Assembly: GCA_949959185.1 (NCBI GenBank)
Contig: CATLIX010000020.1
Span: 1 to 52,549 of the forward strand
DNA from: an uncultured Eubacterium sp.
Lineage (GTDB): Bacteria; Bacillota; Clostridia; Lachnospirales; Lachnospiraceae
DNA length: 52,549 bases
Direction of reading: 5' to 3'
Below are positions 1-52,549 of the stretch, one piece after another. The position numbers and the translations under genes were made by a program. Under the pieces are notes generated by a model. The model saw only the letters and a list, made by a program, of their open reading frames with translations. It ran no database searches and had not been told where the DNA came from. Within the stretch, counting starts at the first letter, position 1; every line of letters begins with the position of its first letter.

Positions 1-423
1 ATCTACCAGATAACCGTTGTTATCCACACTAAAAATTCCAACTCTTGACAAGAATAATCCCGATCCCTCTACATTAGTAAAAGTACCGTTCACCATGTTT
101 CCTACAAGGAAGAATCCTGTTCCGTCAATCATACAGTCCATAGTTCTTGAAGACGGCGACGGTGCCCCTGTGGTGTATACGTTGGAGATAGATGATACGG
201 TGGAACCATAACCTACCTGAGAAGCGTTATGTCCTCCGGCCGCTCCGGCTATGACACTACCTCCGGTACTGTTGATGGAATTCGTATACATTGCGTCTTT
301 GAAGTTGTAACTGTAGGATTTGAATCCCCAGGTATTTACATTGGCAATATTATTACCGATTACGTCCAGCTTTGATTGATGCGCTTTGAGTCCTGCGACT
401 CCAGCTACCATTGATCTGACCAT
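1..423 (-). CDS. flgE: Flagellar hook protein FlgE, N-terminal part (runs off the window)
   Basis: The minus strand from 423 to base 1 is open for 141 codons and continues past the edge. The N-terminus has the flagellar rod/hook signature: VAGVAGLKAHQ, then LDVIGNNIANVNTWGFKS, followed by a polar stretch and a DGTGFFLV motif typical of FlgE/FlgG/FlgF proteins. The flagellar basal-body rod domain sits at about residues 1-35. FlgE forms the hook outside the cell and is exported by the flagellar type III system without a cleaved signal. I chose the ATG at 421-423 because AGGAAG lies 7 bases upstream; the ATG at 428-430 is in another frame. Its neighbour at 508-864 normally precedes flgE in Clostridia flagellar operons, which favours FlgE over FlgF/FlgG. 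Confidence 0.85.
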   Translation of the reverse strand, partial: MVRSMVAGVAGLKAHQSKLDVIGNNIANVNTWGFKSYSYNFKDAMYTNSINSTGGSVIAGAAGGHNASQVGYGSTVSSISNVYTTGAPSPSSRTMDCMIDGTGFFLVGNMVNGTFTNVEGSGLFLSRVGIFSVDNNGYLVD

Positions 424-507
424 TTTTCATACTTCCTTTCTATTATACCGCTGTCGGGGAGGGCTTGCGAGTCGCGCAAGCCCTTAAGCCTCCTCTAATG
501 GTCCGGC

Positions 508-864
508 TTACATTATGACAGCACTGTCTATATTAGTAAATATGTTCTCTTTCATCTCGGTTCCGGACATGGTTGTTACCACCACGTTGTGAGGGACGTT
601 GACGATAAATGCACCGCTCTCTCCTATGATAACTACGTCTCTGGCGCCCTTGGATCTGGCTTTCTGAACTGCCTGATTAAGGTCGTTAAGAAGATTGTCG
701 GTCATCTCGATTCCGCGTTCCTGCACTCTTTGAACCGCATGTTTTGAAAAATGTACTGATTGGGATCTCTCTGCTTCCTGCTGCAAGAGATCGGCAAACT
801 GTATATTTGGATTTTTATTTGCCGGGGTATCGATTCCCTTCTGACCCGCTGGGCGTGCCTGCAA
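508..864 (-). CDS. Flagellar operon protein of the TIGR02530 type, probably 5'-truncated
   Basis: The 118-residue product carries the family core: FSKHAVQRVQERGIEMT, a helical middle, then a segment resembling DVVIIGESGAFIVNVP that ends in VVTTMSG. In Firmicutes flagellar operons this small protein of unknown role lies between flgD and flgE, and here flgE follows it in the same direction. The only upstream start is a TTG at 862-864, with a modest GAGG before it. The frame stays open upstream to a stop at 937-939, and that extension does not look like the usual N-terminus. flgD is absent: the sequence instead switches to what looks like the 3' end of trmD on the other strand. The gene may therefore be cut at its 5' end by a rearrangement (see findings). 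Function unknown; the family assignment is from memory of the motif. Confidence 0.72.
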   Translation of the reverse strand: MQARPAGQKGIDTPANKNPNIQFADLLQQEAERSQSVHFSKHAVQRVQERGIEMTDNLLNDLNQAVQKARSKGARDVVIIGESGAFIVNVPHNVVVTTMSGTEMKENIFTNIDSAVIM

Positions 865-951
865 CTGTCGCCTCAGGAGCGGGAGTGGCTGGAGGAATAT
901 GAAAAATCCTCTGATTCCCGCGGGGTTGTTGACTTTTCAGAAAAATTATGA
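865..951 (+). pseudogene. Possible 3' remnant of trmD upstream of rplS
   Basis: On the plus strand a frame ends at the TGA at 949-951 with residues LSPQEREWLEEYEKS, then a short polar tail. An LSxxExxxLxEY ending is what TrmD (tRNA guanine-37 N1 methyltransferase) C-termini commonly look like, and trmD normally lies just before rplS. Left of about base 865 this frame only reads antisense through the flagellar gene, so any TrmD coding is lost there. This is inference from a 25-30 residue tail plus gene order; it could be chance. If right, the essential gene must be intact elsewhere or the junction is an assembly error. Confidence 0.4.
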
Positions 952-957
952 TAGAAT
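929..957 (+). promoter_or_regulatory. Promoter of rplS
   Basis: TTGACT at 929-934 and TAGAAT at 952-957 are separated by 17 bases. The resulting 5' UTR to the ATG at 1039 is about 75 nt. L19 leaders in some Firmicutes are autoregulatory; I cannot tell whether this one is. Confidence 0.6.
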
Positions 958-1038
958 ATCAACCTGTGAGACAGAAAATGATGGTCCTCTGTTACGAAAG
1001 GTATTAAGAACATCGGAATATAATCAGGAGGTCACAGG

Positions 1039-1392
1039 ATGAACGCAACAGAAATTATGAAAAGTATTGAACAGGAACAGTTAAAATCAGAGATTACGGA
1101 ATTCCGCGTAGGCGATACCATTAAAGTATATGGTAAGATTAAAGAAGGAAACCGTGAAAGAATTCAGGTTTTTGAAGGAATTGTGTTAAAGAGACAGGGC
1201 GGCAGCAACCGTGAGACTTTCACCGTAAGAAAATTCTCCAACGGTGTGGGAGTTGAGAAGACCTGGCCGCTGCATTCTCCCAATGTTGAGAAGATTGAAG
1301 TTGTCCGCCGCGGTAAAGTAAGACGTGCGAAATTAAATTACCTGAGAGGACGCGTAGGCAAGAGAGCAAAAGTAAAAGAGCTGGTAAAATAA
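1039..1392 (+). CDS. rplS: 50S ribosomal protein L19
   Basis: This is a 117-residue protein of normal length for L19, which sits at the 30S-50S interface. The diagnostic [20 protein letters not shown] and the [20 protein letters not shown] stretch are present, as is the basic C-terminus with [15 protein letters not shown] strong AGGAGGT at 1026-1032 sets the ATG. It has its own promoter and a terminator-like hairpin after it. The following genes (lepB, rbgA, rnhB) keep the order seen in Bacillus. Confidence 0.98.
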
Positions 1393-1408
1393 TCCGGACA
1401 GAATGCAG

Positions 1409-1440
1409 AAGGGACAAATACAATTGTAGTTGTCCCTTTT
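1409..1440 (+). terminator. Rho-independent terminator after rplS
   Basis: A 9-bp stem, AAGGGACAA (1409-1417) with TTGTCCCTT (1430-1438), is followed by a short run of T. The next hairpin (1438-1483) begins within this T-run. Confidence 0.8.
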
Positions 1441-1483
1441 TCCTCATACAGGAGATTCCTCCGGGTTTCCTGTATGAGGAAAA
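1438..1483. repeat. 16-bp inverted repeat (palindromic element) before lepB
   Basis: The arms TTTTCCTCATACAGGA (1438-1453) and TCCTGTATGAGGAAAA (1468-1483) are perfectly complementary around a 14-base loop. The arm core (ACAGGA / TCCTGT) resembles the palindromes at 22219-22284 and 30836-30895, suggesting a related family. No 14-mer tag like that of the other two follows here. Confidence 0.6.
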
Positions 1484-1519
1484 TGATATGCAGGATACAG
1501 GCACCTTGCGGAGAGAAAA

Positions 1520-2101
1520 ATGAGAAGGACATCAGGATTAAATTTTAACCGGAAAAAGCGAAAAGTAAATACAGGATTACTGAGAGAGATTGCGCTCTGG
1601 ACAGGGGAGATTCTGCTGACCATGTTTGTGGCAGTCCTTTTGGTGTTATTTGTGGGATTCCGCATTTCTGTGGTGGGCCCTTCCATGTCTCCCACGCTGG
1701 AGAACGGAGAGAAAATTCTGGTCAACCGGCTTGTGTATAAAATATTCAGCCCGAAGCAGAACGATCTGATTGTATTTCTGCCCAATGGAAACGAGAAATC
1801 CCATTACTATATCAAGCGGGTCATCGCCATGCCGGGAGACAAAGTGCAGGTAAAGGAAGGCATGATTTATATTAATGGAGAGCCTTTTGAAGAAAAGGTG
1901 GAAGTTCCCGCCATTGAAAATGCACTGCTGGCAGAAGAAGAACTCACCGTGGGCGAGGACGAGTATTTTGTGCTGGGGGATAACAGGAACAACAGCGAGG
2001 ACAGCCGGTACGCCAGTATTGGAAATGTAAAGAAAGAATATATTGTGGGAAAGGCATGGTGTATTGTCTGGCCCTGGGACAGATTCGCTCTGCTGAAATA
2101 A
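1520..2101 (+). CDS. lepB: Signal peptidase I (first of two)
   Basis: This is a 193-residue type I signal peptidase (S26), which removes signal peptides from exported proteins at the outer face of the membrane. One N-terminal membrane segment lies at about residues 27-48. The catalytic serine is in GPSMSPT (S55) and the general-base lysine in YYIKRVIAMPGD (K99). The late GDNRNNSEDSRY box is intact. The ATG follows GGAGAG at a suitable distance. It lies 15 bases before rbgA; a second paralogue is at 2985, so the two flank rbgA. Single-membrane-segment form typical of Gram-positive bacteria. Confidence 0.95.
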   Translation: MRRTSGLNFNRKKRKVNTGLLREIALWTGEILLTMFVAVLLVLFVGFRISVVGPSMSPTLENGEKILVNRLVYKIFSPKQNDLIVFLPNGNEKSHYYIKRVIAMPGDKVQVKEGMIYINGEPFEEKVEVPAIENALLAEEELTVGEDEYFVLGDNRNNSEDSRYASIGNVKKEYIVGKAWCIVWPWDRFALLK

Positions 2102-2116
2102 CGGAAAGGTGATAAT

Positions 2117-2968
2117 ATGCAGTTTCAATGGTATCCTGGACATATGACGAAAGCCAGACGTCAGATGCAGGAAGATATGAAATTAATAGATCTGGTAATT
2201 GAACTGGTAGACGCCAGAATTCCCTTAAGCAGCCGCAATCCCGATATAGATGAACTTGGAAAGCAGAAAGCCAGACTGATTCTTATGAACAAAGCGGATC
2301 TGGCCAGTGAAGAACAGACAGCCGCCTGGGCGGAATATTTCAGGAAAAAGGGCTGGTTTGTGGTAAAACTGGACGCCAGGTCCCGGACAGGGATGAAGAC
2401 CATCAGCAGCGTGATTATGGAAGCCTGCAGGGAGAAAACGGAGCGGGACCGGAAACGAGGCATTAAAAACCGTCCCATACGGGCCATGGTGGTGGGAATT
2501 CCCAACGTGGGTAAATCCACGTTTATCAATACCTATGCGGGAAAAGCCTGTGCCAGAACGGGAAATAAGCCGGGGGTAACCAAAGGAAAACAGTGGATTA
2601 AGCTGAATAAGAATGTGGAGCTTCTGGACACGCCTGGAATTTTATGGCCCAAATTTGAAGATCAGCAGGTGGGGCTGCTGCTGGCACTGATTGGCTCCAT
2701 AAAAGACGAAATTTTAAATATTGACGAACTTTCTCTGGAACTGATTGGAATTCTGAAGGAAAATTATCCTGGAGTGCTGGCTGCACGGTACGGGGTGGAA
2801 GAAGACCGGAATCCGCCGGAACTGCTGATGCAGATTGCCGAAAACCGCAACTGTGTCAAAAAGGGAAATGAGCCTGATTACAGCAAAGCGGCAGCCCTTG
2901 TCATTGACGAGTTCCGCAGCGGACGCCTGGGAAACATAACCCTTGAATTCCCCAATGAGGAGAGTTGA
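2117..2968 (+). CDS. rbgA: Ribosome biogenesis GTPase A (YlqF/RbgA)
   Basis: This 283-residue circularly permuted GTPase acts late in 50S subunit assembly. The permuted motif order is visible: G4 NKAD at residues 58-61, then G1 GIPNVGKS at 127-134, then G3 DTPG at 171-174. The N-terminal WYPGHMTKARR is diagnostic of the RbgA/YlqF branch. The position between rplS and rnhB matches Bacillus. The start has AAAGGTGA just upstream. Its stop codon (2966-2968) lies about 16 bases before the chosen start of the next lepB. Confidence 0.96.
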   Translation: MQFQWYPGHMTKARRQMQEDMKLIDLVIELVDARIPLSSRNPDIDELGKQKARLILMNKADLASEEQTAAWAEYFRKKGWFVVKLDARSRTGMKTISSVIMEACREKTERDRKRGIKNRPIRAMVVGIPNVGKSTFINTYAGKACARTGNKPGVTKGKQWIKLNKNVELLDTPGILWPKFEDQQVGLLLALIGSIKDEILNIDELSLELIGILKENYPGVLAARYGVEEDRNPPELLMQIAENRNCVKKGNEPDYSKAAALVIDEFRSGRLGNITLEFPNEES

Positions 2969-2984
2969 AAAGAAAGAAGAATGT

Positions 2985-3611
2985 ATGATTATGAATAAAA
3001 AGGAAGAGGACAGGAAACAGGAAGAAAACCGGAAAGAGAAAAGGGCGGGAAAGGAGAAATCTCCCAGGGATAAGTCGGATATGGTGAAAGAGACCCTGAG
3101 TTTTATTCTCTATATTGCAATTGTATTTCTGGTGACCTATCTGGTGATTCATTATGTGGGGCAGCGCACCCAGGTAAGCGGTACTTCCATGGAATATACC
3201 CTCAGTGACGGAGATAATCTGATTGTGGATAAAATCAGCTACCGGTTCCACGACCCGGAACGGTTTGATATCATAGTATTTCCTTTTCAGTACAAAGAAG
3301 ATACTTATTATATCAAGAGGATTATCGGCCTGCCGGGAGAAACGGTACAGATTGATGACGAAGGGAATATTTATATTGACGGGGAAGTGCTGGAGGAATC
3401 CTACGGAAGAGAGATTATTTTAGATCCGGGAGAAGCCGCCAGTCCCATTGAACTGGGAGAAGGAGAATATTTTGTGCTGGGAGATAACAGGAATGCAAGT
3501 TCAGACAGCCGGGATCCCAGTGTGGGCAAAATACGCAGAGAAGATATTATCGGAAGAGCCTGGCTGCGGCTTTATCCCTTTGACCGGATTGGATTTATCA
3601 AACATCAGTAG
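2985..3611 (+). CDS. lepB: Signal peptidase I (second copy, with long charged N-terminus)
   Basis: The 208-residue S26 peptidase has its catalytic serine in GTSMEYTL (S68), lysine in YYIKRIIGLPGE (K111) and a GDNRNASSDSRD box. It begins with about 33 very charged residues (K/E/R-rich) before its single membrane helix at about 36-58, unlike its upstream paralogue. The frame is open further back (an ATG at 2955 overlaps rbgA), but only the ATG at 2985, with the purine run AGAAAGAAGA before it, has plausible initiation context. The two paralogues differ in the substrate-groove region, so division of labour is possible but not shown. Confidence 0.93.
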   Translation: MIMNKKEEDRKQEENRKEKRAGKEKSPRDKSDMVKETLSFILYIAIVFLVTYLVIHYVGQRTQVSGTSMEYTLSDGDNLIVDKISYRFHDPERFDIIVFPFQYKEDTYYIKRIIGLPGETVQIDDEGNIYIDGEVLEESYGREIILDPGEAASPIELGEGEYFVLGDNRNASSDSRDPSVGKIRREDIIGRAWLRLYPFDRIGFIKHQ

Positions 3612-3663
3612 GGGGATAAATCCGGAATCCTCAGGAGACAGTACAGGATAAGAGGAGAATACA

Positions 3664-4434
3664 GTGGGAGAACAGAAAAAAATCAGTGAGATAAAAGAGG
3701 AATTACAGGCAGCAGAGGAGACGATGCTGCCTGCCTTTATTTCCGAATATAACAATGACAGTCGCGCCGGAGTTCAGAAATTGCTGCAGCAGGCCGGAAA
3801 ACGTCTGGAGAAGCTGCAGCAGGAGCGGGAGAGAATCGAGAGACTGAAAGTTTATGAAAGGCAGTACGAACAGGCAGGCCATGTGTGCGGAATCGACGAG
3901 GCGGGCAGAGGGCCACTGGCAGGCCCTGTGGTGGCCGGGGCAGTAATTCTGCCCAAAGACTGCGGAATTCTTTATATCAATGATTCCAAAAAGCTCAGTG
4001 AGAAAAAAAGAGAAGAACTCTATGAGGTGATTATGGAGCAGGCCCTGGCCACAGGAATCGGCATGGTAAGTCCCGCCAGAATTGATGAAATCAATATTCT
4101 TCAGGCAACTTATGAGGCTATGCGGCAGGCTATTCAAAATTTAACTCTGACGCCCGATATATTATTAAATGATGCTGTGACCATTCCCCAGGTGGACATT
4201 CCTCAGGTTCCCATTATCAAAGGAGATGCGAAAAGCATTTCCATCGGAGCGGCAAGTATCATTGCAAAAGTAACCAGAGACAGGCTGATGGTGGAATACG
4301 ACAAAATTATGCCGGAGTATGGATTTGCCCGCAACAAAGGATACGGTTCCCAGGAACACATGCAGGCAGTCCGGACTTTTGGGCCCTCGCCCATACACCG
4401 TCAGACCTTTATAAAAAACATAGAAAGGCAGTGA
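3664..4434 (+). CDS. rnhB: Ribonuclease HII
   Basis: This 256-residue RNase HII removes ribonucleotides from DNA and RNA from RNA/DNA hybrids. The catalytic start CGIDEAGRGPLAGPVV (acidic residues D78, E79) is followed by NDSKKLSEKKR and GAASIIAKVTRD. The first 70 residues form an extra helical N-terminal extension, as in Bacillus RnhB. The start is GTG, set by AAGAGGAG a few bases upstream. The stop overlaps the next ATG (TGATG), implying translational coupling. Confidence 0.96.
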   Translation: MGEQKKISEIKEELQAAEETMLPAFISEYNNDSRAGVQKLLQQAGKRLEKLQQERERIERLKVYERQYEQAGHVCGIDEAGRGPLAGPVVAGAVILPKDCGILYINDSKKLSEKKREELYEVIMEQALATGIGMVSPARIDEINILQATYEAMRQAIQNLTLTPDILLNDAVTIPQVDIPQVPIIKGDAKSISIGAASIIAKVTRDRLMVEYDKIMPEYGFARNKGYGSQEHMQAVRTFGPSPIHRQTFIKNIERQ

Positions 4435-6341
4435 TGGATATGTCATTTTTGGAGGGTGTTCATCAATATCAGGCCAATACAGCATCCAATACACAGACCC
4501 TGAATTCTGTAAAGGAAACAGCTTCCGTGCGTCCGGCCTCTCAGCTTCAGGAACTGGTTCCGGGCAAAGTGTTTGAAGGAATGGTGACAGACATAAAAAG
4601 CAACGGTCAGGTAACTCTTGGACTGAGCGACGGAAGTACCATACAGGCCAGAATGGAGACGGGAGTCACACTGGAACAGGGGCAGCCCATGCTGTTTGAG
4701 GTAAAGGGTACCACAGAAGAACAGATTTCCATCCGCCCGGTGGTTCTGGAAAGTGCTCAGAATCCCACATTGATGAAAGCGCTGGAGGCGGCGGGACTGA
4801 AGGTAAATCCCCGTAACCTGTCCATGGTAAACCAGATGATGATGGAGCAGCTTCCCATAGACAGAAACAGCCTGCTGCAGATGGCGCGGGCTGCGGCCGG
4901 TTTTCCTCAGGCAGACATGCAGATGCTGGTTCAGATGCAGAAGCTGGGATTTCAGATTACGGAAAATTCCCTGAACCAGTTTCAGAATTATCAGAACGGA
5001 CAGCAGGCAATCCTGCCGGATTTGCAGAACCTGATGGAAGGTCTTGCAAATCTGCCGGAGCAGCTGTTCGGACAGGAAGGACAGGGACTTACGGAGAATT
5101 TTACGCTGGGCGGCAGCGGGCAGAATCCGGCGACAGCAGGGGCCGGGCAGAATCCGGCAGCGGCAGGAGTCGGACAGAATCCGGCGGCAGGAGCCGGACA
5201 GCAGACAGGCCGGATTCCCGGAATTCAGCAGCAGATTATGGAAATTCTGCTGGGCAACAGTACACAGGCAGAGGGAGCGGGTGCGGCAGGGGGACAGACG
5301 GAGACCGTGAATCCGGATTTGCAGAATCCGGTATCTCAGAATCCGGCTTCTCAGGGTACAGGAGTACTGGAAAGCCTTACCGGCGCAGCCCAGGCGGAGT
5401 CTCAGGCCCAGGTACAGGCCAAAGCAGAGTCCCAGGTCCAGGTACAGGCCCAGGCAGGAGTTCCCCCGGAAGCTCCGGAATCTGCCGGGAAAGAGAGCGG
5501 CGCCCAGGCGCAGAATAGCATAAACCAGATACTGACCGGAGAACAGCAGGAGAATCTGGCCTCCATGCTGAAAGAATCCGGGGCAGCGGAAAATCAGCAG
5601 CTTCTGCCCCAGGGCAGGCTGAATGCGAACCTTTCTGCCGGAGAATTTCTGCAGCAGATGATGAAAGCCCTGGAAAGCAGCGAGTATGGAGAGGCCGGGG
5701 CCATGAAGAAGCTGTTTTCTTCAAAAGAAGTGAAAAACCTGATGAAACAGGCCATGACAGAGCAGTGGATGCTGACGCCGGAAAAATTAAAAGAAGAAGG
5801 GGCTGTAAAGGAGCTGTACCAGCGTCTGAACCGGCAGATGTCAGAGTTGCAGCAGGTGCTGTCCCAGGCGGGAAAGGAAGGCAGCGCCCTGGCAAAAACA
5901 GCTCAGTCCGTGCAGAATAATCTGGATTTTATGAATCAGTTAAATCAGGTGTACACCTATGTGCAGCTTCCGCTGAAACTGCAGCAGCAGAATGCCCACA
6001 GCGATTTGTATGTGTATACCAACAAAAAGAATCTGAGGGAAAAGGAAGGCGATTTGTCCGCACTGCTCCACCTGGATATGGAACATCTGGGTTCCACCGA
6101 TATTTATGTGAAAATGCATGGACAGTCGGTGCAGACGGATTTCTACCTGGCAGATGAGAAATCTTACCGGCTGATTGCCGGATTTACAGATAAACTGGCG
6201 GAACGTCTGGAGCAGAAAGGATATAGCTGTGAGATAAAGGTGGAAAACAGGAAACTGCAGAAAGATTCTCCCCGGGAATTTCTGGAGCAGGAAAAGCCTG
6301 CCGGAAAGCTGCACCGGTATTCCTTTGATGTGAAAGCATAG
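4434..6341 (+). CDS. FliK-like flagellar hook-length control family protein (YlqG position)
   Basis: The 635-residue protein has a Q/A/G-rich low-complexity middle (about 215-360) with imperfect repeats such as GQNPA and QAESQAQVQ. The C-terminal domain (about 500-635) contains LLHLDMEHLGSTDIYVKM, matching the FliK/Flg_hook pattern in which an LG-centred segment is followed by beta strands. It occupies the place of Bacillus ylqG, between rnhB and the FlhB-like gene, outside a flagellar operon. FliK measures hook length and interacts with FlhB during export switching; a FlhB C-terminal paralogue is next door, so the pair may form a FliK-FlhB-like module. The start is the ATG at 4434, in the TGATG overlap; a GTG at 4431 is the alternative. 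Substrate and role unknown. Confidence 0.75.
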   Translation: MDMSFLEGVHQYQANTASNTQTLNSVKETASVRPASQLQELVPGKVFEGMVTDIKSNGQVTLGLSDGSTIQARMETGVTLEQGQPMLFEVKGTTEEQISIRPVVLESAQNPTLMKALEAAGLKVNPRNLSMVNQMMMEQLPIDRNSLLQMARAAAGFPQADMQMLVQMQKLGFQITENSLNQFQNYQNGQQAILPDLQNLMEGLANLPEQLFGQEGQGLTENFTLGGSGQNPATAGAGQNPAAAGVGQNPAAGAGQQTGRIPGIQQQIMEILLGNSTQAEGAGAAGGQTETVNPDLQNPVSQNPASQGTGVLESLTGAAQAESQAQVQAKAESQVQVQAQAGVPPEAPESAGKESGAQAQNSINQILTGEQQENLASMLKESGAAENQQLLPQGRLNANLSAGEFLQQMMKALESSEYGEAGAMKKLFSSKEVKNLMKQAMTEQWMLTPEKLKEEGAVKELYQRLNRQMSELQQVLSQAGKEGSALAKTAQSVQNNLDFMNQLNQVYTYVQLPLKLQQQNAHSDLYVYTNKKNLREKEGDLSALLHLDMEHLGSTDIYVKMHGQSVQTDFYLADEKSYRLIAGFTDKLAERLEQKGYSCEIKVENRKLQKDSPREFLEQEKPAGKLHRYSFDVKA

Positions 6342-6425
6342 AACTTATGTTTTACAGAGAAAGAAAATGGAAATCCGGACTGACAGGCTGTGAGTAAATA
6401 TGGGAACGGAGGGAGCCAAAGGGCC

Positions 6426-6752
6426 ATGGACGGAACAAGATACAGAAATACAAAAGAGCTGGTAACCATGGAAACCACATCGGGTGAAAAGCAGAAAACC
6501 GCTGTGGCCATAGCCTACAATCCGGGGGAAACCGCACCGAAAATCATAGCTACCGGAAAAGGGCATCTGGCGGAGCGGATTATTGAAAAGGCGAAAGAAG
6601 ACAACATCCCCTTTTACCGGGATGATAAACTGGCAAAAACCCTGTCCAAACTGGAAATCGGCGATATGATACCGCCGGAACTGTATGAAGTGGTGGCGGA
6701 AATACTGGTATTTGTAGATGATATGGAGCGAATGCGGGAGAAACTGCGGTAA
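6426..6752 (+). CDS. FlhB C-terminal-domain homologue (YlqH-like)
   Basis: This soluble protein of about 108 residues corresponds to the cytoplasmic FlhB/EscU C-terminal domain only. Recognisable parts are AIAYNPGETAPKIIATGKG, HLAERIIEKAKEDNIPF and IPPELYEVVAEIL. In FlhB the autocleavage loop is NPTH; here it reads NPGE, so the cleavage-promoting histidine is missing. No membrane segments are present. Bacillus has the same stand-alone protein (YlqH) in the same neighbourhood. An upstream in-frame GTG at 6390 would add 12 residues; I prefer the ATG at 6426 behind GGAGGG. Proposed role: partner of the upstream FliK-like protein. Confidence 0.85.
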   Translation: MDGTRYRNTKELVTMETTSGEKQKTAVAIAYNPGETAPKIIATGKGHLAERIIEKAKEDNIPFYRDDKLAKTLSKLEIGDMIPPELYEVVAEILVFVDDMERMREKLR

Positions 6753-6801
6753 ATCACAGAATAAGAAATAAGCGGAGCAGATACAGGGGAGACCGTATCA
6801 G

Positions 6802-7206
6802 GTGACAGTAAACAGGAGACAGAAGGGGTATGTAAATTTGGGAAAAGCAGGAAATGAGAACCGCAGTCTTGGCATGGCCTTCGAACAGCAGGCGGCAGAA
6901 TTTCTGAAAGAAAAGGGTTATCAGATTCTGACGGCAAATTTCCGCAGCAGGTATGGAGAAATAGATCTGGTGGCCAGACAGGGGAAATACCTGGTATTTG
7001 TGGAAGTAAAATACCGGAAAGATATAAGAGGCGGCCATCCGCTGGAGGCGGTGAATCTTTCAAAGCAGCGGAAAATCTGCCGGACGGCGGAATATTACTG
7101 TCTCCGTTATGGATATGGAGAAGAGACGCCCTGCCGGTTTGACGTAATCGGAATTCTGGGAACAGAGATGATTCATGTGGAACATGCGTTTCCTTTTCGG
7201 CGCTGA
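6802..7206 (+). CDS. UPF0102 / YraN family endonuclease-like protein
   Basis: The 134-residue protein has the YraN pattern: LGMAFEQQAAEFLKEKGYQIL, then GEIDLVARQGKYLVFVEVKYRK. The acidic residues and lysine in EIDLV and EVK give the PD-(D/E)XK nuclease-like fold signature. Its cellular role is not established. The GTG at 6802 gives the full frame; a TTG near 6839 behind AAGGGG would give a shorter, more family-like N-terminus. It ends the rplS-to-yraN gene run. Confidence 0.88.
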   Translation: MTVNRRQKGYVNLGKAGNENRSLGMAFEQQAAEFLKEKGYQILTANFRSRYGEIDLVARQGKYLVFVEVKYRKDIRGGHPLEAVNLSKQRKICRTAEYYCLRYGYGEETPCRFDVIGILGTEMIHVEHAFPFRR

Positions 7207-7223
7207 AACTATCCAATTATCAA

Positions 7224-7449
7224 AATTTCATGTACAATTTCCACAGTTTCTTTTAAATATCTCCTTCATACAAAAGGCCGAAATGCCAGACGCACCGGAC
7301 ATTCCAGCGAGCCTCTGAATGCAAAGAATCATGTTCAGCAGAGGCTTTCATGCTTCTTTAAGTCTCGCTTCCATAGTGCTGAAATGCATTTCTCACCTTT
7401 TGCATGAGAAAATATTTATATTCAAATCTTTTGAATTGTACATGAAATT
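7224..7449. repeat. 226-bp non-coding element bounded by 16-bp inverted repeats
   Basis: This region lies in the 302-bp gap between yraN and pgeF. AATTTCATGTACAATT (7224-7239) and its exact reverse complement (7434-7449) bound an interior with further self-complementarity: AGCCTCTG near 7311 with CAGAGGCT near 7335, and the palindrome GAAATGCATTTC at 7381-7392. No credible gene is inside and no clear target-site duplication flanks it. It could be a MITE-like element or a structured leader of pgeF. I see no clear promoter. Confidence 0.55.
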
Positions 7450-7508
7450 AACACAATTATTGAGTTTCACAATTATCTGTTTATGCATAATAACAGGAAG
7501 GAGCGGTT

Positions 7509-8375
7509 ATGGAGCAGCAAATCGTATTTCAGTCCGGAAGCAGGAAACCAGTTCCGGTATTAAAACAGGCAGAGACGGAGGCGGGAATCTTTCCGTACCT
7601 GTCTTTTCCGCTGGTGGAAGAAACCCATCTGGTAAAGCACTGTTTTACCACCAGACTGGGCGGCGTCAGCAAAGGCATATTTGAAAGTCTGAATCTGAGC
7701 TTTACCAGAGGAGATGAGAGGGAAGCTGTGGAAGAAAATTTCCGCAGAATCTCACAGGCCCTTGGGACAGAGTATGGGAATTTTGTGCTGACAGACCAGA
7801 CCCATACCGCCAATGTAAGGCGGGTGGGCAGGGAAGATGCGGGAAAGGGACTGCTCAGAGAAAGGGATTATACGGATATTGACGGACTGATTACCAATGA
7901 ACCGGGGCTGGTACTGTCAGCCTTTTTTGCGGACTGCGTGCCCCTGTATTTTGTGGATACCAGGCAGAAAGCCATCGGGCTGTCTCATTCCGGCTGGCGG
8001 GGAACTGTGGGCCGCATGGGAAAAGCCACGCTGGAGGCCATGAAACGGGAATTTCAGACAGAGCCGGAGGATGTGGTCTGTGCCATCGGCCCCTCCATCT
8101 GCCAGAACTGCTATGAGGTCAGCGAAGATGTGGCGCTGGCATTTGAGCAGGGATTTCCCGGACGCAGAGACGAGATTCTGCAGGATAAGGGAAATGGAAA
8201 ATACCAGCTTGATTTGTGGCGGGCCAATGAGATTGTCCTGCTGGAAGCAGGTATCCGGCAGGAACACCTGACAGTGACAGAAATCTGTACCTGCTGTAAC
8301 CATAAATTACTGTTTTCCCATCGGGCCAGCCATGGGAAACGGGGAAATCTTGGGGCATTTCTGTGCCTGAAATGA
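7509..8375 (+). CDS. pgeF: Purine nucleoside phosphorylase YfiH family (laccase domain, PgeF-like)
   Basis: This is a 288-residue multicopper-oxidase-unrelated 'laccase domain' protein. The metal-site triad is visible: H in TDQTHTANV, C in FFADCVPLYFVD and H in GLSHSGWRGTVGRMGK. The CNHKLLFSHRASHGKRGN ending is typical. Members act as purine nucleoside phosphorylase/adenosine deaminase-type enzymes and in some bacteria edit peptidoglycan precursors. The ATG at 7509 follows AGGAAGGAG. The M42 peptidase gene starts 18 bases after its stop, so the two are probably co-transcribed. Confidence 0.93.
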   Translation: MEQQIVFQSGSRKPVPVLKQAETEAGIFPYLSFPLVEETHLVKHCFTTRLGGVSKGIFESLNLSFTRGDEREAVEENFRRISQALGTEYGNFVLTDQTHTANVRRVGREDAGKGLLRERDYTDIDGLITNEPGLVLSAFFADCVPLYFVDTRQKAIGLSHSGWRGTVGRMGKATLEAMKREFQTEPEDVVCAIGPSICQNCYEVSEDVALAFEQGFPGRRDEILQDKGNGKYQLDLWRANEIVLLEAGIRQEHLTVTEICTCCNHKLLFSHRASHGKRGNLGAFLCLK

Positions 8376-8393
8376 CAGGAGGAAATATAGAAA

Positions 8394-9434
8394 ATGAAAA
8401 AAATGGAAACAATTATGGAATATATTCTGGATGAGACCAGAAAAATTCTGGCCATAGACAGCCCTACCGGATATACGGAAGAAGCGGCGGAGTATCTGAT
8501 GAAAGCGTACCGCTCTCTGGGATATGAACCGGTAAAAACCGTAAAAGGCGGCGTGCTGGTGAATCTGGGCGGACAGGAGCCGGAGAACGGGATTTTACTG
8601 GAAGCCCATATGGATACGCTGGGCGCCATGGTTTGTGAAATCAAAGGGAACGGCAGGCTGAAAGTGTCGCCTCTGGGCGGTCTGAATCCCAACAATGCAG
8701 AAGCAGAAAACTGCCGGATTATTACCAGATTCGACGGCGTGTATGAGGGAACCTTTCAGATGGAAAATGCTTCCGTCCATGTAAACGGCGATTACAGCAC
8801 AGCCAAACGGAGCTTTGATACCATGGAAGTGGTACTGGACGAAAAAGTCAGCTCCATGGAAGAGACGGAAAAACTTGGTATTATGGCAGGGGATATTGTG
8901 GCCTTTGCGCCCAGAACTGTGATTACGGAAAAAGGCTATATCAAGAGCCGGTTTCTGGATGATAAGCTGAGTGTGGGTGTTTTGCTGGGATTTGCGAAAT
9001 ATATAAAAGAGGAAAAGATTATTCCTGAACGGAATATTTACCAGCACATTACCGTTTATGAAGAAGTGGGTCATGGAGCCTGCGGAACGGTACCCGACGG
9101 CGTAACAGAAATTCTGTCTGTGGACATGGGATGTGTGGGCGAGGGACTGAACTGTACGGAGCACCAGGTATCCATCTGTGTGAAAGACAGCGTGGGCCCT
9201 TACAGTTATCCTGTGGTAAGCGGTCTGATAAAGGCGGCGAAAGACCATGGCATTGACTTTGCCCCGGACGTATATCCCCATTACGGGTCAGATGCGGACG
9301 CTGCACTGGAGGCGGGTTATGACTGCCGCCATGGGCTGATTGGTCCGGGAGTCTATGCCTCTCATGGCTATGAGAGAAGCCATGTGGACGGAGTAAAGGC
9401 CACGCTGGATTTGCTGAAAGCATACTTACTGTAA
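8394..9434 (+). CDS. M42 family metallopeptidase (glutamyl aminopeptidase-like)
   Basis: The 346-residue cytosolic aminopeptidase of the M42 (FrvX/PepA tetrahedral) family has its dinuclear metal ligands in place: H in LEAHMDTLGAM, D in SRFLDDKLSVG, E-E in YEEVGHGA, D in SVDMGCVG and H in ASHGYERSH. It is likely involved in peptide turnover. GGAGGAAA precedes the ATG. It converges with the ABC-F gene 43 bases further on; I see no clear terminator in that gap. Confidence 0.93.
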   Translation: MKKMETIMEYILDETRKILAIDSPTGYTEEAAEYLMKAYRSLGYEPVKTVKGGVLVNLGGQEPENGILLEAHMDTLGAMVCEIKGNGRLKVSPLGGLNPNNAEAENCRIITRFDGVYEGTFQMENASVHVNGDYSTAKRSFDTMEVVLDEKVSSMEETEKLGIMAGDIVAFAPRTVITEKGYIKSRFLDDKLSVGVLLGFAKYIKEEKIIPERNIYQHITVYEEVGHGACGTVPDGVTEILSVDMGCVGEGLNCTEHQVSICVKDSVGPYSYPVVSGLIKAAKDHGIDFAPDVYPHYGSDADAALEAGYDCRHGLIGPGVYASHGYERSHVDGVKATLDLLKAYLL

Positions 9435-9477
9435 ATTCAGTTCCTGAAAATCAATCCACAGGGATTCCTTTCCGTTA

Positions 9478-11118
9478 TCAGTCGTCTTCTTCCTGCGCGT
9501 TACTGGTAGAATATACCTGACGCTTTCTGGCCATTTCGTCGCTTTCCAGATACTCGTCGTAGGTGGTGATTTTGTCAATCATGGAGCCGTTTGGAAGAAA
9601 CTCAATGATACGGTTGGCAGTGGTCTGTACCACCTGATGGTCTCTGGAGGCAAACAGCAGGACACCGGGGAACTTCATCAGCCCGTTATTCAGGGCGGTG
9701 ATGGACTCCATGTCCAGATGGTCGGTGGGTTCGTCCAGAATCAGCACGTTTGCTCCGGTAATCATCATACGGGATAAAAGCACCCGTACTTTTTCCCCGC
9801 CGGACAGCACTTTCATTTTCTTCACGCCGTCTTCTCCGGCGAACAGCATTCTGCCCAGGAAGCCCCGCACATAGGTGGCGTCCTTGATTTCAGAATACTG
9901 GGTCAGCCATTCCACAATCTGCAGGTCGTTGTCAAAAATTTCCGTATTATCCTTGGGGAAGTAGGACTGGCTGGTGGTTACGCCCCATTTGTAATTGCCC
10001 TCGTCGGGCTCCATCTCTCCTGCAAGGATTTTGAACAAAGTGGTCTTTGCAGTTTCGTTGCTTCCCACAAATGCAATTTTGTCGTCATGTCCCACAATAA
10101 AGGACACGTTGTCCAGTACCTTTACTCCGTCGATGGTCTTGCATAAGTTTTCCACGGTCAGCACCTCATTGCCGATTTCCCGGTTGGGGCGGAAGTCAAT
10201 ATAAGGATATTTCCGGCTGGAAGGCTTGATTTCGTCAAGCTGGATTTTCTCCAGCGCCTTTTTCCGGGAGGTAGCCTGTTTGGATTTGGAAGCATTGGCG
10301 GAGAACCGGGAAATAAATTCCTGCAGCTCTTTGATTTTTTCTTCCTTTTTCTTGTTGGCTTCTTTCATCTGCCGGATTAAAAGCTGGCTGGACTCATACC
10401 AGAAATCGTAATTTCCCGCATAGAGCTGGATTTTGGCATAATCAATATCTGCAGTATGGGTGCAGACCTTGTTCAGAAAATACCGGTCGTGGGACACTAC
10501 GATAACCGTATTGTTGAAATTGATTAAAAATTCTTCCAGCCATGCAATGGCGTCTAAATCCAGGTGGTTGGTGGGCTCGTCCAGGAGCAGGATGTCCGGG
10601 TTGCCGAACAGCGCCTGGGCCAGCAGGATTTTCACTTTCTGTTCTCCCGATAAGTCCTTCATAAGAGCGTAGTGGAATTCCGTTTCAATGCCCAGACCGT
10701 TTAAGAGCTGGGCCGCGTCCGATTCCGCATTCCATCCGTCCATCTCCGCGAATTCCGCTTCCAGTTCGCTGGCGCGAATCCCGTCCTCATCGGTGAAATC
10801 TTCCTTCATGTAAATGGCGTCTTTTTCTTTCATAATGTCATACAGATGCTGATTTCCCATGATAACCGTGTCCAGCGCGGAGAATTCATCGTATTTGAAA
10901 TGATCCTGCTGCAGGAAAGAGAGCCGCTGGCCGGGAGTGATGAAAACATCTCCTTTGGTAGGCTCTAACTGTCCGTTTAAAATTTTGAGAAAGGTGGACT
11001 TTCCGGCTCCGTTGGCGCCGATGAGCCCATAACAGTTCCCTTCGGTGAACTTGATATTCACGTCCTCGAATAAAGCCTTTTTGCCGATTCGCAGTGTTAC
11101 ATTGTTTGCACTAATCAT
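9478..11118 (-). CDS. ABC-F family ATPase (YbiT/YkpA-like)
   Basis: This 546-residue soluble protein with two ABC domains and no membrane segments is an ABC-F translation factor or ribosome-associated ATPase. Domain 1 (about 1-250) has GANGAGKST, LSGEQ and LLLDEPTNHLD. The linker at about 255-300 is the Lys/Glu-rich tRNA-contacting arm. Domain 2 (about 325-525) has an unusual Walker A, GSNETAKTT, with LSGGEK and LILDEPTDHLD. I recall the NExAKTT form from YbiT-type relatives in Clostridia, so I do not read it as inactivation. The ATG at 11116-11118 is preceded by GAGGA. Resistance function is not supported. Confidence 0.93.
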   Translation of the reverse strand: MISANNVTLRIGKKALFEDVNIKFTEGNCYGLIGANGAGKSTFLKILNGQLEPTKGDVFITPGQRLSFLQQDHFKYDEFSALDTVIMGNQHLYDIMKEKDAIYMKEDFTDEDGIRASELEAEFAEMDGWNAESDAAQLLNGLGIETEFHYALMKDLSGEQKVKILLAQALFGNPDILLLDEPTNHLDLDAIAWLEEFLINFNNTVIVVSHDRYFLNKVCTHTADIDYAKIQLYAGNYDFWYESSQLLIRQMKEANKKKEEKIKELQEFISRFSANASKSKQATSRKKALEKIQLDEIKPSSRKYPYIDFRPNREIGNEVLTVENLCKTIDGVKVLDNVSFIVGHDDKIAFVGSNETAKTTLFKILAGEMEPDEGNYKWGVTTSQSYFPKDNTEIFDNDLQIVEWLTQYSEIKDATYVRGFLGRMLFAGEDGVKKMKVLSGGEKVRVLLSRMMITGANVLILDEPTDHLDMESITALNNGLMKFPGVLLFASRDHQVVQTTANRIIEFLPNGSMIDKITTYDEYLESDEMARKRQVYSTSNAQEEDD

Positions 11119-11240
11119 ATTAAAATCCTCGTTTTTCTGAATTTTCTGTTCTTTATCGTATTATGATACGCCCATATTTTCGCTTATGGAGCAGACAGTA
11201 ACTATTATACATAAAATCCCTGTATTTTCAAGGAAAACAA

Positions 11241-11269
11241 TTGAAAATAAGGGAAATATTTGGTATGAT
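11241..11269 (+). promoter_or_regulatory. Promoter of the GGDEF/EAL gene
   Basis: TTGAAA (11241-11246), 17 bases, then TATGAT (11264-11269) with an extended TGG immediately before it. It lies 65 bases ahead of the start codon in the divergent gap to the ABC-F gene. Confidence 0.55.
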
Positions 11270-11333
11270 TGAAAATAATGAATTTTCATTTTAGAACAAA
11301 GCCACATAAAAGAATGAAACGGGGAATGCTTTT

Positions 11334-14300
11334 ATGGACAAACAGGAAATCAGAGAAACATGTCCGGCGCAGCAGGCCGGAGCGGGGGAAACCGATAAAA
11401 TGTCTGACCGGACCGTGCAGAAAATGCCTGCGGGCTGTGCAGTTATCCGGGGCTTTGACTGCCGGGAACTGGTGAGCGGCAATGAAGAATTTTTTCATGC
11501 GGCAGGCTATACGCAGGAAGAAATACAGGCAATGGAGGGGAATTTTTCCGATGTTCTGTACCAGGAGGACAGAGAGTGCCTGAGAGAAATCATGAAAGAC
11601 GCAACGGACAGCGACAGGGTGGGGCAGTGCGAGGTGCGCTTCTGTGACAAAGCCGGGAAAAAACGCTGGCTGGCACTGAAAGTCCGCCTGTTTTATTATG
11701 AGAACAACATACCTTATTTTCTTGTAGCAATCTGGGATATCCACAGCCGGAAACGGATGGAGGAAGAACTGCACCTTCAGACGGAGCGGTACAAGCTGAT
11801 GGAGGAAATCAACCAGGAATTTCCCTTTGAATACGATGTAAAAAATGAAACCATGTTTATTTCCGCCCGTTCCAATGTTATACTGGCAGACCGGAACGGG
11901 AAGGATTACAGTGTACCCAGGACTATTCTGGAGAAGGTGCTGCACCGGGAGGACTGCGAGCAGTTTTTCAAAGTGCTGGACCGGGCTTCGGAGCAGGAAG
12001 AACACGGAGTGCTGGAATACCGGGTGAATATTGCCGGAGACGGAGAGCAGCCGGTATATGCCTGGCACAGAACCTGCTATAAGAGTATCCGGGGCGTGGG
12101 AGGACGTATTGTGCGTATTCTGGGCAGGACGGAAGATGTTACCAGAGAGCGGCTGCAGCAGGATGAAATGGCGCAGCGTCTGAAACGCGATGATTTAATC
12201 GGCCTGCTGAACCGGGCGGCTGCAAAAGCAGAAATCGAGTCATTTTTAAGGAGCAATCCCAACGGTACCCATGCGCTGTTTCTGGTGGACGTGGACAATT
12301 TTAAATATGTAAACGATACGCTGGGCCATCTGTTCGGAGATAATGTGCTGGTAAATATCGGGAAGAAAATACAGAGCCTGTTCCGGGGGACAGATATTAT
12401 CGGAAGGATTGGCGGAGATGAATTTCTGGTGCTTATGAAACACACCGATTCTTTTCAGGCGAAAAACAAGGCCGGGAGTATCTGTGAGCTGGTGCGGCAG
12501 ACTTATCACGGCAGACACGAGGAAAAAGTGGAGATAAGCTGCAGTGTGGGAGTAGCCATTTACGGAACGGTGAAGGAAAGCTATGCGTCCCTGTTTTCCA
12601 AGGCGGATATGGCCATGTACCAGGCAAAGGAAGCAGGGAAGAACCAGTACCGCCTGGCAGAAATTGCAGATCCCCTGTGGAAGACCAGAAAAGTGACGAA
12701 GATAGAGTCGGGAAGCGGCCAGTACAGGGCGGGGCAGATACAGGACATGGATTTTATATCCGAGGCCTTTACCCTGCTCTCCCATGCCAGGGATGTGAAC
12801 GATTCCCTGAATCTGCTGATGGAGCGGATCGGAAGACAGTACGATCTGGACATGGTGTCAGTACTGGAATGCAACAAAGAGAGGAAGGAACTGGTGCAGA
12901 CCAATTGCTGGACCAGAGAGAACGGAATCCTGACCAGGCCTCAGTTTGTAGACAGATATGAGAACTGGGATGGCTTTTTTGCAGGATTTGACGAGTGGGG
13001 CCTGTCTTACATTAACGACTGCCAGGGGGACGATAAGGTTACGGAATCCGATAAGGCGGTATTCCGGGAGCGCAGAATGCGGGCGCTGGTAAACTGCAGC
13101 TTCTCCTGGTTTGAACTGGGAGAAGGGTATGTGTCTTTCTGTGATATGGAAAAACCCAGGCTCTGGACAGATTTTGAGAAAGAGACATTTCTGGAACTGT
13201 CCCGGATGATTTCCGTATTCGTGGCTCTGCGGGTGCAGAGAGAAGAGGATCAGAAAGCTATTCTGCGTCTGAAGAAGCGGGACCTGCTGACGGGTCTGTA
13301 TGTGGAGGACGCCTTTAAAAGCCGGGTGCAGCAGGAACTGGAGAACTGGCAGGAGCACAGGCAGTATGCCATAGTTTATACGGATATCAATGATTTTTCC
13401 TATTTGAATGATAATTTCGGCCATGAGGCGGGAAACGGAATTCTGAAAGATTTTGCAGCCATGATTCAGAAGGACGGGCGGATGGTTTCCTGCCGGCTGT
13501 ATTCTGATTTGTTTATTACCTTTCTGTGGGACACGGACCGGGAATCCATTATGCAGAATATTGTGAAAATCAGCCTGAATTTTACCAGGCGCCAGAAGGA
13601 ATTCTATCCTTCCTGCAATGTCAGGCTGACCACAGGCATTTACTTTATGGAGAGCAGGGATGAGAATCTGGACATGGCCATTGAAAATGCCAATCTTACC
13701 AGAAAAAGCATTAAGGGCAACCACAATGCCTTCTGCAAAGTGTATGAGAGCAAAATGCGCAGCCAGCGGGAGGAAGAGAAGCGAATTCTGGCGGAATTTC
13801 AGGGAAGTCTGGATAAAGGGGGCTTTCAGGTGTATGTGCAGCCCAAATTTTATCTTTCCCAGTTTGTTCTTTCCGGCGGAGAAGCGCTGGTGCGCTGGAA
13901 GAAGGAAAACGGAAGGATTGAGCCGCCCGGCCAGTTTATTCCCCTGCTGGAGAAAACAGGATACATTGTGGAGCTGGATTTTTATGTGTATGAGCAGGTG
14001 CTGATTTATATGCGCAGCTGGCTGGAAGCCGGGAAAGAACCACCGGTAATTTCCGTGAATTTTTCCAGGAGCCATTTTGAAAAGGACGGGATTTACCAGC
14101 GGATTCTGTCACTGACAAGAGCCTACCGGATTGAACCCGGATATATTGAAATTGAAATAACGGAAAGCCTGTTTGTGGCGGGGTATGATCTGGTGAAAAT
14201 AGAAGTGCAGCAATTGCGCCAGGCAGGATTCCGGGTGGCTATCGACGATTTCGGGACAGGGTATTCCTCCCTGGGGATGCTCCTCGATATTCCGGCAGAT

Positions 14301-14534
14301 ATTGTGAAGATTGACCGGAGCTTTCTGAATCAGGGAACCCGTGAAAATGCCAGAGAATTTATACAGAATGTGGGCAGATTAATTGAGAGCGTCAAGGAGG
14401 AAGTGATTTTTGAGGGAATCGAGACGGAAGAGCAGCGGGAGTTCCTGGTGGACTGCGGTTTCCGCTACGGCCAGGGCTTTTTGTTTGACCGGCCTCTGCC
14501 CATTGAGGTGTTTCAGGAAAAATACATGAAATAA
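11334..14534 (+). CDS. PAS-PAS-GGDEF-GAF-GGDEF(degenerate)-EAL c-di-GMP protein
   Basis: A soluble 1066-residue c-di-GMP protein. Two PAS-like domains lie at about 35-150 and 160-270. The first GGDEF domain (about 285-440) has an intact GGDEF near 360, with an inhibitory I-site RGTD exactly five residues before it, so it should make c-di-GMP. A GAF-like domain follows (about 475-640). A second GGDEF-fold domain (about 650-815) has YSDLF where GGDEF should be and is probably regulatory. The EAL domain (about 825-1065) looks active: GEALVRW near 848, IEITES, DDFGTGYSSL and EGIET. It could therefore both make and degrade c-di-GMP. Flagellar genes in the window give an obvious possible output. 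Ribosome-site context is weak (GGGGAA). Confidence 0.93.
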   Translation: MDKQEIRETCPAQQAGAGETDKMSDRTVQKMPAGCAVIRGFDCRELVSGNEEFFHAAGYTQEEIQAMEGNFSDVLYQEDRECLREIMKDATDSDRVGQCEVRFCDKAGKKRWLALKVRLFYYENNIPYFLVAIWDIHSRKRMEEELHLQTERYKLMEEINQEFPFEYDVKNETMFISARSNVILADRNGKDYSVPRTILEKVLHREDCEQFFKVLDRASEQEEHGVLEYRVNIAGDGEQPVYAWHRTCYKSIRGVGGRIVRILGRTEDVTRERLQQDEMAQRLKRDDLIGLLNRAAAKAEIESFLRSNPNGTHALFLVDVDNFKYVNDTLGHLFGDNVLVNIGKKIQSLFRGTDIIGRIGGDEFLVLMKHTDSFQAKNKAGSICELVRQTYHGRHEEKVEISCSVGVAIYGTVKESYASLFSKADMAMYQAKEAGKNQYRLAEIADPLWKTRKVTKIESGSGQYRAGQIQDMDFISEAFTLLSHARDVNDSLNLLMERIGRQYDLDMVSVLECNKERKELVQTNCWTRENGILTRPQFVDRYENWDGFFAGFDEWGLSYINDCQGDDKVTESDKAVFRERRMRALVNCSFSWFELGEGYVSFCDMEKPRLWTDFEKETFLELSRMISVFVALRVQREEDQKAILRLKKRDLLTGLYVEDAFKSRVQQELENWQEHRQYAIVYTDINDFSYLNDNFGHEAGNGILKDFAAMIQKDGRMVSCRLYSDLFITFLWDTDRESIMQNIVKISLNFTRRQKEFYPSCNVRLTTGIYFMESRDENLDMAIENANLTRKSIKGNHNAFCKVYESKMRSQREEEKRILAEFQGSLDKGGFQVYVQPKFYLSQFVLSGGEALVRWKKENGRIEPPGQFIPLLEKTGYIVELDFYVYEQVLIYMRSWLEAGKEPPVISVNFSRSHFEKDGIYQRILSLTRAYRIEPGYIEIEITESLFVAGYDLVKIEVQQLRQAGFRVAIDDFGTGYSSLGMLLDIPADIVKIDRSFLNQGTRENAREFIQNVGRLIESVKEEVIFEGIETEEQREFLVDCGFRYGQGFLFDRPLPIEVFQEKYMK

Positions 14535-14545
14535 GCGAAAAACTA

Positions 14546-14574
14546 TTGATTTTTTCAGTCACAATTATTATAGT
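14546..14574 (+). promoter_or_regulatory. Promoter of nifJ
   Basis: TTGATT (14546-14551), 17 bases, then TATAGT (14569-14574). The predicted leader is about 135 nt. Confidence 0.5.
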
Positions 14575-14667
14575 ATAAAGGAAGAATCTGTTATTGTCCG
14601 GCCGGATTTTCCGGGTATCAGCGGAAGAAGGCGGCAGAGTCACCGGACGGGCAGCAGCAGGTTAAAT

Positions 14668-14688
14668 TGTAACAATGAAGATGTTACA
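14668..14688. promoter_or_regulatory. Inverted repeat in the nifJ leader (operator or hairpin)
   Basis: TGTAACA and TGTTACA are perfect inverted arms around a 7-base centre, 28 bases before the nifJ start. It does not match the clostridial Rex consensus. It may be a repressor site or an mRNA hairpin. Confidence 0.4.
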
Positions 14689-14715
14689 TTAAATTCAGGC
14701 AGGAGGAAAAATGTA

Positions 14716-17700
14716 ATGAAAAGATCTATGAAAACCATGGATGGTAACCATGCAGCAGCTCATGCTTCTTATGCATATACAGATGTTGCAGCCATCTACC
14801 CAATCACACCGTCTTCTGTTATGGCAGAAGCTACCGATGAATGGGCAACACAGGGAAGAAAGAACATTTTCGGACAGACTGTTCAGGTAACAGAAATGCA
14901 GTCTGAAGCCGGAGCAGCAGGTACGGTACACGGTTCACTGGCAGCAGGTGCTCTGACCACTACTTATACTGCATCTCAGGGACTGTTACTGATGATTCCC
15001 AATCTGTACAAAATTGCAGGTGAGGGGCTTCCGGGCGTATTTAACGTATCTGCCCGCTGTGTGGCAACTCATGCACTGAACATTTTCGGTGATCATTCTG
15101 ACGTATATGCCTGCCGTCAGACCGGTGCGGCAATGCTCTGCGAATCTTCCGTACAGGAAGTTATGGACCTGACTCCGGTTGCACACTGTGCCGGACTGGA
15201 AGGACATCTTCCTTTCATCAATTTCTTTGATGGATTCCGTACTTCCCACGAGATTCAGAAAATTGAAACATGGGATTATGAAGACCTGAAAGACATGGTG
15301 GATATGGACGCAATCGACGCATTCCGTAAGAATGCGCTGAATCCGAATCATCCCCGTCAGGACGGTTCCGCACAGAACCCGGATATTTTCTTCCAGACCA
15401 GAGAGTCCTGTAACTCCACCTACGATGCATTGCCGGCAATCGTACAGAAATACATGGACAAGGTAAATGAAAAGATTGGAACAGATTACAAACTGTTCAA
15501 CTACTACGGAGCTGCTGATGCAGACAGAATCATCATTGCTATGGGTTCCGTATGCGACACCATTGACGAGACCATTGACTACTTAATGGCAAAAGGCGAG
15601 AAAGTGGGCGTTGTAAAAGTACGTCTGTATCGTCCGTTCAGCAAAGAAGCATTGATTGCAGCAATTCCTGATACCGTTAAGACTATTGCTGTATTAGACA
15701 GAACCAAAGAGCCTGGCTCCCTTGGCGAGCCGTTATATCTGGATGTGGTAGCAGCATTAAAGGGAAGCAAGTTCGACGCTGTTAAGATTACAAGCGGACG
15801 TTACGGATTAGGCTCCAAAGATACCACACCCGGACAGATTATCGCTGTATACAACAATACTGAGAAAGAAAGATTCACCATAGGTATCTATGATGATGTA
15901 ACCAACCTTTCTCTGGAAGTAAAAGAAGACCCGGTAACCACACCGGAAGGAACTATCAACTGTAAGTTCTGGGGTCTGGGCGCAGACGGTACGGTTGGAG
16001 CAAACAAGAACTCCATCAAGATTATCGGTGACAACACAGACATGTTCGCTCAGGCATACTTTGATTATGATTCCAAGAAGTCCGGCGGCGTTACCATGTC
16101 CCACCTGCGTTTCGGTAAGAAAGCAATCAAATCTACTTACCTGATCAAACAGGCGAACTTCGTGGCATGTCACAATCCTTCCTATGTACGCAAGTACAAC
16201 ATGGTTCAGGAACTGGTACCGGGCGGAACATTCCTTCTGAACTGCTCCTGGACTCCGGAAGAACTGGAAAACCATCTGCCTGGACAGGTTAAGAGATACA
16301 TTGCGGAAAACGATATCCAGTTCTATACCATCGACGGTATTAAGATTGGTAAGGAAATCGGACTTGGCGGACGTATCAACACCGTGCTTCAGTCCGCATT
16401 CTTCAAACTGGCAGCTATTATTCCGGAAGAAAGAGCCATTGAGCTGATGAAGGCTGCTGCAAAGGCAACCTACGGCAAGAAGGGCGACAAGATCGTACAG
16501 ATGAACTACGATGCAATCGACGCCGGAGCAACCGGAGTTGTTAAGATTGACGTACCTGCAGGCTGGAAAGACGCTCAGGATGAGAGCTTTGCAAAAGTTG
16601 CAACCGGAGACAGAAAAGATGTTGTTGATTTCGTAAACGAGATTCAGATTCCGGTAAACGGACAGGAAGGTAATAAGATTCCCGTATCCGTTGTTAAGAA
16701 ATACGAAAACGGACAGACTCCTTCCGGTTCCGCTGCATACGAGAAGCGCGGTATCGCTGTTGATGTTCCTGTATGGAATCCGGAAAACTGTATCCAGTGT
16801 AATATCTGCTCCTATGTATGTCCTCACGCAGTTATCCGTCCGGTAGCTCTGACAGAAGCAGAGGCTTCCAACGCTCCGGAAGGAATGCAGACACTTCCTA
16901 TGACAGGAATGCCGGAGTACAAGTTCAGCATGACCATTTCCGCACTTGACTGTACCGGATGCGGCTCCTGTGCAAACGTATGTCCTGGCAAGAAGGGCGA
17001 GAAAGCGCTTACCATGCAGAACTGCGAAGCAAACGTTGGAGAGCAGGCATTCTTCGATTATGGTCTGACCACAGAGAAGAAAGTGGATGTAGTTGAGAAA
17101 TTCAAAGAGAATACCGTAAAAGGTTCTCAGTTCAAACAGCCGTTGCTTGAGTTCTCCGGAGCCTGTGGCGGATGCGGCGAGACACCTTATGCAAAACTGA
17201 TTACACAGCTGTTCGGTGACAGAATGTATATTGCAAATGCAACCGGATGTTCTTCTATCTGGGGTAACTCTTCACCGTCCACACCGTATACCGTAAATGA
17301 AAGAGGACATGGCCCCGCATGGTCCAATTCCTTATTCGAAGATGCTGCAGAGTTCGGCTATGGTATGCTGCTGGCTCAGAAGGCAATCAGAGAGAAACTG
17401 AAAACAAAAGTAGAAGCACTGGTAGCAGAAGGCAAGAATGCAGACGTTGCAGCAGCAGGAAAAGAGTGGCTTGACACTTACGGAATCGGCGCTGTAAACG
17501 GAACAGCTACAGATAAATTAGTTGCAGCTTTAGAAGCATGTGGATGCGACGCTTCCAAAGAAATCCTGGCTGAGAAAGATTTCCTGGCTAAGAAATCCCA
17601 GTGGATCTTCGGCGGTGACGGATGGGCATACGATATCGGATTCGGCGGCGTTGACCATGTTCTGGCAAGCGGACAGGATATCAACGTAATGGTATTCGAT

Positions 17701-18252
17701 ACGGAAGTTTACTCCAACACAGGCGGACAGTCCTCCAAGGCTACACCTACCGGAGCAATTGCACAGTTCGCAGCAGGCGGAAAAGAAGTGAAGAAGAAAG
17801 ACCTTGCTTCCATCGCAATGAGCTACGGCTATGTATATGTTGCACAGATTGCCATGGGCGCTGACTACAATCAGTGTATCAAAGCTTTGGCAGAAGCAGA
17901 AGCATATCCGGGACCGTCTCTGATCATCGCTTACGCTCCATGTATCAACCATGGTATCAAGGTTGGTATGAGCAAGGCTCAGACCGAAGAAAAGAACGCT
18001 GTAGAAGCCGGTTACTGGCATAACTTCCGTTTCAATCCTGCATTGAAGGAAGAAGGAAAAGCAGCATTCTCCCTGGACAGCAAAGCACCTACCGGAGATT
18101 ACAAGGCATTCCTGAACGGAGAAGTTCGTTACAATGCCCTTGCAAGATTCAATCCGGAAAGAGCAGAAGAACTGTTTGCCGTATCTGAGAAACATGCAAA
18201 AGAGCGTTATGAATATCTGAATAAATTAATCACTTTATACGGTGAGAAATAA
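14716..18252 (+). CDS. nifJ: Pyruvate:ferredoxin (flavodoxin) oxidoreductase
   Basis: The single-chain 1178-residue PFOR oxidises pyruvate with CoA to acetyl-CoA, CO2 and reduced ferredoxin, the central step of clostridial fermentation. Order seen: pyruvate-binding N-domain with YPITPSSVMAE, domains II-III, then two 4Fe-4S clusters of the ferredoxin-like domain (CIQCNICSYVCP near 693 and CTGCGSCANVCP near 746). Next comes CGGCGETPYAK near 815 for the proximal cluster and the TPP/Mg site GDGWAYDIGFGG near 968, continuing through TEVYSNTGGQ. Codon use is markedly more uniform (many GCA, GTA, GAA) than in neighbours, as expected for a very highly expressed gene. AGGAGGAAAA precedes the start and a strong terminator follows. 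Confidence 0.98.
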   Translation: MKRSMKTMDGNHAAAHASYAYTDVAAIYPITPSSVMAEATDEWATQGRKNIFGQTVQVTEMQSEAGAAGTVHGSLAAGALTTTYTASQGLLLMIPNLYKIAGEGLPGVFNVSARCVATHALNIFGDHSDVYACRQTGAAMLCESSVQEVMDLTPVAHCAGLEGHLPFINFFDGFRTSHEIQKIETWDYEDLKDMVDMDAIDAFRKNALNPNHPRQDGSAQNPDIFFQTRESCNSTYDALPAIVQKYMDKVNEKIGTDYKLFNYYGAADADRIIIAMGSVCDTIDETIDYLMAKGEKVGVVKVRLYRPFSKEALIAAIPDTVKTIAVLDRTKEPGSLGEPLYLDVVAALKGSKFDAVKITSGRYGLGSKDTTPGQIIAVYNNTEKERFTIGIYDDVTNLSLEVKEDPVTTPEGTINCKFWGLGADGTVGANKNSIKIIGDNTDMFAQAYFDYDSKKSGGVTMSHLRFGKKAIKSTYLIKQANFVACHNPSYVRKYNMVQELVPGGTFLLNCSWTPEELENHLPGQVKRYIAENDIQFYTIDGIKIGKEIGLGGRINTVLQSAFFKLAAIIPEERAIELMKAAAKATYGKKGDKIVQMNYDAIDAGATGVVKIDVPAGWKDAQDESFAKVATGDRKDVVDFVNEIQIPVNGQEGNKIPVSVVKKYENGQTPSGSAAYEKRGIAVDVPVWNPENCIQCNICSYVCPHAVIRPVALTEAEASNAPEGMQTLPMTGMPEYKFSMTISALDCTGCGSCANVCPGKKGEKALTMQNCEANVGEQAFFDYGLTTEKKVDVVEKFKENTVKGSQFKQPLLEFSGACGGCGETPYAKLITQLFGDRMYIANATGCSSIWGNSSPSTPYTVNERGHGPAWSNSLFEDAAEFGYGMLLAQKAIREKLKTKVEALVAEGKNADVAAAGKEWLDTYGIGAVNGTATDKLVAALEACGCDASKEILAEKDFLAKKSQWIFGGDGWAYDIGFGGVDHVLASGQDINVMVFDTEVYSNTGGQSSKATPTGAIAQFAAGGKEVKKKDLASIAMSYGYVYVAQIAMGADYNQCIKALAEAEAYPGPSLIIAYAPCINHGIKVGMSKAQTEEKNAVEAGYWHNFRFNPALKEEGKAAFSLDSKAPTGDYKAFLNGEVRYNALARFNPERAEELFAVSEKHAKERYEYLNKLITLYGEK

Positions 18253-18269
18253 GACGAAATCGTCTGTAA

Positions 18270-18315
18270 GAATACCCCTTTCACGTACTGGCGTGAAAGG
18301 GGTATTCTTTTCTTT
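18270..18315 (+). terminator. Strong rho-independent terminator of nifJ
   Basis: The 16-bp perfect stem GAATACCCCTTTCACG (18270-18285) pairs with 18292-18307 around a 6-base loop and is followed by a T-rich tract. About 120 bases without recognisable content separate it from the convergent kinase gene. Confidence 0.92.
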
Positions 18316-18435
18316 ATGGCCGATGATACGGACCGCCTGATTGGGCTTGCGCTGGAGCGGCAAACAGGCAGGTAGTCCGGTTTCTGAGAGGCGGATAAGG
18401 CAGCAGAAAACTTCAGAATAGAAATGAACGGAACA

Positions 18436-19725
18436 TCAGAACTTTGCAAACAGTATAATCTGAAATAAGTTATTTTCACAGAAGCAGTCGATGGTACCTC
18501 CTGTTTTTTCGGAGAACGCCAGCACACTCTGCATACCCAGACCGTGATTTACGCCTTTTTCGCTTTTGGGAAGGCCGGTTTGGGTATCGAAGGTAAGGGC
18601 GTCATGGCACTCATTTTTTACCTGAATCAGCAGATGATCTTCCGTACAGTGGACTTTCATTTCTATGTACCGGTGTGCTTCCTCATAATCTTTCACACAG
18701 CTTATGGCATTTTCAAACAGGTTGGCAATCACCGCTGTAAATTCGTAATGGTTGACCGGAATTTTTTCCGGAACCATAAGATCCAGCGTTACTGTAATTC
18801 CGAATTTATCCGTCCACTTTATCATTTCAGAGATAATGGCGTTGACAATCAGGTTTTTGCAGTACTTTGTCACTCTGCTTTCGTCCATGACATCATTGAT
18901 ATGGGCCATGATTTTGTCAATTTCCTCGTATTCTCCCTGGCTCAGAAGCTGATGAATCAGCCTGGAATAGTGGCGCATGTCGTGGCGCAGGATTCTGAGT
19001 TTCTTTTCTGACTTTTCTACCATATAATACTGATTTTCCAGACCCCTGATATAAGTTTCGAACAGTACATTTTTATAGTAGATATCCTTTCTGTTGGAGT
19101 CACTTTCAATATATCTCAGCACCACCACATAAGATACGCACATGGTGAGCATCATGCACAGAATACCCGGAATGTTCTGGGGATTGTCGTAAAGGGTATA
19201 AGGAAAAAAAGCAATACAGGAAAAGCTGCAGTAAAAGAGGGCAGGTATCAGGCACAGTTCCGGCCAGCCCTTGATATATTCGTTTTCATATTGTCTGAGC
19301 CATATGTCCCGGAGGCTTTTATACAGGATGTAAAGGATAACGAAATGGATTGCAAAATTGGCTGCCAGAGCAAGGACCATGCTGCGGGTATTAATCAGCA
19401 TAATAGGGGCCAGGACACTGCCAATGATGGTGTAATTGGAAGCGCTCAGGCCTATAAAGAGAACTTTGCTGTTTCTTTTGCTGGATATAAAAATACCTGT
19501 GAGCTGTGTGATAAAGATTTGCAGGACAGTAACAAGGAAATAGCATGTATCACTGTTCGGAAATATGTTTAACTTGATTACATCGGTAAAACTCAGAAGC
19601 AGAAAAGAAGACAGGCATATCAGCCTGGTTACCCTTGCGGAATAGCGGTGGGTGATAAAGAGATAAATAAAACTCATTAAAAATAAATGGCTGATCATAT
19701 AGGATATATTGTCAAAATAGTTCAT
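18436..19725 (-). CDS. Membrane sensor histidine kinase, AgrC-like GHKL type
   Basis: The 429-residue protein has an N-terminal half of about six membrane helices (to about residue 205), a coiled segment, then the phosphoacceptor box LRHDMRHY near 247. The C-terminal GHKL ATPase has an N-box (IANLFENAISC) and a G-box (GLGMQSV). This is the architecture of peptide-sensing AgrC/ComD-type kinases. The gene follows its LytTR partner by 9 bases. No agrB/agrD-like peptide maturation genes are in the window, so the ligand is unknown. The stop is the TGA read from 18436-18438. Confidence 0.92.
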   Translation of the reverse strand: MNYFDNISYMISHLFLMSFIYLFITHRYSARVTRLICLSSFLLLSFTDVIKLNIFPNSDTCYFLVTVLQIFITQLTGIFISSKRNSKVLFIGLSASNYTIIGSVLAPIMLINTRSMVLALAANFAIHFVILYILYKSLRDIWLRQYENEYIKGWPELCLIPALFYCSFSCIAFFPYTLYDNPQNIPGILCMMLTMCVSYVVVLRYIESDSNRKDIYYKNVLFETYIRGLENQYYMVEKSEKKLRILRHDMRHYSRLIHQLLSQGEYEEIDKIMAHINDVMDESRVTKYCKNLIVNAIISEMIKWTDKFGITVTLDLMVPEKIPVNHYEFTAVIANLFENAISCVKDYEEAHRYIEMKVHCTEDHLLIQVKNECHDALTFDTQTGLPKSEKGVNHGLGMQSVLAFSEKTGGTIDCFCENNLFQIILFAKF

Positions 19726-19734
19726 GCTGTTACC

Positions 19735-20469
19735 TTACCTGTACTGTTCTGAGATAAACATAAGATATTGCCTCTTTACGCTTGCGGTATTCTTTTTGCT
19801 GACGGGAATCTGGGCGCCGTTATCCATGATGATACTGTTTCCTTCCAGTTTTTTTATATGGTTCAGGTTGACGAGAAAAGATTTGTGAACCTGAATGAAA
19901 CTTTTTTCCGTAATCAGGTCTCTGATTTCATCGTCAAAGGACTTACGGATGAAAATACTGGTAATTACGGCTCCGTCTGTTAAGTGCACATTCAGCATAC
20001 GGGAGGAATTCTCGATATATTCAATTTTGGAACAGGGGATGGATATCATGCCCGTTCTGGTTTTCACCAGATACAGAAGGCCCCGTCTGGTTTCCTGGTA
20101 AGAGCGGGCATAGTCCATGGCCTCAAAAAATTTATCTTCTGTTACCGGTTTCAACAGATATCTTACCGCATGTACATCATATGCATCCAGTGCAAAATCA
20201 TCGGAAGAAGTAATATAAATAATGGCGGCTTCGCTGCCGGAATGTTTGATTTGGTTGCCGATATCAATGCCGGTGGTTCCGGTCATGATGATGTCCAGGA
20301 TATAAATGTCAGCCATCTTCTTTTCCTGTATTTTCTCAGACAGGTGAGCGGAATTTGTGAACTTCTCTATGGTAAATTCTGCCTGGGGGTAACGTTCCTT
20401 ATATTTTCCCAGCAGGTGCTCAATCGCTGCCATGTCTTTCATGCTGTCGTCACAGATTGCAATTTTCAT
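19735..20469 (-). CDS. LytTR-type response regulator
   Basis: This is a 244-residue two-domain regulator. The receiver domain (1-120) has the acidic pair CDD at 6-8, phosphoacceptor D59 in YILDI, and the conserved K in LLKPV. The LytTR DNA-binding domain (about 140-240) includes IEYIENSSRMLNVHL, FIQVHKSFLVNLNHI and a PVSKK ending. It is the partner of the kinase encoded just downstream. LytTR regulators typically control peptide quorum-sensing outputs or cell-surface functions; the target is not visible. Confidence 0.95.
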   Translation of the reverse strand: MKIAICDDSMKDMAAIEHLLGKYKERYPQAEFTIEKFTNSAHLSEKIQEKKMADIYILDIIMTGTTGIDIGNQIKHSGSEAAIIYITSSDDFALDAYDVHAVRYLLKPVTEDKFFEAMDYARSYQETRRGLLYLVKTRTGMISIPCSKIEYIENSSRMLNVHLTDGAVITSIFIRKSFDDEIRDLITEKSFIQVHKSFLVNLNHIKKLEGNSIIMDNGAQIPVSKKNTASVKRQYLMFISEQYR

Positions 20470-20487
20470 TTATTTTTCCTCAAAAAA

Positions 20488-20530
20488 ATACTGCAAAAAC
20501 AATTACATAACTGTATTTATTTTGCAGTAT
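20488..20530. promoter_or_regulatory. 11-bp inverted repeat in the leader of the LytTR/kinase operon
   Basis: ATACTGCAAAA (20488-20498) and TTTTGCAGTAT (20520-20530) are exact inverted arms 21 bases apart, between the promoter and the start codon at 20469. It may be an mRNA hairpin or an autoregulatory site; LytTR proteins more often bind direct repeats. Confidence 0.45.
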
Positions 20531-20551
20531 ATGTTATGTTAAATTATAAGT

Positions 20552-20580
20552 ATTATAATATAAGTATCTGGAAAATGCAA
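20552..20580 (-). promoter_or_regulatory. Promoter of the LytTR/kinase operon
   Basis: On the minus strand TTGCAT (20580-20575), 17 bases, then TATAAT (20557-20552). The -10 is consensus. Confidence 0.6.
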
Positions 20581-20721
20581 GGCCTGTTCCAGGAACGTGT
20601 CAGGGAACAGTAACCATATAACTGCCAAAAAGACAGAAAAATTCAAAAAATCAGTTCCCATATGGAAGGTTTTATGGTAAAATGTCCAGTGAAATTTTGA
20701 AGAATCCGAAGGAGTGGGGAC

Positions 20722-22041
20722 ATGATAAAGGTAGTAAAGTTTGGCGGAAGTTCCCTGGCAAGTGCCGGACAGTTTGCAAAGGTTGGGAAAATCATCCGGG
20801 AAGATGAGAGCCGCAGATATGTGGTGCCCAGTGCGCCTGGGAAACGCAACGCCAAAGATACGAAAGTAACAGATATGCTTTACCAGTGTTATGCGCTGGC
20901 AGAAGCAGAGGAGAATTTTACATCTCTGCTGAAAAAGATACAGGAACGGTACGATTCTATTATCAATGGGCTGAACCTGAATTTTTCTCTGAACCGGGAA
21001 TTTGAAGTAATAGGGGAAAATTTCCGGAAAAAAGCGGGAGTGGATTATGCGGCTTCCCGCGGAGAATATTTAAATGGAATCATTATGGCCAATTATCTGG
21101 GCTTTGAATTTGTGGATGCGGCGGAAGTGATTGTGTTTGGAAATGACGGAGAATTTGATGCGGATAAAACCGGTAAAATTTTGTCCGAGCGGCTGAAAAG
21201 TTGCGAGTATGCGGTGATTCCCGGATTTTACGGTGCCAGAGAAGACGGAAGGGTGAAGACCTTTTCCAGAGGAGGTTCCGATATTACCGGTTCCATTGTG
21301 GCAAAAGCGGTACGGGCGGACCTCTATGAGAACTGGACGGATGTTTCGGGATTTCTCATTGCGGACCCCCGGATTATCAAAAATCCGGAGGTGATTAAAG
21401 TAATCACTTACCGGGAGCTGCGGGAACTGTCCTATATGGGAGCCACGGTCCTTCATGAGGATGCGGTATTTCCGGTGCGTAAAGAAGGAATTCCCATCAA
21501 TATCCGCAATACCAACGCACCGGAAGATGAGGGAACACTGATTGTGGAGAGCACCTGCCGCCAGCCGGATTATACCATTACGGGAATTGCCGGAAAGAAA
21601 GGATTTGTGGCGGTCAATATTGATAAAGACATGATGAATGCGGAAGTGGGATTCGGCAGAAAGGTCCTCTCCGCTTTTGAGGAACATGGCATTTCCTTTG
21701 AGCATGTGCCTTCGGGAATAGATACCATGACGGTATTTGTCCATCAGGAGGAGTTTGAGGGAAAAGAACAGCAGGTACTGTCTGCCATTCACCGTCTTGC
21801 CCGGCCGGACAGCATAGATTTGGAGGGAAATCTGGCGCTGATTGCAGTGGTGGGCCGGGGAATGAAATCCACCAGAGGCACAGCAGGAAGAATTTTTTCC
21901 GCCCTCGCCCATGTGAATGTAAATGTGAAAATGATTGACCAGGGTTCCAGTGAGCTGAATATTATTATCGGTGTACAGAACAGTGATTTTGAGGAGGCAA
22001 TCCGGGCGATTTATAATATCTTTGTAGTGACTCAGATTTAG
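20722..22041 (+). CDS. Aspartate kinase (monofunctional, two ACT domains)
   Basis: This 439-residue aspartokinase performs the first step toward lysine, threonine and methionine. The N-terminal KFGGSS (6-11) and the SRGGSDITGS motif near 190 mark the amino-acid kinase domain. The C-terminus has two ACT-like segments (about 305-365 and 375-439), including AVVGRGMKSTRGTAGRIF and DQGSSELNIIIGV. I cannot say from sequence which amino acid inhibits it. GGAGTGGGG precedes the ATG. An extended -10 (TGG-TAAAAT at 20678-20683) lies 40 bases before the gene. No lysine riboswitch is visible; the leader is too short. Confidence 0.95.
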   Translation: MIKVVKFGGSSLASAGQFAKVGKIIREDESRRYVVPSAPGKRNAKDTKVTDMLYQCYALAEAEENFTSLLKKIQERYDSIINGLNLNFSLNREFEVIGENFRKKAGVDYAASRGEYLNGIIMANYLGFEFVDAAEVIVFGNDGEFDADKTGKILSERLKSCEYAVIPGFYGAREDGRVKTFSRGGSDITGSIVAKAVRADLYENWTDVSGFLIADPRIIKNPEVIKVITYRELRELSYMGATVLHEDAVFPVRKEGIPINIRNTNAPEDEGTLIVESTCRQPDYTITGIAGKKGFVAVNIDKDMMNAEVGFGRKVLSAFEEHGISFEHVPSGIDTMTVFVHQEEFEGKEQQVLSAIHRLARPDSIDLEGNLALIAVVGRGMKSTRGTAGRIFSALAHVNVNVKMIDQGSSELNIIIGVQNSDFEEAIRAIYNIFVVTQI

Positions 22042-22133
22042 AATTGCAGCAGATACGGAAAGGTGTATGGAAAATGCAAGATTTTTTCATGTGCCTTTTT
22101 GTTGTTTGCCTTTTAGTTGCTGTCAGTGGCTGC

Positions 22134-22180
22134 CGGCATCCGGCCCTTCACCGAAGGTGACTTTAAATGGCCGGATGCCG
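22134..22180. repeat. 12-bp stem hairpin in the intergenic region after aspartate kinase
   Basis: CGGCATCCGGCC (22134-22145) pairs perfectly with GGCCGGATGCCG (22169-22180). The loop has its own small hairpin, TCACC-GAA-GGTGA (22148-22160). Directly after it lie CGTTAC (22179-22184) with GTAACG (22209-22214), enclosing ACACCC-GTA-GGGTGT. It may act as an aspartate kinase terminator, though no T-run follows. Confidence 0.6.
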
Positions 22181-22218
22181 TTACCGGAACACCCGTAGGG
22201 TGTGAACAGTAACGCATT

Positions 22219-22311
22219 TTTATCTTATAGGAAATACTGTGTCACTATGAAGTACTAAAGTATATAGATTTCCTATAAGATAAAGCCCTCCGGGCGGGAT
22301 GCACAGCTCGC
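22219..22311 (+). repeat. Dispersed palindromic element, copy A (palindrome plus GATGCACAGCTCGC tag)
   Basis: A 17-bp inverted repeat (22219-22235 with 22268-22284; arm core TTATCTTATAGGAAAT) is followed after 13 bases by GATGCACAGCTCGC (22298-22311). The same 14-mer sits next to the long palindrome at 30815-30895 in the opposite orientation. The arms differ in sequence but share a TAnAGGAAA core. This is a repeat family seen directly in the sequence; its mobility or function is unknown. Confidence 0.65.
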
Positions 22312-22352
22312 GGAGATGAAGTTTATTGCCAGGCAATCCGCTCGCGCGCGGA

Positions 22353-22376
22353 GAATGCGCTTGCGCATTCTTTTTT
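22353..22376 (+). terminator. Terminator-like hairpin with T-run
   Basis: GAATGCGC and GCGCATTC form a perfect 8-bp stem with a minimal loop (22353-22370), followed by six T. It lies 55 bases before the promoter-like element of the HD gene, so it would end any transcript entering from aspartate kinase. Confidence 0.65.
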
Positions 22377-22427
22377 ACAGCAGTTTCCTGGAAATGTCAA
22401 AATACGGAAGAAATTTTACGGAAGATA

Positions 22428-22436
22428 TGGTAGAAT
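22428..22436 (+). promoter_or_regulatory. Extended -10 element upstream of the HD gene
   Basis: TGG-TAGAAT, within TATGGTAnAATATGC shared with the copy at 36701-36715. No good -35 is visible, so it would depend on the extended -10. Confidence 0.4.
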
Positions 22437-22438
22437 AT

Positions 22439-22482
22439 GCCTTGAGGAGGGACCCGGCAAAGCCGGGAGGAGACCTGAAGGC
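22439..22482 (+). ncRNA. Candidate structured RNA element, copy 1 (leader of the HD/GH31 run)
   Basis: Outer stem GCCTT (22439-22443) with AAGGC (22478-22482); inner stem CCCGGC (22453-22458) with GCCGGG (22462-22467). The strands between are GAGGAGGGA and AGGAGACCTG, and AGG can pair with CCT inside them. The copy at 36714-36765 has identical connecting strands but different stems that still pair perfectly. Four base pairs change compensatorily. I do not recognise it as a known riboswitch. It ends 33 bases before the HD start codon. Confidence 0.6.
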
Positions 22483-22515
22483 GAAAAAGCAGAAAACAGC
22501 AGGAATCAGAGAACT

Positions 22516-22968
22516 ATGAATCAGACAGAGGGAAAGAGGATGATAGCGGAAATCATCCATGAATTGAGCAGGGAAGGACGCATCAGGAAATCCCGGAGTT
22601 TTATACAGCATGGAAACACTTCGGTGTATGAGCACAGTGTCCGGGTGGCATATTATAGCCTGAAAGCAGCAGAATTTCTGCATTTAAACGGTCACAGAAA
22701 AGAACTGGTACGGGGCGCTCTGCTGCATGATTATTTTCTTTATGACTGGCATGAGAAAGACAGAAGCCACAGCCTTCACGGATTCCGTCATCCCTTTACG
22801 GCCCTCAGAAATGCCAGTGCAGATTACAGGCTTACCAGGCGGGAGCAGAACATCATTCTTCGCCATATGTTTCCGCTGGTTCCCATACCGCCCGCCTGTC
22901 CGGAAGGATGGATTGTGTGTATGGTGGACAAAGGCTGTTCTCTTTATGAAACGGTGCGCAGGCGGTGA
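22516..22968 (+). CDS. HD-domain phosphohydrolase
   Basis: A 150-residue HD-superfamily protein with H40 in VYEHSVRVAYY, the HD dyad at 71-72 (GALLHDYFLYDWH), H in RHMFPLVP and D in MVDKGCSLYET. It is similar to the small HD hydrolases of Clostridia often annotated as phosphohydrolases; the substrate is unknown. The start region is ambiguous: the ATG at 22516 follows AGGAATCAG, while the ATG at 22540 follows GGGAAAGAGG. Its leader contains the structured element at 22439. The GH31 gene follows after 45 bases. Confidence 0.85.
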   Translation: MNQTEGKRMIAEIIHELSREGRIRKSRSFIQHGNTSVYEHSVRVAYYSLKAAEFLHLNGHRKELVRGALLHDYFLYDWHEKDRSHSLHGFRHPFTALRNASADYRLTRREQNIILRHMFPLVPIPPACPEGWIVCMVDKGCSLYETVRRR

Positions 22969-23013
22969 CAGACGCCGGATGTGAAAAATAAAAAGCAGAA
23001 GGAGTATGAGTTT

Positions 23014-25062
23014 ATGAGCAGAATACGCAGATTTTCCATGGGAAATCCCATTAATACGGAAGCAGTGGTACGGAGTCTGCCAGAAGAGAAAGGAAAAATC
23101 CCCTATTTTAAGCATATGGAGGTTTCCGTAACAGATACACAGGAAGCCGCAGAGCAGAAGAGTTACCTGATGTATCCGCTGGAGGGGGAAACGCGGATTT
23201 ACGGGCTGGGAGAGAATATCAGGGGGATTAATAAACGGGGCTGGATTTACGAGAGCAACTGTACGGACGATCCCCATCATACCGAAGGAAAACGCTCCCT
23301 GTACGGAGCCCACAATTTCTTTGTGGTGGATGGAGTGGAGACTTTCGGTGTATTTCTGGATTATCCGGGGAAGCTGACGCTGGACATGGGATATGAAAAG
23401 ATGGATGAGATGCGTATCATGCCGGAAGAATGGAATCTGGATTTGTATATTCTGGAAGGGGACAGCATACCGGAAATTGTAAAAGGGTTCCGGCAGTTAA
23501 TCGGGCGAAGCTATATTCCGCCCAGGTGGGCCTTTGGATTCGGGCAGAGCCGCTGGGGATATCAGAGTGCGGAAGATATCCGGGAAGTGGTACAGGGGTA
23601 TCGGGAGCATGGAATTCCTCTGGACAGCGTATATCTGGATATTGATTATATGGAAGAATTTAAGGATTTTACGGTAAATCAGGAGCGGTTTCCGGATTTT
23701 CCGGAATTTGTGGAGGAAATGAAACAGCGGCATATCCATCTGGTGCCCATCATTGATGCAGGCGTGAAGATTGAAGAAGGGTACGAGGTATATGAGGAAG
23801 GCCTGGAACAGGGATATTTCTGTAAAGATGAGACGGGAAAAGCATTTACCGGGGCAGTATGGCCGGGCAAAGTACATTTTCCCGATGTGCTGAACCGGGA
23901 GGCCCGGCGCTGGTTTGGCGGGAAATACCGGTTCCTGCTGGAACAGGGCATAGAAGGGTTCTGGAACGATATGAATGAGCCGGCCATTTTCTATTCGGAG
24001 AAGAATCTGGATTATGTGATGGATAAAATCAAATCAACTGAGAGCCGGAATCCGGACATGTGGGAGATTTTTGCATTGAAAGACCTGGTCAACGGGCTGG
24101 CTAATAATCCGGAGGATTACAGGAGTTTTTACCATAATCTGAATGGAAGCAAAATCCGCCACGATAAGGTACACAATCTGTACGGATACGGTATGACAAG
24201 AGCAGCAGGGGAAGCCTTTGAAGAACTGGAGCCAGAGAAGCGGATTCTGATATTTTCCCGTTCTTCTTATATCGGAATGCACCGTTACGGAGGAATCTGG
24301 ATGGGGGACAATCAGTCCTGGTGGTCCCATCTGCTGCTGAATCTGAAAATGCTGCCTTCTCTGAATATGTGCGGGTTCCTGTATACGGGGGCAGATTTGG
24401 GAGGATTCGGCGCAGATGTTACGGAAGATTTGCTGCTGCGCTGGCTGGCGCTGGGGATTTTCACCCCTCTGATGCGCAATCATTCAGCCCTGGGCACCAG
24501 AACTCAGGAATGCTACCGGTTTACCCGGACAGAAACCTTCCGCAATCTTATCGGAATCCGCTATGGCCTGATGCCTTATCTCTACAGCGAATATATGAAA
24601 GCGGCGCTGGAAGATGAAATGCTGTTTCAGCCTCTGGCTTTTGCATATCCGGAAGATGAACATGCAAAAGATGTGGAGGATCAGCTTCTGCTGGGAGAGA
24701 GCATTATGATTGCGCCGGTTTATACTCAGAATGCCGGCGGCAGATATGTATACCTGCCGGAGCCCATGAAGCTGGTACGGTTAAAGAGCATGGAGCAGAT
24801 GGAGACAGAGGTGCTGGAACAGGGTCATTATTATATTGAGATTCCGCTGGATGAAGTCGTATTTTTTATCCGTCCGGAAAAAATCGTTCCTTATACAAAG
24901 GCCGGCCAGTACATGGAAGTTCCGGAGGGACAGGAGCTGAAACTTCTGCATTTCGTCACAGAAAGAGCCGTATATGAGCTGTATCAGGATGACGGTTACG
25001 GAAAGGACTATGAGAATCCTCTCCACAGAAAGAAACTGGTTGTGGAAACATCTGCAAGATAA
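23014..25062 (+). CDS. Glycoside hydrolase family 31 (alpha-glucosidase-like)
   Basis: The 682-residue enzyme has the GH31 catalytic nucleophile in GFWNDMNEP (D319) and the likely acid/base aspartate in WMGDNQSWW (D432). Other landmarks are RIYGLGENI, the VYLDIDYMEEF strand, ILIFSRSSYIGMHRYGG and GADLGGFG. There is no signal peptide, so it probably works in the cytoplasm on imported alpha-linked oligosaccharides; alpha-xylosidase activity cannot be excluded. I chose the ATG at 23014 behind AAGGAG; an upstream GTG at 22981 would add 11 lysine-rich residues. The downstream hybrid kinase starts 17 bases later. Confidence 0.93.
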   Translation: MSRIRRFSMGNPINTEAVVRSLPEEKGKIPYFKHMEVSVTDTQEAAEQKSYLMYPLEGETRIYGLGENIRGINKRGWIYESNCTDDPHHTEGKRSLYGAHNFFVVDGVETFGVFLDYPGKLTLDMGYEKMDEMRIMPEEWNLDLYILEGDSIPEIVKGFRQLIGRSYIPPRWAFGFGQSRWGYQSAEDIREVVQGYREHGIPLDSVYLDIDYMEEFKDFTVNQERFPDFPEFVEEMKQRHIHLVPIIDAGVKIEEGYEVYEEGLEQGYFCKDETGKAFTGAVWPGKVHFPDVLNREARRWFGGKYRFLLEQGIEGFWNDMNEPAIFYSEKNLDYVMDKIKSTESRNPDMWEIFALKDLVNGLANNPEDYRSFYHNLNGSKIRHDKVHNLYGYGMTRAAGEAFEELEPEKRILIFSRSSYIGMHRYGGIWMGDNQSWWSHLLLNLKMLPSLNMCGFLYTGADLGGFGADVTEDLLLRWLALGIFTPLMRNHSALGTRTQECYRFTRTETFRNLIGIRYGLMPYLYSEYMKAALEDEMLFQPLAFAYPEDEHAKDVEDQLLLGESIMIAPVYTQNAGGRYVYLPEPMKLVRLKSMEQMETEVLEQGHYYIEIPLDEVVFFIRPEKIVPYTKAGQYMEVPEGQELKLLHFVTERAVYELYQDDGYGKDYENPLHRKKLVVETSAR

Positions 25063-25078
25063 GATATGAGGAATAGAT

Positions 25079-27886
25079 ATGGAAAATGGAATGTTTGATG
25101 ATAATATAAGAATGGGCTCAATCCTTTACGATGCCAAAATCGGACTGTGGTATATTGAAATAGATGAGGGAAAACCGGGACGCATGTATGCGGACCGGGC
25201 CATGATGGAGCTGCTGGGGCTGGAGGAAATTCCAACTCCGGAGGAGTGTTACCGGCACTGGTATGAGCGGATTGAGAAATCTTCCCTGGGACTTGTGGAG
25301 GAGGCGGTGGGAACCATGGCCTCCGGACAGCATGGGGAAATCAGCTATCCCTGGTATCATCCCGTAAGAGGAAAGATGTATGTGCGCTGCGGCGGAATTC
25401 TTGACCGGGGGTATACCAGAGGCCAGCGGTTCCGGGGGTACCATCAGGATATTTCAGAAATGATTTCATTGCAGAAAGAAACGGAAAAGCTGCGCAGCTT
25501 TAATGAAACCATGCTTCTATCCCTGAAGGATCTGTATATTTCTGTTATGATACTGGAGCTGGACAGAAATGAAATCTACCCTGTCCATGTGGTGAATGAA
25601 GGGGAATCTGCTATTACGGAAAAATCTGTGTCCGGAAACAATTTTCAGGATAAGGTGCAGTTCTACCATCCGGAAGAGCAGATGCAGCTCAGGGAAGAAA
25701 TCACCCTGGACTACCTGAAATTTCAGATGGAGAGCGGAAAAGACAAATTTATCCGGGAGTATCGGAGGAATATTAACGGAGAATACCATTGGGTGAGTAT
25801 TACCTGCTATTTTATGCCAAGATTTTCCAGTAACCGAAAGGTTCTGATTGCGGTACAGGATATTGACGAACAGAAAAGGCAGGAAAAGGCATATCAGGAA
25901 TATCTGAAAAACCGTTACGAAGGCAATATGGAAATTCTGAGGATGTCACTGAAAAATACAAATATTCTGGAATATTTTTATTATCCCAAAGAAAATAAAG
26001 TTGTTCTGCCGGGAAAAACAGCCCGCTACTACGGGTGTGCGGAAGAATTTTCAGATGTAAAGCATGATTTTGCAGAGGCGCTGGTGGATGAGGAGTATCA
26101 TGATTTGTTCTGCCGGGTGCATGAATATATCAGAGACGGCGGGAAAACCGATTATTTTTATTACAGTTCCTGTCAGGGAAAGTTCTGGTGTAAATGCAGT
26201 ATTTCCAGCGTGAATTTTGACGAAGAAGGGAATACTGTCTTTGCAGTGGGAATTATTGAAGACCTGACGCAGCAGCGGAAAATGGAGAGGGAAAATGAGC
26301 GGTATCAGTCCATTTATAAATTTACCGTGGACACGGAATATGACGGAATCGGTATTATTGATGTGAAAAACGGCCATACGGATGTGAAGGTGGCGGAACA
26401 CATCAATCCCAAAGAGCCCATTAAACAGGGGGTATTTTCGGAAATTAAATCACGGTTTATCGACATTTTCATGTGTACAGAAGACAGGAAACGCTATCAT
26501 GAAGCCACCATTACCCTGGAGACCATTCTGGAGGAGCTGGACCGGACGGAAGAAGGGGTGCGTTACTATTTCCAGGGCCGGGAAGAAAAAGGAAAAAATC
26601 ACAAAGAATGTACTATACGTTACTTTGATGAGGAACATACGAAGCTGTTTGCCTGTGTCCGGGACATTGAGCAGCAGGTTCTGATGGAAGAGGAGAGTAA
26701 ACGGGCACTGCAGCAGGCATTTGAGACAGCGGAACAGGCCAACCGGGCAAAGAGTGAGTTTCTGAGCAGGATGAGCCATGATATACGTACTCCCATGAAC
26801 GCCATCGTGGGAATGACAGCCATTGCGGAAGCCAATATGGAAGACCCGGAAAGACTTCGGGACTGCCTGAATAAAATTACCATTGCCAGCAACCATCTCA
26901 CCAGTCTGGTCAATGAGGTGCTGGACATGAGCCGGATTGAGAGCGGCAAGATGAATCTGGTAATTGAAGATTTCGATTTGAAAGAGCTGATTGACGAGGC
27001 GGCTGCCATTTTCCAGACAAAGGTGGAAGAAAAGCAGCAGCATTTTGAACTGGCCATGAACATTGAGCACCGGAAAGTAATGGGAGATTATCTGAGTCTG
27101 CAGAAGGTGTTCCACAATATTCTGGGCAATGCGGTGAAATATACTCAGAAAGAAGGCCATGTGGCTTTTCGGATAGAGGAACTTCCCTCCCTGCACCAGA
27201 ATTACGGATATTACCGTTTTACCATCGAAGACGACGGATACGGCATGTCCAAAGAGTTTCAGAAAAATCTGTTTGAACCTTTTGAGCGTTCCGGAGATCC
27301 CCGTGTGGAGAGCCTGGAGGGCACGGGACTGGGCATGACCATTGCCTGGAATCTGGTGCAGCTGATGCAGGGAGATATTCAGGTGGAAAGCGAACTGAAC
27401 AAAGGCTCAAAATTTATTATTACCCTGTTTCTTCCGCTGCAGGATGAGGCACAGGACAGTACGGATGATGTTCCGGAATCCGGAAAAGAAGAAACGGTTT
27501 CTTTCCCCGGAAAGCGTGTGCTGCTGGTGGAAGATAATGAGCTGAATATTGAAATTGCCATGGAAATTCTCCGGATGTTTGAACTGGAAGTAATTCTTGC
27601 ATACAACGGGAAAGAAGCGGTAGATTTGTACCGGGAGCAGGAAGCGGGATATTTTGACATTGTATTTATGGATATTCAGATGCCGGTGATGGACGGATAT
27701 ACTGCGGCGAAGGAAATCCGCAGCAGCGGCCGGAAGGATTCGGAAAAGATTCCCATTGTGGCCATGACTGCCAATGCCTTTTCCGAGGATGTGCAGAAAG
27801 CCATACATACAGGGATGAATGACCATGTGGCCAAACCCATTGATATCCGGCTTTTTGTGAAAGTACTGACAAAATGGCTGGCGTAA
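25079..27886 (+). CDS. Hybrid sensor histidine kinase/response regulator with several PAS-like domains
   Basis: This 935-residue protein has no membrane segments. Three to four PAS-like modules occupy about 1-540, with typical phrases such as YRRNINGEYHWVSITCYF and VAVGIIEDLTQ. The HisKA box is SRMSHDIRTPMNAIVGM (H567), then an N-box in FHNILGNAVKYT, a G1 in EDDGYGMS and a G2 in GTGLGMTIAW. The receiver domain at about 810-935 has phosphoacceptor D864 in FMDIQMPVMDG. No phosphotransfer or output domain is attached, so the receiver signals elsewhere or modulates the kinase. It is followed by the acyltransferase-like gene after 21 bases, so sensing and that pathway may be linked. Confidence 0.94.
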   Translation: MENGMFDDNIRMGSILYDAKIGLWYIEIDEGKPGRMYADRAMMELLGLEEIPTPEECYRHWYERIEKSSLGLVEEAVGTMASGQHGEISYPWYHPVRGKMYVRCGGILDRGYTRGQRFRGYHQDISEMISLQKETEKLRSFNETMLLSLKDLYISVMILELDRNEIYPVHVVNEGESAITEKSVSGNNFQDKVQFYHPEEQMQLREEITLDYLKFQMESGKDKFIREYRRNINGEYHWVSITCYFMPRFSSNRKVLIAVQDIDEQKRQEKAYQEYLKNRYEGNMEILRMSLKNTNILEYFYYPKENKVVLPGKTARYYGCAEEFSDVKHDFAEALVDEEYHDLFCRVHEYIRDGGKTDYFYYSSCQGKFWCKCSISSVNFDEEGNTVFAVGIIEDLTQQRKMERENERYQSIYKFTVDTEYDGIGIIDVKNGHTDVKVAEHINPKEPIKQGVFSEIKSRFIDIFMCTEDRKRYHEATITLETILEELDRTEEGVRYYFQGREEKGKNHKECTIRYFDEEHTKLFACVRDIEQQVLMEEESKRALQQAFETAEQANRAKSEFLSRMSHDIRTPMNAIVGMTAIAEANMEDPERLRDCLNKITIASNHLTSLVNEVLDMSRIESGKMNLVIEDFDLKELIDEAAAIFQTKVEEKQQHFELAMNIEHRKVMGDYLSLQKVFHNILGNAVKYTQKEGHVAFRIEELPSLHQNYGYYRFTIEDDGYGMSKEFQKNLFEPFERSGDPRVESLEGTGLGMTIAWNLVQLMQGDIQVESELNKGSKFIITLFLPLQDEAQDSTDDVPESGKEETVSFPGKRVLLVEDNELNIEIAMEILRMFELEVILAYNGKEAVDLYREQEAGYFDIVFMDIQMPVMDGYTAAKEIRSSGRKDSEKIPIVAMTANAFSEDVQKAIHTGMNDHVAKPIDIRLFVKVLTKWLA

Positions 27887-27907
27887 GGGATAAGGAGTTT
27901 AGGAATA

Positions 27908-29176
27908 ATGGCAGAAATAAAATGGGATAAGCTGGACAATACCGCCCATCTGTTTCCTGTGATTGCAGGAGAGAGTATGAGCAATGTGTACCGGATTTCT
28001 GTTACTTTAAAAGAAGATATAAGGCAGGAGATATTACAGGAAGCCCTGGAACGGGTGCTGCCCTGGTTTGACGTATTCCGGGTACGCATACGTTATGGGG
28101 TATTCTGGTATTATTTTGAGACAAACCAGAAACCGGCTCCGGACGTGAAAGAAGAATACCGTTACCCCTGCCAGTTTATTTCCCCCAACCGGAACCGGAA
28201 TTACATGTTCCGGGTCAACTATTACAAAAACAGGATTAATCTGGAAGTATTTCATGTGCTGACAGATGGAATGGGGGGAATCACGTTTCTGAAAGAACTG
28301 ACTTACCAGTATCTCCGTCTTGTCCATCCGGAGCTTCAGGAAAAAATGGGGGACGGCCTGTGCAGCGACACATCCCTGAACCGGGAGGACAGTTATCTGA
28401 AAAATTACAAAAAAAGCCACAGAAAGGGCTACAAGACAGAGCGGGCCTATCTGGTGAAAGGGGAAAAATTAAAACCCCTGCAGCTTGGAGTTATGCACGG
28501 ATACATGCCCATTCAGGCGCTGAAAAAGGTGTGCAACGGATACGGGGTATCCATCAATGAATATCTGGTGGCTTCCTTTCTGTGGAGTATTTATCAGGAA
28601 TGCCTGCATGGAATGCCTTCCGGGCGGCCGGTCAGCTCCTGTGTTCCGGTGAATCTGCGGCCTTATTTTGATTCCATTACCATGAAGAATTTTTTTGTGA
28701 TTGTATCGGCTGTGTTTCGGCCGGAAAAAGAAAGCTATACCTTTGAGGAAGTGGTGCAGATTGTGGCGGAGAGCCTGCGCGGCCAGATTAACCGGGAACA
28801 TCTGGAAAATCTCTTTGCCTACAATGTGTCCAATGAGAAGAATTTTATTCTGCGGGCCGTGCCTTTGTTCATTAAAAATATTGCCATACGTTATGTGTAT
28901 CACAGCAGCGCTCTTGCCAATACCACAACAGTGACCAATATCGGAAATATTCAGGTGCGGGAGGAATACCAGGACTATATTGACGGGTTTCGGGCTTTTC
29001 TGTCCATGTCCAAGGGGCAGAATATCAAGGGAACCATCTGTTCTTACCGGGATACGCTGGTATTTACCATCAGCAGCAATCTGGCGGATGTGTCGGTGCA
29101 GCGGGGATTTTTCCGGCGCCTTTCTCAGGATGGAATACCGGTAAGAATTGAGACGAATGGAGTATATGACGAATGA
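27908..29176 (+). CDS. Condensation/alcohol acetyltransferase-like protein (HxxxDG acyltransferase fold)
   Basis: A 422-residue protein with the HxxxDG catalytic signature in FHVLTDGMGG (H116, D120, G121), the mark of the BAHD/condensation/PapA/alcohol acetyltransferase superfamily. A conserved VPVNLRPYF segment in the second half corresponds to the floor-loop/DFGWG region, although a canonical DFGWG is absent. It is expected to transfer an acyl group to an alcohol or amine; donor and acceptor are unknown. It overlaps the next gene by 4 bases. With the zinc-ribbon membrane protein and the HSL-type hydrolase it forms a compact set that I recall seeing together in Clostridia; this should be verified. 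Confidence 0.8.
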   Translation: MAEIKWDKLDNTAHLFPVIAGESMSNVYRISVTLKEDIRQEILQEALERVLPWFDVFRVRIRYGVFWYYFETNQKPAPDVKEEYRYPCQFISPNRNRNYMFRVNYYKNRINLEVFHVLTDGMGGITFLKELTYQYLRLVHPELQEKMGDGLCSDTSLNREDSYLKNYKKSHRKGYKTERAYLVKGEKLKPLQLGVMHGYMPIQALKKVCNGYGVSINEYLVASFLWSIYQECLHGMPSGRPVSSCVPVNLRPYFDSITMKNFFVIVSAVFRPEKESYTFEEVVQIVAESLRGQINREHLENLFAYNVSNEKNFILRAVPLFIKNIAIRYVYHSSALANTTTVTNIGNIQVREEYQDYIDGFRAFLSMSKGQNIKGTICSYRDTLVFTISSNLADVSVQRGFFRRLSQDGIPVRIETNGVYDE

Positions 29177-29841
29177 GAGAATGTAAAAAATGCAGGGTGG
29201 AAATTCTGGATGATACCAGAGTCTGCCCCCTGTGCAGCAGTGTGCTGGAAATATCCGGGGAGCCGGGAACCTGTACCGGTTATCCGGATGTAAAATCCAC
29301 AGTGCGGAAACTGAATTTTATTGTGCGGCTGTACAGTTTTCTGGCTATTATTGCGGAAGTGACGCTGATTATTGTTAATTATCTGAATTTTCACGGCGTC
29401 TGGTGGTCGGCAGTCAGCGGCATCTGTATTTTGTATTTTTATATTACCCTGAAATATTCTCTGCAGAAAAATAAAGGGTATCAGACCGTTATTGTGGTTC
29501 AGGTGATCGGCGCCGTACTTCTTGTAATTGCGGCGGACTATATTGTAGGCTACCGGGGATGGTCGGTCAATTACGCATTGCCGGGGGCCGTGCTTCTTCT
29601 GGATGTTACCATTGCCAGCCTGATGATTGTAAATGCTTCCAACTGGCAGAGTTATCTGCTGATGCAGATTTTTACAGCGCTGATTTCCATTGTCTGTACT
29701 GTGCTGTGGTGGCTGGGAATCATCACAAGGCCCATGTTTTCCCTGACAGCTCTGGCGGTATCCCTGTGTATGCTGCTGGGTACGCTGATTTTCGGAGATC
29801 GTCGGGCAAAGGCGGAATTAAAAAGAAGGTTTCATGTGTAA
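29173..29841 (+). CDS. Zinc-ribbon integral membrane protein (DUF6320-like)
   Basis: The 222-residue protein starts with a zinc-ribbon MRECKKCRVEILDDTRVCPLC (two CxxC pairs), then about six hydrophobic helices between residues 48 and 205, ending in a basic tail. No catalytic motif is visible. Its ATG overlaps the stop of the acyltransferase-like gene (ATGA), so the two are translationally coupled and probably act together. The family label is from memory and tentative; function unknown. Confidence 0.75.
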   Translation: MRECKKCRVEILDDTRVCPLCSSVLEISGEPGTCTGYPDVKSTVRKLNFIVRLYSFLAIIAEVTLIIVNYLNFHGVWWSAVSGICILYFYITLKYSLQKNKGYQTVIVVQVIGAVLLVIAADYIVGYRGWSVNYALPGAVLLLDVTIASLMIVNASNWQSYLLMQIFTALISIVCTVLWWLGIITRPMFSLTALAVSLCMLLGTLIFGDRRAKAELKRRFHV

Positions 29842-29861
29842 GGGAAAGCAGAGGAGGAATT

Positions 29862-30797
29862 ATGAGAGAGGTCAGTGTCAGAGGAAAAGTTATTCGTGAT
29901 ATGATTGCCCATGTGGCCAATGACAATCTGATTGGAAGAAAATTAAAGACGGGGGAATTGCGCAAAAAGCTGGTGGAGCCCAAATGGCATTGTCCGGACT
30001 GTTTTTATCTGGAAGAAATCGGGCTGCCGAACTTTCAGATGGAATATCTGATCAGTAAGGAATCACCAAGACAGGATTATGTGATATTGCAGCTTCACGG
30101 AGGCGGATATATCGGAGCCATGCGTAACGCCTACCGTTCTTTTGCGGGACTGTACTGTGAAGTCAGCAGAGGTATGAGCGTACTCACCATTGATTATCGG
30201 GTGGCGCCGGAGGACCCCTATCCGGCAGCACTGCAGGATGCAGTGGAGGCCTGGGACTGGCTGAAACAGGCAGGATGGCACAGCAGGCAGATTTTTGTGG
30301 CCGGAGATTCGGCGGGAGGAGGTCTGGCCCTGGCCCTCTGCATGTACCTGAAAGACCACAACAGACGGCTGCCGGGAGGCCTGGTTCTCATGTCTCCCTG
30401 GGCAGATCTGACCGCCAGCGGCCCGTCTTATGAGGATAATTATGAACGTGACCCCCTGTTTGGAAAGACCAGGGACAGCCTGATTTATAACCGGGATTAT
30501 GTGGGATGGCACGACCCCAGAGATCCTTATATCTCTCCCATGTTCGGAGAATACTGGGGGTTTCCGCCCATGCTGATTCAGGCAGGCTCCATGGAAATGC
30601 TGCTCAGTGATTCTGTTGTGGTGGCTTATAAAGCGAAACAGCAGGGAGCAAAAGTCCGCCTGAGCATATACGAAGGCATGTTTCATGTGTTCCAGATGGG
30701 CATGATGATGATGCCGGAATCTGTAGAGGCCTGGCGGGAAATCGGCAGATATTTTGAAGTGGTGGCGGGAACAGGAGAATCGCGCCGGAAAATGTAA
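29862..30797 (+). CDS. Alpha/beta hydrolase, hormone-sensitive lipase type
   Basis: This is a 311-residue serine hydrolase. The oxyanion-hole motif is LHGGGYI (79-83), the nucleophile elbow is GDSAGGG (S150), and the C-terminal histidine is in YEGMFHVFQ near 273. There is no signal peptide. It is likely a carboxylesterase acting on small acyl esters, which fits the acyltransferase two genes upstream: one makes an ester and one may trim or remodel it. The ATG at 29862 follows GAGGAGG. The frame extends upstream but only as antisense-like read-through of the previous gene. Confidence 0.9.
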   Translation: MREVSVRGKVIRDMIAHVANDNLIGRKLKTGELRKKLVEPKWHCPDCFYLEEIGLPNFQMEYLISKESPRQDYVILQLHGGGYIGAMRNAYRSFAGLYCEVSRGMSVLTIDYRVAPEDPYPAALQDAVEAWDWLKQAGWHSRQIFVAGDSAGGGLALALCMYLKDHNRRLPGGLVLMSPWADLTASGPSYEDNYERDPLFGKTRDSLIYNRDYVGWHDPRDPYISPMFGEYWGFPPMLIQAGSMEMLLSDSVVVAYKAKQQGAKVRLSIYEGMFHVFQMGMMMMPESVEAWREIGRYFEVVAGTGESRRKM

Positions 30798-30814
30798 TGC
30801 GAGTTTACGCTTTG

Positions 30815-30895
30815 GCGAGCTGTGCATCTTAGTTTTTCTTCTACAGGAAAGACACTTTCTCGCTTTAGCGTGACAAGGTCTTTCCTGTAGAAGAA
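30815..30895 (-). repeat. Dispersed palindromic element, copy B (inverted relative to copy A)
   Basis: GCGAGCTGTGCATC (30815-30828), the exact reverse complement of the copy A tag, precedes an 18-bp perfect inverted repeat: TTCTTCTACAGGAAAGAC (30836-30853) with 30878-30895. The loop contains a second small palindrome, CGCTTTAGCG. It lies between the hydrolase and ZIP genes and may also terminate the hydrolase operon. Confidence 0.65.
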
Positions 30896-30946
30896 CAAAT
30901 AAACCCCTTCTGCATAGAGTAATAGAAATGCAGCAATGGAGTTTTT

Positions 30947-31801
30947 ATGATTCATATATTAATGCAGGTACTTTACGGTACCGGATTCACATTTCTGATG
31001 ACTTCGCTGGGAGCGTCCCTGGTGTTTTTCTTTCGCGGGACCATTGGTGAAAAGCTGAACCGCGCTTTCCTGGGATTTGCCTCCGGCGTTATGATAGCAG
31101 CCTCTGTATGGTCTCTGCTGATTCCGTCCATGGAACAGAGCAGTGAACTGGGAATGCCTGTCTGGCTGCCTCCGGCAGCAGGGTTTGCCCTGGGAGGCTG
31201 CTTTCTGTATCTGGTGGATAAGACATTGCCCTGGTTCCATGGAGACAGCAGGGAATGCAGTTCCCTTCTCTCCAAAGACTGTCGTGCAGCCTGCTGCCTG
31301 GCAGAAGAAGGAGGGTATGAGAAAGGGCAGAAGAAGAAAGACGGGACGAAACTGCTGGTACTGGCAGTCACAATGCATAACATTCCGGAGGGCATGGCGG
31401 TGGGCCTGGCCTTTGTCCTGGCGGGACAGCATCCCCAGGATCCGGTGTATCTGGCTTCTGCCATGGGTCTTGCCATGGGAATCGGAATTCAGAACTTTCC
31501 GGAAGGAGCCGCTATTTCCCTGCCGGTCCGGCAGTCCGGTGCGGGAGCTTTTAAAGCATTTTTCACGGGCTGCCTGTCCGGGCTTGTGGAGCCTCTGGCG
31601 GGAATTCTTGTATTTCTCACAGCGGCGGCGGTGGTTCCGCTGATGCCCTGGCTTCTTGCTTTTGCAGCAGGCGCCATGATTTATGTGGTGGCGGATGAAA
31701 TGATACCTCAGGCGCAGCCTGACGAGTCATCCAATGTGGGAACCATCGGTGTTATGGCTGGTTTTCTGATTATGATGGTGATGGATGTGGCGCTGGGATA
31801 G
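30947..31801 (+). CDS. ZIP-family divalent metal transporter
   Basis: The 284-residue protein has about eight membrane helices. The metal-path helices are clear: TMHNIPEGMAVG (H144, N145, E148) and GIQNFPEGAAIS. A hydrophilic, Cys-containing loop at about 100-135 separates the first three helices from the rest, as in ZupT/GufA-type members. It is predicted to import zinc or related metals. The ATG has GGAG five bases upstream. It converges with the PFK gene 8 bases later. Confidence 0.93.
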   Translation: MIHILMQVLYGTGFTFLMTSLGASLVFFFRGTIGEKLNRAFLGFASGVMIAASVWSLLIPSMEQSSELGMPVWLPPAAGFALGGCFLYLVDKTLPWFHGDSRECSSLLSKDCRAACCLAEEGGYEKGQKKKDGTKLLVLAVTMHNIPEGMAVGLAFVLAGQHPQDPVYLASAMGLAMGIGIQNFPEGAAISLPVRQSGAGAFKAFFTGCLSGLVEPLAGILVFLTAAAVVPLMPWLLAFAAGAMIYVVADEMIPQAQPDESSNVGTIGVMAGFLIMMVMDVALG

Positions 31802-31808
31802 CAGGAAA

Positions 31809-33032
31809 TCACAGCAGGTGCGGAATCGGAAGGTAGCAGGGAAGTCCCTGCTCAAAAGCAATTTCCGTCTCTCCCTGAATCAGGGGCTTCAAATAGGAAA
31901 TCATCTTGTCTGTTACATCATTTCCCTGCGTATTGATAAAGTCTGCAGGAACTGATTTTACCTGGTTGGCAATCTCAGATACCGGAGCATCGCCGCAGAC
32001 AGCCTCATAGGGCTCGTCGCCGGTGCGCCGGAGGATTACCATCCGGCCGGTTTTTCCTTCAGCAGCCAGAGAAACGCCGTAAACGCCCTGCCGGAACGAT
32101 TCGTCCAAATCTGTCCGGGAAGCAGCCAGAGAACTGCAGCGCTGAAGGATATTGAATTCAATGGAGCGTACTTTTACGTCCAGGCGCTCCTCCACCAGAT
32201 ATTCCAGTGTTTTGCCGGCTCCGCTCAGGCGGCTGTGGCCAAAGTTATCGGCAGTTTCTCCGGAAGCACTGATATATGTCCCGTTTTTGTCACGGATTCC
32301 CTCTGAGACAGCCACAATCACATTGTCGTATTCCTGAAGAAGGCTTCTCACATCATCCAGAAAATTTTCCGTATCAAAGGGCTGCTCCGGCAGATAAATC
32401 AGGTGAGGGGCGGCGCAGTATTCATTTCGGGCAAGAGCTGCGGCGGCAGTCAGCCATCCGGCGTCACGTCCCATAATCTCCACAATGGTAACGCTTTTCA
32501 TATTATAAATGGAAATATCGTGGAAAATTTCCAGCATGGAAGAAGCCACGTATTTGGCGGCCGAGCCAAAACCAGGGGTATGATCTGTCACGCATAAATC
32601 ATTGTCAATAGTTTTGGGAATACCGATAATACGGACAGGGCTCTTTATGGCAGCGGCGTAAGCGGACAGTTTGGCCACGGTGTCCATGGAATCGTTACCG
32701 CCGATATAGAAAAAGGCTGCGATTTCAAGTTCCCGGAATACCCTGAAAATAAATTCATAAGTGTCCTGGCCATCCTCCGGTTCCGGGAGTTTGTAGCGGC
32801 AGGAGCCCAGGTACATGGCCGGGCTTACCATCAGGCGGCGTATATGTTCCTGTTCCCTGAAATCGTCGGTAAGGTCCAGAAAACGTTTTTCCAGAATTCC
32901 GGTAATCCCATTGAGGGCGCCGTAGATATGCTCATAATCAGGGTGCTCCAGGATACCCTGAATAACGCCTGCAAGGCTGGCATTGATAGCGGCTGTGGGG
33001 CCTCCGGACTGGGCAACAATACAATTTTTCAT
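31809..33032 (-). CDS. 6-phosphofructokinase, PPi-dependent type by motif
   Basis: The 407-residue enzyme carries the PFK fold: AQSGGPTAAINASLAG, then GGNDSMDT, then PKTIDNDL and MGRDAGW. In PFKs an ATP-type GGDGS plus PGTIDND is replaced in PPi-using enzymes by GGDDS-like plus PKTIDND; the lysine in PKTIDND indicates use of pyrophosphate. It would phosphorylate fructose 6-phosphate reversibly. I chose the ATG at 33030-33032 because AGGAG precedes it; an in-frame ATG at 33048-33050 would add MKRRIH. Cofactor use is inferred from the motif, not proven. Confidence 0.9.
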   Translation of the reverse strand: MKNCIVAQSGGPTAAINASLAGVIQGILEHPDYEHIYGALNGITGILEKRFLDLTDDFREQEHIRRLMVSPAMYLGSCRYKLPEPEDGQDTYEFIFRVFRELEIAAFFYIGGNDSMDTVAKLSAYAAAIKSPVRIIGIPKTIDNDLCVTDHTPGFGSAAKYVASSMLEIFHDISIYNMKSVTIVEIMGRDAGWLTAAAALARNEYCAAPHLIYLPEQPFDTENFLDDVRSLLQEYDNVIVAVSEGIRDKNGTYISASGETADNFGHSRLSGAGKTLEYLVEERLDVKVRSIEFNILQRCSSLAASRTDLDESFRQGVYGVSLAAEGKTGRMVILRRTGDEPYEAVCGDAPVSEIANQVKSVPADFINTQGNDVTDKMISYLKPLIQGETEIAFEQGLPCYLPIPHLL

Positions 33033-33052
33033 GTGAATTCTCCTTTTCATAT

Positions 33053-33085
33053 ACTGGTAACAGGCAATTGCCTGCGCATACCAGT
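33053..33085. promoter_or_regulatory. Nested palindromes in the PFK leader
   Basis: ACTGGTA (33053-33059) pairs with TACCAGT (33079-33085). Inside lies the perfect 14-bp palindrome CAGGCAATTGCCTG (33061-33074). It lies between the PFK -10 and its ribosome site, so it may be an operator or a leader hairpin. Confidence 0.45.
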
Positions 33086-33093
33086 TAAATTTT

Positions 33094-33122
33094 ATTATAT
33101 TTTGGAGAAAAAGGCAAACAAA
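33094..33122 (-). promoter_or_regulatory. Promoter of the PFK gene
   Basis: On the minus strand TATAAT (33099-33094) with a weak -35 TTTGTT (33122-33117), spaced 17 bases. Confidence 0.5.
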
Positions 33123-33172
33123 TATGATATGGATTTTACCAAAAATATCGGAACATATGCTTTTTGGGAAAT

Positions 33173-33201
33173 TTGACTTTTTATGGAAAATAAACTATAC
33201 T
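33173..33201 (+). promoter_or_regulatory. Promoter of the ECF-S/GGDEF gene
   Basis: TTGACT (33173-33178), 17 bases, then TATACT (33196-33201), divergent from the PFK promoter. Confidence 0.65.
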
Positions 33202-33288
33202 GATTGAAATGTTTCTGAACAGAGATTAATATGAAAATAAATGACAGGACAAAAGTTCCGGCGGGGAAAGACAGGAGAGGTACGTGAA

Positions 33289-34686
33289 ATGAAGATAATA
33301 AAAAAGGTGTGGGGAGATTCCTGTTTTGACCGTTATTCTTTCGGAATTCTGATTGCAATAGAACTTCTGATGTCCTTTACGTTTCTGGGATATCTGCATA
33401 TACCGCCTATTTCTGTCACGGTGGCATACCTTCCCATTCTGGTGGCGGGATGTGTGTTTGGTCCCGTGCAGTCTGTAATCATGGGGGCTGTTTTTGGAGC
33501 TGCCAGTATGTATAAAGCGTCTGCTTCTTACGTTATGCCGGCAGACGCAGTCTTTTCTCCTTTTTTAAGTGCTTCTCCGGTCGGCAGTCTTTTGCTGAGC
33601 GTGGGAACAAGAGCGCTGTTTGGCCTTGTCATCGGGCTTGCATTTCAGTTTGTGAAAAAAAGAAAATACGGTCGTCTGTGGATTGGCGTGATTTCTGCAA
33701 TTGCGCCTAAGATACATTCCCTTTTTGTTTATACAGCCATGGGACTTTTATTTCCGGAACTTGGGTATCATTACAGCAGAGCCTTTCAATATGACTGGGA
33801 CGATGGAGTTTTTGCAGCGGTCTGTGTAATTACGGTGGAATTATTGTGGGCTGCTTATCAGAAAGATACGGTGCAGAATATCAGGCAGGGCATAGATCAG
33901 TCAGGGAATAATCCCTATGCTTCCGGAAAAATGAATGTATTTTTTATGGGATTTGAATGTTTTCTGCTGGGTATGGCTGTTTCTGCGGCGGCCTATTTTT
34001 CTCAGAGAGAATCTTATATGCTGGAGCAGCACGGGGTGAAGGTATCGGATTTGATTTCTTCTGATTTGTTCCATCTGCAGATGCAGTTTCTGATTGCTTC
34101 CCTGGCGCTGAATATAATCTCCGTTATTTTGCTGATTTCCATTTACAAATATATGTCTTACAAAGAATACCGGGGAGAAATGGATGGGCTCACCGGCGTA
34201 ATGGGAAGAAGAATGTTTCTCTACCACTGTGAAAAGGTTCAGAAAGCCAGTGGTACCGACGGGAAAAAAGCAGGATGGTTTCTGTTTGTGGATGTGGATT
34301 ACTTTAAGGAAATCAATGATACGTTCGGCCATTCCGCGGGAGACAGGGTTCTGAAGGAAATTGCGGGGCGGCTGCACAGTACCTTTGGAGATGGCGGTAC
34401 GGTTGGGAGAATCGGCGGAGATGAATTTGCTGTTATCATCGAAAATGCCATGTCCTGCCAGGAGCTGAACCGGCGGCTGGAACAGTTTCTGGCGGTGATT
34501 TCCGGGATACTGCCTGGAAAAAAGGTGAGCTGCAGCATAGGTGCGTATCAGTTTGCGTTTCCGCAGAATGTGGCGCATATACTGGCAGAAACCGATAGTA
34601 TGCTGTATCGGGCCAAGGAAAATGGCCGGGCCTGTTATGTGATGAAAACATGCGGGTCCGGGGAATCACGGGATGGAGCGGAATGA
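33289..34686 (+). CDS. Diguanylate cyclase fused to an ECF-transporter S-component-like membrane domain
   Basis: This is a 465-residue protein. The first half has about six membrane helices whose text resembles ECF S-components: PPISVTVAYLPILVAGCVFG, then VIMGAVFGAASMYKA, then FSPFLSASPVGSLLLSV. Another membrane pair (about 215-300) follows. The C-terminal GGDEF domain (about 305-455) is intact (GRIGGDEFAV) with DVDYFKEINDTFGH. No RxxD inhibitory site lies five residues before GGDEF, so product inhibition through that site is not expected. The reading is a c-di-GMP synthase controlled by a vitamin- or metabolite-binding membrane module. The ATG at 33289 follows AGGAGAGG; an in-frame ATG at 33241 has no ribosome site. 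Confidence 0.85.
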   Translation: MKIIKKVWGDSCFDRYSFGILIAIELLMSFTFLGYLHIPPISVTVAYLPILVAGCVFGPVQSVIMGAVFGAASMYKASASYVMPADAVFSPFLSASPVGSLLLSVGTRALFGLVIGLAFQFVKKRKYGRLWIGVISAIAPKIHSLFVYTAMGLLFPELGYHYSRAFQYDWDDGVFAAVCVITVELLWAAYQKDTVQNIRQGIDQSGNNPYASGKMNVFFMGFECFLLGMAVSAAAYFSQRESYMLEQHGVKVSDLISSDLFHLQMQFLIASLALNIISVILLISIYKYMSYKEYRGEMDGLTGVMGRRMFLYHCEKVQKASGTDGKKAGWFLFVDVDYFKEINDTFGHSAGDRVLKEIAGRLHSTFGDGGTVGRIGGDEFAVIIENAMSCQELNRRLEQFLAVISGILPGKKVSCSIGAYQFAFPQNVAHILAETDSMLYRAKENGRACYVMKTCGSGESRDGAE

Positions 34687-34729
34687 TAAAATTTTACAGA
34701 ATCAGATAGTTTGCCGAAGCGGCGAATTT

Positions 34730-34776
34730 AAAACCAGGGGGTGGAAATCATAATCCTGTCACCTGGTTTTATTTTG
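34730..34776 (+). terminator. Terminator after the GGDEF gene
   Basis: AAAACCAGG (34730-34738) pairs with CCTGGTTTT (34762-34770), with further GGTG/CACC pairing possible inside, followed by T-rich sequence. Confidence 0.75.
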
Positions 34777-34850
34777 TTTAAATATAATAAAACAGGAGAA
34801 AAATACACATTTTAAATGATGAAAAAAGTGTAAAATATTACATAATAAAA

Positions 34851-34897
34851 TTGACAATGTGATAAAATCACAATATAATAAATCTAATCTGATTAGA
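34851..34897 (+). promoter_or_regulatory. Consensus promoter with two palindromes before the AAA ATPase
   Basis: TTGACA (34851-34856), 17 bases, then TATAAT (34874-34879), a full consensus. TGTGAT-AAA-ATCACA (34858-34872) fills the spacer. TCTAATC-T-GATTAGA (34883-34897) covers the expected start site. Both are perfect palindromes and look like operators. Confidence 0.75.
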
Positions 34898-34911
34898 AAG
34901 CAGGTGTTTAT

Positions 34912-36288
34912 ATGTTGATAGGATTTTCTGTAAGCAATTACAGATCATTTTTTGATACACAGACTATTTCACTGCTGGCAGGCAGAGTCATCAGGCACAA
35001 AGAGCATGTAATGATGAACAGTAATAAAAAAATTTTAAAGAGTGCTCTGATTTATGGTGCAAATGCCAGTGGAAAAAGCAATTTGATAAAAGCGGCACAT
35101 TTTTCCAGAAAAATAATTTTGAACGGGCTGGATAAAGTGGATTTGACGAAAAAGCATTTCCGGGTAGAAAAAGAAACATACCGCCAGCCCGGAGTGTTTG
35201 AATACAGAATTCTGGTAAATGAAAAAGAGTATTCTTATGGACTGGCGGTTTCTTACGAGAATGAAGAAATTATATCGGAATGGCTTGTAAGAATAGAAGG
35301 AAGCGGGAAAGAAATATGTCTTTATAATCGTGAAACAGACGAAGATGGCAGGAGCCATGTCGGTACGGAGGTTGTCCAGAAACGTGCAGAAGAAAATGTA
35401 CGCCTGAGGATTTATCTGGAGGATTTTGGATGGAATATTTCCGAAGCGTTCAGGAAAAAGACAATTCTGAGCGATATAGCTGAACGGGGAAATGAACAGA
35501 ACGGCATATTTGCAGAAATTGCAGACGTGCATAAATGGTTCGGGCACATGATAATTCTGTTCCCCGGAACGAAATACGGGGGTCTGAATGATGTTATTTC
35601 AGATGAAGATACGAAAGAGGTTTTTGCAGATTTGCTGTCATATTTTGATACTGGAATAGAGTCAGTGGAAGGTCAGCAGATGGAAATGGATTTTGATAGG
35701 GTACTGGAAAATCTGCCTGAAGAAAAAGCGGAGAAGATTAAAGAAGACATATTCGGTAAAGTGAATAAACATCCTGTGATGTTCAATATAAATCAGAAGA
35801 TGTATGTGCTACATAAAGATGAAAATGGAAATGTGATTTATAATAAAATGCTTTTAAACCATGGAAATATGGAGGATTTGTTTGAATATGCAGACGAGTC
35901 GGACGGGACAAAGCGTTTATTTGATCTGATTCCTCTGTTTTATGAAGGCGGTGATGACTGTGTGATTTTAATTGATGAGATAGACCGAAGTCTTCATACA
36001 AATATAACCAGGCGGTTTCTGGAATTGTTTTATGCGCTGACGGACAGTGAGAAAAAGCAGATGATAGCAACTACCCATGATACGAATCTGCTGGATTTGG
36101 ATTTACTGCGGCAGGATGAAATCTGGTTTGTGGAAAGACAGGAAGACCACGGCTCCAGTATTTATTCCCTGAATAAGTTCCGGGCAAGATTTGATAAAAA
36201 AATTGACCGGGAATATTTACTGGGAAGATATGGCGCGATTCCCGTTTTTCATAAAGAATTTTCAGATCAGGAGGAAAGATATGTATAA
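34912..36288 (+). CDS. AAA family ATPase (AAA_15/RloA-like, ABC-type head)
   Basis: The 458-residue protein begins FSVSNYRSFFDTQTISLLAG, the typical N-terminus of RecF/OLD/RloA-like ATPases. Walker A is IYGANASGKSNLIKA (near 45-56), Walker B is CVILIDEIDRSLHTN (near 345-360), and the H-loop is ATTHDTNLLDLD (near 385). The middle is a long insertion. No TOPRIM nuclease domain follows, unlike OLD proteins. Such ATPases usually pair with an effector in phage-defence systems (for example RloA/RloB, PARIS); here the partner is a 107-residue unknown overlapping the 3' end by 8 bases. Composition is visibly more A+T-rich than neighbours, suggesting transfer. Defence is inference. Confidence 0.85.
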   Translation: MLIGFSVSNYRSFFDTQTISLLAGRVIRHKEHVMMNSNKKILKSALIYGANASGKSNLIKAAHFSRKIILNGLDKVDLTKKHFRVEKETYRQPGVFEYRILVNEKEYSYGLAVSYENEEIISEWLVRIEGSGKEICLYNRETDEDGRSHVGTEVVQKRAEENVRLRIYLEDFGWNISEAFRKKTILSDIAERGNEQNGIFAEIADVHKWFGHMIILFPGTKYGGLNDVISDEDTKEVFADLLSYFDTGIESVEGQQMEMDFDRVLENLPEEKAEKIKEDIFGKVNKHPVMFNINQKMYVLHKDENGNVIYNKMLLNHGNMEDLFEYADESDGTKRLFDLIPLFYEGGDDCVILIDEIDRSLHTNITRRFLELFYALTDSEKKQMIATTHDTNLLDLDLLRQDEIWFVERQEDHGSSIYSLNKFRARFDKKIDREYLLGRYGAIPVFHKEFSDQEERYV

Positions 36289-36604
36289 TAAATACAGGCT
36301 GTCCTCCGGTGCTTTTGAACGTGAGAAGGAAGAAGAAAAAGTTGATGTGGAAAAAGAATATGGTGATAAACTGGAAATTATAAAAGAAAATCCCAAAGTA
36401 TCCTTAAATCATACATTTGTGAGCAAAGAAGTTTCAGAAAAAGCCTGTCATGGAAAAAGCGGGATTAATTTCAAAAAGAATTATATGCCATTTGTAGATA
36501 AAGCTATTCAAAGAGCAAAGAGAATGCCGGGTGACGAAGCAGAACTGGTTGACAGGATTGGCTGTAATATCTGGAAACTGCTGGAAGAGATGAGGAAAAG
36601 CTGA
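36281..36604 (+). CDS. Small unknown protein, partner of the AAA ATPase
   Basis: This is a 107-residue protein with a Lys/Glu-rich first 45 residues and a more conserved-looking remainder (SLNHTFVSKEVSEKACHGK and IQRAKRMPGDEAELVDRIG). I recognise no catalytic motif, no membrane segment and no RloB or DUF4435 features. The ATG at 36281 follows AGGAGGAAA and overlaps the end of the ATPase gene by 8 bases, so the two are surely one transcription unit. An upstream in-frame start at 36191 lies wholly inside the ATPase and is less likely. Possible roles are effector, inhibitor or accessory subunit; none is shown. Confidence 0.7.
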   Translation: MYNKYRLSSGAFEREKEEEKVDVEKEYGDKLEIIKENPKVSLNHTFVSKEVSEKACHGKSGINFKKNYMPFVDKAIQRAKRMPGDEAELVDRIGCNIWKLLEEMRKS

Positions 36605-36633
36605 ATTTTGTCATATACTGGCAGGAAAATTAT

Positions 36634-36659
36634 GGTATAATATCGACAGATATTATACC
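36634..36659. terminator. 11-bp perfect hairpin after the ATPase operon (contains a promoter-like -10)
   Basis: GGTATAATATC (36634-36644) pairs with GATATTATACC (36649-36659) around GACA. GCCC-GAAT-GGGC follows at 36660-36671. No T-run follows, so terminator is a weak call; it may be an operator, since TGG-TATAAT lies inside. Confidence 0.4.
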
Positions 36660-36680
36660 GCCCGAATGGGCAAGGGTACC

Positions 36681-36711
36681 ATACCATATCACGGGGTGAT
36701 TATGGTATAAT
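36681..36711 (+). promoter_or_regulatory. Extended -10 promoter inside a palindrome, before the M3 peptidase
   Basis: TGG-TATAAT (36703-36711) is an extended -10 with no good -35. ATACCATATCAC (36681-36692) pairs with GTGA and TATGGTAT (36696-36708, one T bulged), so the -10 itself is part of an inverted repeat. This suggests repressor control or an alternative RNA fold. Confidence 0.5.
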
Positions 36712-36713
36712 AT

Positions 36714-36765
36714 GCACTGAGGAGGGACCCATCGTTTGCCTTGAGATGGGAGGAGACCTGAGTGC
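36714..36765 (+). ncRNA. Candidate structured RNA element, copy 2 (leader of the M3 peptidase)
   Basis: Outer stem GCACT (36714-36718) with AGTGC (36761-36765); inner stem CCCATC (36728-36733) with GATGGG (36745-36750), with an 11-base loop. The connecting strands GAGGAGGGA and AGGAGACCTG are identical to those at 22444-22452 and 22468-22477, while the stems differ by compensatory pairs. It ends about 39 bases before the peptidase ATG. Confidence 0.6.
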
Positions 36766-36803
36766 GAAAAGAAACAAAACAAAACGCAGAACGGAGGACA
36801 GCT

Positions 36804-38477
36804 ATGAAATTTTCAGAAATGCCATATCAGAGACTGAACCGGGAAGAAACAGAAGCCGCCATGCAGGAACTGACACGCCGTCAGAAAGAGGCGTCCGGCG
36901 GTGAAGAACAGTTTGAAATCCACAGAGAGTACTACAAACTGGCTGACCATATCAAAACCTGCAGGATTCTGGCTATGATACGCCATGACATCAACACTGC
37001 CGACGAATATTATGAGAAAGAACAGGAATTCTATGACGAAGTGCAGCCTGTGCTGGACAATCTGGACAACGAATACCACAAAGTATTGTTTGAGTCCCCG
37101 CACCGGACGTATCTGGAAGAAAAAATCGGGCCGGTGGCTTTCAAAAACATGGAACTGGATTTTAAGTCCATGGACGAAAAGCTGATTTCCCTGATGCAGC
37201 AGGAAAATGCTCTGGTCAGCAGATACTCCAAACTGATTGCCTCAGCGGAAATCCCTTTTCGCGGGGAAATCTGCAATCTGTCACGGATGGGCAAATTCAT
37301 GTCAGATACGGACCGGGACACCAGAAGGCAGGCCTGGAAGGCAGTCAGCAACTATTTTATGAGCGTAACCGGGGAAATCGACAGTATTTATGATGAAATG
37401 GTAAAGAACCGTACGGAGCAGGCCCGGCAGATGGGCTGTGAGAATTTTATTCCGCTGGGGTACTGCCGAATGCACCGGAATAGTTATGGGCAGGCGGAAG
37501 TGGAACATTTCCGCAGGCAGGTGAAGGAATATATTGTGCCTCTTGCAACGAAAATCCATGAAAACAGGCGGAAACGGCTGGGCGTGGAGCAGCTTTCCTA
37601 TATTGATAACAATATGTATTTTGCAGAAGGAAATCCGGAACCGAAAGGTACTCCGGAGGAGATTCTGGCCAAAGGGCAGGAAATGTACCGGGAACTCTCT
37701 CCTGAGACGAAAGAATTTTTTGATTTCATGATGGAAAATGAACTGCTGGATGTGCTGGGCAGGAAAAATAAAGTGCAGGGCGGTTATATGGATTACCTTC
37801 CGGAATTTGAATCTCCCTTTATTTTTGCCAATTTCAACGGAACCAGCGGCGATGTGGATGTGATTACCCATGAATGCGGACATGCTTTTCAGGGGTATCT
37901 GGTGCGGAAAGAAGAGATTCGTGAACATCTGGATATTACCATGGAGACAGCGGAAATCCATTCCATGGCCATGGAATATTTTACGGAACAGTGGATGGAA
38001 CAGTTTTTCGGCAGCCGGGCAGAGGATTACCGTCTGATGCACCTGGAGGACGGAATATGCTTTGTGCCTTATGGCTGTATGGTGGACGAGTTCCAGCATA
38101 TTATCTATGAACATCCGGAACTGACGCCGGAAGAACGGAAACAGGTGTGGAAGAAGCTGGAGCAGGAATACCGTCCCCATATGAATTACGAGGATGATTC
38201 CTTCTTCGGAAAAGGAGGCTGGTGGCAGCGGCAGGGCCATATTTTCCAGATGCCCTTTTATTACATTGATTACTGTCTGTCTACCGTATGCGCCCTCCAG
38301 TATAAAATGAAAATGGACTTGAATTATAAAGAAGCCTGGGAGAGTTATCTGGCTTTATGCAGAATGTCGGCCCGGAAGTTCTACGTGCCCATGCTGGAAG
38401 AAGTCGGACTGAAAAATCCCTTTGCGGACGGATGTATCCGGGAGTTGACGGAGCATTTTGAAAAAATCATACTGTAA
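36804..38477 (+). CDS. M3 family oligoendopeptidase F-type
   Basis: The 557-residue zinc peptidase hydrolyses cytosolic oligopeptides. The metal-binding motif is ITHECGHAFQGY (H356, E357, H360), with the third ligand in METAEIHSMAMEYF. The YRPHMNYEDDSFFGKGGWWQ region near the C-terminus is characteristic. The ATG at 36804 follows GGAGGA; an in-frame GTG at 36762 would begin inside the structured leader and is unlikely. It has its own leader element and precedes the OpuC operon by 54 bases, so partial read-through is possible. Confidence 0.95.
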   Translation: MKFSEMPYQRLNREETEAAMQELTRRQKEASGGEEQFEIHREYYKLADHIKTCRILAMIRHDINTADEYYEKEQEFYDEVQPVLDNLDNEYHKVLFESPHRTYLEEKIGPVAFKNMELDFKSMDEKLISLMQQENALVSRYSKLIASAEIPFRGEICNLSRMGKFMSDTDRDTRRQAWKAVSNYFMSVTGEIDSIYDEMVKNRTEQARQMGCENFIPLGYCRMHRNSYGQAEVEHFRRQVKEYIVPLATKIHENRRKRLGVEQLSYIDNNMYFAEGNPEPKGTPEEILAKGQEMYRELSPETKEFFDFMMENELLDVLGRKNKVQGGYMDYLPEFESPFIFANFNGTSGDVDVITHECGHAFQGYLVRKEEIREHLDITMETAEIHSMAMEYFTEQWMEQFFGSRAEDYRLMHLEDGICFVPYGCMVDEFQHIIYEHPELTPEERKQVWKKLEQEYRPHMNYEDDSFFGKGGWWQRQGHIFQMPFYYIDYCLSTVCALQYKMKMDLNYKEAWESYLALCRMSARKFYVPMLEEVGLKNPFADGCIRELTEHFEKIIL

Positions 38478-38531
38478 CAGGAAACAGGAATGGGAAGAAC
38501 GAAAAAGGACATGATAAGCAGGGAGGCATGT

Positions 38532-39167
38532 ATGGACAAAATAGCGGAATATTTTTCCACAAACGGAGCAGAATACCTGCAGCTTCTGCGGGAGCATATG
38601 GAAATCAGCGGGAGTGTGGTACTGCTGGCCATGATTCTGGCGATTCCTATGGGAATTCTCTGCTCTCATTTTACAAAACTGCAGCTTTTTCTGGAACGCT
38701 TTTTCGGAGTTCTGCGGATTATACCCGGCCTTGCGGTGCTGCTGCTTTGCATTCCTGTGATGGGAACCGGGGTAAAACCTGCGGTGACGGCACTGACTAT
38801 CCTGGCAATTCCTCCCATTCTGATGAATACCGTGCAGGGATTTCAATCCCTGCCGAAGGAAATTCTGGAGGCGGCGGAAGCCATGGGGATGAGCCGCCGG
38901 AGGTGCTTTTTCCAGGTCAGGCTGCCTCTGGCTTTTCCCATTATGTATGCCGGAATCCGGACAGCAGCCGTGGAAGTGATTGCAAGCGCCACGCTGGCCT
39001 CCTATATCGGAGCCGGAGGGCTGGGAGATATTATTTTTACAGGACTGGGGCTGATGCGGATGGATCTGTTGTATATCGGAGGAGTGTCCGTGGCAGTTTT
39101 ATCCCTGCTTACAGGTTATGTGCTGGACCGGATTTACCGATATCAGACAAGATATCTCTGCAACTGA
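38532..39167 (+). CDS. Osmoprotectant ABC transporter permease (OpuCB/OpuCD type)
   Basis: A 211-residue permease with about six membrane helices. It carries the EAA-loop signature AAEAMGMSRRRCFFQVRLPLAFPI and the end motif ASYIGAGGLGDIIF. The ATG at 38532 follows GGGAGG; in-frame starts at 38490 and 38511 lack such context. It is the first gene of a four-gene import system: permease, binding protein, ATPase, permease. The likely substrate is glycine betaine, choline or carnitine. Confidence 0.92.
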   Translation: MDKIAEYFSTNGAEYLQLLREHMEISGSVVLLAMILAIPMGILCSHFTKLQLFLERFFGVLRIIPGLAVLLLCIPVMGTGVKPAVTALTILAIPPILMNTVQGFQSLPKEILEAAEAMGMSRRRCFFQVRLPLAFPIMYAGIRTAAVEVIASATLASYIGAGGLGDIIFTGLGLMRMDLLYIGGVSVAVLSLLTGYVLDRIYRYQTRYLCN

Positions 39168-39190
39168 ACCTTTACAACAGGAGGAAACGA

Positions 39191-40090
39191 ATGAAGAAGA
39201 TGATGAAAAGAGCAGGTACATTGCTGCTGGCAGGTGTTTTGGGAATGGGAGTTCTGGCCGGATGCGGTTCTTCCGGAGATTCCGATAAACTGATTCGCAT
39301 TGCATCCAAAGACCTGACTGAAAATGAAATTGTAACGGAAATCTATGCGCTGGCGTTAGAGGACGCAGGATATAAAGTAGAGCGGAAATTCAATATCTCA
39401 TCATCTGTGATACACACCACCATTACCAGTGATGAAATTGATGTATATCCGGAATACACAGGAACGGGTCTGCTGACGGTTCTCGGCATGGAGCCTCTCA
39501 CCGATGAGCAGGAAGTGTATGACACGGTAAAAGAGGCCTATGACAGACAGTATCAGCTCACCTGGCTGGATTATTCCGCAGCAAATGACGGACAGGGCCT
39601 TGCCATCCGCACGGAAACGGCTGAAAAATACGGAATATCCACCATTTCCGATTTACAGCAACATGCAGGAGAACTGCGGTTTGCTTCTCAGGGAGAGTTT
39701 GACGAGCGTTCGGACGGAATTCCGGCGCTGGAAGCAGTGTACGGACCCTTTGAATGGAAATCCAGCAATATCTACAGCAATGCTCTGAAATATCAGGTTC
39801 TGGAAAATGATGAGGCAGATGTGGCTCCCGTATATACCACAGAGGGCAGGCTGGTGGAAGAGCAGTTTACATTGCTTGAGGATGATAAGCACGTGTGGCC
39901 CCCTTATAACCTTGCTCCGGTTATCCGGAACGATGTACTGGAGGAACATCCGGATATTGCTGATATTCTCAATAAAATCAGCGCAGAATTTACCACAGAG
40001 AATATTACCGGGTTAAATGCAAAAGTTGAAATCGACAAAGAGGAATACACAGATGTTGCAAAAGAATTCTACGAAAGTATCAAAAAGTAG
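39191..40090 (+). CDS. Osmoprotectant ABC transporter substrate-binding lipoprotein (OpuCC type)
   Basis: The 299-residue lipoprotein has a signal peptide ending in the lipobox VLAGC (Cys near residue 24), so it is anchored outside the membrane. The mature part starts with DKLIRIASKDLTENEIVTEI and has IDVYPEYTGTGLL, the quaternary-amine binding (OpuAC/ProX) pattern. AGGAGGAAACGA precedes the ATG. The frame is open upstream through the permease gene but that part is a shadow. The next ATPase gene starts inside its last 40 bases. Confidence 0.94.
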   Translation: MKKMMKRAGTLLLAGVLGMGVLAGCGSSGDSDKLIRIASKDLTENEIVTEIYALALEDAGYKVERKFNISSSVIHTTITSDEIDVYPEYTGTGLLTVLGMEPLTDEQEVYDTVKEAYDRQYQLTWLDYSAANDGQGLAIRTETAEKYGISTISDLQQHAGELRFASQGEFDERSDGIPALEAVYGPFEWKSSNIYSNALKYQVLENDEADVAPVYTTEGRLVEEQFTLLEDDKHVWPPYNLAPVIRNDVLEEHPDIADILNKISAEFTTENITGLNAKVEIDKEEYTDVAKEFYESIKK

Positions 40091-40853
40091 AGGCGGGAAA
40101 ATCGCAGTAGAACTGATACATGTGGAAAAACGGTTTCCGGGCATGACCTGTCCGGCGCTGGATGACGTCAGCATCCGAATCCAGGAAGGGGAATTTGTGA
40201 CGGTGCTTGGCTCCTCCGGGTGCGGCAAGACCACGCTGATTAAAATGCTCAATCGGCTCTGTGAGCCGGACAGAGGGGAAATTCTACTGTTTGGCGAACC
40301 TGTCCGGGAGCAGAATCCTGTGATATTGCGCAGAAATATCGGTTATGTGATTCAGCAGATTGGCCTGTTCCCCCATATGACCGTAAAAGAAAATATATCT
40401 ACCATTCCGAAAATTCTGAAATGGGACAAAAAGAAAACACAGCAGAAGGTGGATGAAATGCTGCGGCTGGTAGCGCTGGAGCCGGAAGAATACCGAAACC
40501 GGTATCCGGCCCAGCTGTCCGGCGGACAGCAGCAGAGAGTGGGAATTGCACGGGCGCTGATTGCAGACCCGCCCCTTATGCTGCTGGACGAGCCTTTCGG
40601 GGCCATTGACGCCATCAATCGGGAAGTACTCCAGACAGAGCTTAAAAAGATTCAGGAACAGTCCGGGAGAACATATCTCTTTGTAACCCATGATATCCGG
40701 GAAGCCTGGAAGCTGGGCACAAAGGTGCTTGTGATGAATCAGGGGAAAATTCTGCAGTTTGATTCCCCGGAGGAGATTCAGGCCCATCCGGCGGATGAAT
40801 TTGTAACAGAACTTTTGCGGACGGCAGATATGGGGAAAGGTGAGGAAGTATGA
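40053..40853 (+). CDS. Osmoprotectant ABC transporter ATP-binding protein (OpuCA type)
   Basis: This 266-residue ATPase has Walker A GSSGCGKTT, signature LSGGQQQRVGIARAL, Walker B LMLLDEPFGAID and the H-loop VTHDIREAW. It is shorter than classic OpuCA because no CBS tandem follows the ATPase core, so CBS-based ionic-strength sensing is absent. The ATG at 40053 has AGAGGAA upstream and overlaps the binding-protein gene by 38 bases; an ATG at 40017 is also in frame. It overlaps the next permease by 4 bases (ATGA). Confidence 0.93.
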   Translation: MLQKNSTKVSKSRGGKIAVELIHVEKRFPGMTCPALDDVSIRIQEGEFVTVLGSSGCGKTTLIKMLNRLCEPDRGEILLFGEPVREQNPVILRRNIGYVIQQIGLFPHMTVKENISTIPKILKWDKKKTQQKVDEMLRLVALEPEEYRNRYPAQLSGGQQQRVGIARALIADPPLMLLDEPFGAIDAINREVLQTELKKIQEQSGRTYLFVTHDIREAWKLGTKVLVMNQGKILQFDSPEEIQAHPADEFVTELLRTADMGKGEEV

Positions 40854-41488
40854 TACGGTATTTTGCAGAACACTGGGAGCTGTTTGGGACAGCATTTGCG
40901 GAACATCTGTACCTGGTGTTTGTGACTCTGTTTTTTTCCCTGTTGCTGGCCGCGCTCATTTCCGGTCTGATTTTAAGGAAAAAATGGCTTTCCAACGGGG
41001 TGGTGCAGATATTCAGCGCTGTTTATTCCATTCCCAGTCTGGCATTGTTTGCCATTCTGATTCCCATATTCGGACTGGGTAATCAGACGGCTGTTATCGT
41101 GCTGGTGATATATAACCAGTATCTGCTGATACGGAATATTCTGGCAGGAATCTGGAATATTGACGCCACAATACTGGAAGCAGGAATCGGAATGGGAATG
41201 AGCCGGTGGCAGTTGGCCCGTACCATTCAGATTCCGCTGGCCATGCCTTCCATTCTGGCGGGAATCCGCCTTGCAATTATATCCACTACGGGAATCGCCA
41301 CAATTGCCGCCACGATCAATGCGGGTGGTCTCGGTACCGTATTATTCTCCGGACTGCGTACCATGAACGTGTATAAAATTGTATGGGGAACGATTTTAAG
41401 CATGGTAATAGCCCTTGGGGCAGATGTGAGTCTGAAAAAACTGGAAGAACTGTGGAGACGGAAAGGAGAAGCAGGACGTAAGCTGTGA
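40850..41488 (+). CDS. Osmoprotectant ABC transporter permease, second subunit
   Basis: A 212-residue permease with about five to six helices. The EAA loop reads EAGIGMGMSRWQLARTIQIPLAMP, and the NAGGLGTVLFSG motif matches OpuCB/CD. It completes the operon and starts four bases inside the ATPase gene. Its stop lies two bases before the end of a convergent small gene; no terminator is visible there. Confidence 0.92.
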   Translation: MIRYFAEHWELFGTAFAEHLYLVFVTLFFSLLLAALISGLILRKKWLSNGVVQIFSAVYSIPSLALFAILIPIFGLGNQTAVIVLVIYNQYLLIRNILAGIWNIDATILEAGIGMGMSRWQLARTIQIPLAMPSILAGIRLAIISTTGIATIAATINAGGLGTVLFSGLRTMNVYKIVWGTILSMVIALGADVSLKKLEELWRRKGEAGRKL

Positions 41489-41490
41489 AC

Positions 41491-41730
41491 TTACAGTCCT
41501 GCCATAATCATAATTGCAAGCTGATCCCTGCGCACGGCGTCTTCTGTTCCCTTTACCGCAGAAGCACTGGCGTCGAGCTCCATGTTACAGGAGGCGGAAC
41601 GCATAAGTTTCTCACGAAATGCTTCTTCTTCCTGTTTTGCTTTCTCAGCCCTCTGTTCGGCCTTTGCCTGCATCTGCAGCTTCATGGCATTTTCCATGGA
41701 ATCCAGCATACGTGTCATTTGATATATCAT
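41491..41730 (-). CDS. Small charged helical protein of unknown function
   Basis: The 79-residue protein is dominated by a long amphipathic, A/E/K/Q-rich helix (about 15-45: NAMKLQMQAKAEQRAEKAKQ), probably a coiled coil. It ends in a hydrophobic AIMIMAGL. A clear GGGAGG sits upstream of the ATG (41728-41730), which argues it is real. No family recognised. Its convergent 3' end nearly touches the transporter operon. Confidence 0.6.
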   Translation of the reverse strand: MIYQMTRMLDSMENAMKLQMQAKAEQRAEKAKQEEEAFREKLMRSASCNMELDASASAVKGTEDAVRRDQLAIMIMAGL

Positions 41731-41820
41731 GAACAGAACCTCCCTTTACGAAAAATCATGTCATAAATTTTCTCTGTAATACTTTTATCGGAAACTTTCG
41801 TGAATTCTTAATGTTCCAGC

Positions 41821-41850
41821 TTGACAATCCGGGATGAGGAAAATTATAAT
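41821..41850 (+). promoter_or_regulatory. Promoter of the surface-protein gene
   Basis: TTGACA (41821-41826), 18 bases, then TATAAT (41845-41850), both consensus, 75 bases before the start codon. Confidence 0.75.
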
Positions 41851-41924
41851 AGTACTGTTCATTATGGGAGATTATGTAAATTTATAAGAAATATGGATGA
41901 TAAAACAGAAGAAAGGTGTGTTAT

Positions 41925-43967
41925 ATGAGAAGAACGAAACAGATAACAGGTATGGTATTATCCCTTATGCTGCTCACCGGGCTGTTCTGGCCAATCAGGG
42001 CTCATGCGGCAGGAACGGTGACAATTTCCGTGTCCTCCTCCACGCTGAATGTGGGAGACCAGGTGACAGTAACCGCCTGGGCAGCCGGGCCAAACGGAGA
42101 GAAGGCAATTGCAAAACTGGGATTTAATTACGACAGCGGGAAACTGTCTTTTGTCAGTTGCAGTGAATCCTCCTATTCCGGCGGAGAAGGAGGCTATGTG
42201 GGCGTATCAGCCAATACAGCGTCCATTACCCTGAAAGCCACTGCTGCCGGAACTGCAGCAGTGACAGTCAGCGGTTCCAACGGGGTCAATGTCAGCGACG
42301 GAACCCTGGAATACGGAGAACTCACAGCAGGGGGAACGAAACTGACGGTAAGCGGCACAGGAACAGGGAACGGACAGCAGGGCAGTGAAGGGACTGCCGG
42401 CGGCACAGAAAATGGAGTGAAATCTGAAGACAACAGCCTTGCCTCTCTTAAGATTTCACCGGGTACTCTGTCTCCGGCATTCCAGTATTCTGAAACAAAC
42501 TATACGGCAACCGTGGGTGAAGATGTCACCAGCATTTCAGTGGATGCAAAACCTTCCAATGAAAAAGCGACGGTAGAGTCCATAACCGGGCATACGGATT
42601 TAAAACCGGGGCAGAATACCATAAGTATCGTGGTAAAGGCAGAAAACGGTTCGACTGCCACATATAAAATTACAGTGACCAGAGGCGGAGCAGGAGAAAC
42701 AGCCGCGCCGGAAACTCCGGAAGGAGAAGGGGAAACAGCCACGCCGGAGGCACCGGCCGAAAATCCGGAAGGAATTACCTTAAACGGTCATCCGTTTAAT
42801 CTGGCAGCCACTGTTCCGGAGGATGTGATTCCCCAGGACTTCACGAAAACCACCACCACATGTAATGGCCAGCAGGTGGAAGGGCTTCTGTTTGACAAAG
42901 CGCCCCTGATGCTGGTGTATCTCACCACGCCCAGTACGGAGGTGAAGAATACCCTGGCAGTTTTTGAGGAGGCCAGCGGGGTTGTTTACCCGTTTCGGAA
43001 AGTGGATTTGGGAGAAAATTACCTGATTCTGTTAAATCCCCCTGCAGAACCGGGGCTTTCCGCAGAATATACGCCTGCTGCAGGAACCCTGGCAGGTTAT
43101 GAAAATGTTCCGGTGTTTGTAAACGGGGCCGCAGTGCAGACAGCAGCCGCTCCTACAGAAGCTCCGGCCGAAAATCCCGAAGGGGAAGCTGCCGCTCCGG
43201 AGGGAGAAGCCACTGTTCCGGAGGATGGAGCAGCCGCTCCTGTCACGGAACTGCCGGAGTTTTCTCTGGTATACGGTGCCAGCAGCCAGGGAAATGTAGG
43301 CTGGTATCAGTATGACGCAGCAGAAAATACCTTCCAGCGCCATGTAATAGCGGCAGCCGCTCCGGAGACGCCCCAGGATACGGAAGAAGGAACAGACAGC
43401 GTGGAACTGCAGGGACTGCAGAGCGCCTATAAGGATCTGGAAGAACAGTTTAATGAGAAAAAGGAAAGTTCCACGAGAAATACGGCTATTATGATTTTTG
43501 TTATTGCAGTGCTGCTTGTGGTTATTGTAAATCTGATACTTCGGGGCAGGGGAGACGATGAGGAAGACGACGAAGAAGAATTTCTGCCCAAAGAACGCAA
43601 ATTCCTTCTGAGCAGGCGGAAAGCCAGGGAAGATGACGATGAAGAAGAACTGTGGGAAGAAGAAAAACCCAAATCCAGGCCGGCAAAGAACGTGAGCCAG
43701 GAAACCAGACCCATTGGGAAGCCGGAACCTCAGAAAGGACCGGAAGGCGTACAGCATCCGGATATCCATCGGAAACTGGAAATTCCCAGAAAAATGGAAC
43801 CGCCCAGGAAAGTGGAGCCGCCCAAAAAGCTGGAACCTCCCAGAAAGATGGAAACAAAAAAGAAAACAGAAGCACCAAAAGCTCCGGAAACGCCTGTAAT
43901 GACAGAACCCGGAAAGAATCTGGAATTAGAGGATGATTTTGAAGTGATTGATCTGGAAGATTTATAA
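41925..43967 (+). CDS. Membrane-anchored surface protein with cohesin-like and cadherin-like beta-sandwich domains
   Basis: A 680-residue protein with a signal peptide at about 1-30 (cleavage after AHA). A cohesin/Ig-like beta domain lies at about 32-145, then a cadherin-like beta sandwich (about 165-250) with LASLKISPGTLSPAF and NYTATVGEDVTSISVDA. A/P/E-rich linkers surround a further globular part (about 275-400). A single membrane helix lies near 520-540, followed by an acidic cytoplasmic stretch and proline/lysine repeats (RKMEPPRKVEPPKKLEPP). It is probably a wall- or envelope-associated protein that links outside to cytoplasm. The ATG at 41925 follows AAAGG; the frame begins at a GTG at 41916. 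Confidence 0.82.
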   Translation: MRRTKQITGMVLSLMLLTGLFWPIRAHAAGTVTISVSSSTLNVGDQVTVTAWAAGPNGEKAIAKLGFNYDSGKLSFVSCSESSYSGGEGGYVGVSANTASITLKATAAGTAAVTVSGSNGVNVSDGTLEYGELTAGGTKLTVSGTGTGNGQQGSEGTAGGTENGVKSEDNSLASLKISPGTLSPAFQYSETNYTATVGEDVTSISVDAKPSNEKATVESITGHTDLKPGQNTISIVVKAENGSTATYKITVTRGGAGETAAPETPEGEGETATPEAPAENPEGITLNGHPFNLAATVPEDVIPQDFTKTTTTCNGQQVEGLLFDKAPLMLVYLTTPSTEVKNTLAVFEEASGVVYPFRKVDLGENYLILLNPPAEPGLSAEYTPAAGTLAGYENVPVFVNGAAVQTAAAPTEAPAENPEGEAAAPEGEATVPEDGAAAPVTELPEFSLVYGASSQGNVGWYQYDAAENTFQRHVIAAAAPETPQDTEEGTDSVELQGLQSAYKDLEEQFNEKKESSTRNTAIMIFVIAVLLVVIVNLILRGRGDDEEDDEEEFLPKERKFLLSRRKAREDDDEEELWEEEKPKSRPAKNVSQETRPIGKPEPQKGPEGVQHPDIHRKLEIPRKMEPPRKVEPPKKLEPPRKMETKKKTEAPKAPETPVMTEPGKNLELEDDFEVIDLEDL

Positions 43968-43981
43968 AAGACAGGTGTATC

Positions 43982-44353
43982 ATGTATATAGAAATTGATT
44001 TTAACAGTGATGAAGCCATTTACATGCAGCTGCGCAACCAGATTGTGCAGGGAATAGCCACGAACCAGTATCAGGAGGGGGAATCCCTGCCTTCGGTGCG
44101 CCAGCTTGCGGAAAGTATCGGAATTAACATGCATACCGTAAATAAAGCATATCATGTATTACGGCAGGAAGGATTTATCCGGCTGGACCGGAGAAACGGA
44201 GCGGTGATTTTTCTGGAGGAAGATAAAAGCCAGGCAGTCCGGGAACTGCGGGAGACTCTGCAGGTAATTCTGGCAAAGGCAGTCTGCAAAAATATTTCCA
44301 GAGAAGAAATACATCAGCTTACAGACGAGATACTGGATGAATATGAATTTTAA
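43982..44353 (+). CDS. GntR-family regulator, YtrA type
   Basis: This 123-residue regulator has an N-terminal winged helix-turn-helix (EGESLPSVRQLAESIGINMHT, then VNKAYHVLRQEGFI) and only a short C-terminal helical part, as in the YtrA subfamily. Such proteins often sit before ABC transporter genes. Here the gene lies 14 bases after the surface-protein gene and 37 bases before clpC, where ctsR would be expected in many Firmicutes. Targets unknown. Confidence 0.92.
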   Translation: MYIEIDFNSDEAIYMQLRNQIVQGIATNQYQEGESLPSVRQLAESIGINMHTVNKAYHVLRQEGFIRLDRRNGAVIFLEEDKSQAVRELRETLQVILAKAVCKNISREEIHQLTDEILDEYEF

Positions 44354-44390
44354 CGGAACGCAGCTTTTGCTGTGTTGACAGGAGGAGCGA

Positions 44391-46844
44391 ATGCATAAAA
44401 AATATACGCCCCAGGCAGGAAAAGTCCTGGAGCTGGCAGCCAGGCTGTCCAAAAAGCTGCAGCATAATTATGTCGGTACCGAGCACATTCTGGCAGGACT
44501 GCTTCAGGAAGGAACCGGAGTGGCGGCAAAAGTTCTGACGGATAACCATCTGGAGGAGAAAAAACTGCTGGAGCTCATCGAGGAACTGATTGCTCCGGGA
44601 GAGGGCACTGCTTTGCTGGATGGAGACGGGTATTCTCCGCGGACTCAGAAAGTGCTGGATACGGCAGAGAAAGAGGCGGGCCATTTTAACAGCAGTGAGA
44701 CAGGTACGGAGCATCTGCTGCTGGCCATTATCAAAGAAAATGAATCTGCCGCAGTGCGCCTTCTGAATACCATGGGCATTAATTTACAGAAGTTGTATAT
44801 TGATTTGCTGGTGGCCATGGGAGAGGAAGGCAGTTTTTCCAGAGAAGAACTGAAATCCGCCAAAGGAAGGAAGCGCAGCCTGGAGTCCACGCCGGTGCTG
44901 GACCAGTATTCCAGAGATCTGACCAGGATGGCTCTGGAGGGAAAGCTGGATCCGGTAATCGGAAGAGAAGAAGAAATACGGAGGGTTATCCAGATTTTAA
45001 GCAGGCGCGGGAAAAATAACCCCTGTCTGATTGGAGAACCAGGAGTGGGCAAAACGGCCATTGCGGAAGGGCTGGCACAGCAGATTTCCCTGGGCCTGGT
45101 GCCGGAATCCGTAGCGGGGAAACGGGTGATTACCCTGGACCTTTCCAGTATGATTGCAGGCTCCAAATACCGGGGAGAATTCGAAGAACGTATTAAAAAA
45201 GTAATTCGGGAAGTGGTGGGAGCCGGAAATATTCTGTTGTTCATGGATGAACTTCACACGATTATCGGCGCCGGAGGAGCAGAGGGAGCCATGGACGCCT
45301 CCAATATTCTGAAACCCTACCTTGCACGGGGGGAATTCCAGATGATTGGCGCCACCACCGTGGAAGAATATCGGAAATATATCGAAAGAGATGCGGCGCT
45401 GGAGCGGAGGTTCCAGCCGGTGATGGTGGAGGAACCCACCATAGAAGAAACGCTGGAGATTCTGAAGGGACTGCGCAGATTTTATGAAAAGCACCATCAG
45501 GTCGTGATTACGGACGAAGGGCTGGAGGCAGCGGCAAGGCTTTCCGACCGGTATGTCACCGACCGTTTCCTGCCGGACAAAGCCATAGATTTGATGGATG
45601 AGGCGGCGGCAAAAGTCCGTCTGGAAGGCGTAAAGACTTCCACAAATCTGCAGGATATCCGTATAGAAATCAACCGGGTTACTGAAGAAATGGAAGATGC
45701 CATTCAGAAAATGGAACTTCAGCAGGCTTCTGAGCTGCGCAGAGAAAAAGAAGCTCTGCAGGCAGATTATGATAAGTTGCAGAAAAAGGCAAAGAAATCC
45801 ATGAAGCGCAAACGGGCGGAAGTGGGGGAAAATGAAATAGCCGAGGTGGTGTCCCAGTGGACAAAAATTCCCGTAAAACGGCTGGCAGAGGAAGAGTCCG
45901 CCAAACTGCGGAAACTGGAATCCGTGCTGCATAAACGGGTTATCGGCCAGGAAGAAGCAGTGTCTGCAGTGGCAAAAGCAGTGCGCCGGGGCAGAGTTGG
46001 CTTAAAAGACCCCAACCGTCCCATTGGCTCTTTCCTGTTTCTGGGCCCTACCGGCGTGGGAAAGACAGAGATTTCCAAAGCCCTTGCAGAGGCCATGTTT
46101 GGCAGCGAATCCGCCATGGTGCGGGTAGACATGTCGGAATATATGGAAAAGCACAGCGTGTCCAAAATGATTGGCTCGCCTCCCGGATATGTGGGATATG
46201 ACGAGGGAGGACAGCTAAGTGAGAAAGTAAGGCGGAATCCGTATTCTGTCATTCTTTTTGATGAGATTGAAAAGGCCCATCCGGATGTGTTTAATATCCT
46301 GCTGCAGGTACTGGATGACGGTCACATTACTGACGCCCAGGGCAGAAAGACAGATTTTAAAAATACGATTATCATAATGACTTCCAATGCGGGGGCCCAG
46401 TCTATTATTGAGCCGAAAGCGCTGGGATTTGCTTCCGTGGAAGATGCAAAGCACAACTATGACCGGATGAAGGACAGCGTAATGGAAGAGGTGCGCAGGA
46501 TTTTCCGGCCGGAATTTCTGAACCGTATTGACGAGACCATTGTGTTCCATGCCCTCACCAAAGAAGATATGAAGAAGATTGTAACGCTGATGACCAGAAC
46601 GCTGATTGAGCGCTGCAGGACTCAGATGGGAATTGAACTTCGTATCACCGGAGCGGTAAAAAGTCATATTGTGGACACAGCTTATGAGCCGAAGTACGGT
46701 GCACGTCCTCTGCGCAGAATGATTCAGAATAAGATAGAAGACGGTCTGGCGGAGGAAATCCTTTCCGGCAGAGTAAAAGCAGGAGATATGGTGGAAGCTG
46801 CCATGCACAAAAAGGAAATTACCTTTGTAGTCAGAACGAAATAG
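44391..46844 (+). CDS. clpC: ATP-dependent Clp protease ATPase subunit ClpC
   Basis: The 817-residue Hsp100 unfoldase feeds ClpP. Two Clp-N repeats (1-70 and 77-140) are followed by AAA domain 1 with GEPGVGKTAIAEGLA and LLFMDELHTIIGAGG. The middle coiled-coil/UVR-like region (about 430-470) includes ELRREKEALQADYDKL, as in ClpC rather than ClpA. AAA domain 2 has GPTGVGKTEISKALAE, ILFDEIEKAHP and the ClpP-contact loop area near IEPKALGF. AGGAGGAGC precedes the ATG. No ctsR, mcsA or mcsB is upstream. Confidence 0.96.
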   Translation: MHKKYTPQAGKVLELAARLSKKLQHNYVGTEHILAGLLQEGTGVAAKVLTDNHLEEKKLLELIEELIAPGEGTALLDGDGYSPRTQKVLDTAEKEAGHFNSSETGTEHLLLAIIKENESAAVRLLNTMGINLQKLYIDLLVAMGEEGSFSREELKSAKGRKRSLESTPVLDQYSRDLTRMALEGKLDPVIGREEEIRRVIQILSRRGKNNPCLIGEPGVGKTAIAEGLAQQISLGLVPESVAGKRVITLDLSSMIAGSKYRGEFEERIKKVIREVVGAGNILLFMDELHTIIGAGGAEGAMDASNILKPYLARGEFQMIGATTVEEYRKYIERDAALERRFQPVMVEEPTIEETLEILKGLRRFYEKHHQVVITDEGLEAAARLSDRYVTDRFLPDKAIDLMDEAAAKVRLEGVKTSTNLQDIRIEINRVTEEMEDAIQKMELQQASELRREKEALQADYDKLQKKAKKSMKRKRAEVGENEIAEVVSQWTKIPVKRLAEEESAKLRKLESVLHKRVIGQEEAVSAVAKAVRRGRVGLKDPNRPIGSFLFLGPTGVGKTEISKALAEAMFGSESAMVRVDMSEYMEKHSVSKMIGSPPGYVGYDEGGQLSEKVRRNPYSVILFDEIEKAHPDVFNILLQVLDDGHITDAQGRKTDFKNTIIIMTSNAGAQSIIEPKALGFASVEDAKHNYDRMKDSVMEEVRRIFRPEFLNRIDETIVFHALTKEDMKKIVTLMTRTLIERCRTQMGIELRITGAVKSHIVDTAYEPKYGARPLRRMIQNKIEDGLAEEILSGRVKAGDMVEAAMHKKEITFVVRTK

Positions 46845-46917
46845 CAGTCCGGGAGCAGACAGCAGAATGACTGTAAAAGTATGTAAAATATTGCTGGCAA
46901 AACCGGAGGATTTATTA

Positions 46918-46923
46918 TATAAT
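46918..46923 (+). promoter_or_regulatory. -10 element before the small conserved protein
   Basis: TATAAT within ATTATATAAT. TGGCAA 17 bases upstream is a weak -35. AACAGGAGG follows just before the ATG at 46969. Confidence 0.45.
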
Positions 46924-46968
46924 TAATGGTGTCAGGAAAGCAGACAATTTCAACAGGAGGATAAAAAA

Positions 46969-47385
46969 ATGGCTGTAGTAGAAGAACTGATCCGTACAGA
47001 AAGCAATGGAACTTTAAGTTTTGGGAATTACAGGCTGACGTCCAAGGCAAAAGCAGATAATTTTGAATTCGGCGGAGACCTGTATAAGGTAAAGACTTTT
47101 CATGAAATCACCAAACTGGAGCGAAATGGTATGTTTGTGTACGAATCTGTACCGGGGACCACAGTGAGTCAGCTTCAGGTGACAGACAGCGGCGTTGCGT
47201 TCCGGGTAGAAGGAGCAGAAGACGCACAGATTACCCTGGAACTGGAAGAACAGGCAGAATATGAAGTGGTGGTAGATGGCGTGAATGCAGGCCATATGAA
47301 GACGAATCTGGGTGGGAAGTTAAGTCTCAGCGTGGAATTGAATGAAGACACTCCGGTTGCTGTTCAGATTGAAAAAGTTGGATAA
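46969..47385 (+). CDS. Small conserved protein annotated in Clostridia as endosialidase-like; function unknown
   Basis: The 138-residue acidic cytosolic protein is rich in predicted beta strands. It starts MAVVEELIRTESNGTLSFGNY and has a DNFEFGGDLYKVKTFHEITKL stretch that I recall as a Clostridia-specific family, sometimes labelled endosialidase without evidence. No sialidase Asp-boxes, no signal peptide and no catalytic motif are visible. Strong AGGAGG ribosome site and its own promoter suggest good expression. Confidence 0.7.
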   Translation: MAVVEELIRTESNGTLSFGNYRLTSKAKADNFEFGGDLYKVKTFHEITKLERNGMFVYESVPGTTVSQLQVTDSGVAFRVEGAEDAQITLELEEQAEYEVVVDGVNAGHMKTNLGGKLSLSVELNEDTPVAVQIEKVG

Positions 47386-47397
47386 CATACAGACAGT

Positions 47398-47440
47398 CAG
47401 GGCATTTCAGAAGTCCGTGCAGGGCTTTTGAAATGCCCTG
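47398..47440. terminator. 12-bp hairpin between the small protein and radA
   Basis: CAGGGCATTTCA (47398-47409) pairs with TGAAATGCCCTG (47429-47440), with a 19-base loop. It lacks a clear T-run, so termination would be partial; it may be a bidirectional or processing hairpin. Confidence 0.55.
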
Positions 47441-47474
47441 TATTATGTATACGTCAGGCAGAAGAGGATGAAAT

Positions 47475-48842
47475 ATGGCAAAGGGAAAAAAGATCACCGT
47501 GTATTTCTGCCAGTCCTGCGGATACGAGTCTTCCAAATGGATGGGGCAGTGTCCGGGTTGCCGGGAATGGAATACATTTGTGGAAGAATCGCTGGAGAAA
47601 AAAGCGGCGGGAAAGATAAAAAGCACTCCGGGGGGAAAAGAAGAACTGAAAACCGCCAGAATATCGGAGATTGACATTCAGTCCGGCAGCCGGACAGCGA
47701 CAGGATTCAGAGAACTGGACCGGGTGCTGGGCGGAGGAATCGTGTCCGGTTCACTGGTACTGGTGGGAGGCGACCCAGGGATTGGGAAGTCCACCCTTTT
47801 GCTGCAGGTGTGCAGGAATCTGGCAGAAACGCAGGAAGTGCTGTATATTTCCGGAGAGGAATCACTGCAGCAGATTAAGATGCGGGCCCAGCGGATTGGG
47901 CAGTTTTCCGATAATCTGCAGCTATTTTGCGAAACAGGCATGGAACGGATTGAGCAGGTTGTGGAGCGGCAGAAGCCGCAGGTTGTAATTATTGATTCCA
48001 TTCAGACCATTTACAGTGAAGAAATAAGCGCCGCACCTGGAAGCGTATCTCAGGTGCGGGAAACCACCGGAAGACTTTTACAGATTGCAAAGGGCATGGG
48101 GATTACGGTTTTTATTGTGGGACATGTGACGAAAGAAGGGGTTGTGGCAGGACCGAGAGTGCTGGAACATATGGTGGACACGGTACTCTATTTCGAGGGG
48201 GACCGCCATGCTTCTTACCGGATTCTGCGGGGCGTCAAGAACAGGTTTGGCTCTACCAATGAAATCGGGGTATTTGAAATGCGGGAAGAAGGGCTTGTGG
48301 AAGTGAAAAATCCTTCAGAGTTCATGCTGAACGGAAAGCCCCAGGGCGCCTCCGGCTCTGTGGTTGCCTGCTCCATGGAAGGTACCCGTCCCATACTGGT
48401 GGAAATACAGGCCCTGGTGTGCCGCAGTAATTTTGGAATTCCCAGGAGAACAGCGGCCGGAACAGATTTGAACCGGGTAAACCTGCTGATGGCAGTGCTG
48501 GAAAAACGGGCGGGAATGTCCCTGTCAGCCTGTGACGCCTATATAAATATTGCAGGAGGCATCCGGATGAATGAACCGGCCATTGACCTTGGGATTGTGA
48601 TGGCCCTTGCTTCCAGTTTCCGGGACAAAGCCATAGATGAGAAAATGATCTGTTTCGGGGAAGTAGGGCTGAGCGGTGAGGTACGGGCAGTCCAGATGGC
48701 CCAGCAACGGGTGACGGAAGCCCGGAAACTGGGATTTGAGACGTGCATTCTGCCCAAAGTGTCCATTCCGGGACTGACGGATACCAAAGGGATAAAAATT
48801 ATCGGTGCGGGAACCATCGGGGAGGCCATTCGGCAGATGTAG
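47475..48842 (+). CDS. radA: DNA repair protein RadA
   Basis: This 455-residue hexameric branch-migration ATPase is involved in recombinational repair. The N-terminal zinc finger is CQSCGYESSKWMGQCPGC, the Walker A is GGDPGIGKSTLLLQ and the RadA-specific KNRFGST motif is present. The C-terminal Lon-protease-like domain (about 290-455) includes GGIRMNEPAIDLGIVMALA. The gene lies near clpC, as in many Firmicutes. The ATG follows GAGG. Confidence 0.97.
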   Translation: MAKGKKITVYFCQSCGYESSKWMGQCPGCREWNTFVEESLEKKAAGKIKSTPGGKEELKTARISEIDIQSGSRTATGFRELDRVLGGGIVSGSLVLVGGDPGIGKSTLLLQVCRNLAETQEVLYISGEESLQQIKMRAQRIGQFSDNLQLFCETGMERIEQVVERQKPQVVIIDSIQTIYSEEISAAPGSVSQVRETTGRLLQIAKGMGITVFIVGHVTKEGVVAGPRVLEHMVDTVLYFEGDRHASYRILRGVKNRFGSTNEIGVFEMREEGLVEVKNPSEFMLNGKPQGASGSVVACSMEGTRPILVEIQALVCRSNFGIPRRTAAGTDLNRVNLLMAVLEKRAGMSLSACDAYINIAGGIRMNEPAIDLGIVMALASSFRDKAIDEKMICFGEVGLSGEVRAVQMAQQRVTEARKLGFETCILPKVSIPGLTDTKGIKIIGAGTIGEAIRQM

Positions 48843-48917
48843 CCCAAAAACCGCGTTCGGTGCAGATTTGTCCGAATTGTTCAGAATCAGGAGAGAGACA
48901 GATGAAGGAGGAAAGAA

Positions 48918-49595
48918 ATGAACAGTATGAAATCAGACAGAACGGAGATTTATGCAAAAACAGACCATACATTATTGAATCAGACATCTACATGGAAGGA
49001 AATTCAGCAGATTTGTGAGGACGCCCTGGCCTATGGCACTGCCTCCGTCTGCATCCCTCCTTCTTATGTAAAACAGGCGCGGGAATATCTGGGAGACAGA
49101 ATGGAAATCTGTACGGTAATCGGATTTCCCAACGGTTATAATACCACGGCTGTAAAAGAATTTGAAATCAGGGACGCTGTTGCCAACGGAGCCGGTGAAC
49201 TGGACATGGTTATCAATCTGGGATGGATAAAAGACAGCCGGTTTGATCTGGTGGAAGAAGAAATACGTATTCTGAAAAAAGCCTGTCAGGGAAGGATTCT
49301 GAAAGTCATTGTGGAAACCTGTCTGCTGACAGAAGAGGAGAAGCAGAAGCTGTGTGAAACCGTAACCAGCGCCGGAGCTGATTTTATCAAAACTTCCACG
49401 GGATTTTCCACTGCAGGGGCTACCTTTGCCGATGTGAAACTTTTAGCGGAACATATCGGCCCGGAAGTAAAAATAAAGGCGGCAGGAGGAATTTCTTCTT
49501 TTGCAGATGCGCAGGAATATCTCCGGCTGGGCGCAGACCGTCTTGGCACCAGCCGGATAATAAAACTGGCAAAGGCAGAGGCAGAAGAAAGCTGA
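48918..49595 (+). CDS. deoC: Deoxyribose-phosphate aldolase
   Basis: The 225-residue TIM-barrel aldolase cleaves 2-deoxyribose 5-phosphate to glyceraldehyde 3-phosphate and acetaldehyde. IDs: [40 protein letters not shown] (first catalytic lysine), [11 protein letters not shown] and the Schiff-base lysine in [20 protein letters not shown] precedes the ATG. It lies alone between radA and the convergent P-type ATPase. Confidence 0.96.
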
Positions 49596-49651
49596 AAAGA
49601 AAATACCCGCTCGCAGAAGAAGCAGATGACAGCCCCGTACACTTTGTTATG

Positions 49652-52066
49652 TTATCCGGAAATCTGTGCTTTTCTGTTCCGGTACAGAATACGAATGGAG
49701 TTCAGCACACAAAGCATGGCAACCCCGCTGTCTGCAAATACTGCCATCCACATGGAAGCATACCCGGCAAGGCCCAGAACCATAACCAGTGCCTTGACGG
49801 TCAGTGCAAAGACCACATTCTGCCAGGCAATCCGGGTAGTACATCTGGCAATGGAGATGGAGTCCGGGACAGCTTCCATGTCAGAGGTCATGAATACCAC
49901 GTCGGCAGCCTCAATGGCTGCGTCTGCGCCGCTGCCCATGGCGGCTCCCACATCAGCCCCGGCAAGAACGGGCGCATCGTTGATGCCATCTCCCACAAAC
50001 ATGACGGAACCGTTTGTTCTGCGGATTTCCTGCAGCTTTTCCAGTTTGTCTTCCGGGAGCAGACGGGCATGTACCTGCTCAATACCGGTTTCTGCCGCAA
50101 CTGCCTGGGCGTTTTCCAGTGCGTCTCCGGTCAGCATGGCAGTGGTTATATGAAGGCGTTTCAGGGAGGCAACAGCTCTGGCAGATTCCGGTTTAACCGT
50201 ATCGGAAATCAGCAGATATCCGGCCAGAACTCCCTGGACTGCAAGAAAAACTTCGGTTCCGTAAACAGTCTTTGTGCAGTCCGATAAATCCACATGAAAT
50301 TTTTCCATCATTTTCCGGTTGCCAGCCAGTACTTCTCCCACAGGCAGTTTAGCCTGAATTCCATGGCCAGCCAGCTCTTTCAGGGAAACAGGTTCTTCCA
50401 TAACGAGATTTTTTTCACGGGCGGCGGCAGTAATGCTTACGCCGATGGGATGGGTGGAATGTTGTTCCAGACTGGCGCAGAGCCTCAGTACTTCTTCCTC
50501 AGAATGGCCATGGAAAGGAAGAATCTGCTGTACCGCAAAATTTCCTTTTGTGACGGTGCCGGTTTTGTCCATAACAACTGTGCTGATACGGTTCAGGGCC
50601 TCAATGGATACACCGCCTTTGAATAAAATTCCCTGTCTGGAGCCGGCGCCGATACCGGAAAAGAATGCCAGCGGTACGCTTAAAACGAGTGCGCAGGGGC
50701 AGCTTATTACCAGAAATGTCAGCGCAGTGTAAATCCAGTGGTTCCAGTCCCCGGTGACGACAGAAGGGATGACGGCGGTAGCCAGTGCTGCAATTACCAC
50801 AAAAGGAGTGTAAATTCTGGAAAATCTGGTGATAAAACGGTCAATTTTGGGTTTGCTGGCAGCAGCATTTTCCACAGAATCCAGGATTCTGGTAACCATC
50901 GAGTGTTCCAGGGATTTTTCCACCCTGATTTTCAGCTGGCCGGAAGTATTGATGCAGCCGGAAGTGACGTCATCTCCCGCAGCGGCTTTTACCGGAACCG
51001 GTTCCCCGGTAATGGGAGAGGTATCCAGCCGGCTTTCTCCCTTCAGCACCACACCGTCCAGCGGGATACGGTCGCCGGGACGGACCAGCAGAATATCTCC
51101 AGGCCGGGCATCTTCTGCAGCAATCACTCTCACATCATTTCCCTGTATAAGGCTGACTGTTTCCGGGCGTAAGTCCACCGCTTCCATAATCTGAGAGCGG
51201 CTGCGTGCCACCGCCACCTCCTCAAAATATTCTCCAATGCGGTAAAACAGCATAACTCCCACGGCTTCCGGGAAGTTTCCAATGGCGAACGCGCCCAGTG
51301 TTGCAAGACTCATTAAAAAATTCTCGTCAAAAATCTGTCCTTTGCAGAGATTCTTAAGGGCAGTCAGCACAATCTGTCCTCCAAGGAGCACATAGGAGAT
51401 TACAAAAATTACGGAGGGCAGAAAGGCTCCTTCCATACCTGCATGTTCCAGAACTTCTCCGGCAGTAAACAGAAAAGCGCCGATGATGATAGAAATAAGG
51501 TCAGTCTGCTGCTGGCTGAAGCAGTGCTTTACGGAAGAGTTCTGCTCAGAGACAGAAAGAGCTTTTTTTCCTTTTTGAGAAATCTGCTGCCGGCTTACCA
51601 CAACTTCAGATTCGATGGAAGCGCAGATATCCTGGAACTTTGCAATCAGGGCTTCTTCATTTTTTGCGCCTTCCGGTGTGACAGCCACACGAAGCTGTTT
51701 CGTAGCAAAAGTAAGCGTAGCGGCATTCACTTCCGGCAGTTCATTGATACGCCTCTCCATTTTGGCAGCACAGTTGGCACAGCCAAGATTTTCTACCAGA
51801 CAGGTGAAACGGATACCTCCGGCATGTTCGGCATCCGGACGCTGCTCTGCCTGGTGGGTATGTTCCTGTCCACAGCAGCAGGAATCGCCGTGTGTATGTT
51901 GATGCTCGTGTTCATGTATGTGCTCATGATGATGTTCCTGTCCGTGTATGTGCTCATGATGATGTTCCTGTCCGTGTATGTGCTCGTGGTGCTCCTGTCC
52001 GCAGCAGCAGGAATCCTGATGTTCATGGTGGTGTTCTTTTAAATTATTTTTTTCAACCTGTTCCAT
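49652..52066 (-). CDS. Heavy-metal (Zn/Cd/Co) translocating P1B-type ATPase with His-rich N-terminus
   Basis: This is an 804-residue metal efflux ATPase. A His/Cys-rich head (about 15-75) has near-perfect GQEHHHEHIH repeats and two CCCGQEH segments. The HMA domain has GCANCAAKME (CxxC). About eight membrane helices follow, with the ion site SCPCALVLS (CPC), phosphorylation site DKTGTVTKG, HP locus in EQHSTHPIG and hinge GDGINDAPVLA. CPC plus the His-rich head favours Zn/Cd/Co over copper. I chose the ATG at 52064-52066 behind AAAGGAGG; the frame also has an ATG 18 bases earlier. The upstream operator matches an ArsR/SmtB site. Confidence 0.95.
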   Translation of the reverse strand: MEQVEKNNLKEHHHEHQDSCCCGQEHHEHIHGQEHHHEHIHGQEHHHEHIHEHEHQHTHGDSCCCGQEHTHQAEQRPDAEHAGGIRFTCLVENLGCANCAAKMERRINELPEVNAATLTFATKQLRVAVTPEGAKNEEALIAKFQDICASIESEVVVSRQQISQKGKKALSVSEQNSSVKHCFSQQQTDLISIIIGAFLFTAGEVLEHAGMEGAFLPSVIFVISYVLLGGQIVLTALKNLCKGQIFDENFLMSLATLGAFAIGNFPEAVGVMLFYRIGEYFEEVAVARSRSQIMEAVDLRPETVSLIQGNDVRVIAAEDARPGDILLVRPGDRIPLDGVVLKGESRLDTSPITGEPVPVKAAAGDDVTSGCINTSGQLKIRVEKSLEHSMVTRILDSVENAAASKPKIDRFITRFSRIYTPFVVIAALATAVIPSVVTGDWNHWIYTALTFLVISCPCALVLSVPLAFFSGIGAGSRQGILFKGGVSIEALNRISTVVMDKTGTVTKGNFAVQQILPFHGHSEEEVLRLCASLEQHSTHPIGVSITAAAREKNLVMEEPVSLKELAGHGIQAKLPVGEVLAGNRKMMEKFHVDLSDCTKTVYGTEVFLAVQGVLAGYLLISDTVKPESARAVASLKRLHITTAMLTGDALENAQAVAAETGIEQVHARLLPEDKLEKLQEIRRTNGSVMFVGDGINDAPVLAGADVGAAMGSGADAAIEAADVVFMTSDMEAVPDSISIARCTTRIAWQNVVFALTVKALVMVLGLAGYASMWMAVFADSGVAMLCVLNSIRILYRNRKAQISG
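51914..52000. repeat. 30-bp tandem repeat encoding the His-rich head
   Basis: Two near-identical 30-base units (51914-51943 and 51944-51973, one base different at the first position) are followed by a shorter 27-base third unit. In the protein they give the GQEHHHEHIH repeats. The repeat is in frame, so length change by slippage would alter only the number of metal-binding His clusters. Confidence 0.85.
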
Positions 52067-52082
52067 AAGGTTGCCTCCTTTC

Positions 52083-52102
52083 ATATGAATAATTGTTCAT
52101 AT
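52083..52102. promoter_or_regulatory. ArsR/SmtB-type operator upstream of the metal ATPase
   Basis: ATATGAA (52083-52089) and TTCATAT (52096-52102) form a 7-6-7 inverted repeat, matching the pattern bound by CzrA/SmtB/CadC-family metal sensors. It covers the expected transcription start and explains metal-induced expression. No such repressor gene is in the window. Confidence 0.75.
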
Positions 52103-52106
52103 GAAT

Positions 52107-52135
52107 ATTAAAGCATATTGGCGGTGATTTGTCAA
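52107..52135 (-). promoter_or_regulatory. Promoter of the metal ATPase
   Basis: On the minus strand TTGACA (52135-52130), 17 bases, then TTTAAT (52112-52107) with an extended TGC before it. The operator lies immediately downstream. Confidence 0.7.
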
Positions 52136-52309
52136 TATGGAAATAAATCTTTTCCGCGGGGATTGTCACCGGGGATTCTCTACATTATATTAGAATGATT
52201 TTGAGCAGGAAAAGTATAAGTGGAAATAAAAAGAAAAAATACTGACAATTCAAACAATTTGACAAAAAATGAGGATGAAAACTAACTTTATTTTTTCTGG
52301 AAAATTCTG

Positions 52310-52338
52310 TTGACATATGGAAATAAACGTGATAATAT
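52310..52338 (+). promoter_or_regulatory. rRNA-type promoter P1
   Basis: TTGACA (52310-52315), 17 bases, then TAATAT (52333-52338). It directs transcription toward the right edge. Confidence 0.75.
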
Positions 52339-52426
52339 AACATTCGTCGTCGAGAGCGGCTGTCGAAAAAGGCAGAGTGGACTCGATGAAAGGAAATCAG
52401 AAAAATAAAAAAGATGAAAAAAGTCA

Positions 52427-52455
52427 TTGACAAACAGGTGAGGATATGCTAAAGT
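52427..52455 (+). promoter_or_regulatory. rRNA-type promoter P2
   Basis: TTGACA (52427-52432), 17 bases, then TAAAGT (52450-52455), in tandem with P1 and pointing the same way. Confidence 0.75.
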
Positions 52456-52549
52456 AAAGAAGTTGTCGCCTAAGGGAGATGACAGAGAACCTTGATAACT
52501 GAACAGTGAAATAACCTTGAAAGATTCAGAAGAGTTTCCGTTTGAGAAA
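52456..52549 (+). other. Probable rRNA operon leader (16S gene expected just beyond the edge)
   Basis: The stretch after P2 contains CCTTGATAACTGAAC (52490-52504), close to the boxA-like sequence common before clostridial 16S and in spacer regions, with no reading frame. Tandem consensus promoters plus this leader suggest a rrn operon starts outside the window. The 16S gene itself is not present here. Confidence 0.65.

Follow-up and report, generated by a model that had tools for sequence, protein, structure and literature searches.

Both stem-loops in the window (the whole stretch of 52,549 nt from an uncultured Eubacterium sp. that was analysed here) are likely to be copies of a hairpin-forming repeat dispersed in Lachnospiraceae, i.e., of a non-autonomous element resembling REP or BOX sequences that was probably once mobile. 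The repeat is real, and it is structured, dispersed, and precise to the base at its left ends.

The earlier note on this DNA had described the two stem-loops, and both are present where it placed them and pair as it said (Table 1). Between the copies, the outer stem changes from GCCTT/AAGGC to GCACT/AGTGC and the inner stem from CCCGGC/GCCGGG to CCCATC/GATGGG, that is by two plus two double changes under full pairing, and the apical loops differ as well (AAA in copy 1, GTTTGCCTTGA in copy 2). As also reported there, TATGGTAnAATATGC precedes both copies and a start codon follows each; 33 nt lead from copy 1 to the start codon of an HD-domain gene (ATG 22516), 38 nt from copy 2 to that of a Peptidase_M3 gene (ATG 36804). 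The connecting strands of 9 and 10 bases exist, but they are not wholly unpaired: AGG pairs with CCT beside a G.G mismatch, and once this 3-bp helix is counted, the true internal loop is AGGGA/AGGAGA, a 5/6-nt purine loop. RNA folding gives a minimum free energy of -22.9 kcal/mol (z -4.6) for copy 1 and, for the same structure in copy 2, of -20.6 kcal/mol (z -2.9), and DNA folding yields this structure for both strands of copy 1 and for the top strand of copy 2. The 11-base loop of copy 2 equals a spacer plus the start of a second 5' unit, as in other copies, and is a remnant of such a unit. A covariance-model scan of the window with filters off returns just copies 1 and 2, both of which are part of the model.

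Table 1. Coordinates of the repeat copies and of neighbouring features in the window
Feature	Coordinates	Strand	Details
Repeat copy 1	22439..22482	+	outer stem 22439-22443/22478-22482; G.G mismatch 22444/22477
Repeat copy 1, inner parts			AGG/CCT 22445-22447/22474-22476; purine internal loop 22448-22452/22468-22473
Repeat copy 1, tip			inner stem 22453-22458/22462-22467; loop 22459-22461
Repeat copy 2	36714..36765	+	outer stem 36714-36718/36761-36765; AGG/CCT 36720-36722/36757-36759
Repeat copy 2, inner parts			internal loop 36723-36727/36751-36756; inner stem 36728-36733/36745-36750; loop 36734-36744 (GTTTGCCTTGA)
Extended -10 (TGG TAGAAT)	22428..22436	+	ends 2 nt before copy 1
Extended -10 (TGG TATAAT)	36703..36711	+	ends 2 nt before copy 2
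HD-domain protein gene, downstream of copy 1	22516..22968	+	PF01966, E 4.1e-6
M3-family peptidase gene, downstream of copy 2	36804..38477	+	PF01432, E 1.2e-24, scan from upstream GTG 36762
Different repeat with near-perfect palindrome GGTATAATATCGACAGATATTATACC at 36634-36659	36629..36713	+	another extended -10, 70 bp upstream

Repeats of other kinds are found nearby. Upstream of copy 1, at 22219-22284, the window has a perfect inverted repeat of 17 nt (TTTATCTTATAGGAAAT) whose arms are 32 nt apart. The M3 gene of G024 (L435) is preceded by a sequence that by eye resembles it (TTTCCTATA...GATG..CAGCTCGCGG), so that this may be a third dispersed repeat. In other genera (L238, L243, L252, L255, L256, L258, and L259), the hairpin is often directly followed by a second, covarying-looking hairpin module that reads, by eye, roughly GCGCAG..CGAACnnnGTTCG..CTGCGC.

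In the window's genome (G000), the pattern GAGGAGGGA..AGGAGACCTG has 7 matches in 6 places, versus none for the reversed pattern. With up to 3 mismatches, the 3' half-site gives 39 matches versus 1 reversed, and the 13-mer of the 5' half-site, with up to 2 mismatches, is a weak probe (79 versus 48). A covariance model of 23 hand-chosen, aligned copies from this genome detects 33 copies in it and 39 in a second strain (G461). Among 99 relatives scanned, 18 carry copies; within the genus, own genome included, 16 of 28 genomes have 1 to 43 copies and 12 have none, and outside the family, the 38 genomes scanned from the same order gave no match. A covariance-model search for further copies in Lachnospiraceae had been proposed in the earlier note, and such copies occur in 38 of 397 genomes of a family sample, corresponding to 35 of 334 genera. 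In a phylum sample, 4 of 398 genomes have copies, three of them within the family and one outside it with a single weak match (E 5.8e-5); these large samples were searched with stricter filters, at which weak matches are lost. At least 106 stretches with copies were detected in a scan of named collections, and Lachnospiraceae bacterium is the title of most among the 80 loci listed, the others being assigned to Eubacterium, Roseburia, Butyrivibrio, Lachnoclostridium, Petralouisia muris, a Clostridiales bacterium, a Clostridium sp., and one Bacteroides sp. metagenome-assembled genome. The statement that the hairpin matches no known riboswitch agrees with the Rfam searches: no family reaches its gathering score in the window, and six loci of the same genome (E up to 1) yield three matches at chance level, to miRNA/lncRNA models and in each case below the gathering score. 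A phage origin was considered and rejected, as the exact pattern has no match in viral_contigs, a search that degenerate copies would escape. No description of the repeat was found in the literature searched, a body from which most subscription journals were absent.

The stems covary throughout the family. In the alignment of 23 copies from the window's genome, 96.8% of the cells are paired, 7 of 14 pairs are changed on both sides, and 54 double-change cells compare with 17.6 after shuffling, while at most 50% are paired when the partners are slid. Records from the named collections extend this to other genomes: in 110 distinct rows, 97.6% of the cells are paired and there are 208 double-change cells versus 59.3 shuffled, in an alignment that was fitted to the covariance model, which favours pairing. 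The compensatory changes noticed between the two window copies are real double changes, but they are now read as differences between members of a repeat family. Across 231 distinct sequences, the AGG/CCT pairs, the CCC/GGG pairs, and most of the purine loop are nearly invariant, and the outer five pairs, the fifth excepted, and the distal inner pairs vary freely, with 73 combinations of outer strands among the copies. A fixed core, TGAGGAGGGR-CCC ... GGG-AGGAGN-CCT, is set within freely covarying outer and distal inner stems. The core measures 44 nt and the element about 41-80 nt, with apical loops that vary widely in length. Position 6 is G.G in 177, A-T in 33, and G.T in 16 of the 231 sequences, and the 3' loop strand AGGAG becomes AGGAT in 30 of them, which by eye seems to accompany A-T at position 6. 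Mismatched stem pairs are more often G.T than A.C (54 versus 32 outside position 6, 16 versus 0 at it); this lean counts against reading the element as a repeat, since a top-strand RNA would produce it. Copies often form arrays, with the 5' arm (24 nt) and the 3' arm (22-23 nt) each repeated on its own. Quasi-palindrome correction as sole cause of the covariation does not fit, because the asymmetric loop remains imperfect.

The left end of the element is sharp and follows approximately 5'-A[T/C][T/A]T. This was determined from 372 copies in 236 matched loci, a set in which high scores are favoured, which collapse into 188 border-distinct clusters, 181 of them with at least 60 nt of upstream sequence. 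A strict -10 hexamer (TA...T, at least 5/6) ends exactly 2 nt upstream in 49 of the 181 clusters, compared with 0-5 clusters for each of the remaining offsets between 0 and 40, and a TGn extension is present in 44 of the 58 clusters that have a strict hexamer at offsets 0-4. After collapsing related flanks, the peak amounts to 33.2 of 123 groups, and in the window's own genome it comprises 12 of 27 clusters. No -10 is found at offsets 0-4, even at 4/6, in 101 of the 181 clusters, a few of which are starts of inner array units whose array does follow a -10 (L075, L082). Base -1 is T in 91% of the 80 promoter-like and in 87% of these 101 other clusters, and the latter have T or A at -2 in 94% and A at -4 in 57% of cases. 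Target duplications were sought as direct repeats at 176 borders, although the mobile unit may in truth extend beyond the 3' border used: 4-nt repeats occur once (shuffled mean 1.0), 5- and 6-nt repeats never, 2-nt repeats at chance level, and 3-nt repeats at 13 borders versus 7.7 shuffled (shuffled maximum 15). A MITE of a DDE transposon was rejected, since the 176 borders together give no sign of a 4-6 nt target duplication. In several genomes of the genus (L106, L127, L135, L143, L152), the hairpin is followed by a tail of about 25 nt (about CGGnnCCAAAGAAGTAAA, by eye), with tandem periods of 69 nt (L106) and 66 nt (L127), and the true mobile unit may include this tail.

The proximity of the -10 box has consequences for what is transcribed. 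Sigma-A transcription usually starts about 7 nt after the -10, so RNA from the adjacent promoter would begin near element positions 5-7 and, with the start site deduced in this manner, should lack the outer 5' strand. The caveat in the earlier note that the outer 5' strand precedes the expected start can thus be extended to a general rule for part of the family, the 49 of 181 clusters mentioned above. Of 68 copies that begin exactly 2 nt downstream of a -10-like hexamer (at least 4/6), 60 retain the full set of five outer pairs, as do 95 of 101 non-promoter copies and 12 of 12 in a small rest, all of them better-scoring copies picked by a structure-based model. As the outer stem remains just as well paired at places where its 5' strand is not expected in the transcript, covariation between copies is no proof of a regulatory RNA.

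An alternative to the repeat is nevertheless a cis-regulatory RNA, i.e., a stem-loop in 5'-UTRs or between cistrons that would act on the mRNA stability or translation of many genes through a protein, or the ribosome, bound at its purine internal loop, and that would have spread by being useful. Kept pairing and strong covariation are what it would predict, but besides the equal conservation of an outer stem expected upstream of the start, RNA from position 6 on folds little or no better than shuffled sequence (z -1.65 for copy 1, z -0.03 for copy 2). Similarly, 77 of the 78 clusters of the promoter class and 78 of the 100 others have the start of a same-strand ORF no more than 400 nt away, as such an RNA would require, but the ORF calls are loose: the end of an opposite-strand ORF falls into the same range in 51 of the 78 and 62 of the 100 clusters. 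In 94 of 130 clusters, element and downstream gene share a strand, in 26 the gene is on the opposite one, and in 10 none was called, in a count that is not deduplicated, has 21 of the 130 clusters flagged inside an ORF, and depends on crude ORF calls, which made L108 and L171 'opposite' although their orthologue L104 is 'same'. This same-strand bias counts against the repeat, since an RNA leader would also give it. Yet of six loci tested, four copies (L149, L150, L189, and L254) are antisense to both of their Pfam-supported neighbours, and the two other candidates (L087 and L140) gave no Pfam match. Half-units of the 5' type occupy the place where the ribosome-binding site of the HD gene should be in G005 and G017, and stems stay mostly paired at sites shared between species, both of which would suit a cis-regulatory RNA; the absence of copies from 12 of 28 genomes of the genus and the lack of a gene theme would not. 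Altogether, we regard this explanation as unlikely.

A ligand-sensing 5' leader, as suggested in the earlier note, finds even less room in these data. The asymmetric purine loop conserved between covarying stems is reminiscent of a metabolite riboswitch, but the proteins encoded downstream show no common functional theme: 117 of 148 listed ORFs, 31 having been left out by hand, comprise 189 Pfam families, none of which occurs in more than 6 proteins. The lack of a theme speaks against a riboswitch, and a riboswitch with a gene theme was rejected on this tally; nor does the tally hint at a passenger transposase, none being present among the commonest 25 of the 189 families. Patchy presence, unit numbers that vary between strains, arrays of half-units, the lack of an Rfam match, the antisense copies, and an expression platform that was not noticed, though not systematically searched for, point in the same direction, so that a riboswitch is extremely improbable.

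Genomic settings are diverse also in other respects. Ten loci were scanned for tRNA and tmRNA genes because they looked tRNA-adjacent; at six of them (L238, L243, L252, L255, L257, L259) the copy directly follows such a gene on the same strand, one (L251) is head to head with a tRNA/tmRNA gene, and at three no gene was found. In L194, a copy replaces the tip of an L10-leader hairpin, with 55 nt in the place of 5 model positions, and L253 is a candidate for a second insertion of this kind (25.6 bits versus a gathering score of 44). Positions next to tRNA/tmRNA genes and inside another cis-regulatory RNA are unfavourable both to a ligand-sensing leader and to a cis-regulatory RNA. In 14 clusters, an ORF coming from upstream terminates within the element, its stop codon being a T[G/A]A that occupies positions 5-7, with at least one doubtful case (L257, beside a tRNA). 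A TwoAYGGAY RNA (RF01731, 68.5 bits) lies at L180:2113-2282, on the same contig stretch as a repeat copy. At L137, L142, L179, and L196, copies are situated within a longer repeated unit, with upstream sequences 77-95% identical and all from one assembly (CATOPL).

Comparison of strains and species shows how the sites change. All 30 matches of G461 that have loci (of 39) fall in sequence matching G000 loci, the reverse comparison being incomplete, and the fact that no movement between the two strains was observed counts against the repeat. In contrast to the sites, unit numbers do differ, in 8 of 14 aligned G000/G461 pairs whose flanks are 98-100% identical: array lengths differ by 24 or 96 nt (24-nt 5' units), by 46 nt (two 23-nt 3' units), or by 39, 41, 48, or 86 nt, and one case is complex. 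Among the remaining pairs, one differs by a 28-nt unit of adjoining sequence, and five have substitutions or nothing in the array. Between related loci with a shared border (24 pairs, which are not independent as some share a locus), changed stem pairs comprise 36 double, 1 one-sided, and 12 broken changes, and L078 and L109 have changed stem pairs even with flanks 98.7% identical. To judge from these alignments, the changes at orthologous sites suggest exchange of whole modules rather than stepwise compensation; the double changes could still reflect selection on pairing.

Sites are often common to different species, with flanks 67-99% identical, and this again counts against the repeat, since it could mean retention for function. 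The promoter beside L104 was found in 28 of 29 genomes of the genus. Following a similar -10, four of these 28 rows have the hairpin (G009, G015, G022, G025), three have a different repeat (G000, G461, G014), and twenty have other sequence, with possible remnants by eye in G003 and G021; for G010 the stretch shown missed the site. The different repeat in G000 and G461 (L295, L296) and in G014 (L311) is a close relative of the GGTATAATATCGACAGATATTATACC repeat of the window. In the relative G024, whose M3 protein is 91% identical, the region before the gene has the first of the window's two -10 boxes, the one in the GGTATAATATCGACAGATATTATACC repeat, and a short leader, with neither the second -10 nor the hairpin. 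In G010, the HD gene is preceded by a short spacer with no hairpin; full copies are present there in G002 and G017.

In its type, as far as analogy goes, the element appears closest to REP and BOX repeats. Both an imperfect-stem hairpin and many extragenic copies, which are features of REPs, are found here, and with the GTAG and CGTC super-families the element shares short palindromes, arrays, alternative complementary stems, and a possible role as RNA. REPs usually exceed 100 copies per genome (PMC2817692), compared with 33 here. Unlike REPs, the element has a T-rich 5' flank and no GTAG tag at the hairpin foot, neither in the upstream logo of 181 clusters nor in the first three bases of the 3' foot; it strongly prefers the position 2 nt after a -10 box, and its half-unit arrays have one orientation. 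TnpAREP is described as processing folded single-stranded REP DNA (PMC8266576), and CGTC REPs are reported to lack a dedicated transposase (PMC3733652).

A REP element mobilized by a RAYT/IS200-IS605 Y1 transposase that has since been lost from the window's genome would explain the imperfect hairpin with its internal mismatch region and the insertion after a short motif without a 4-6 nt target duplication. However, Y1 transposases (PF01797) occur in 59 of the 99 relatives, i.e., in 8 of 18 carriers versus 51 of 81 non-carriers; the 10 carriers that lack PF01797 include G000. That no mobilizer was found in these searches counts against the repeat as well. The covariance model finds no copy in 30 fetched Y1 loci, and the 5' flank is a T-rich tetranucleotide instead of GTAG. 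A RAYT/IS200-like mobilizer was rejected because there is no positive correlation with PF01797 in the 99 genomes and none of the 30 Y1 loci has a copy, and the Y1-mobilized REP with later loss is very improbable.

The small interspersed structured repeats BOX, RUP, and SPRITE of Streptococcus pneumoniae are thought to be parasitic; they transpose slowly and are co-transcribed, and one of them is fused with T-box riboswitches (PMC3049150). Going by description, the element studied here is alike in kind only: it is a modular structured repeat with a variable number of inner units and a patchy presence in related species, and it differs in that its left end is tied to -10 boxes and to the ends of genes. 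Specific insertion in a set orientation at sigma-A promoters, to which its placement is comparable, is reported for the TnGBS and p-MULT families of promoter-targeting transposons, which are DDE elements of 1.1-52 kb that insert upstream of promoters (PMC3942029); the repeat, in contrast, is a 44-nt hairpin downstream of the -10 without a detected 4-6 nt target duplication.

For a repeat of REP or BOX kind, a plausible course of events would be that whole hairpins were inserted at places like gene ends and the 3' border of -10 boxes, being recognised as folded single strands by a putative mobilizer that may since have been lost. Inserted copies would become stem-loops of untranslated regions, sometimes donating a stop codon or a ribosome-binding site, and might alter mRNA stability or translation without being built to sense one ligand. 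A bolder version, which we offer as a tentative and rather doubtful proposal, is that a non-Y1 enzyme inserts the hairpin, in the form of a folded DNA single strand, into the non-template strand of the open promoter, within the transcription bubble and 2 nt past the -10, and that transcript 5' ends are thereby rewritten genome-wide.

If the reading as a dispersed repeat is right, some members of the Lachnospiraceae, a main bacterial family of the gut, carry a structured repeat that is placed with base precision at promoters and gene ends. It would represent a new insertion specificity and, by changing the length and structure of untranslated regions between strains, a source of variation in gene expression.
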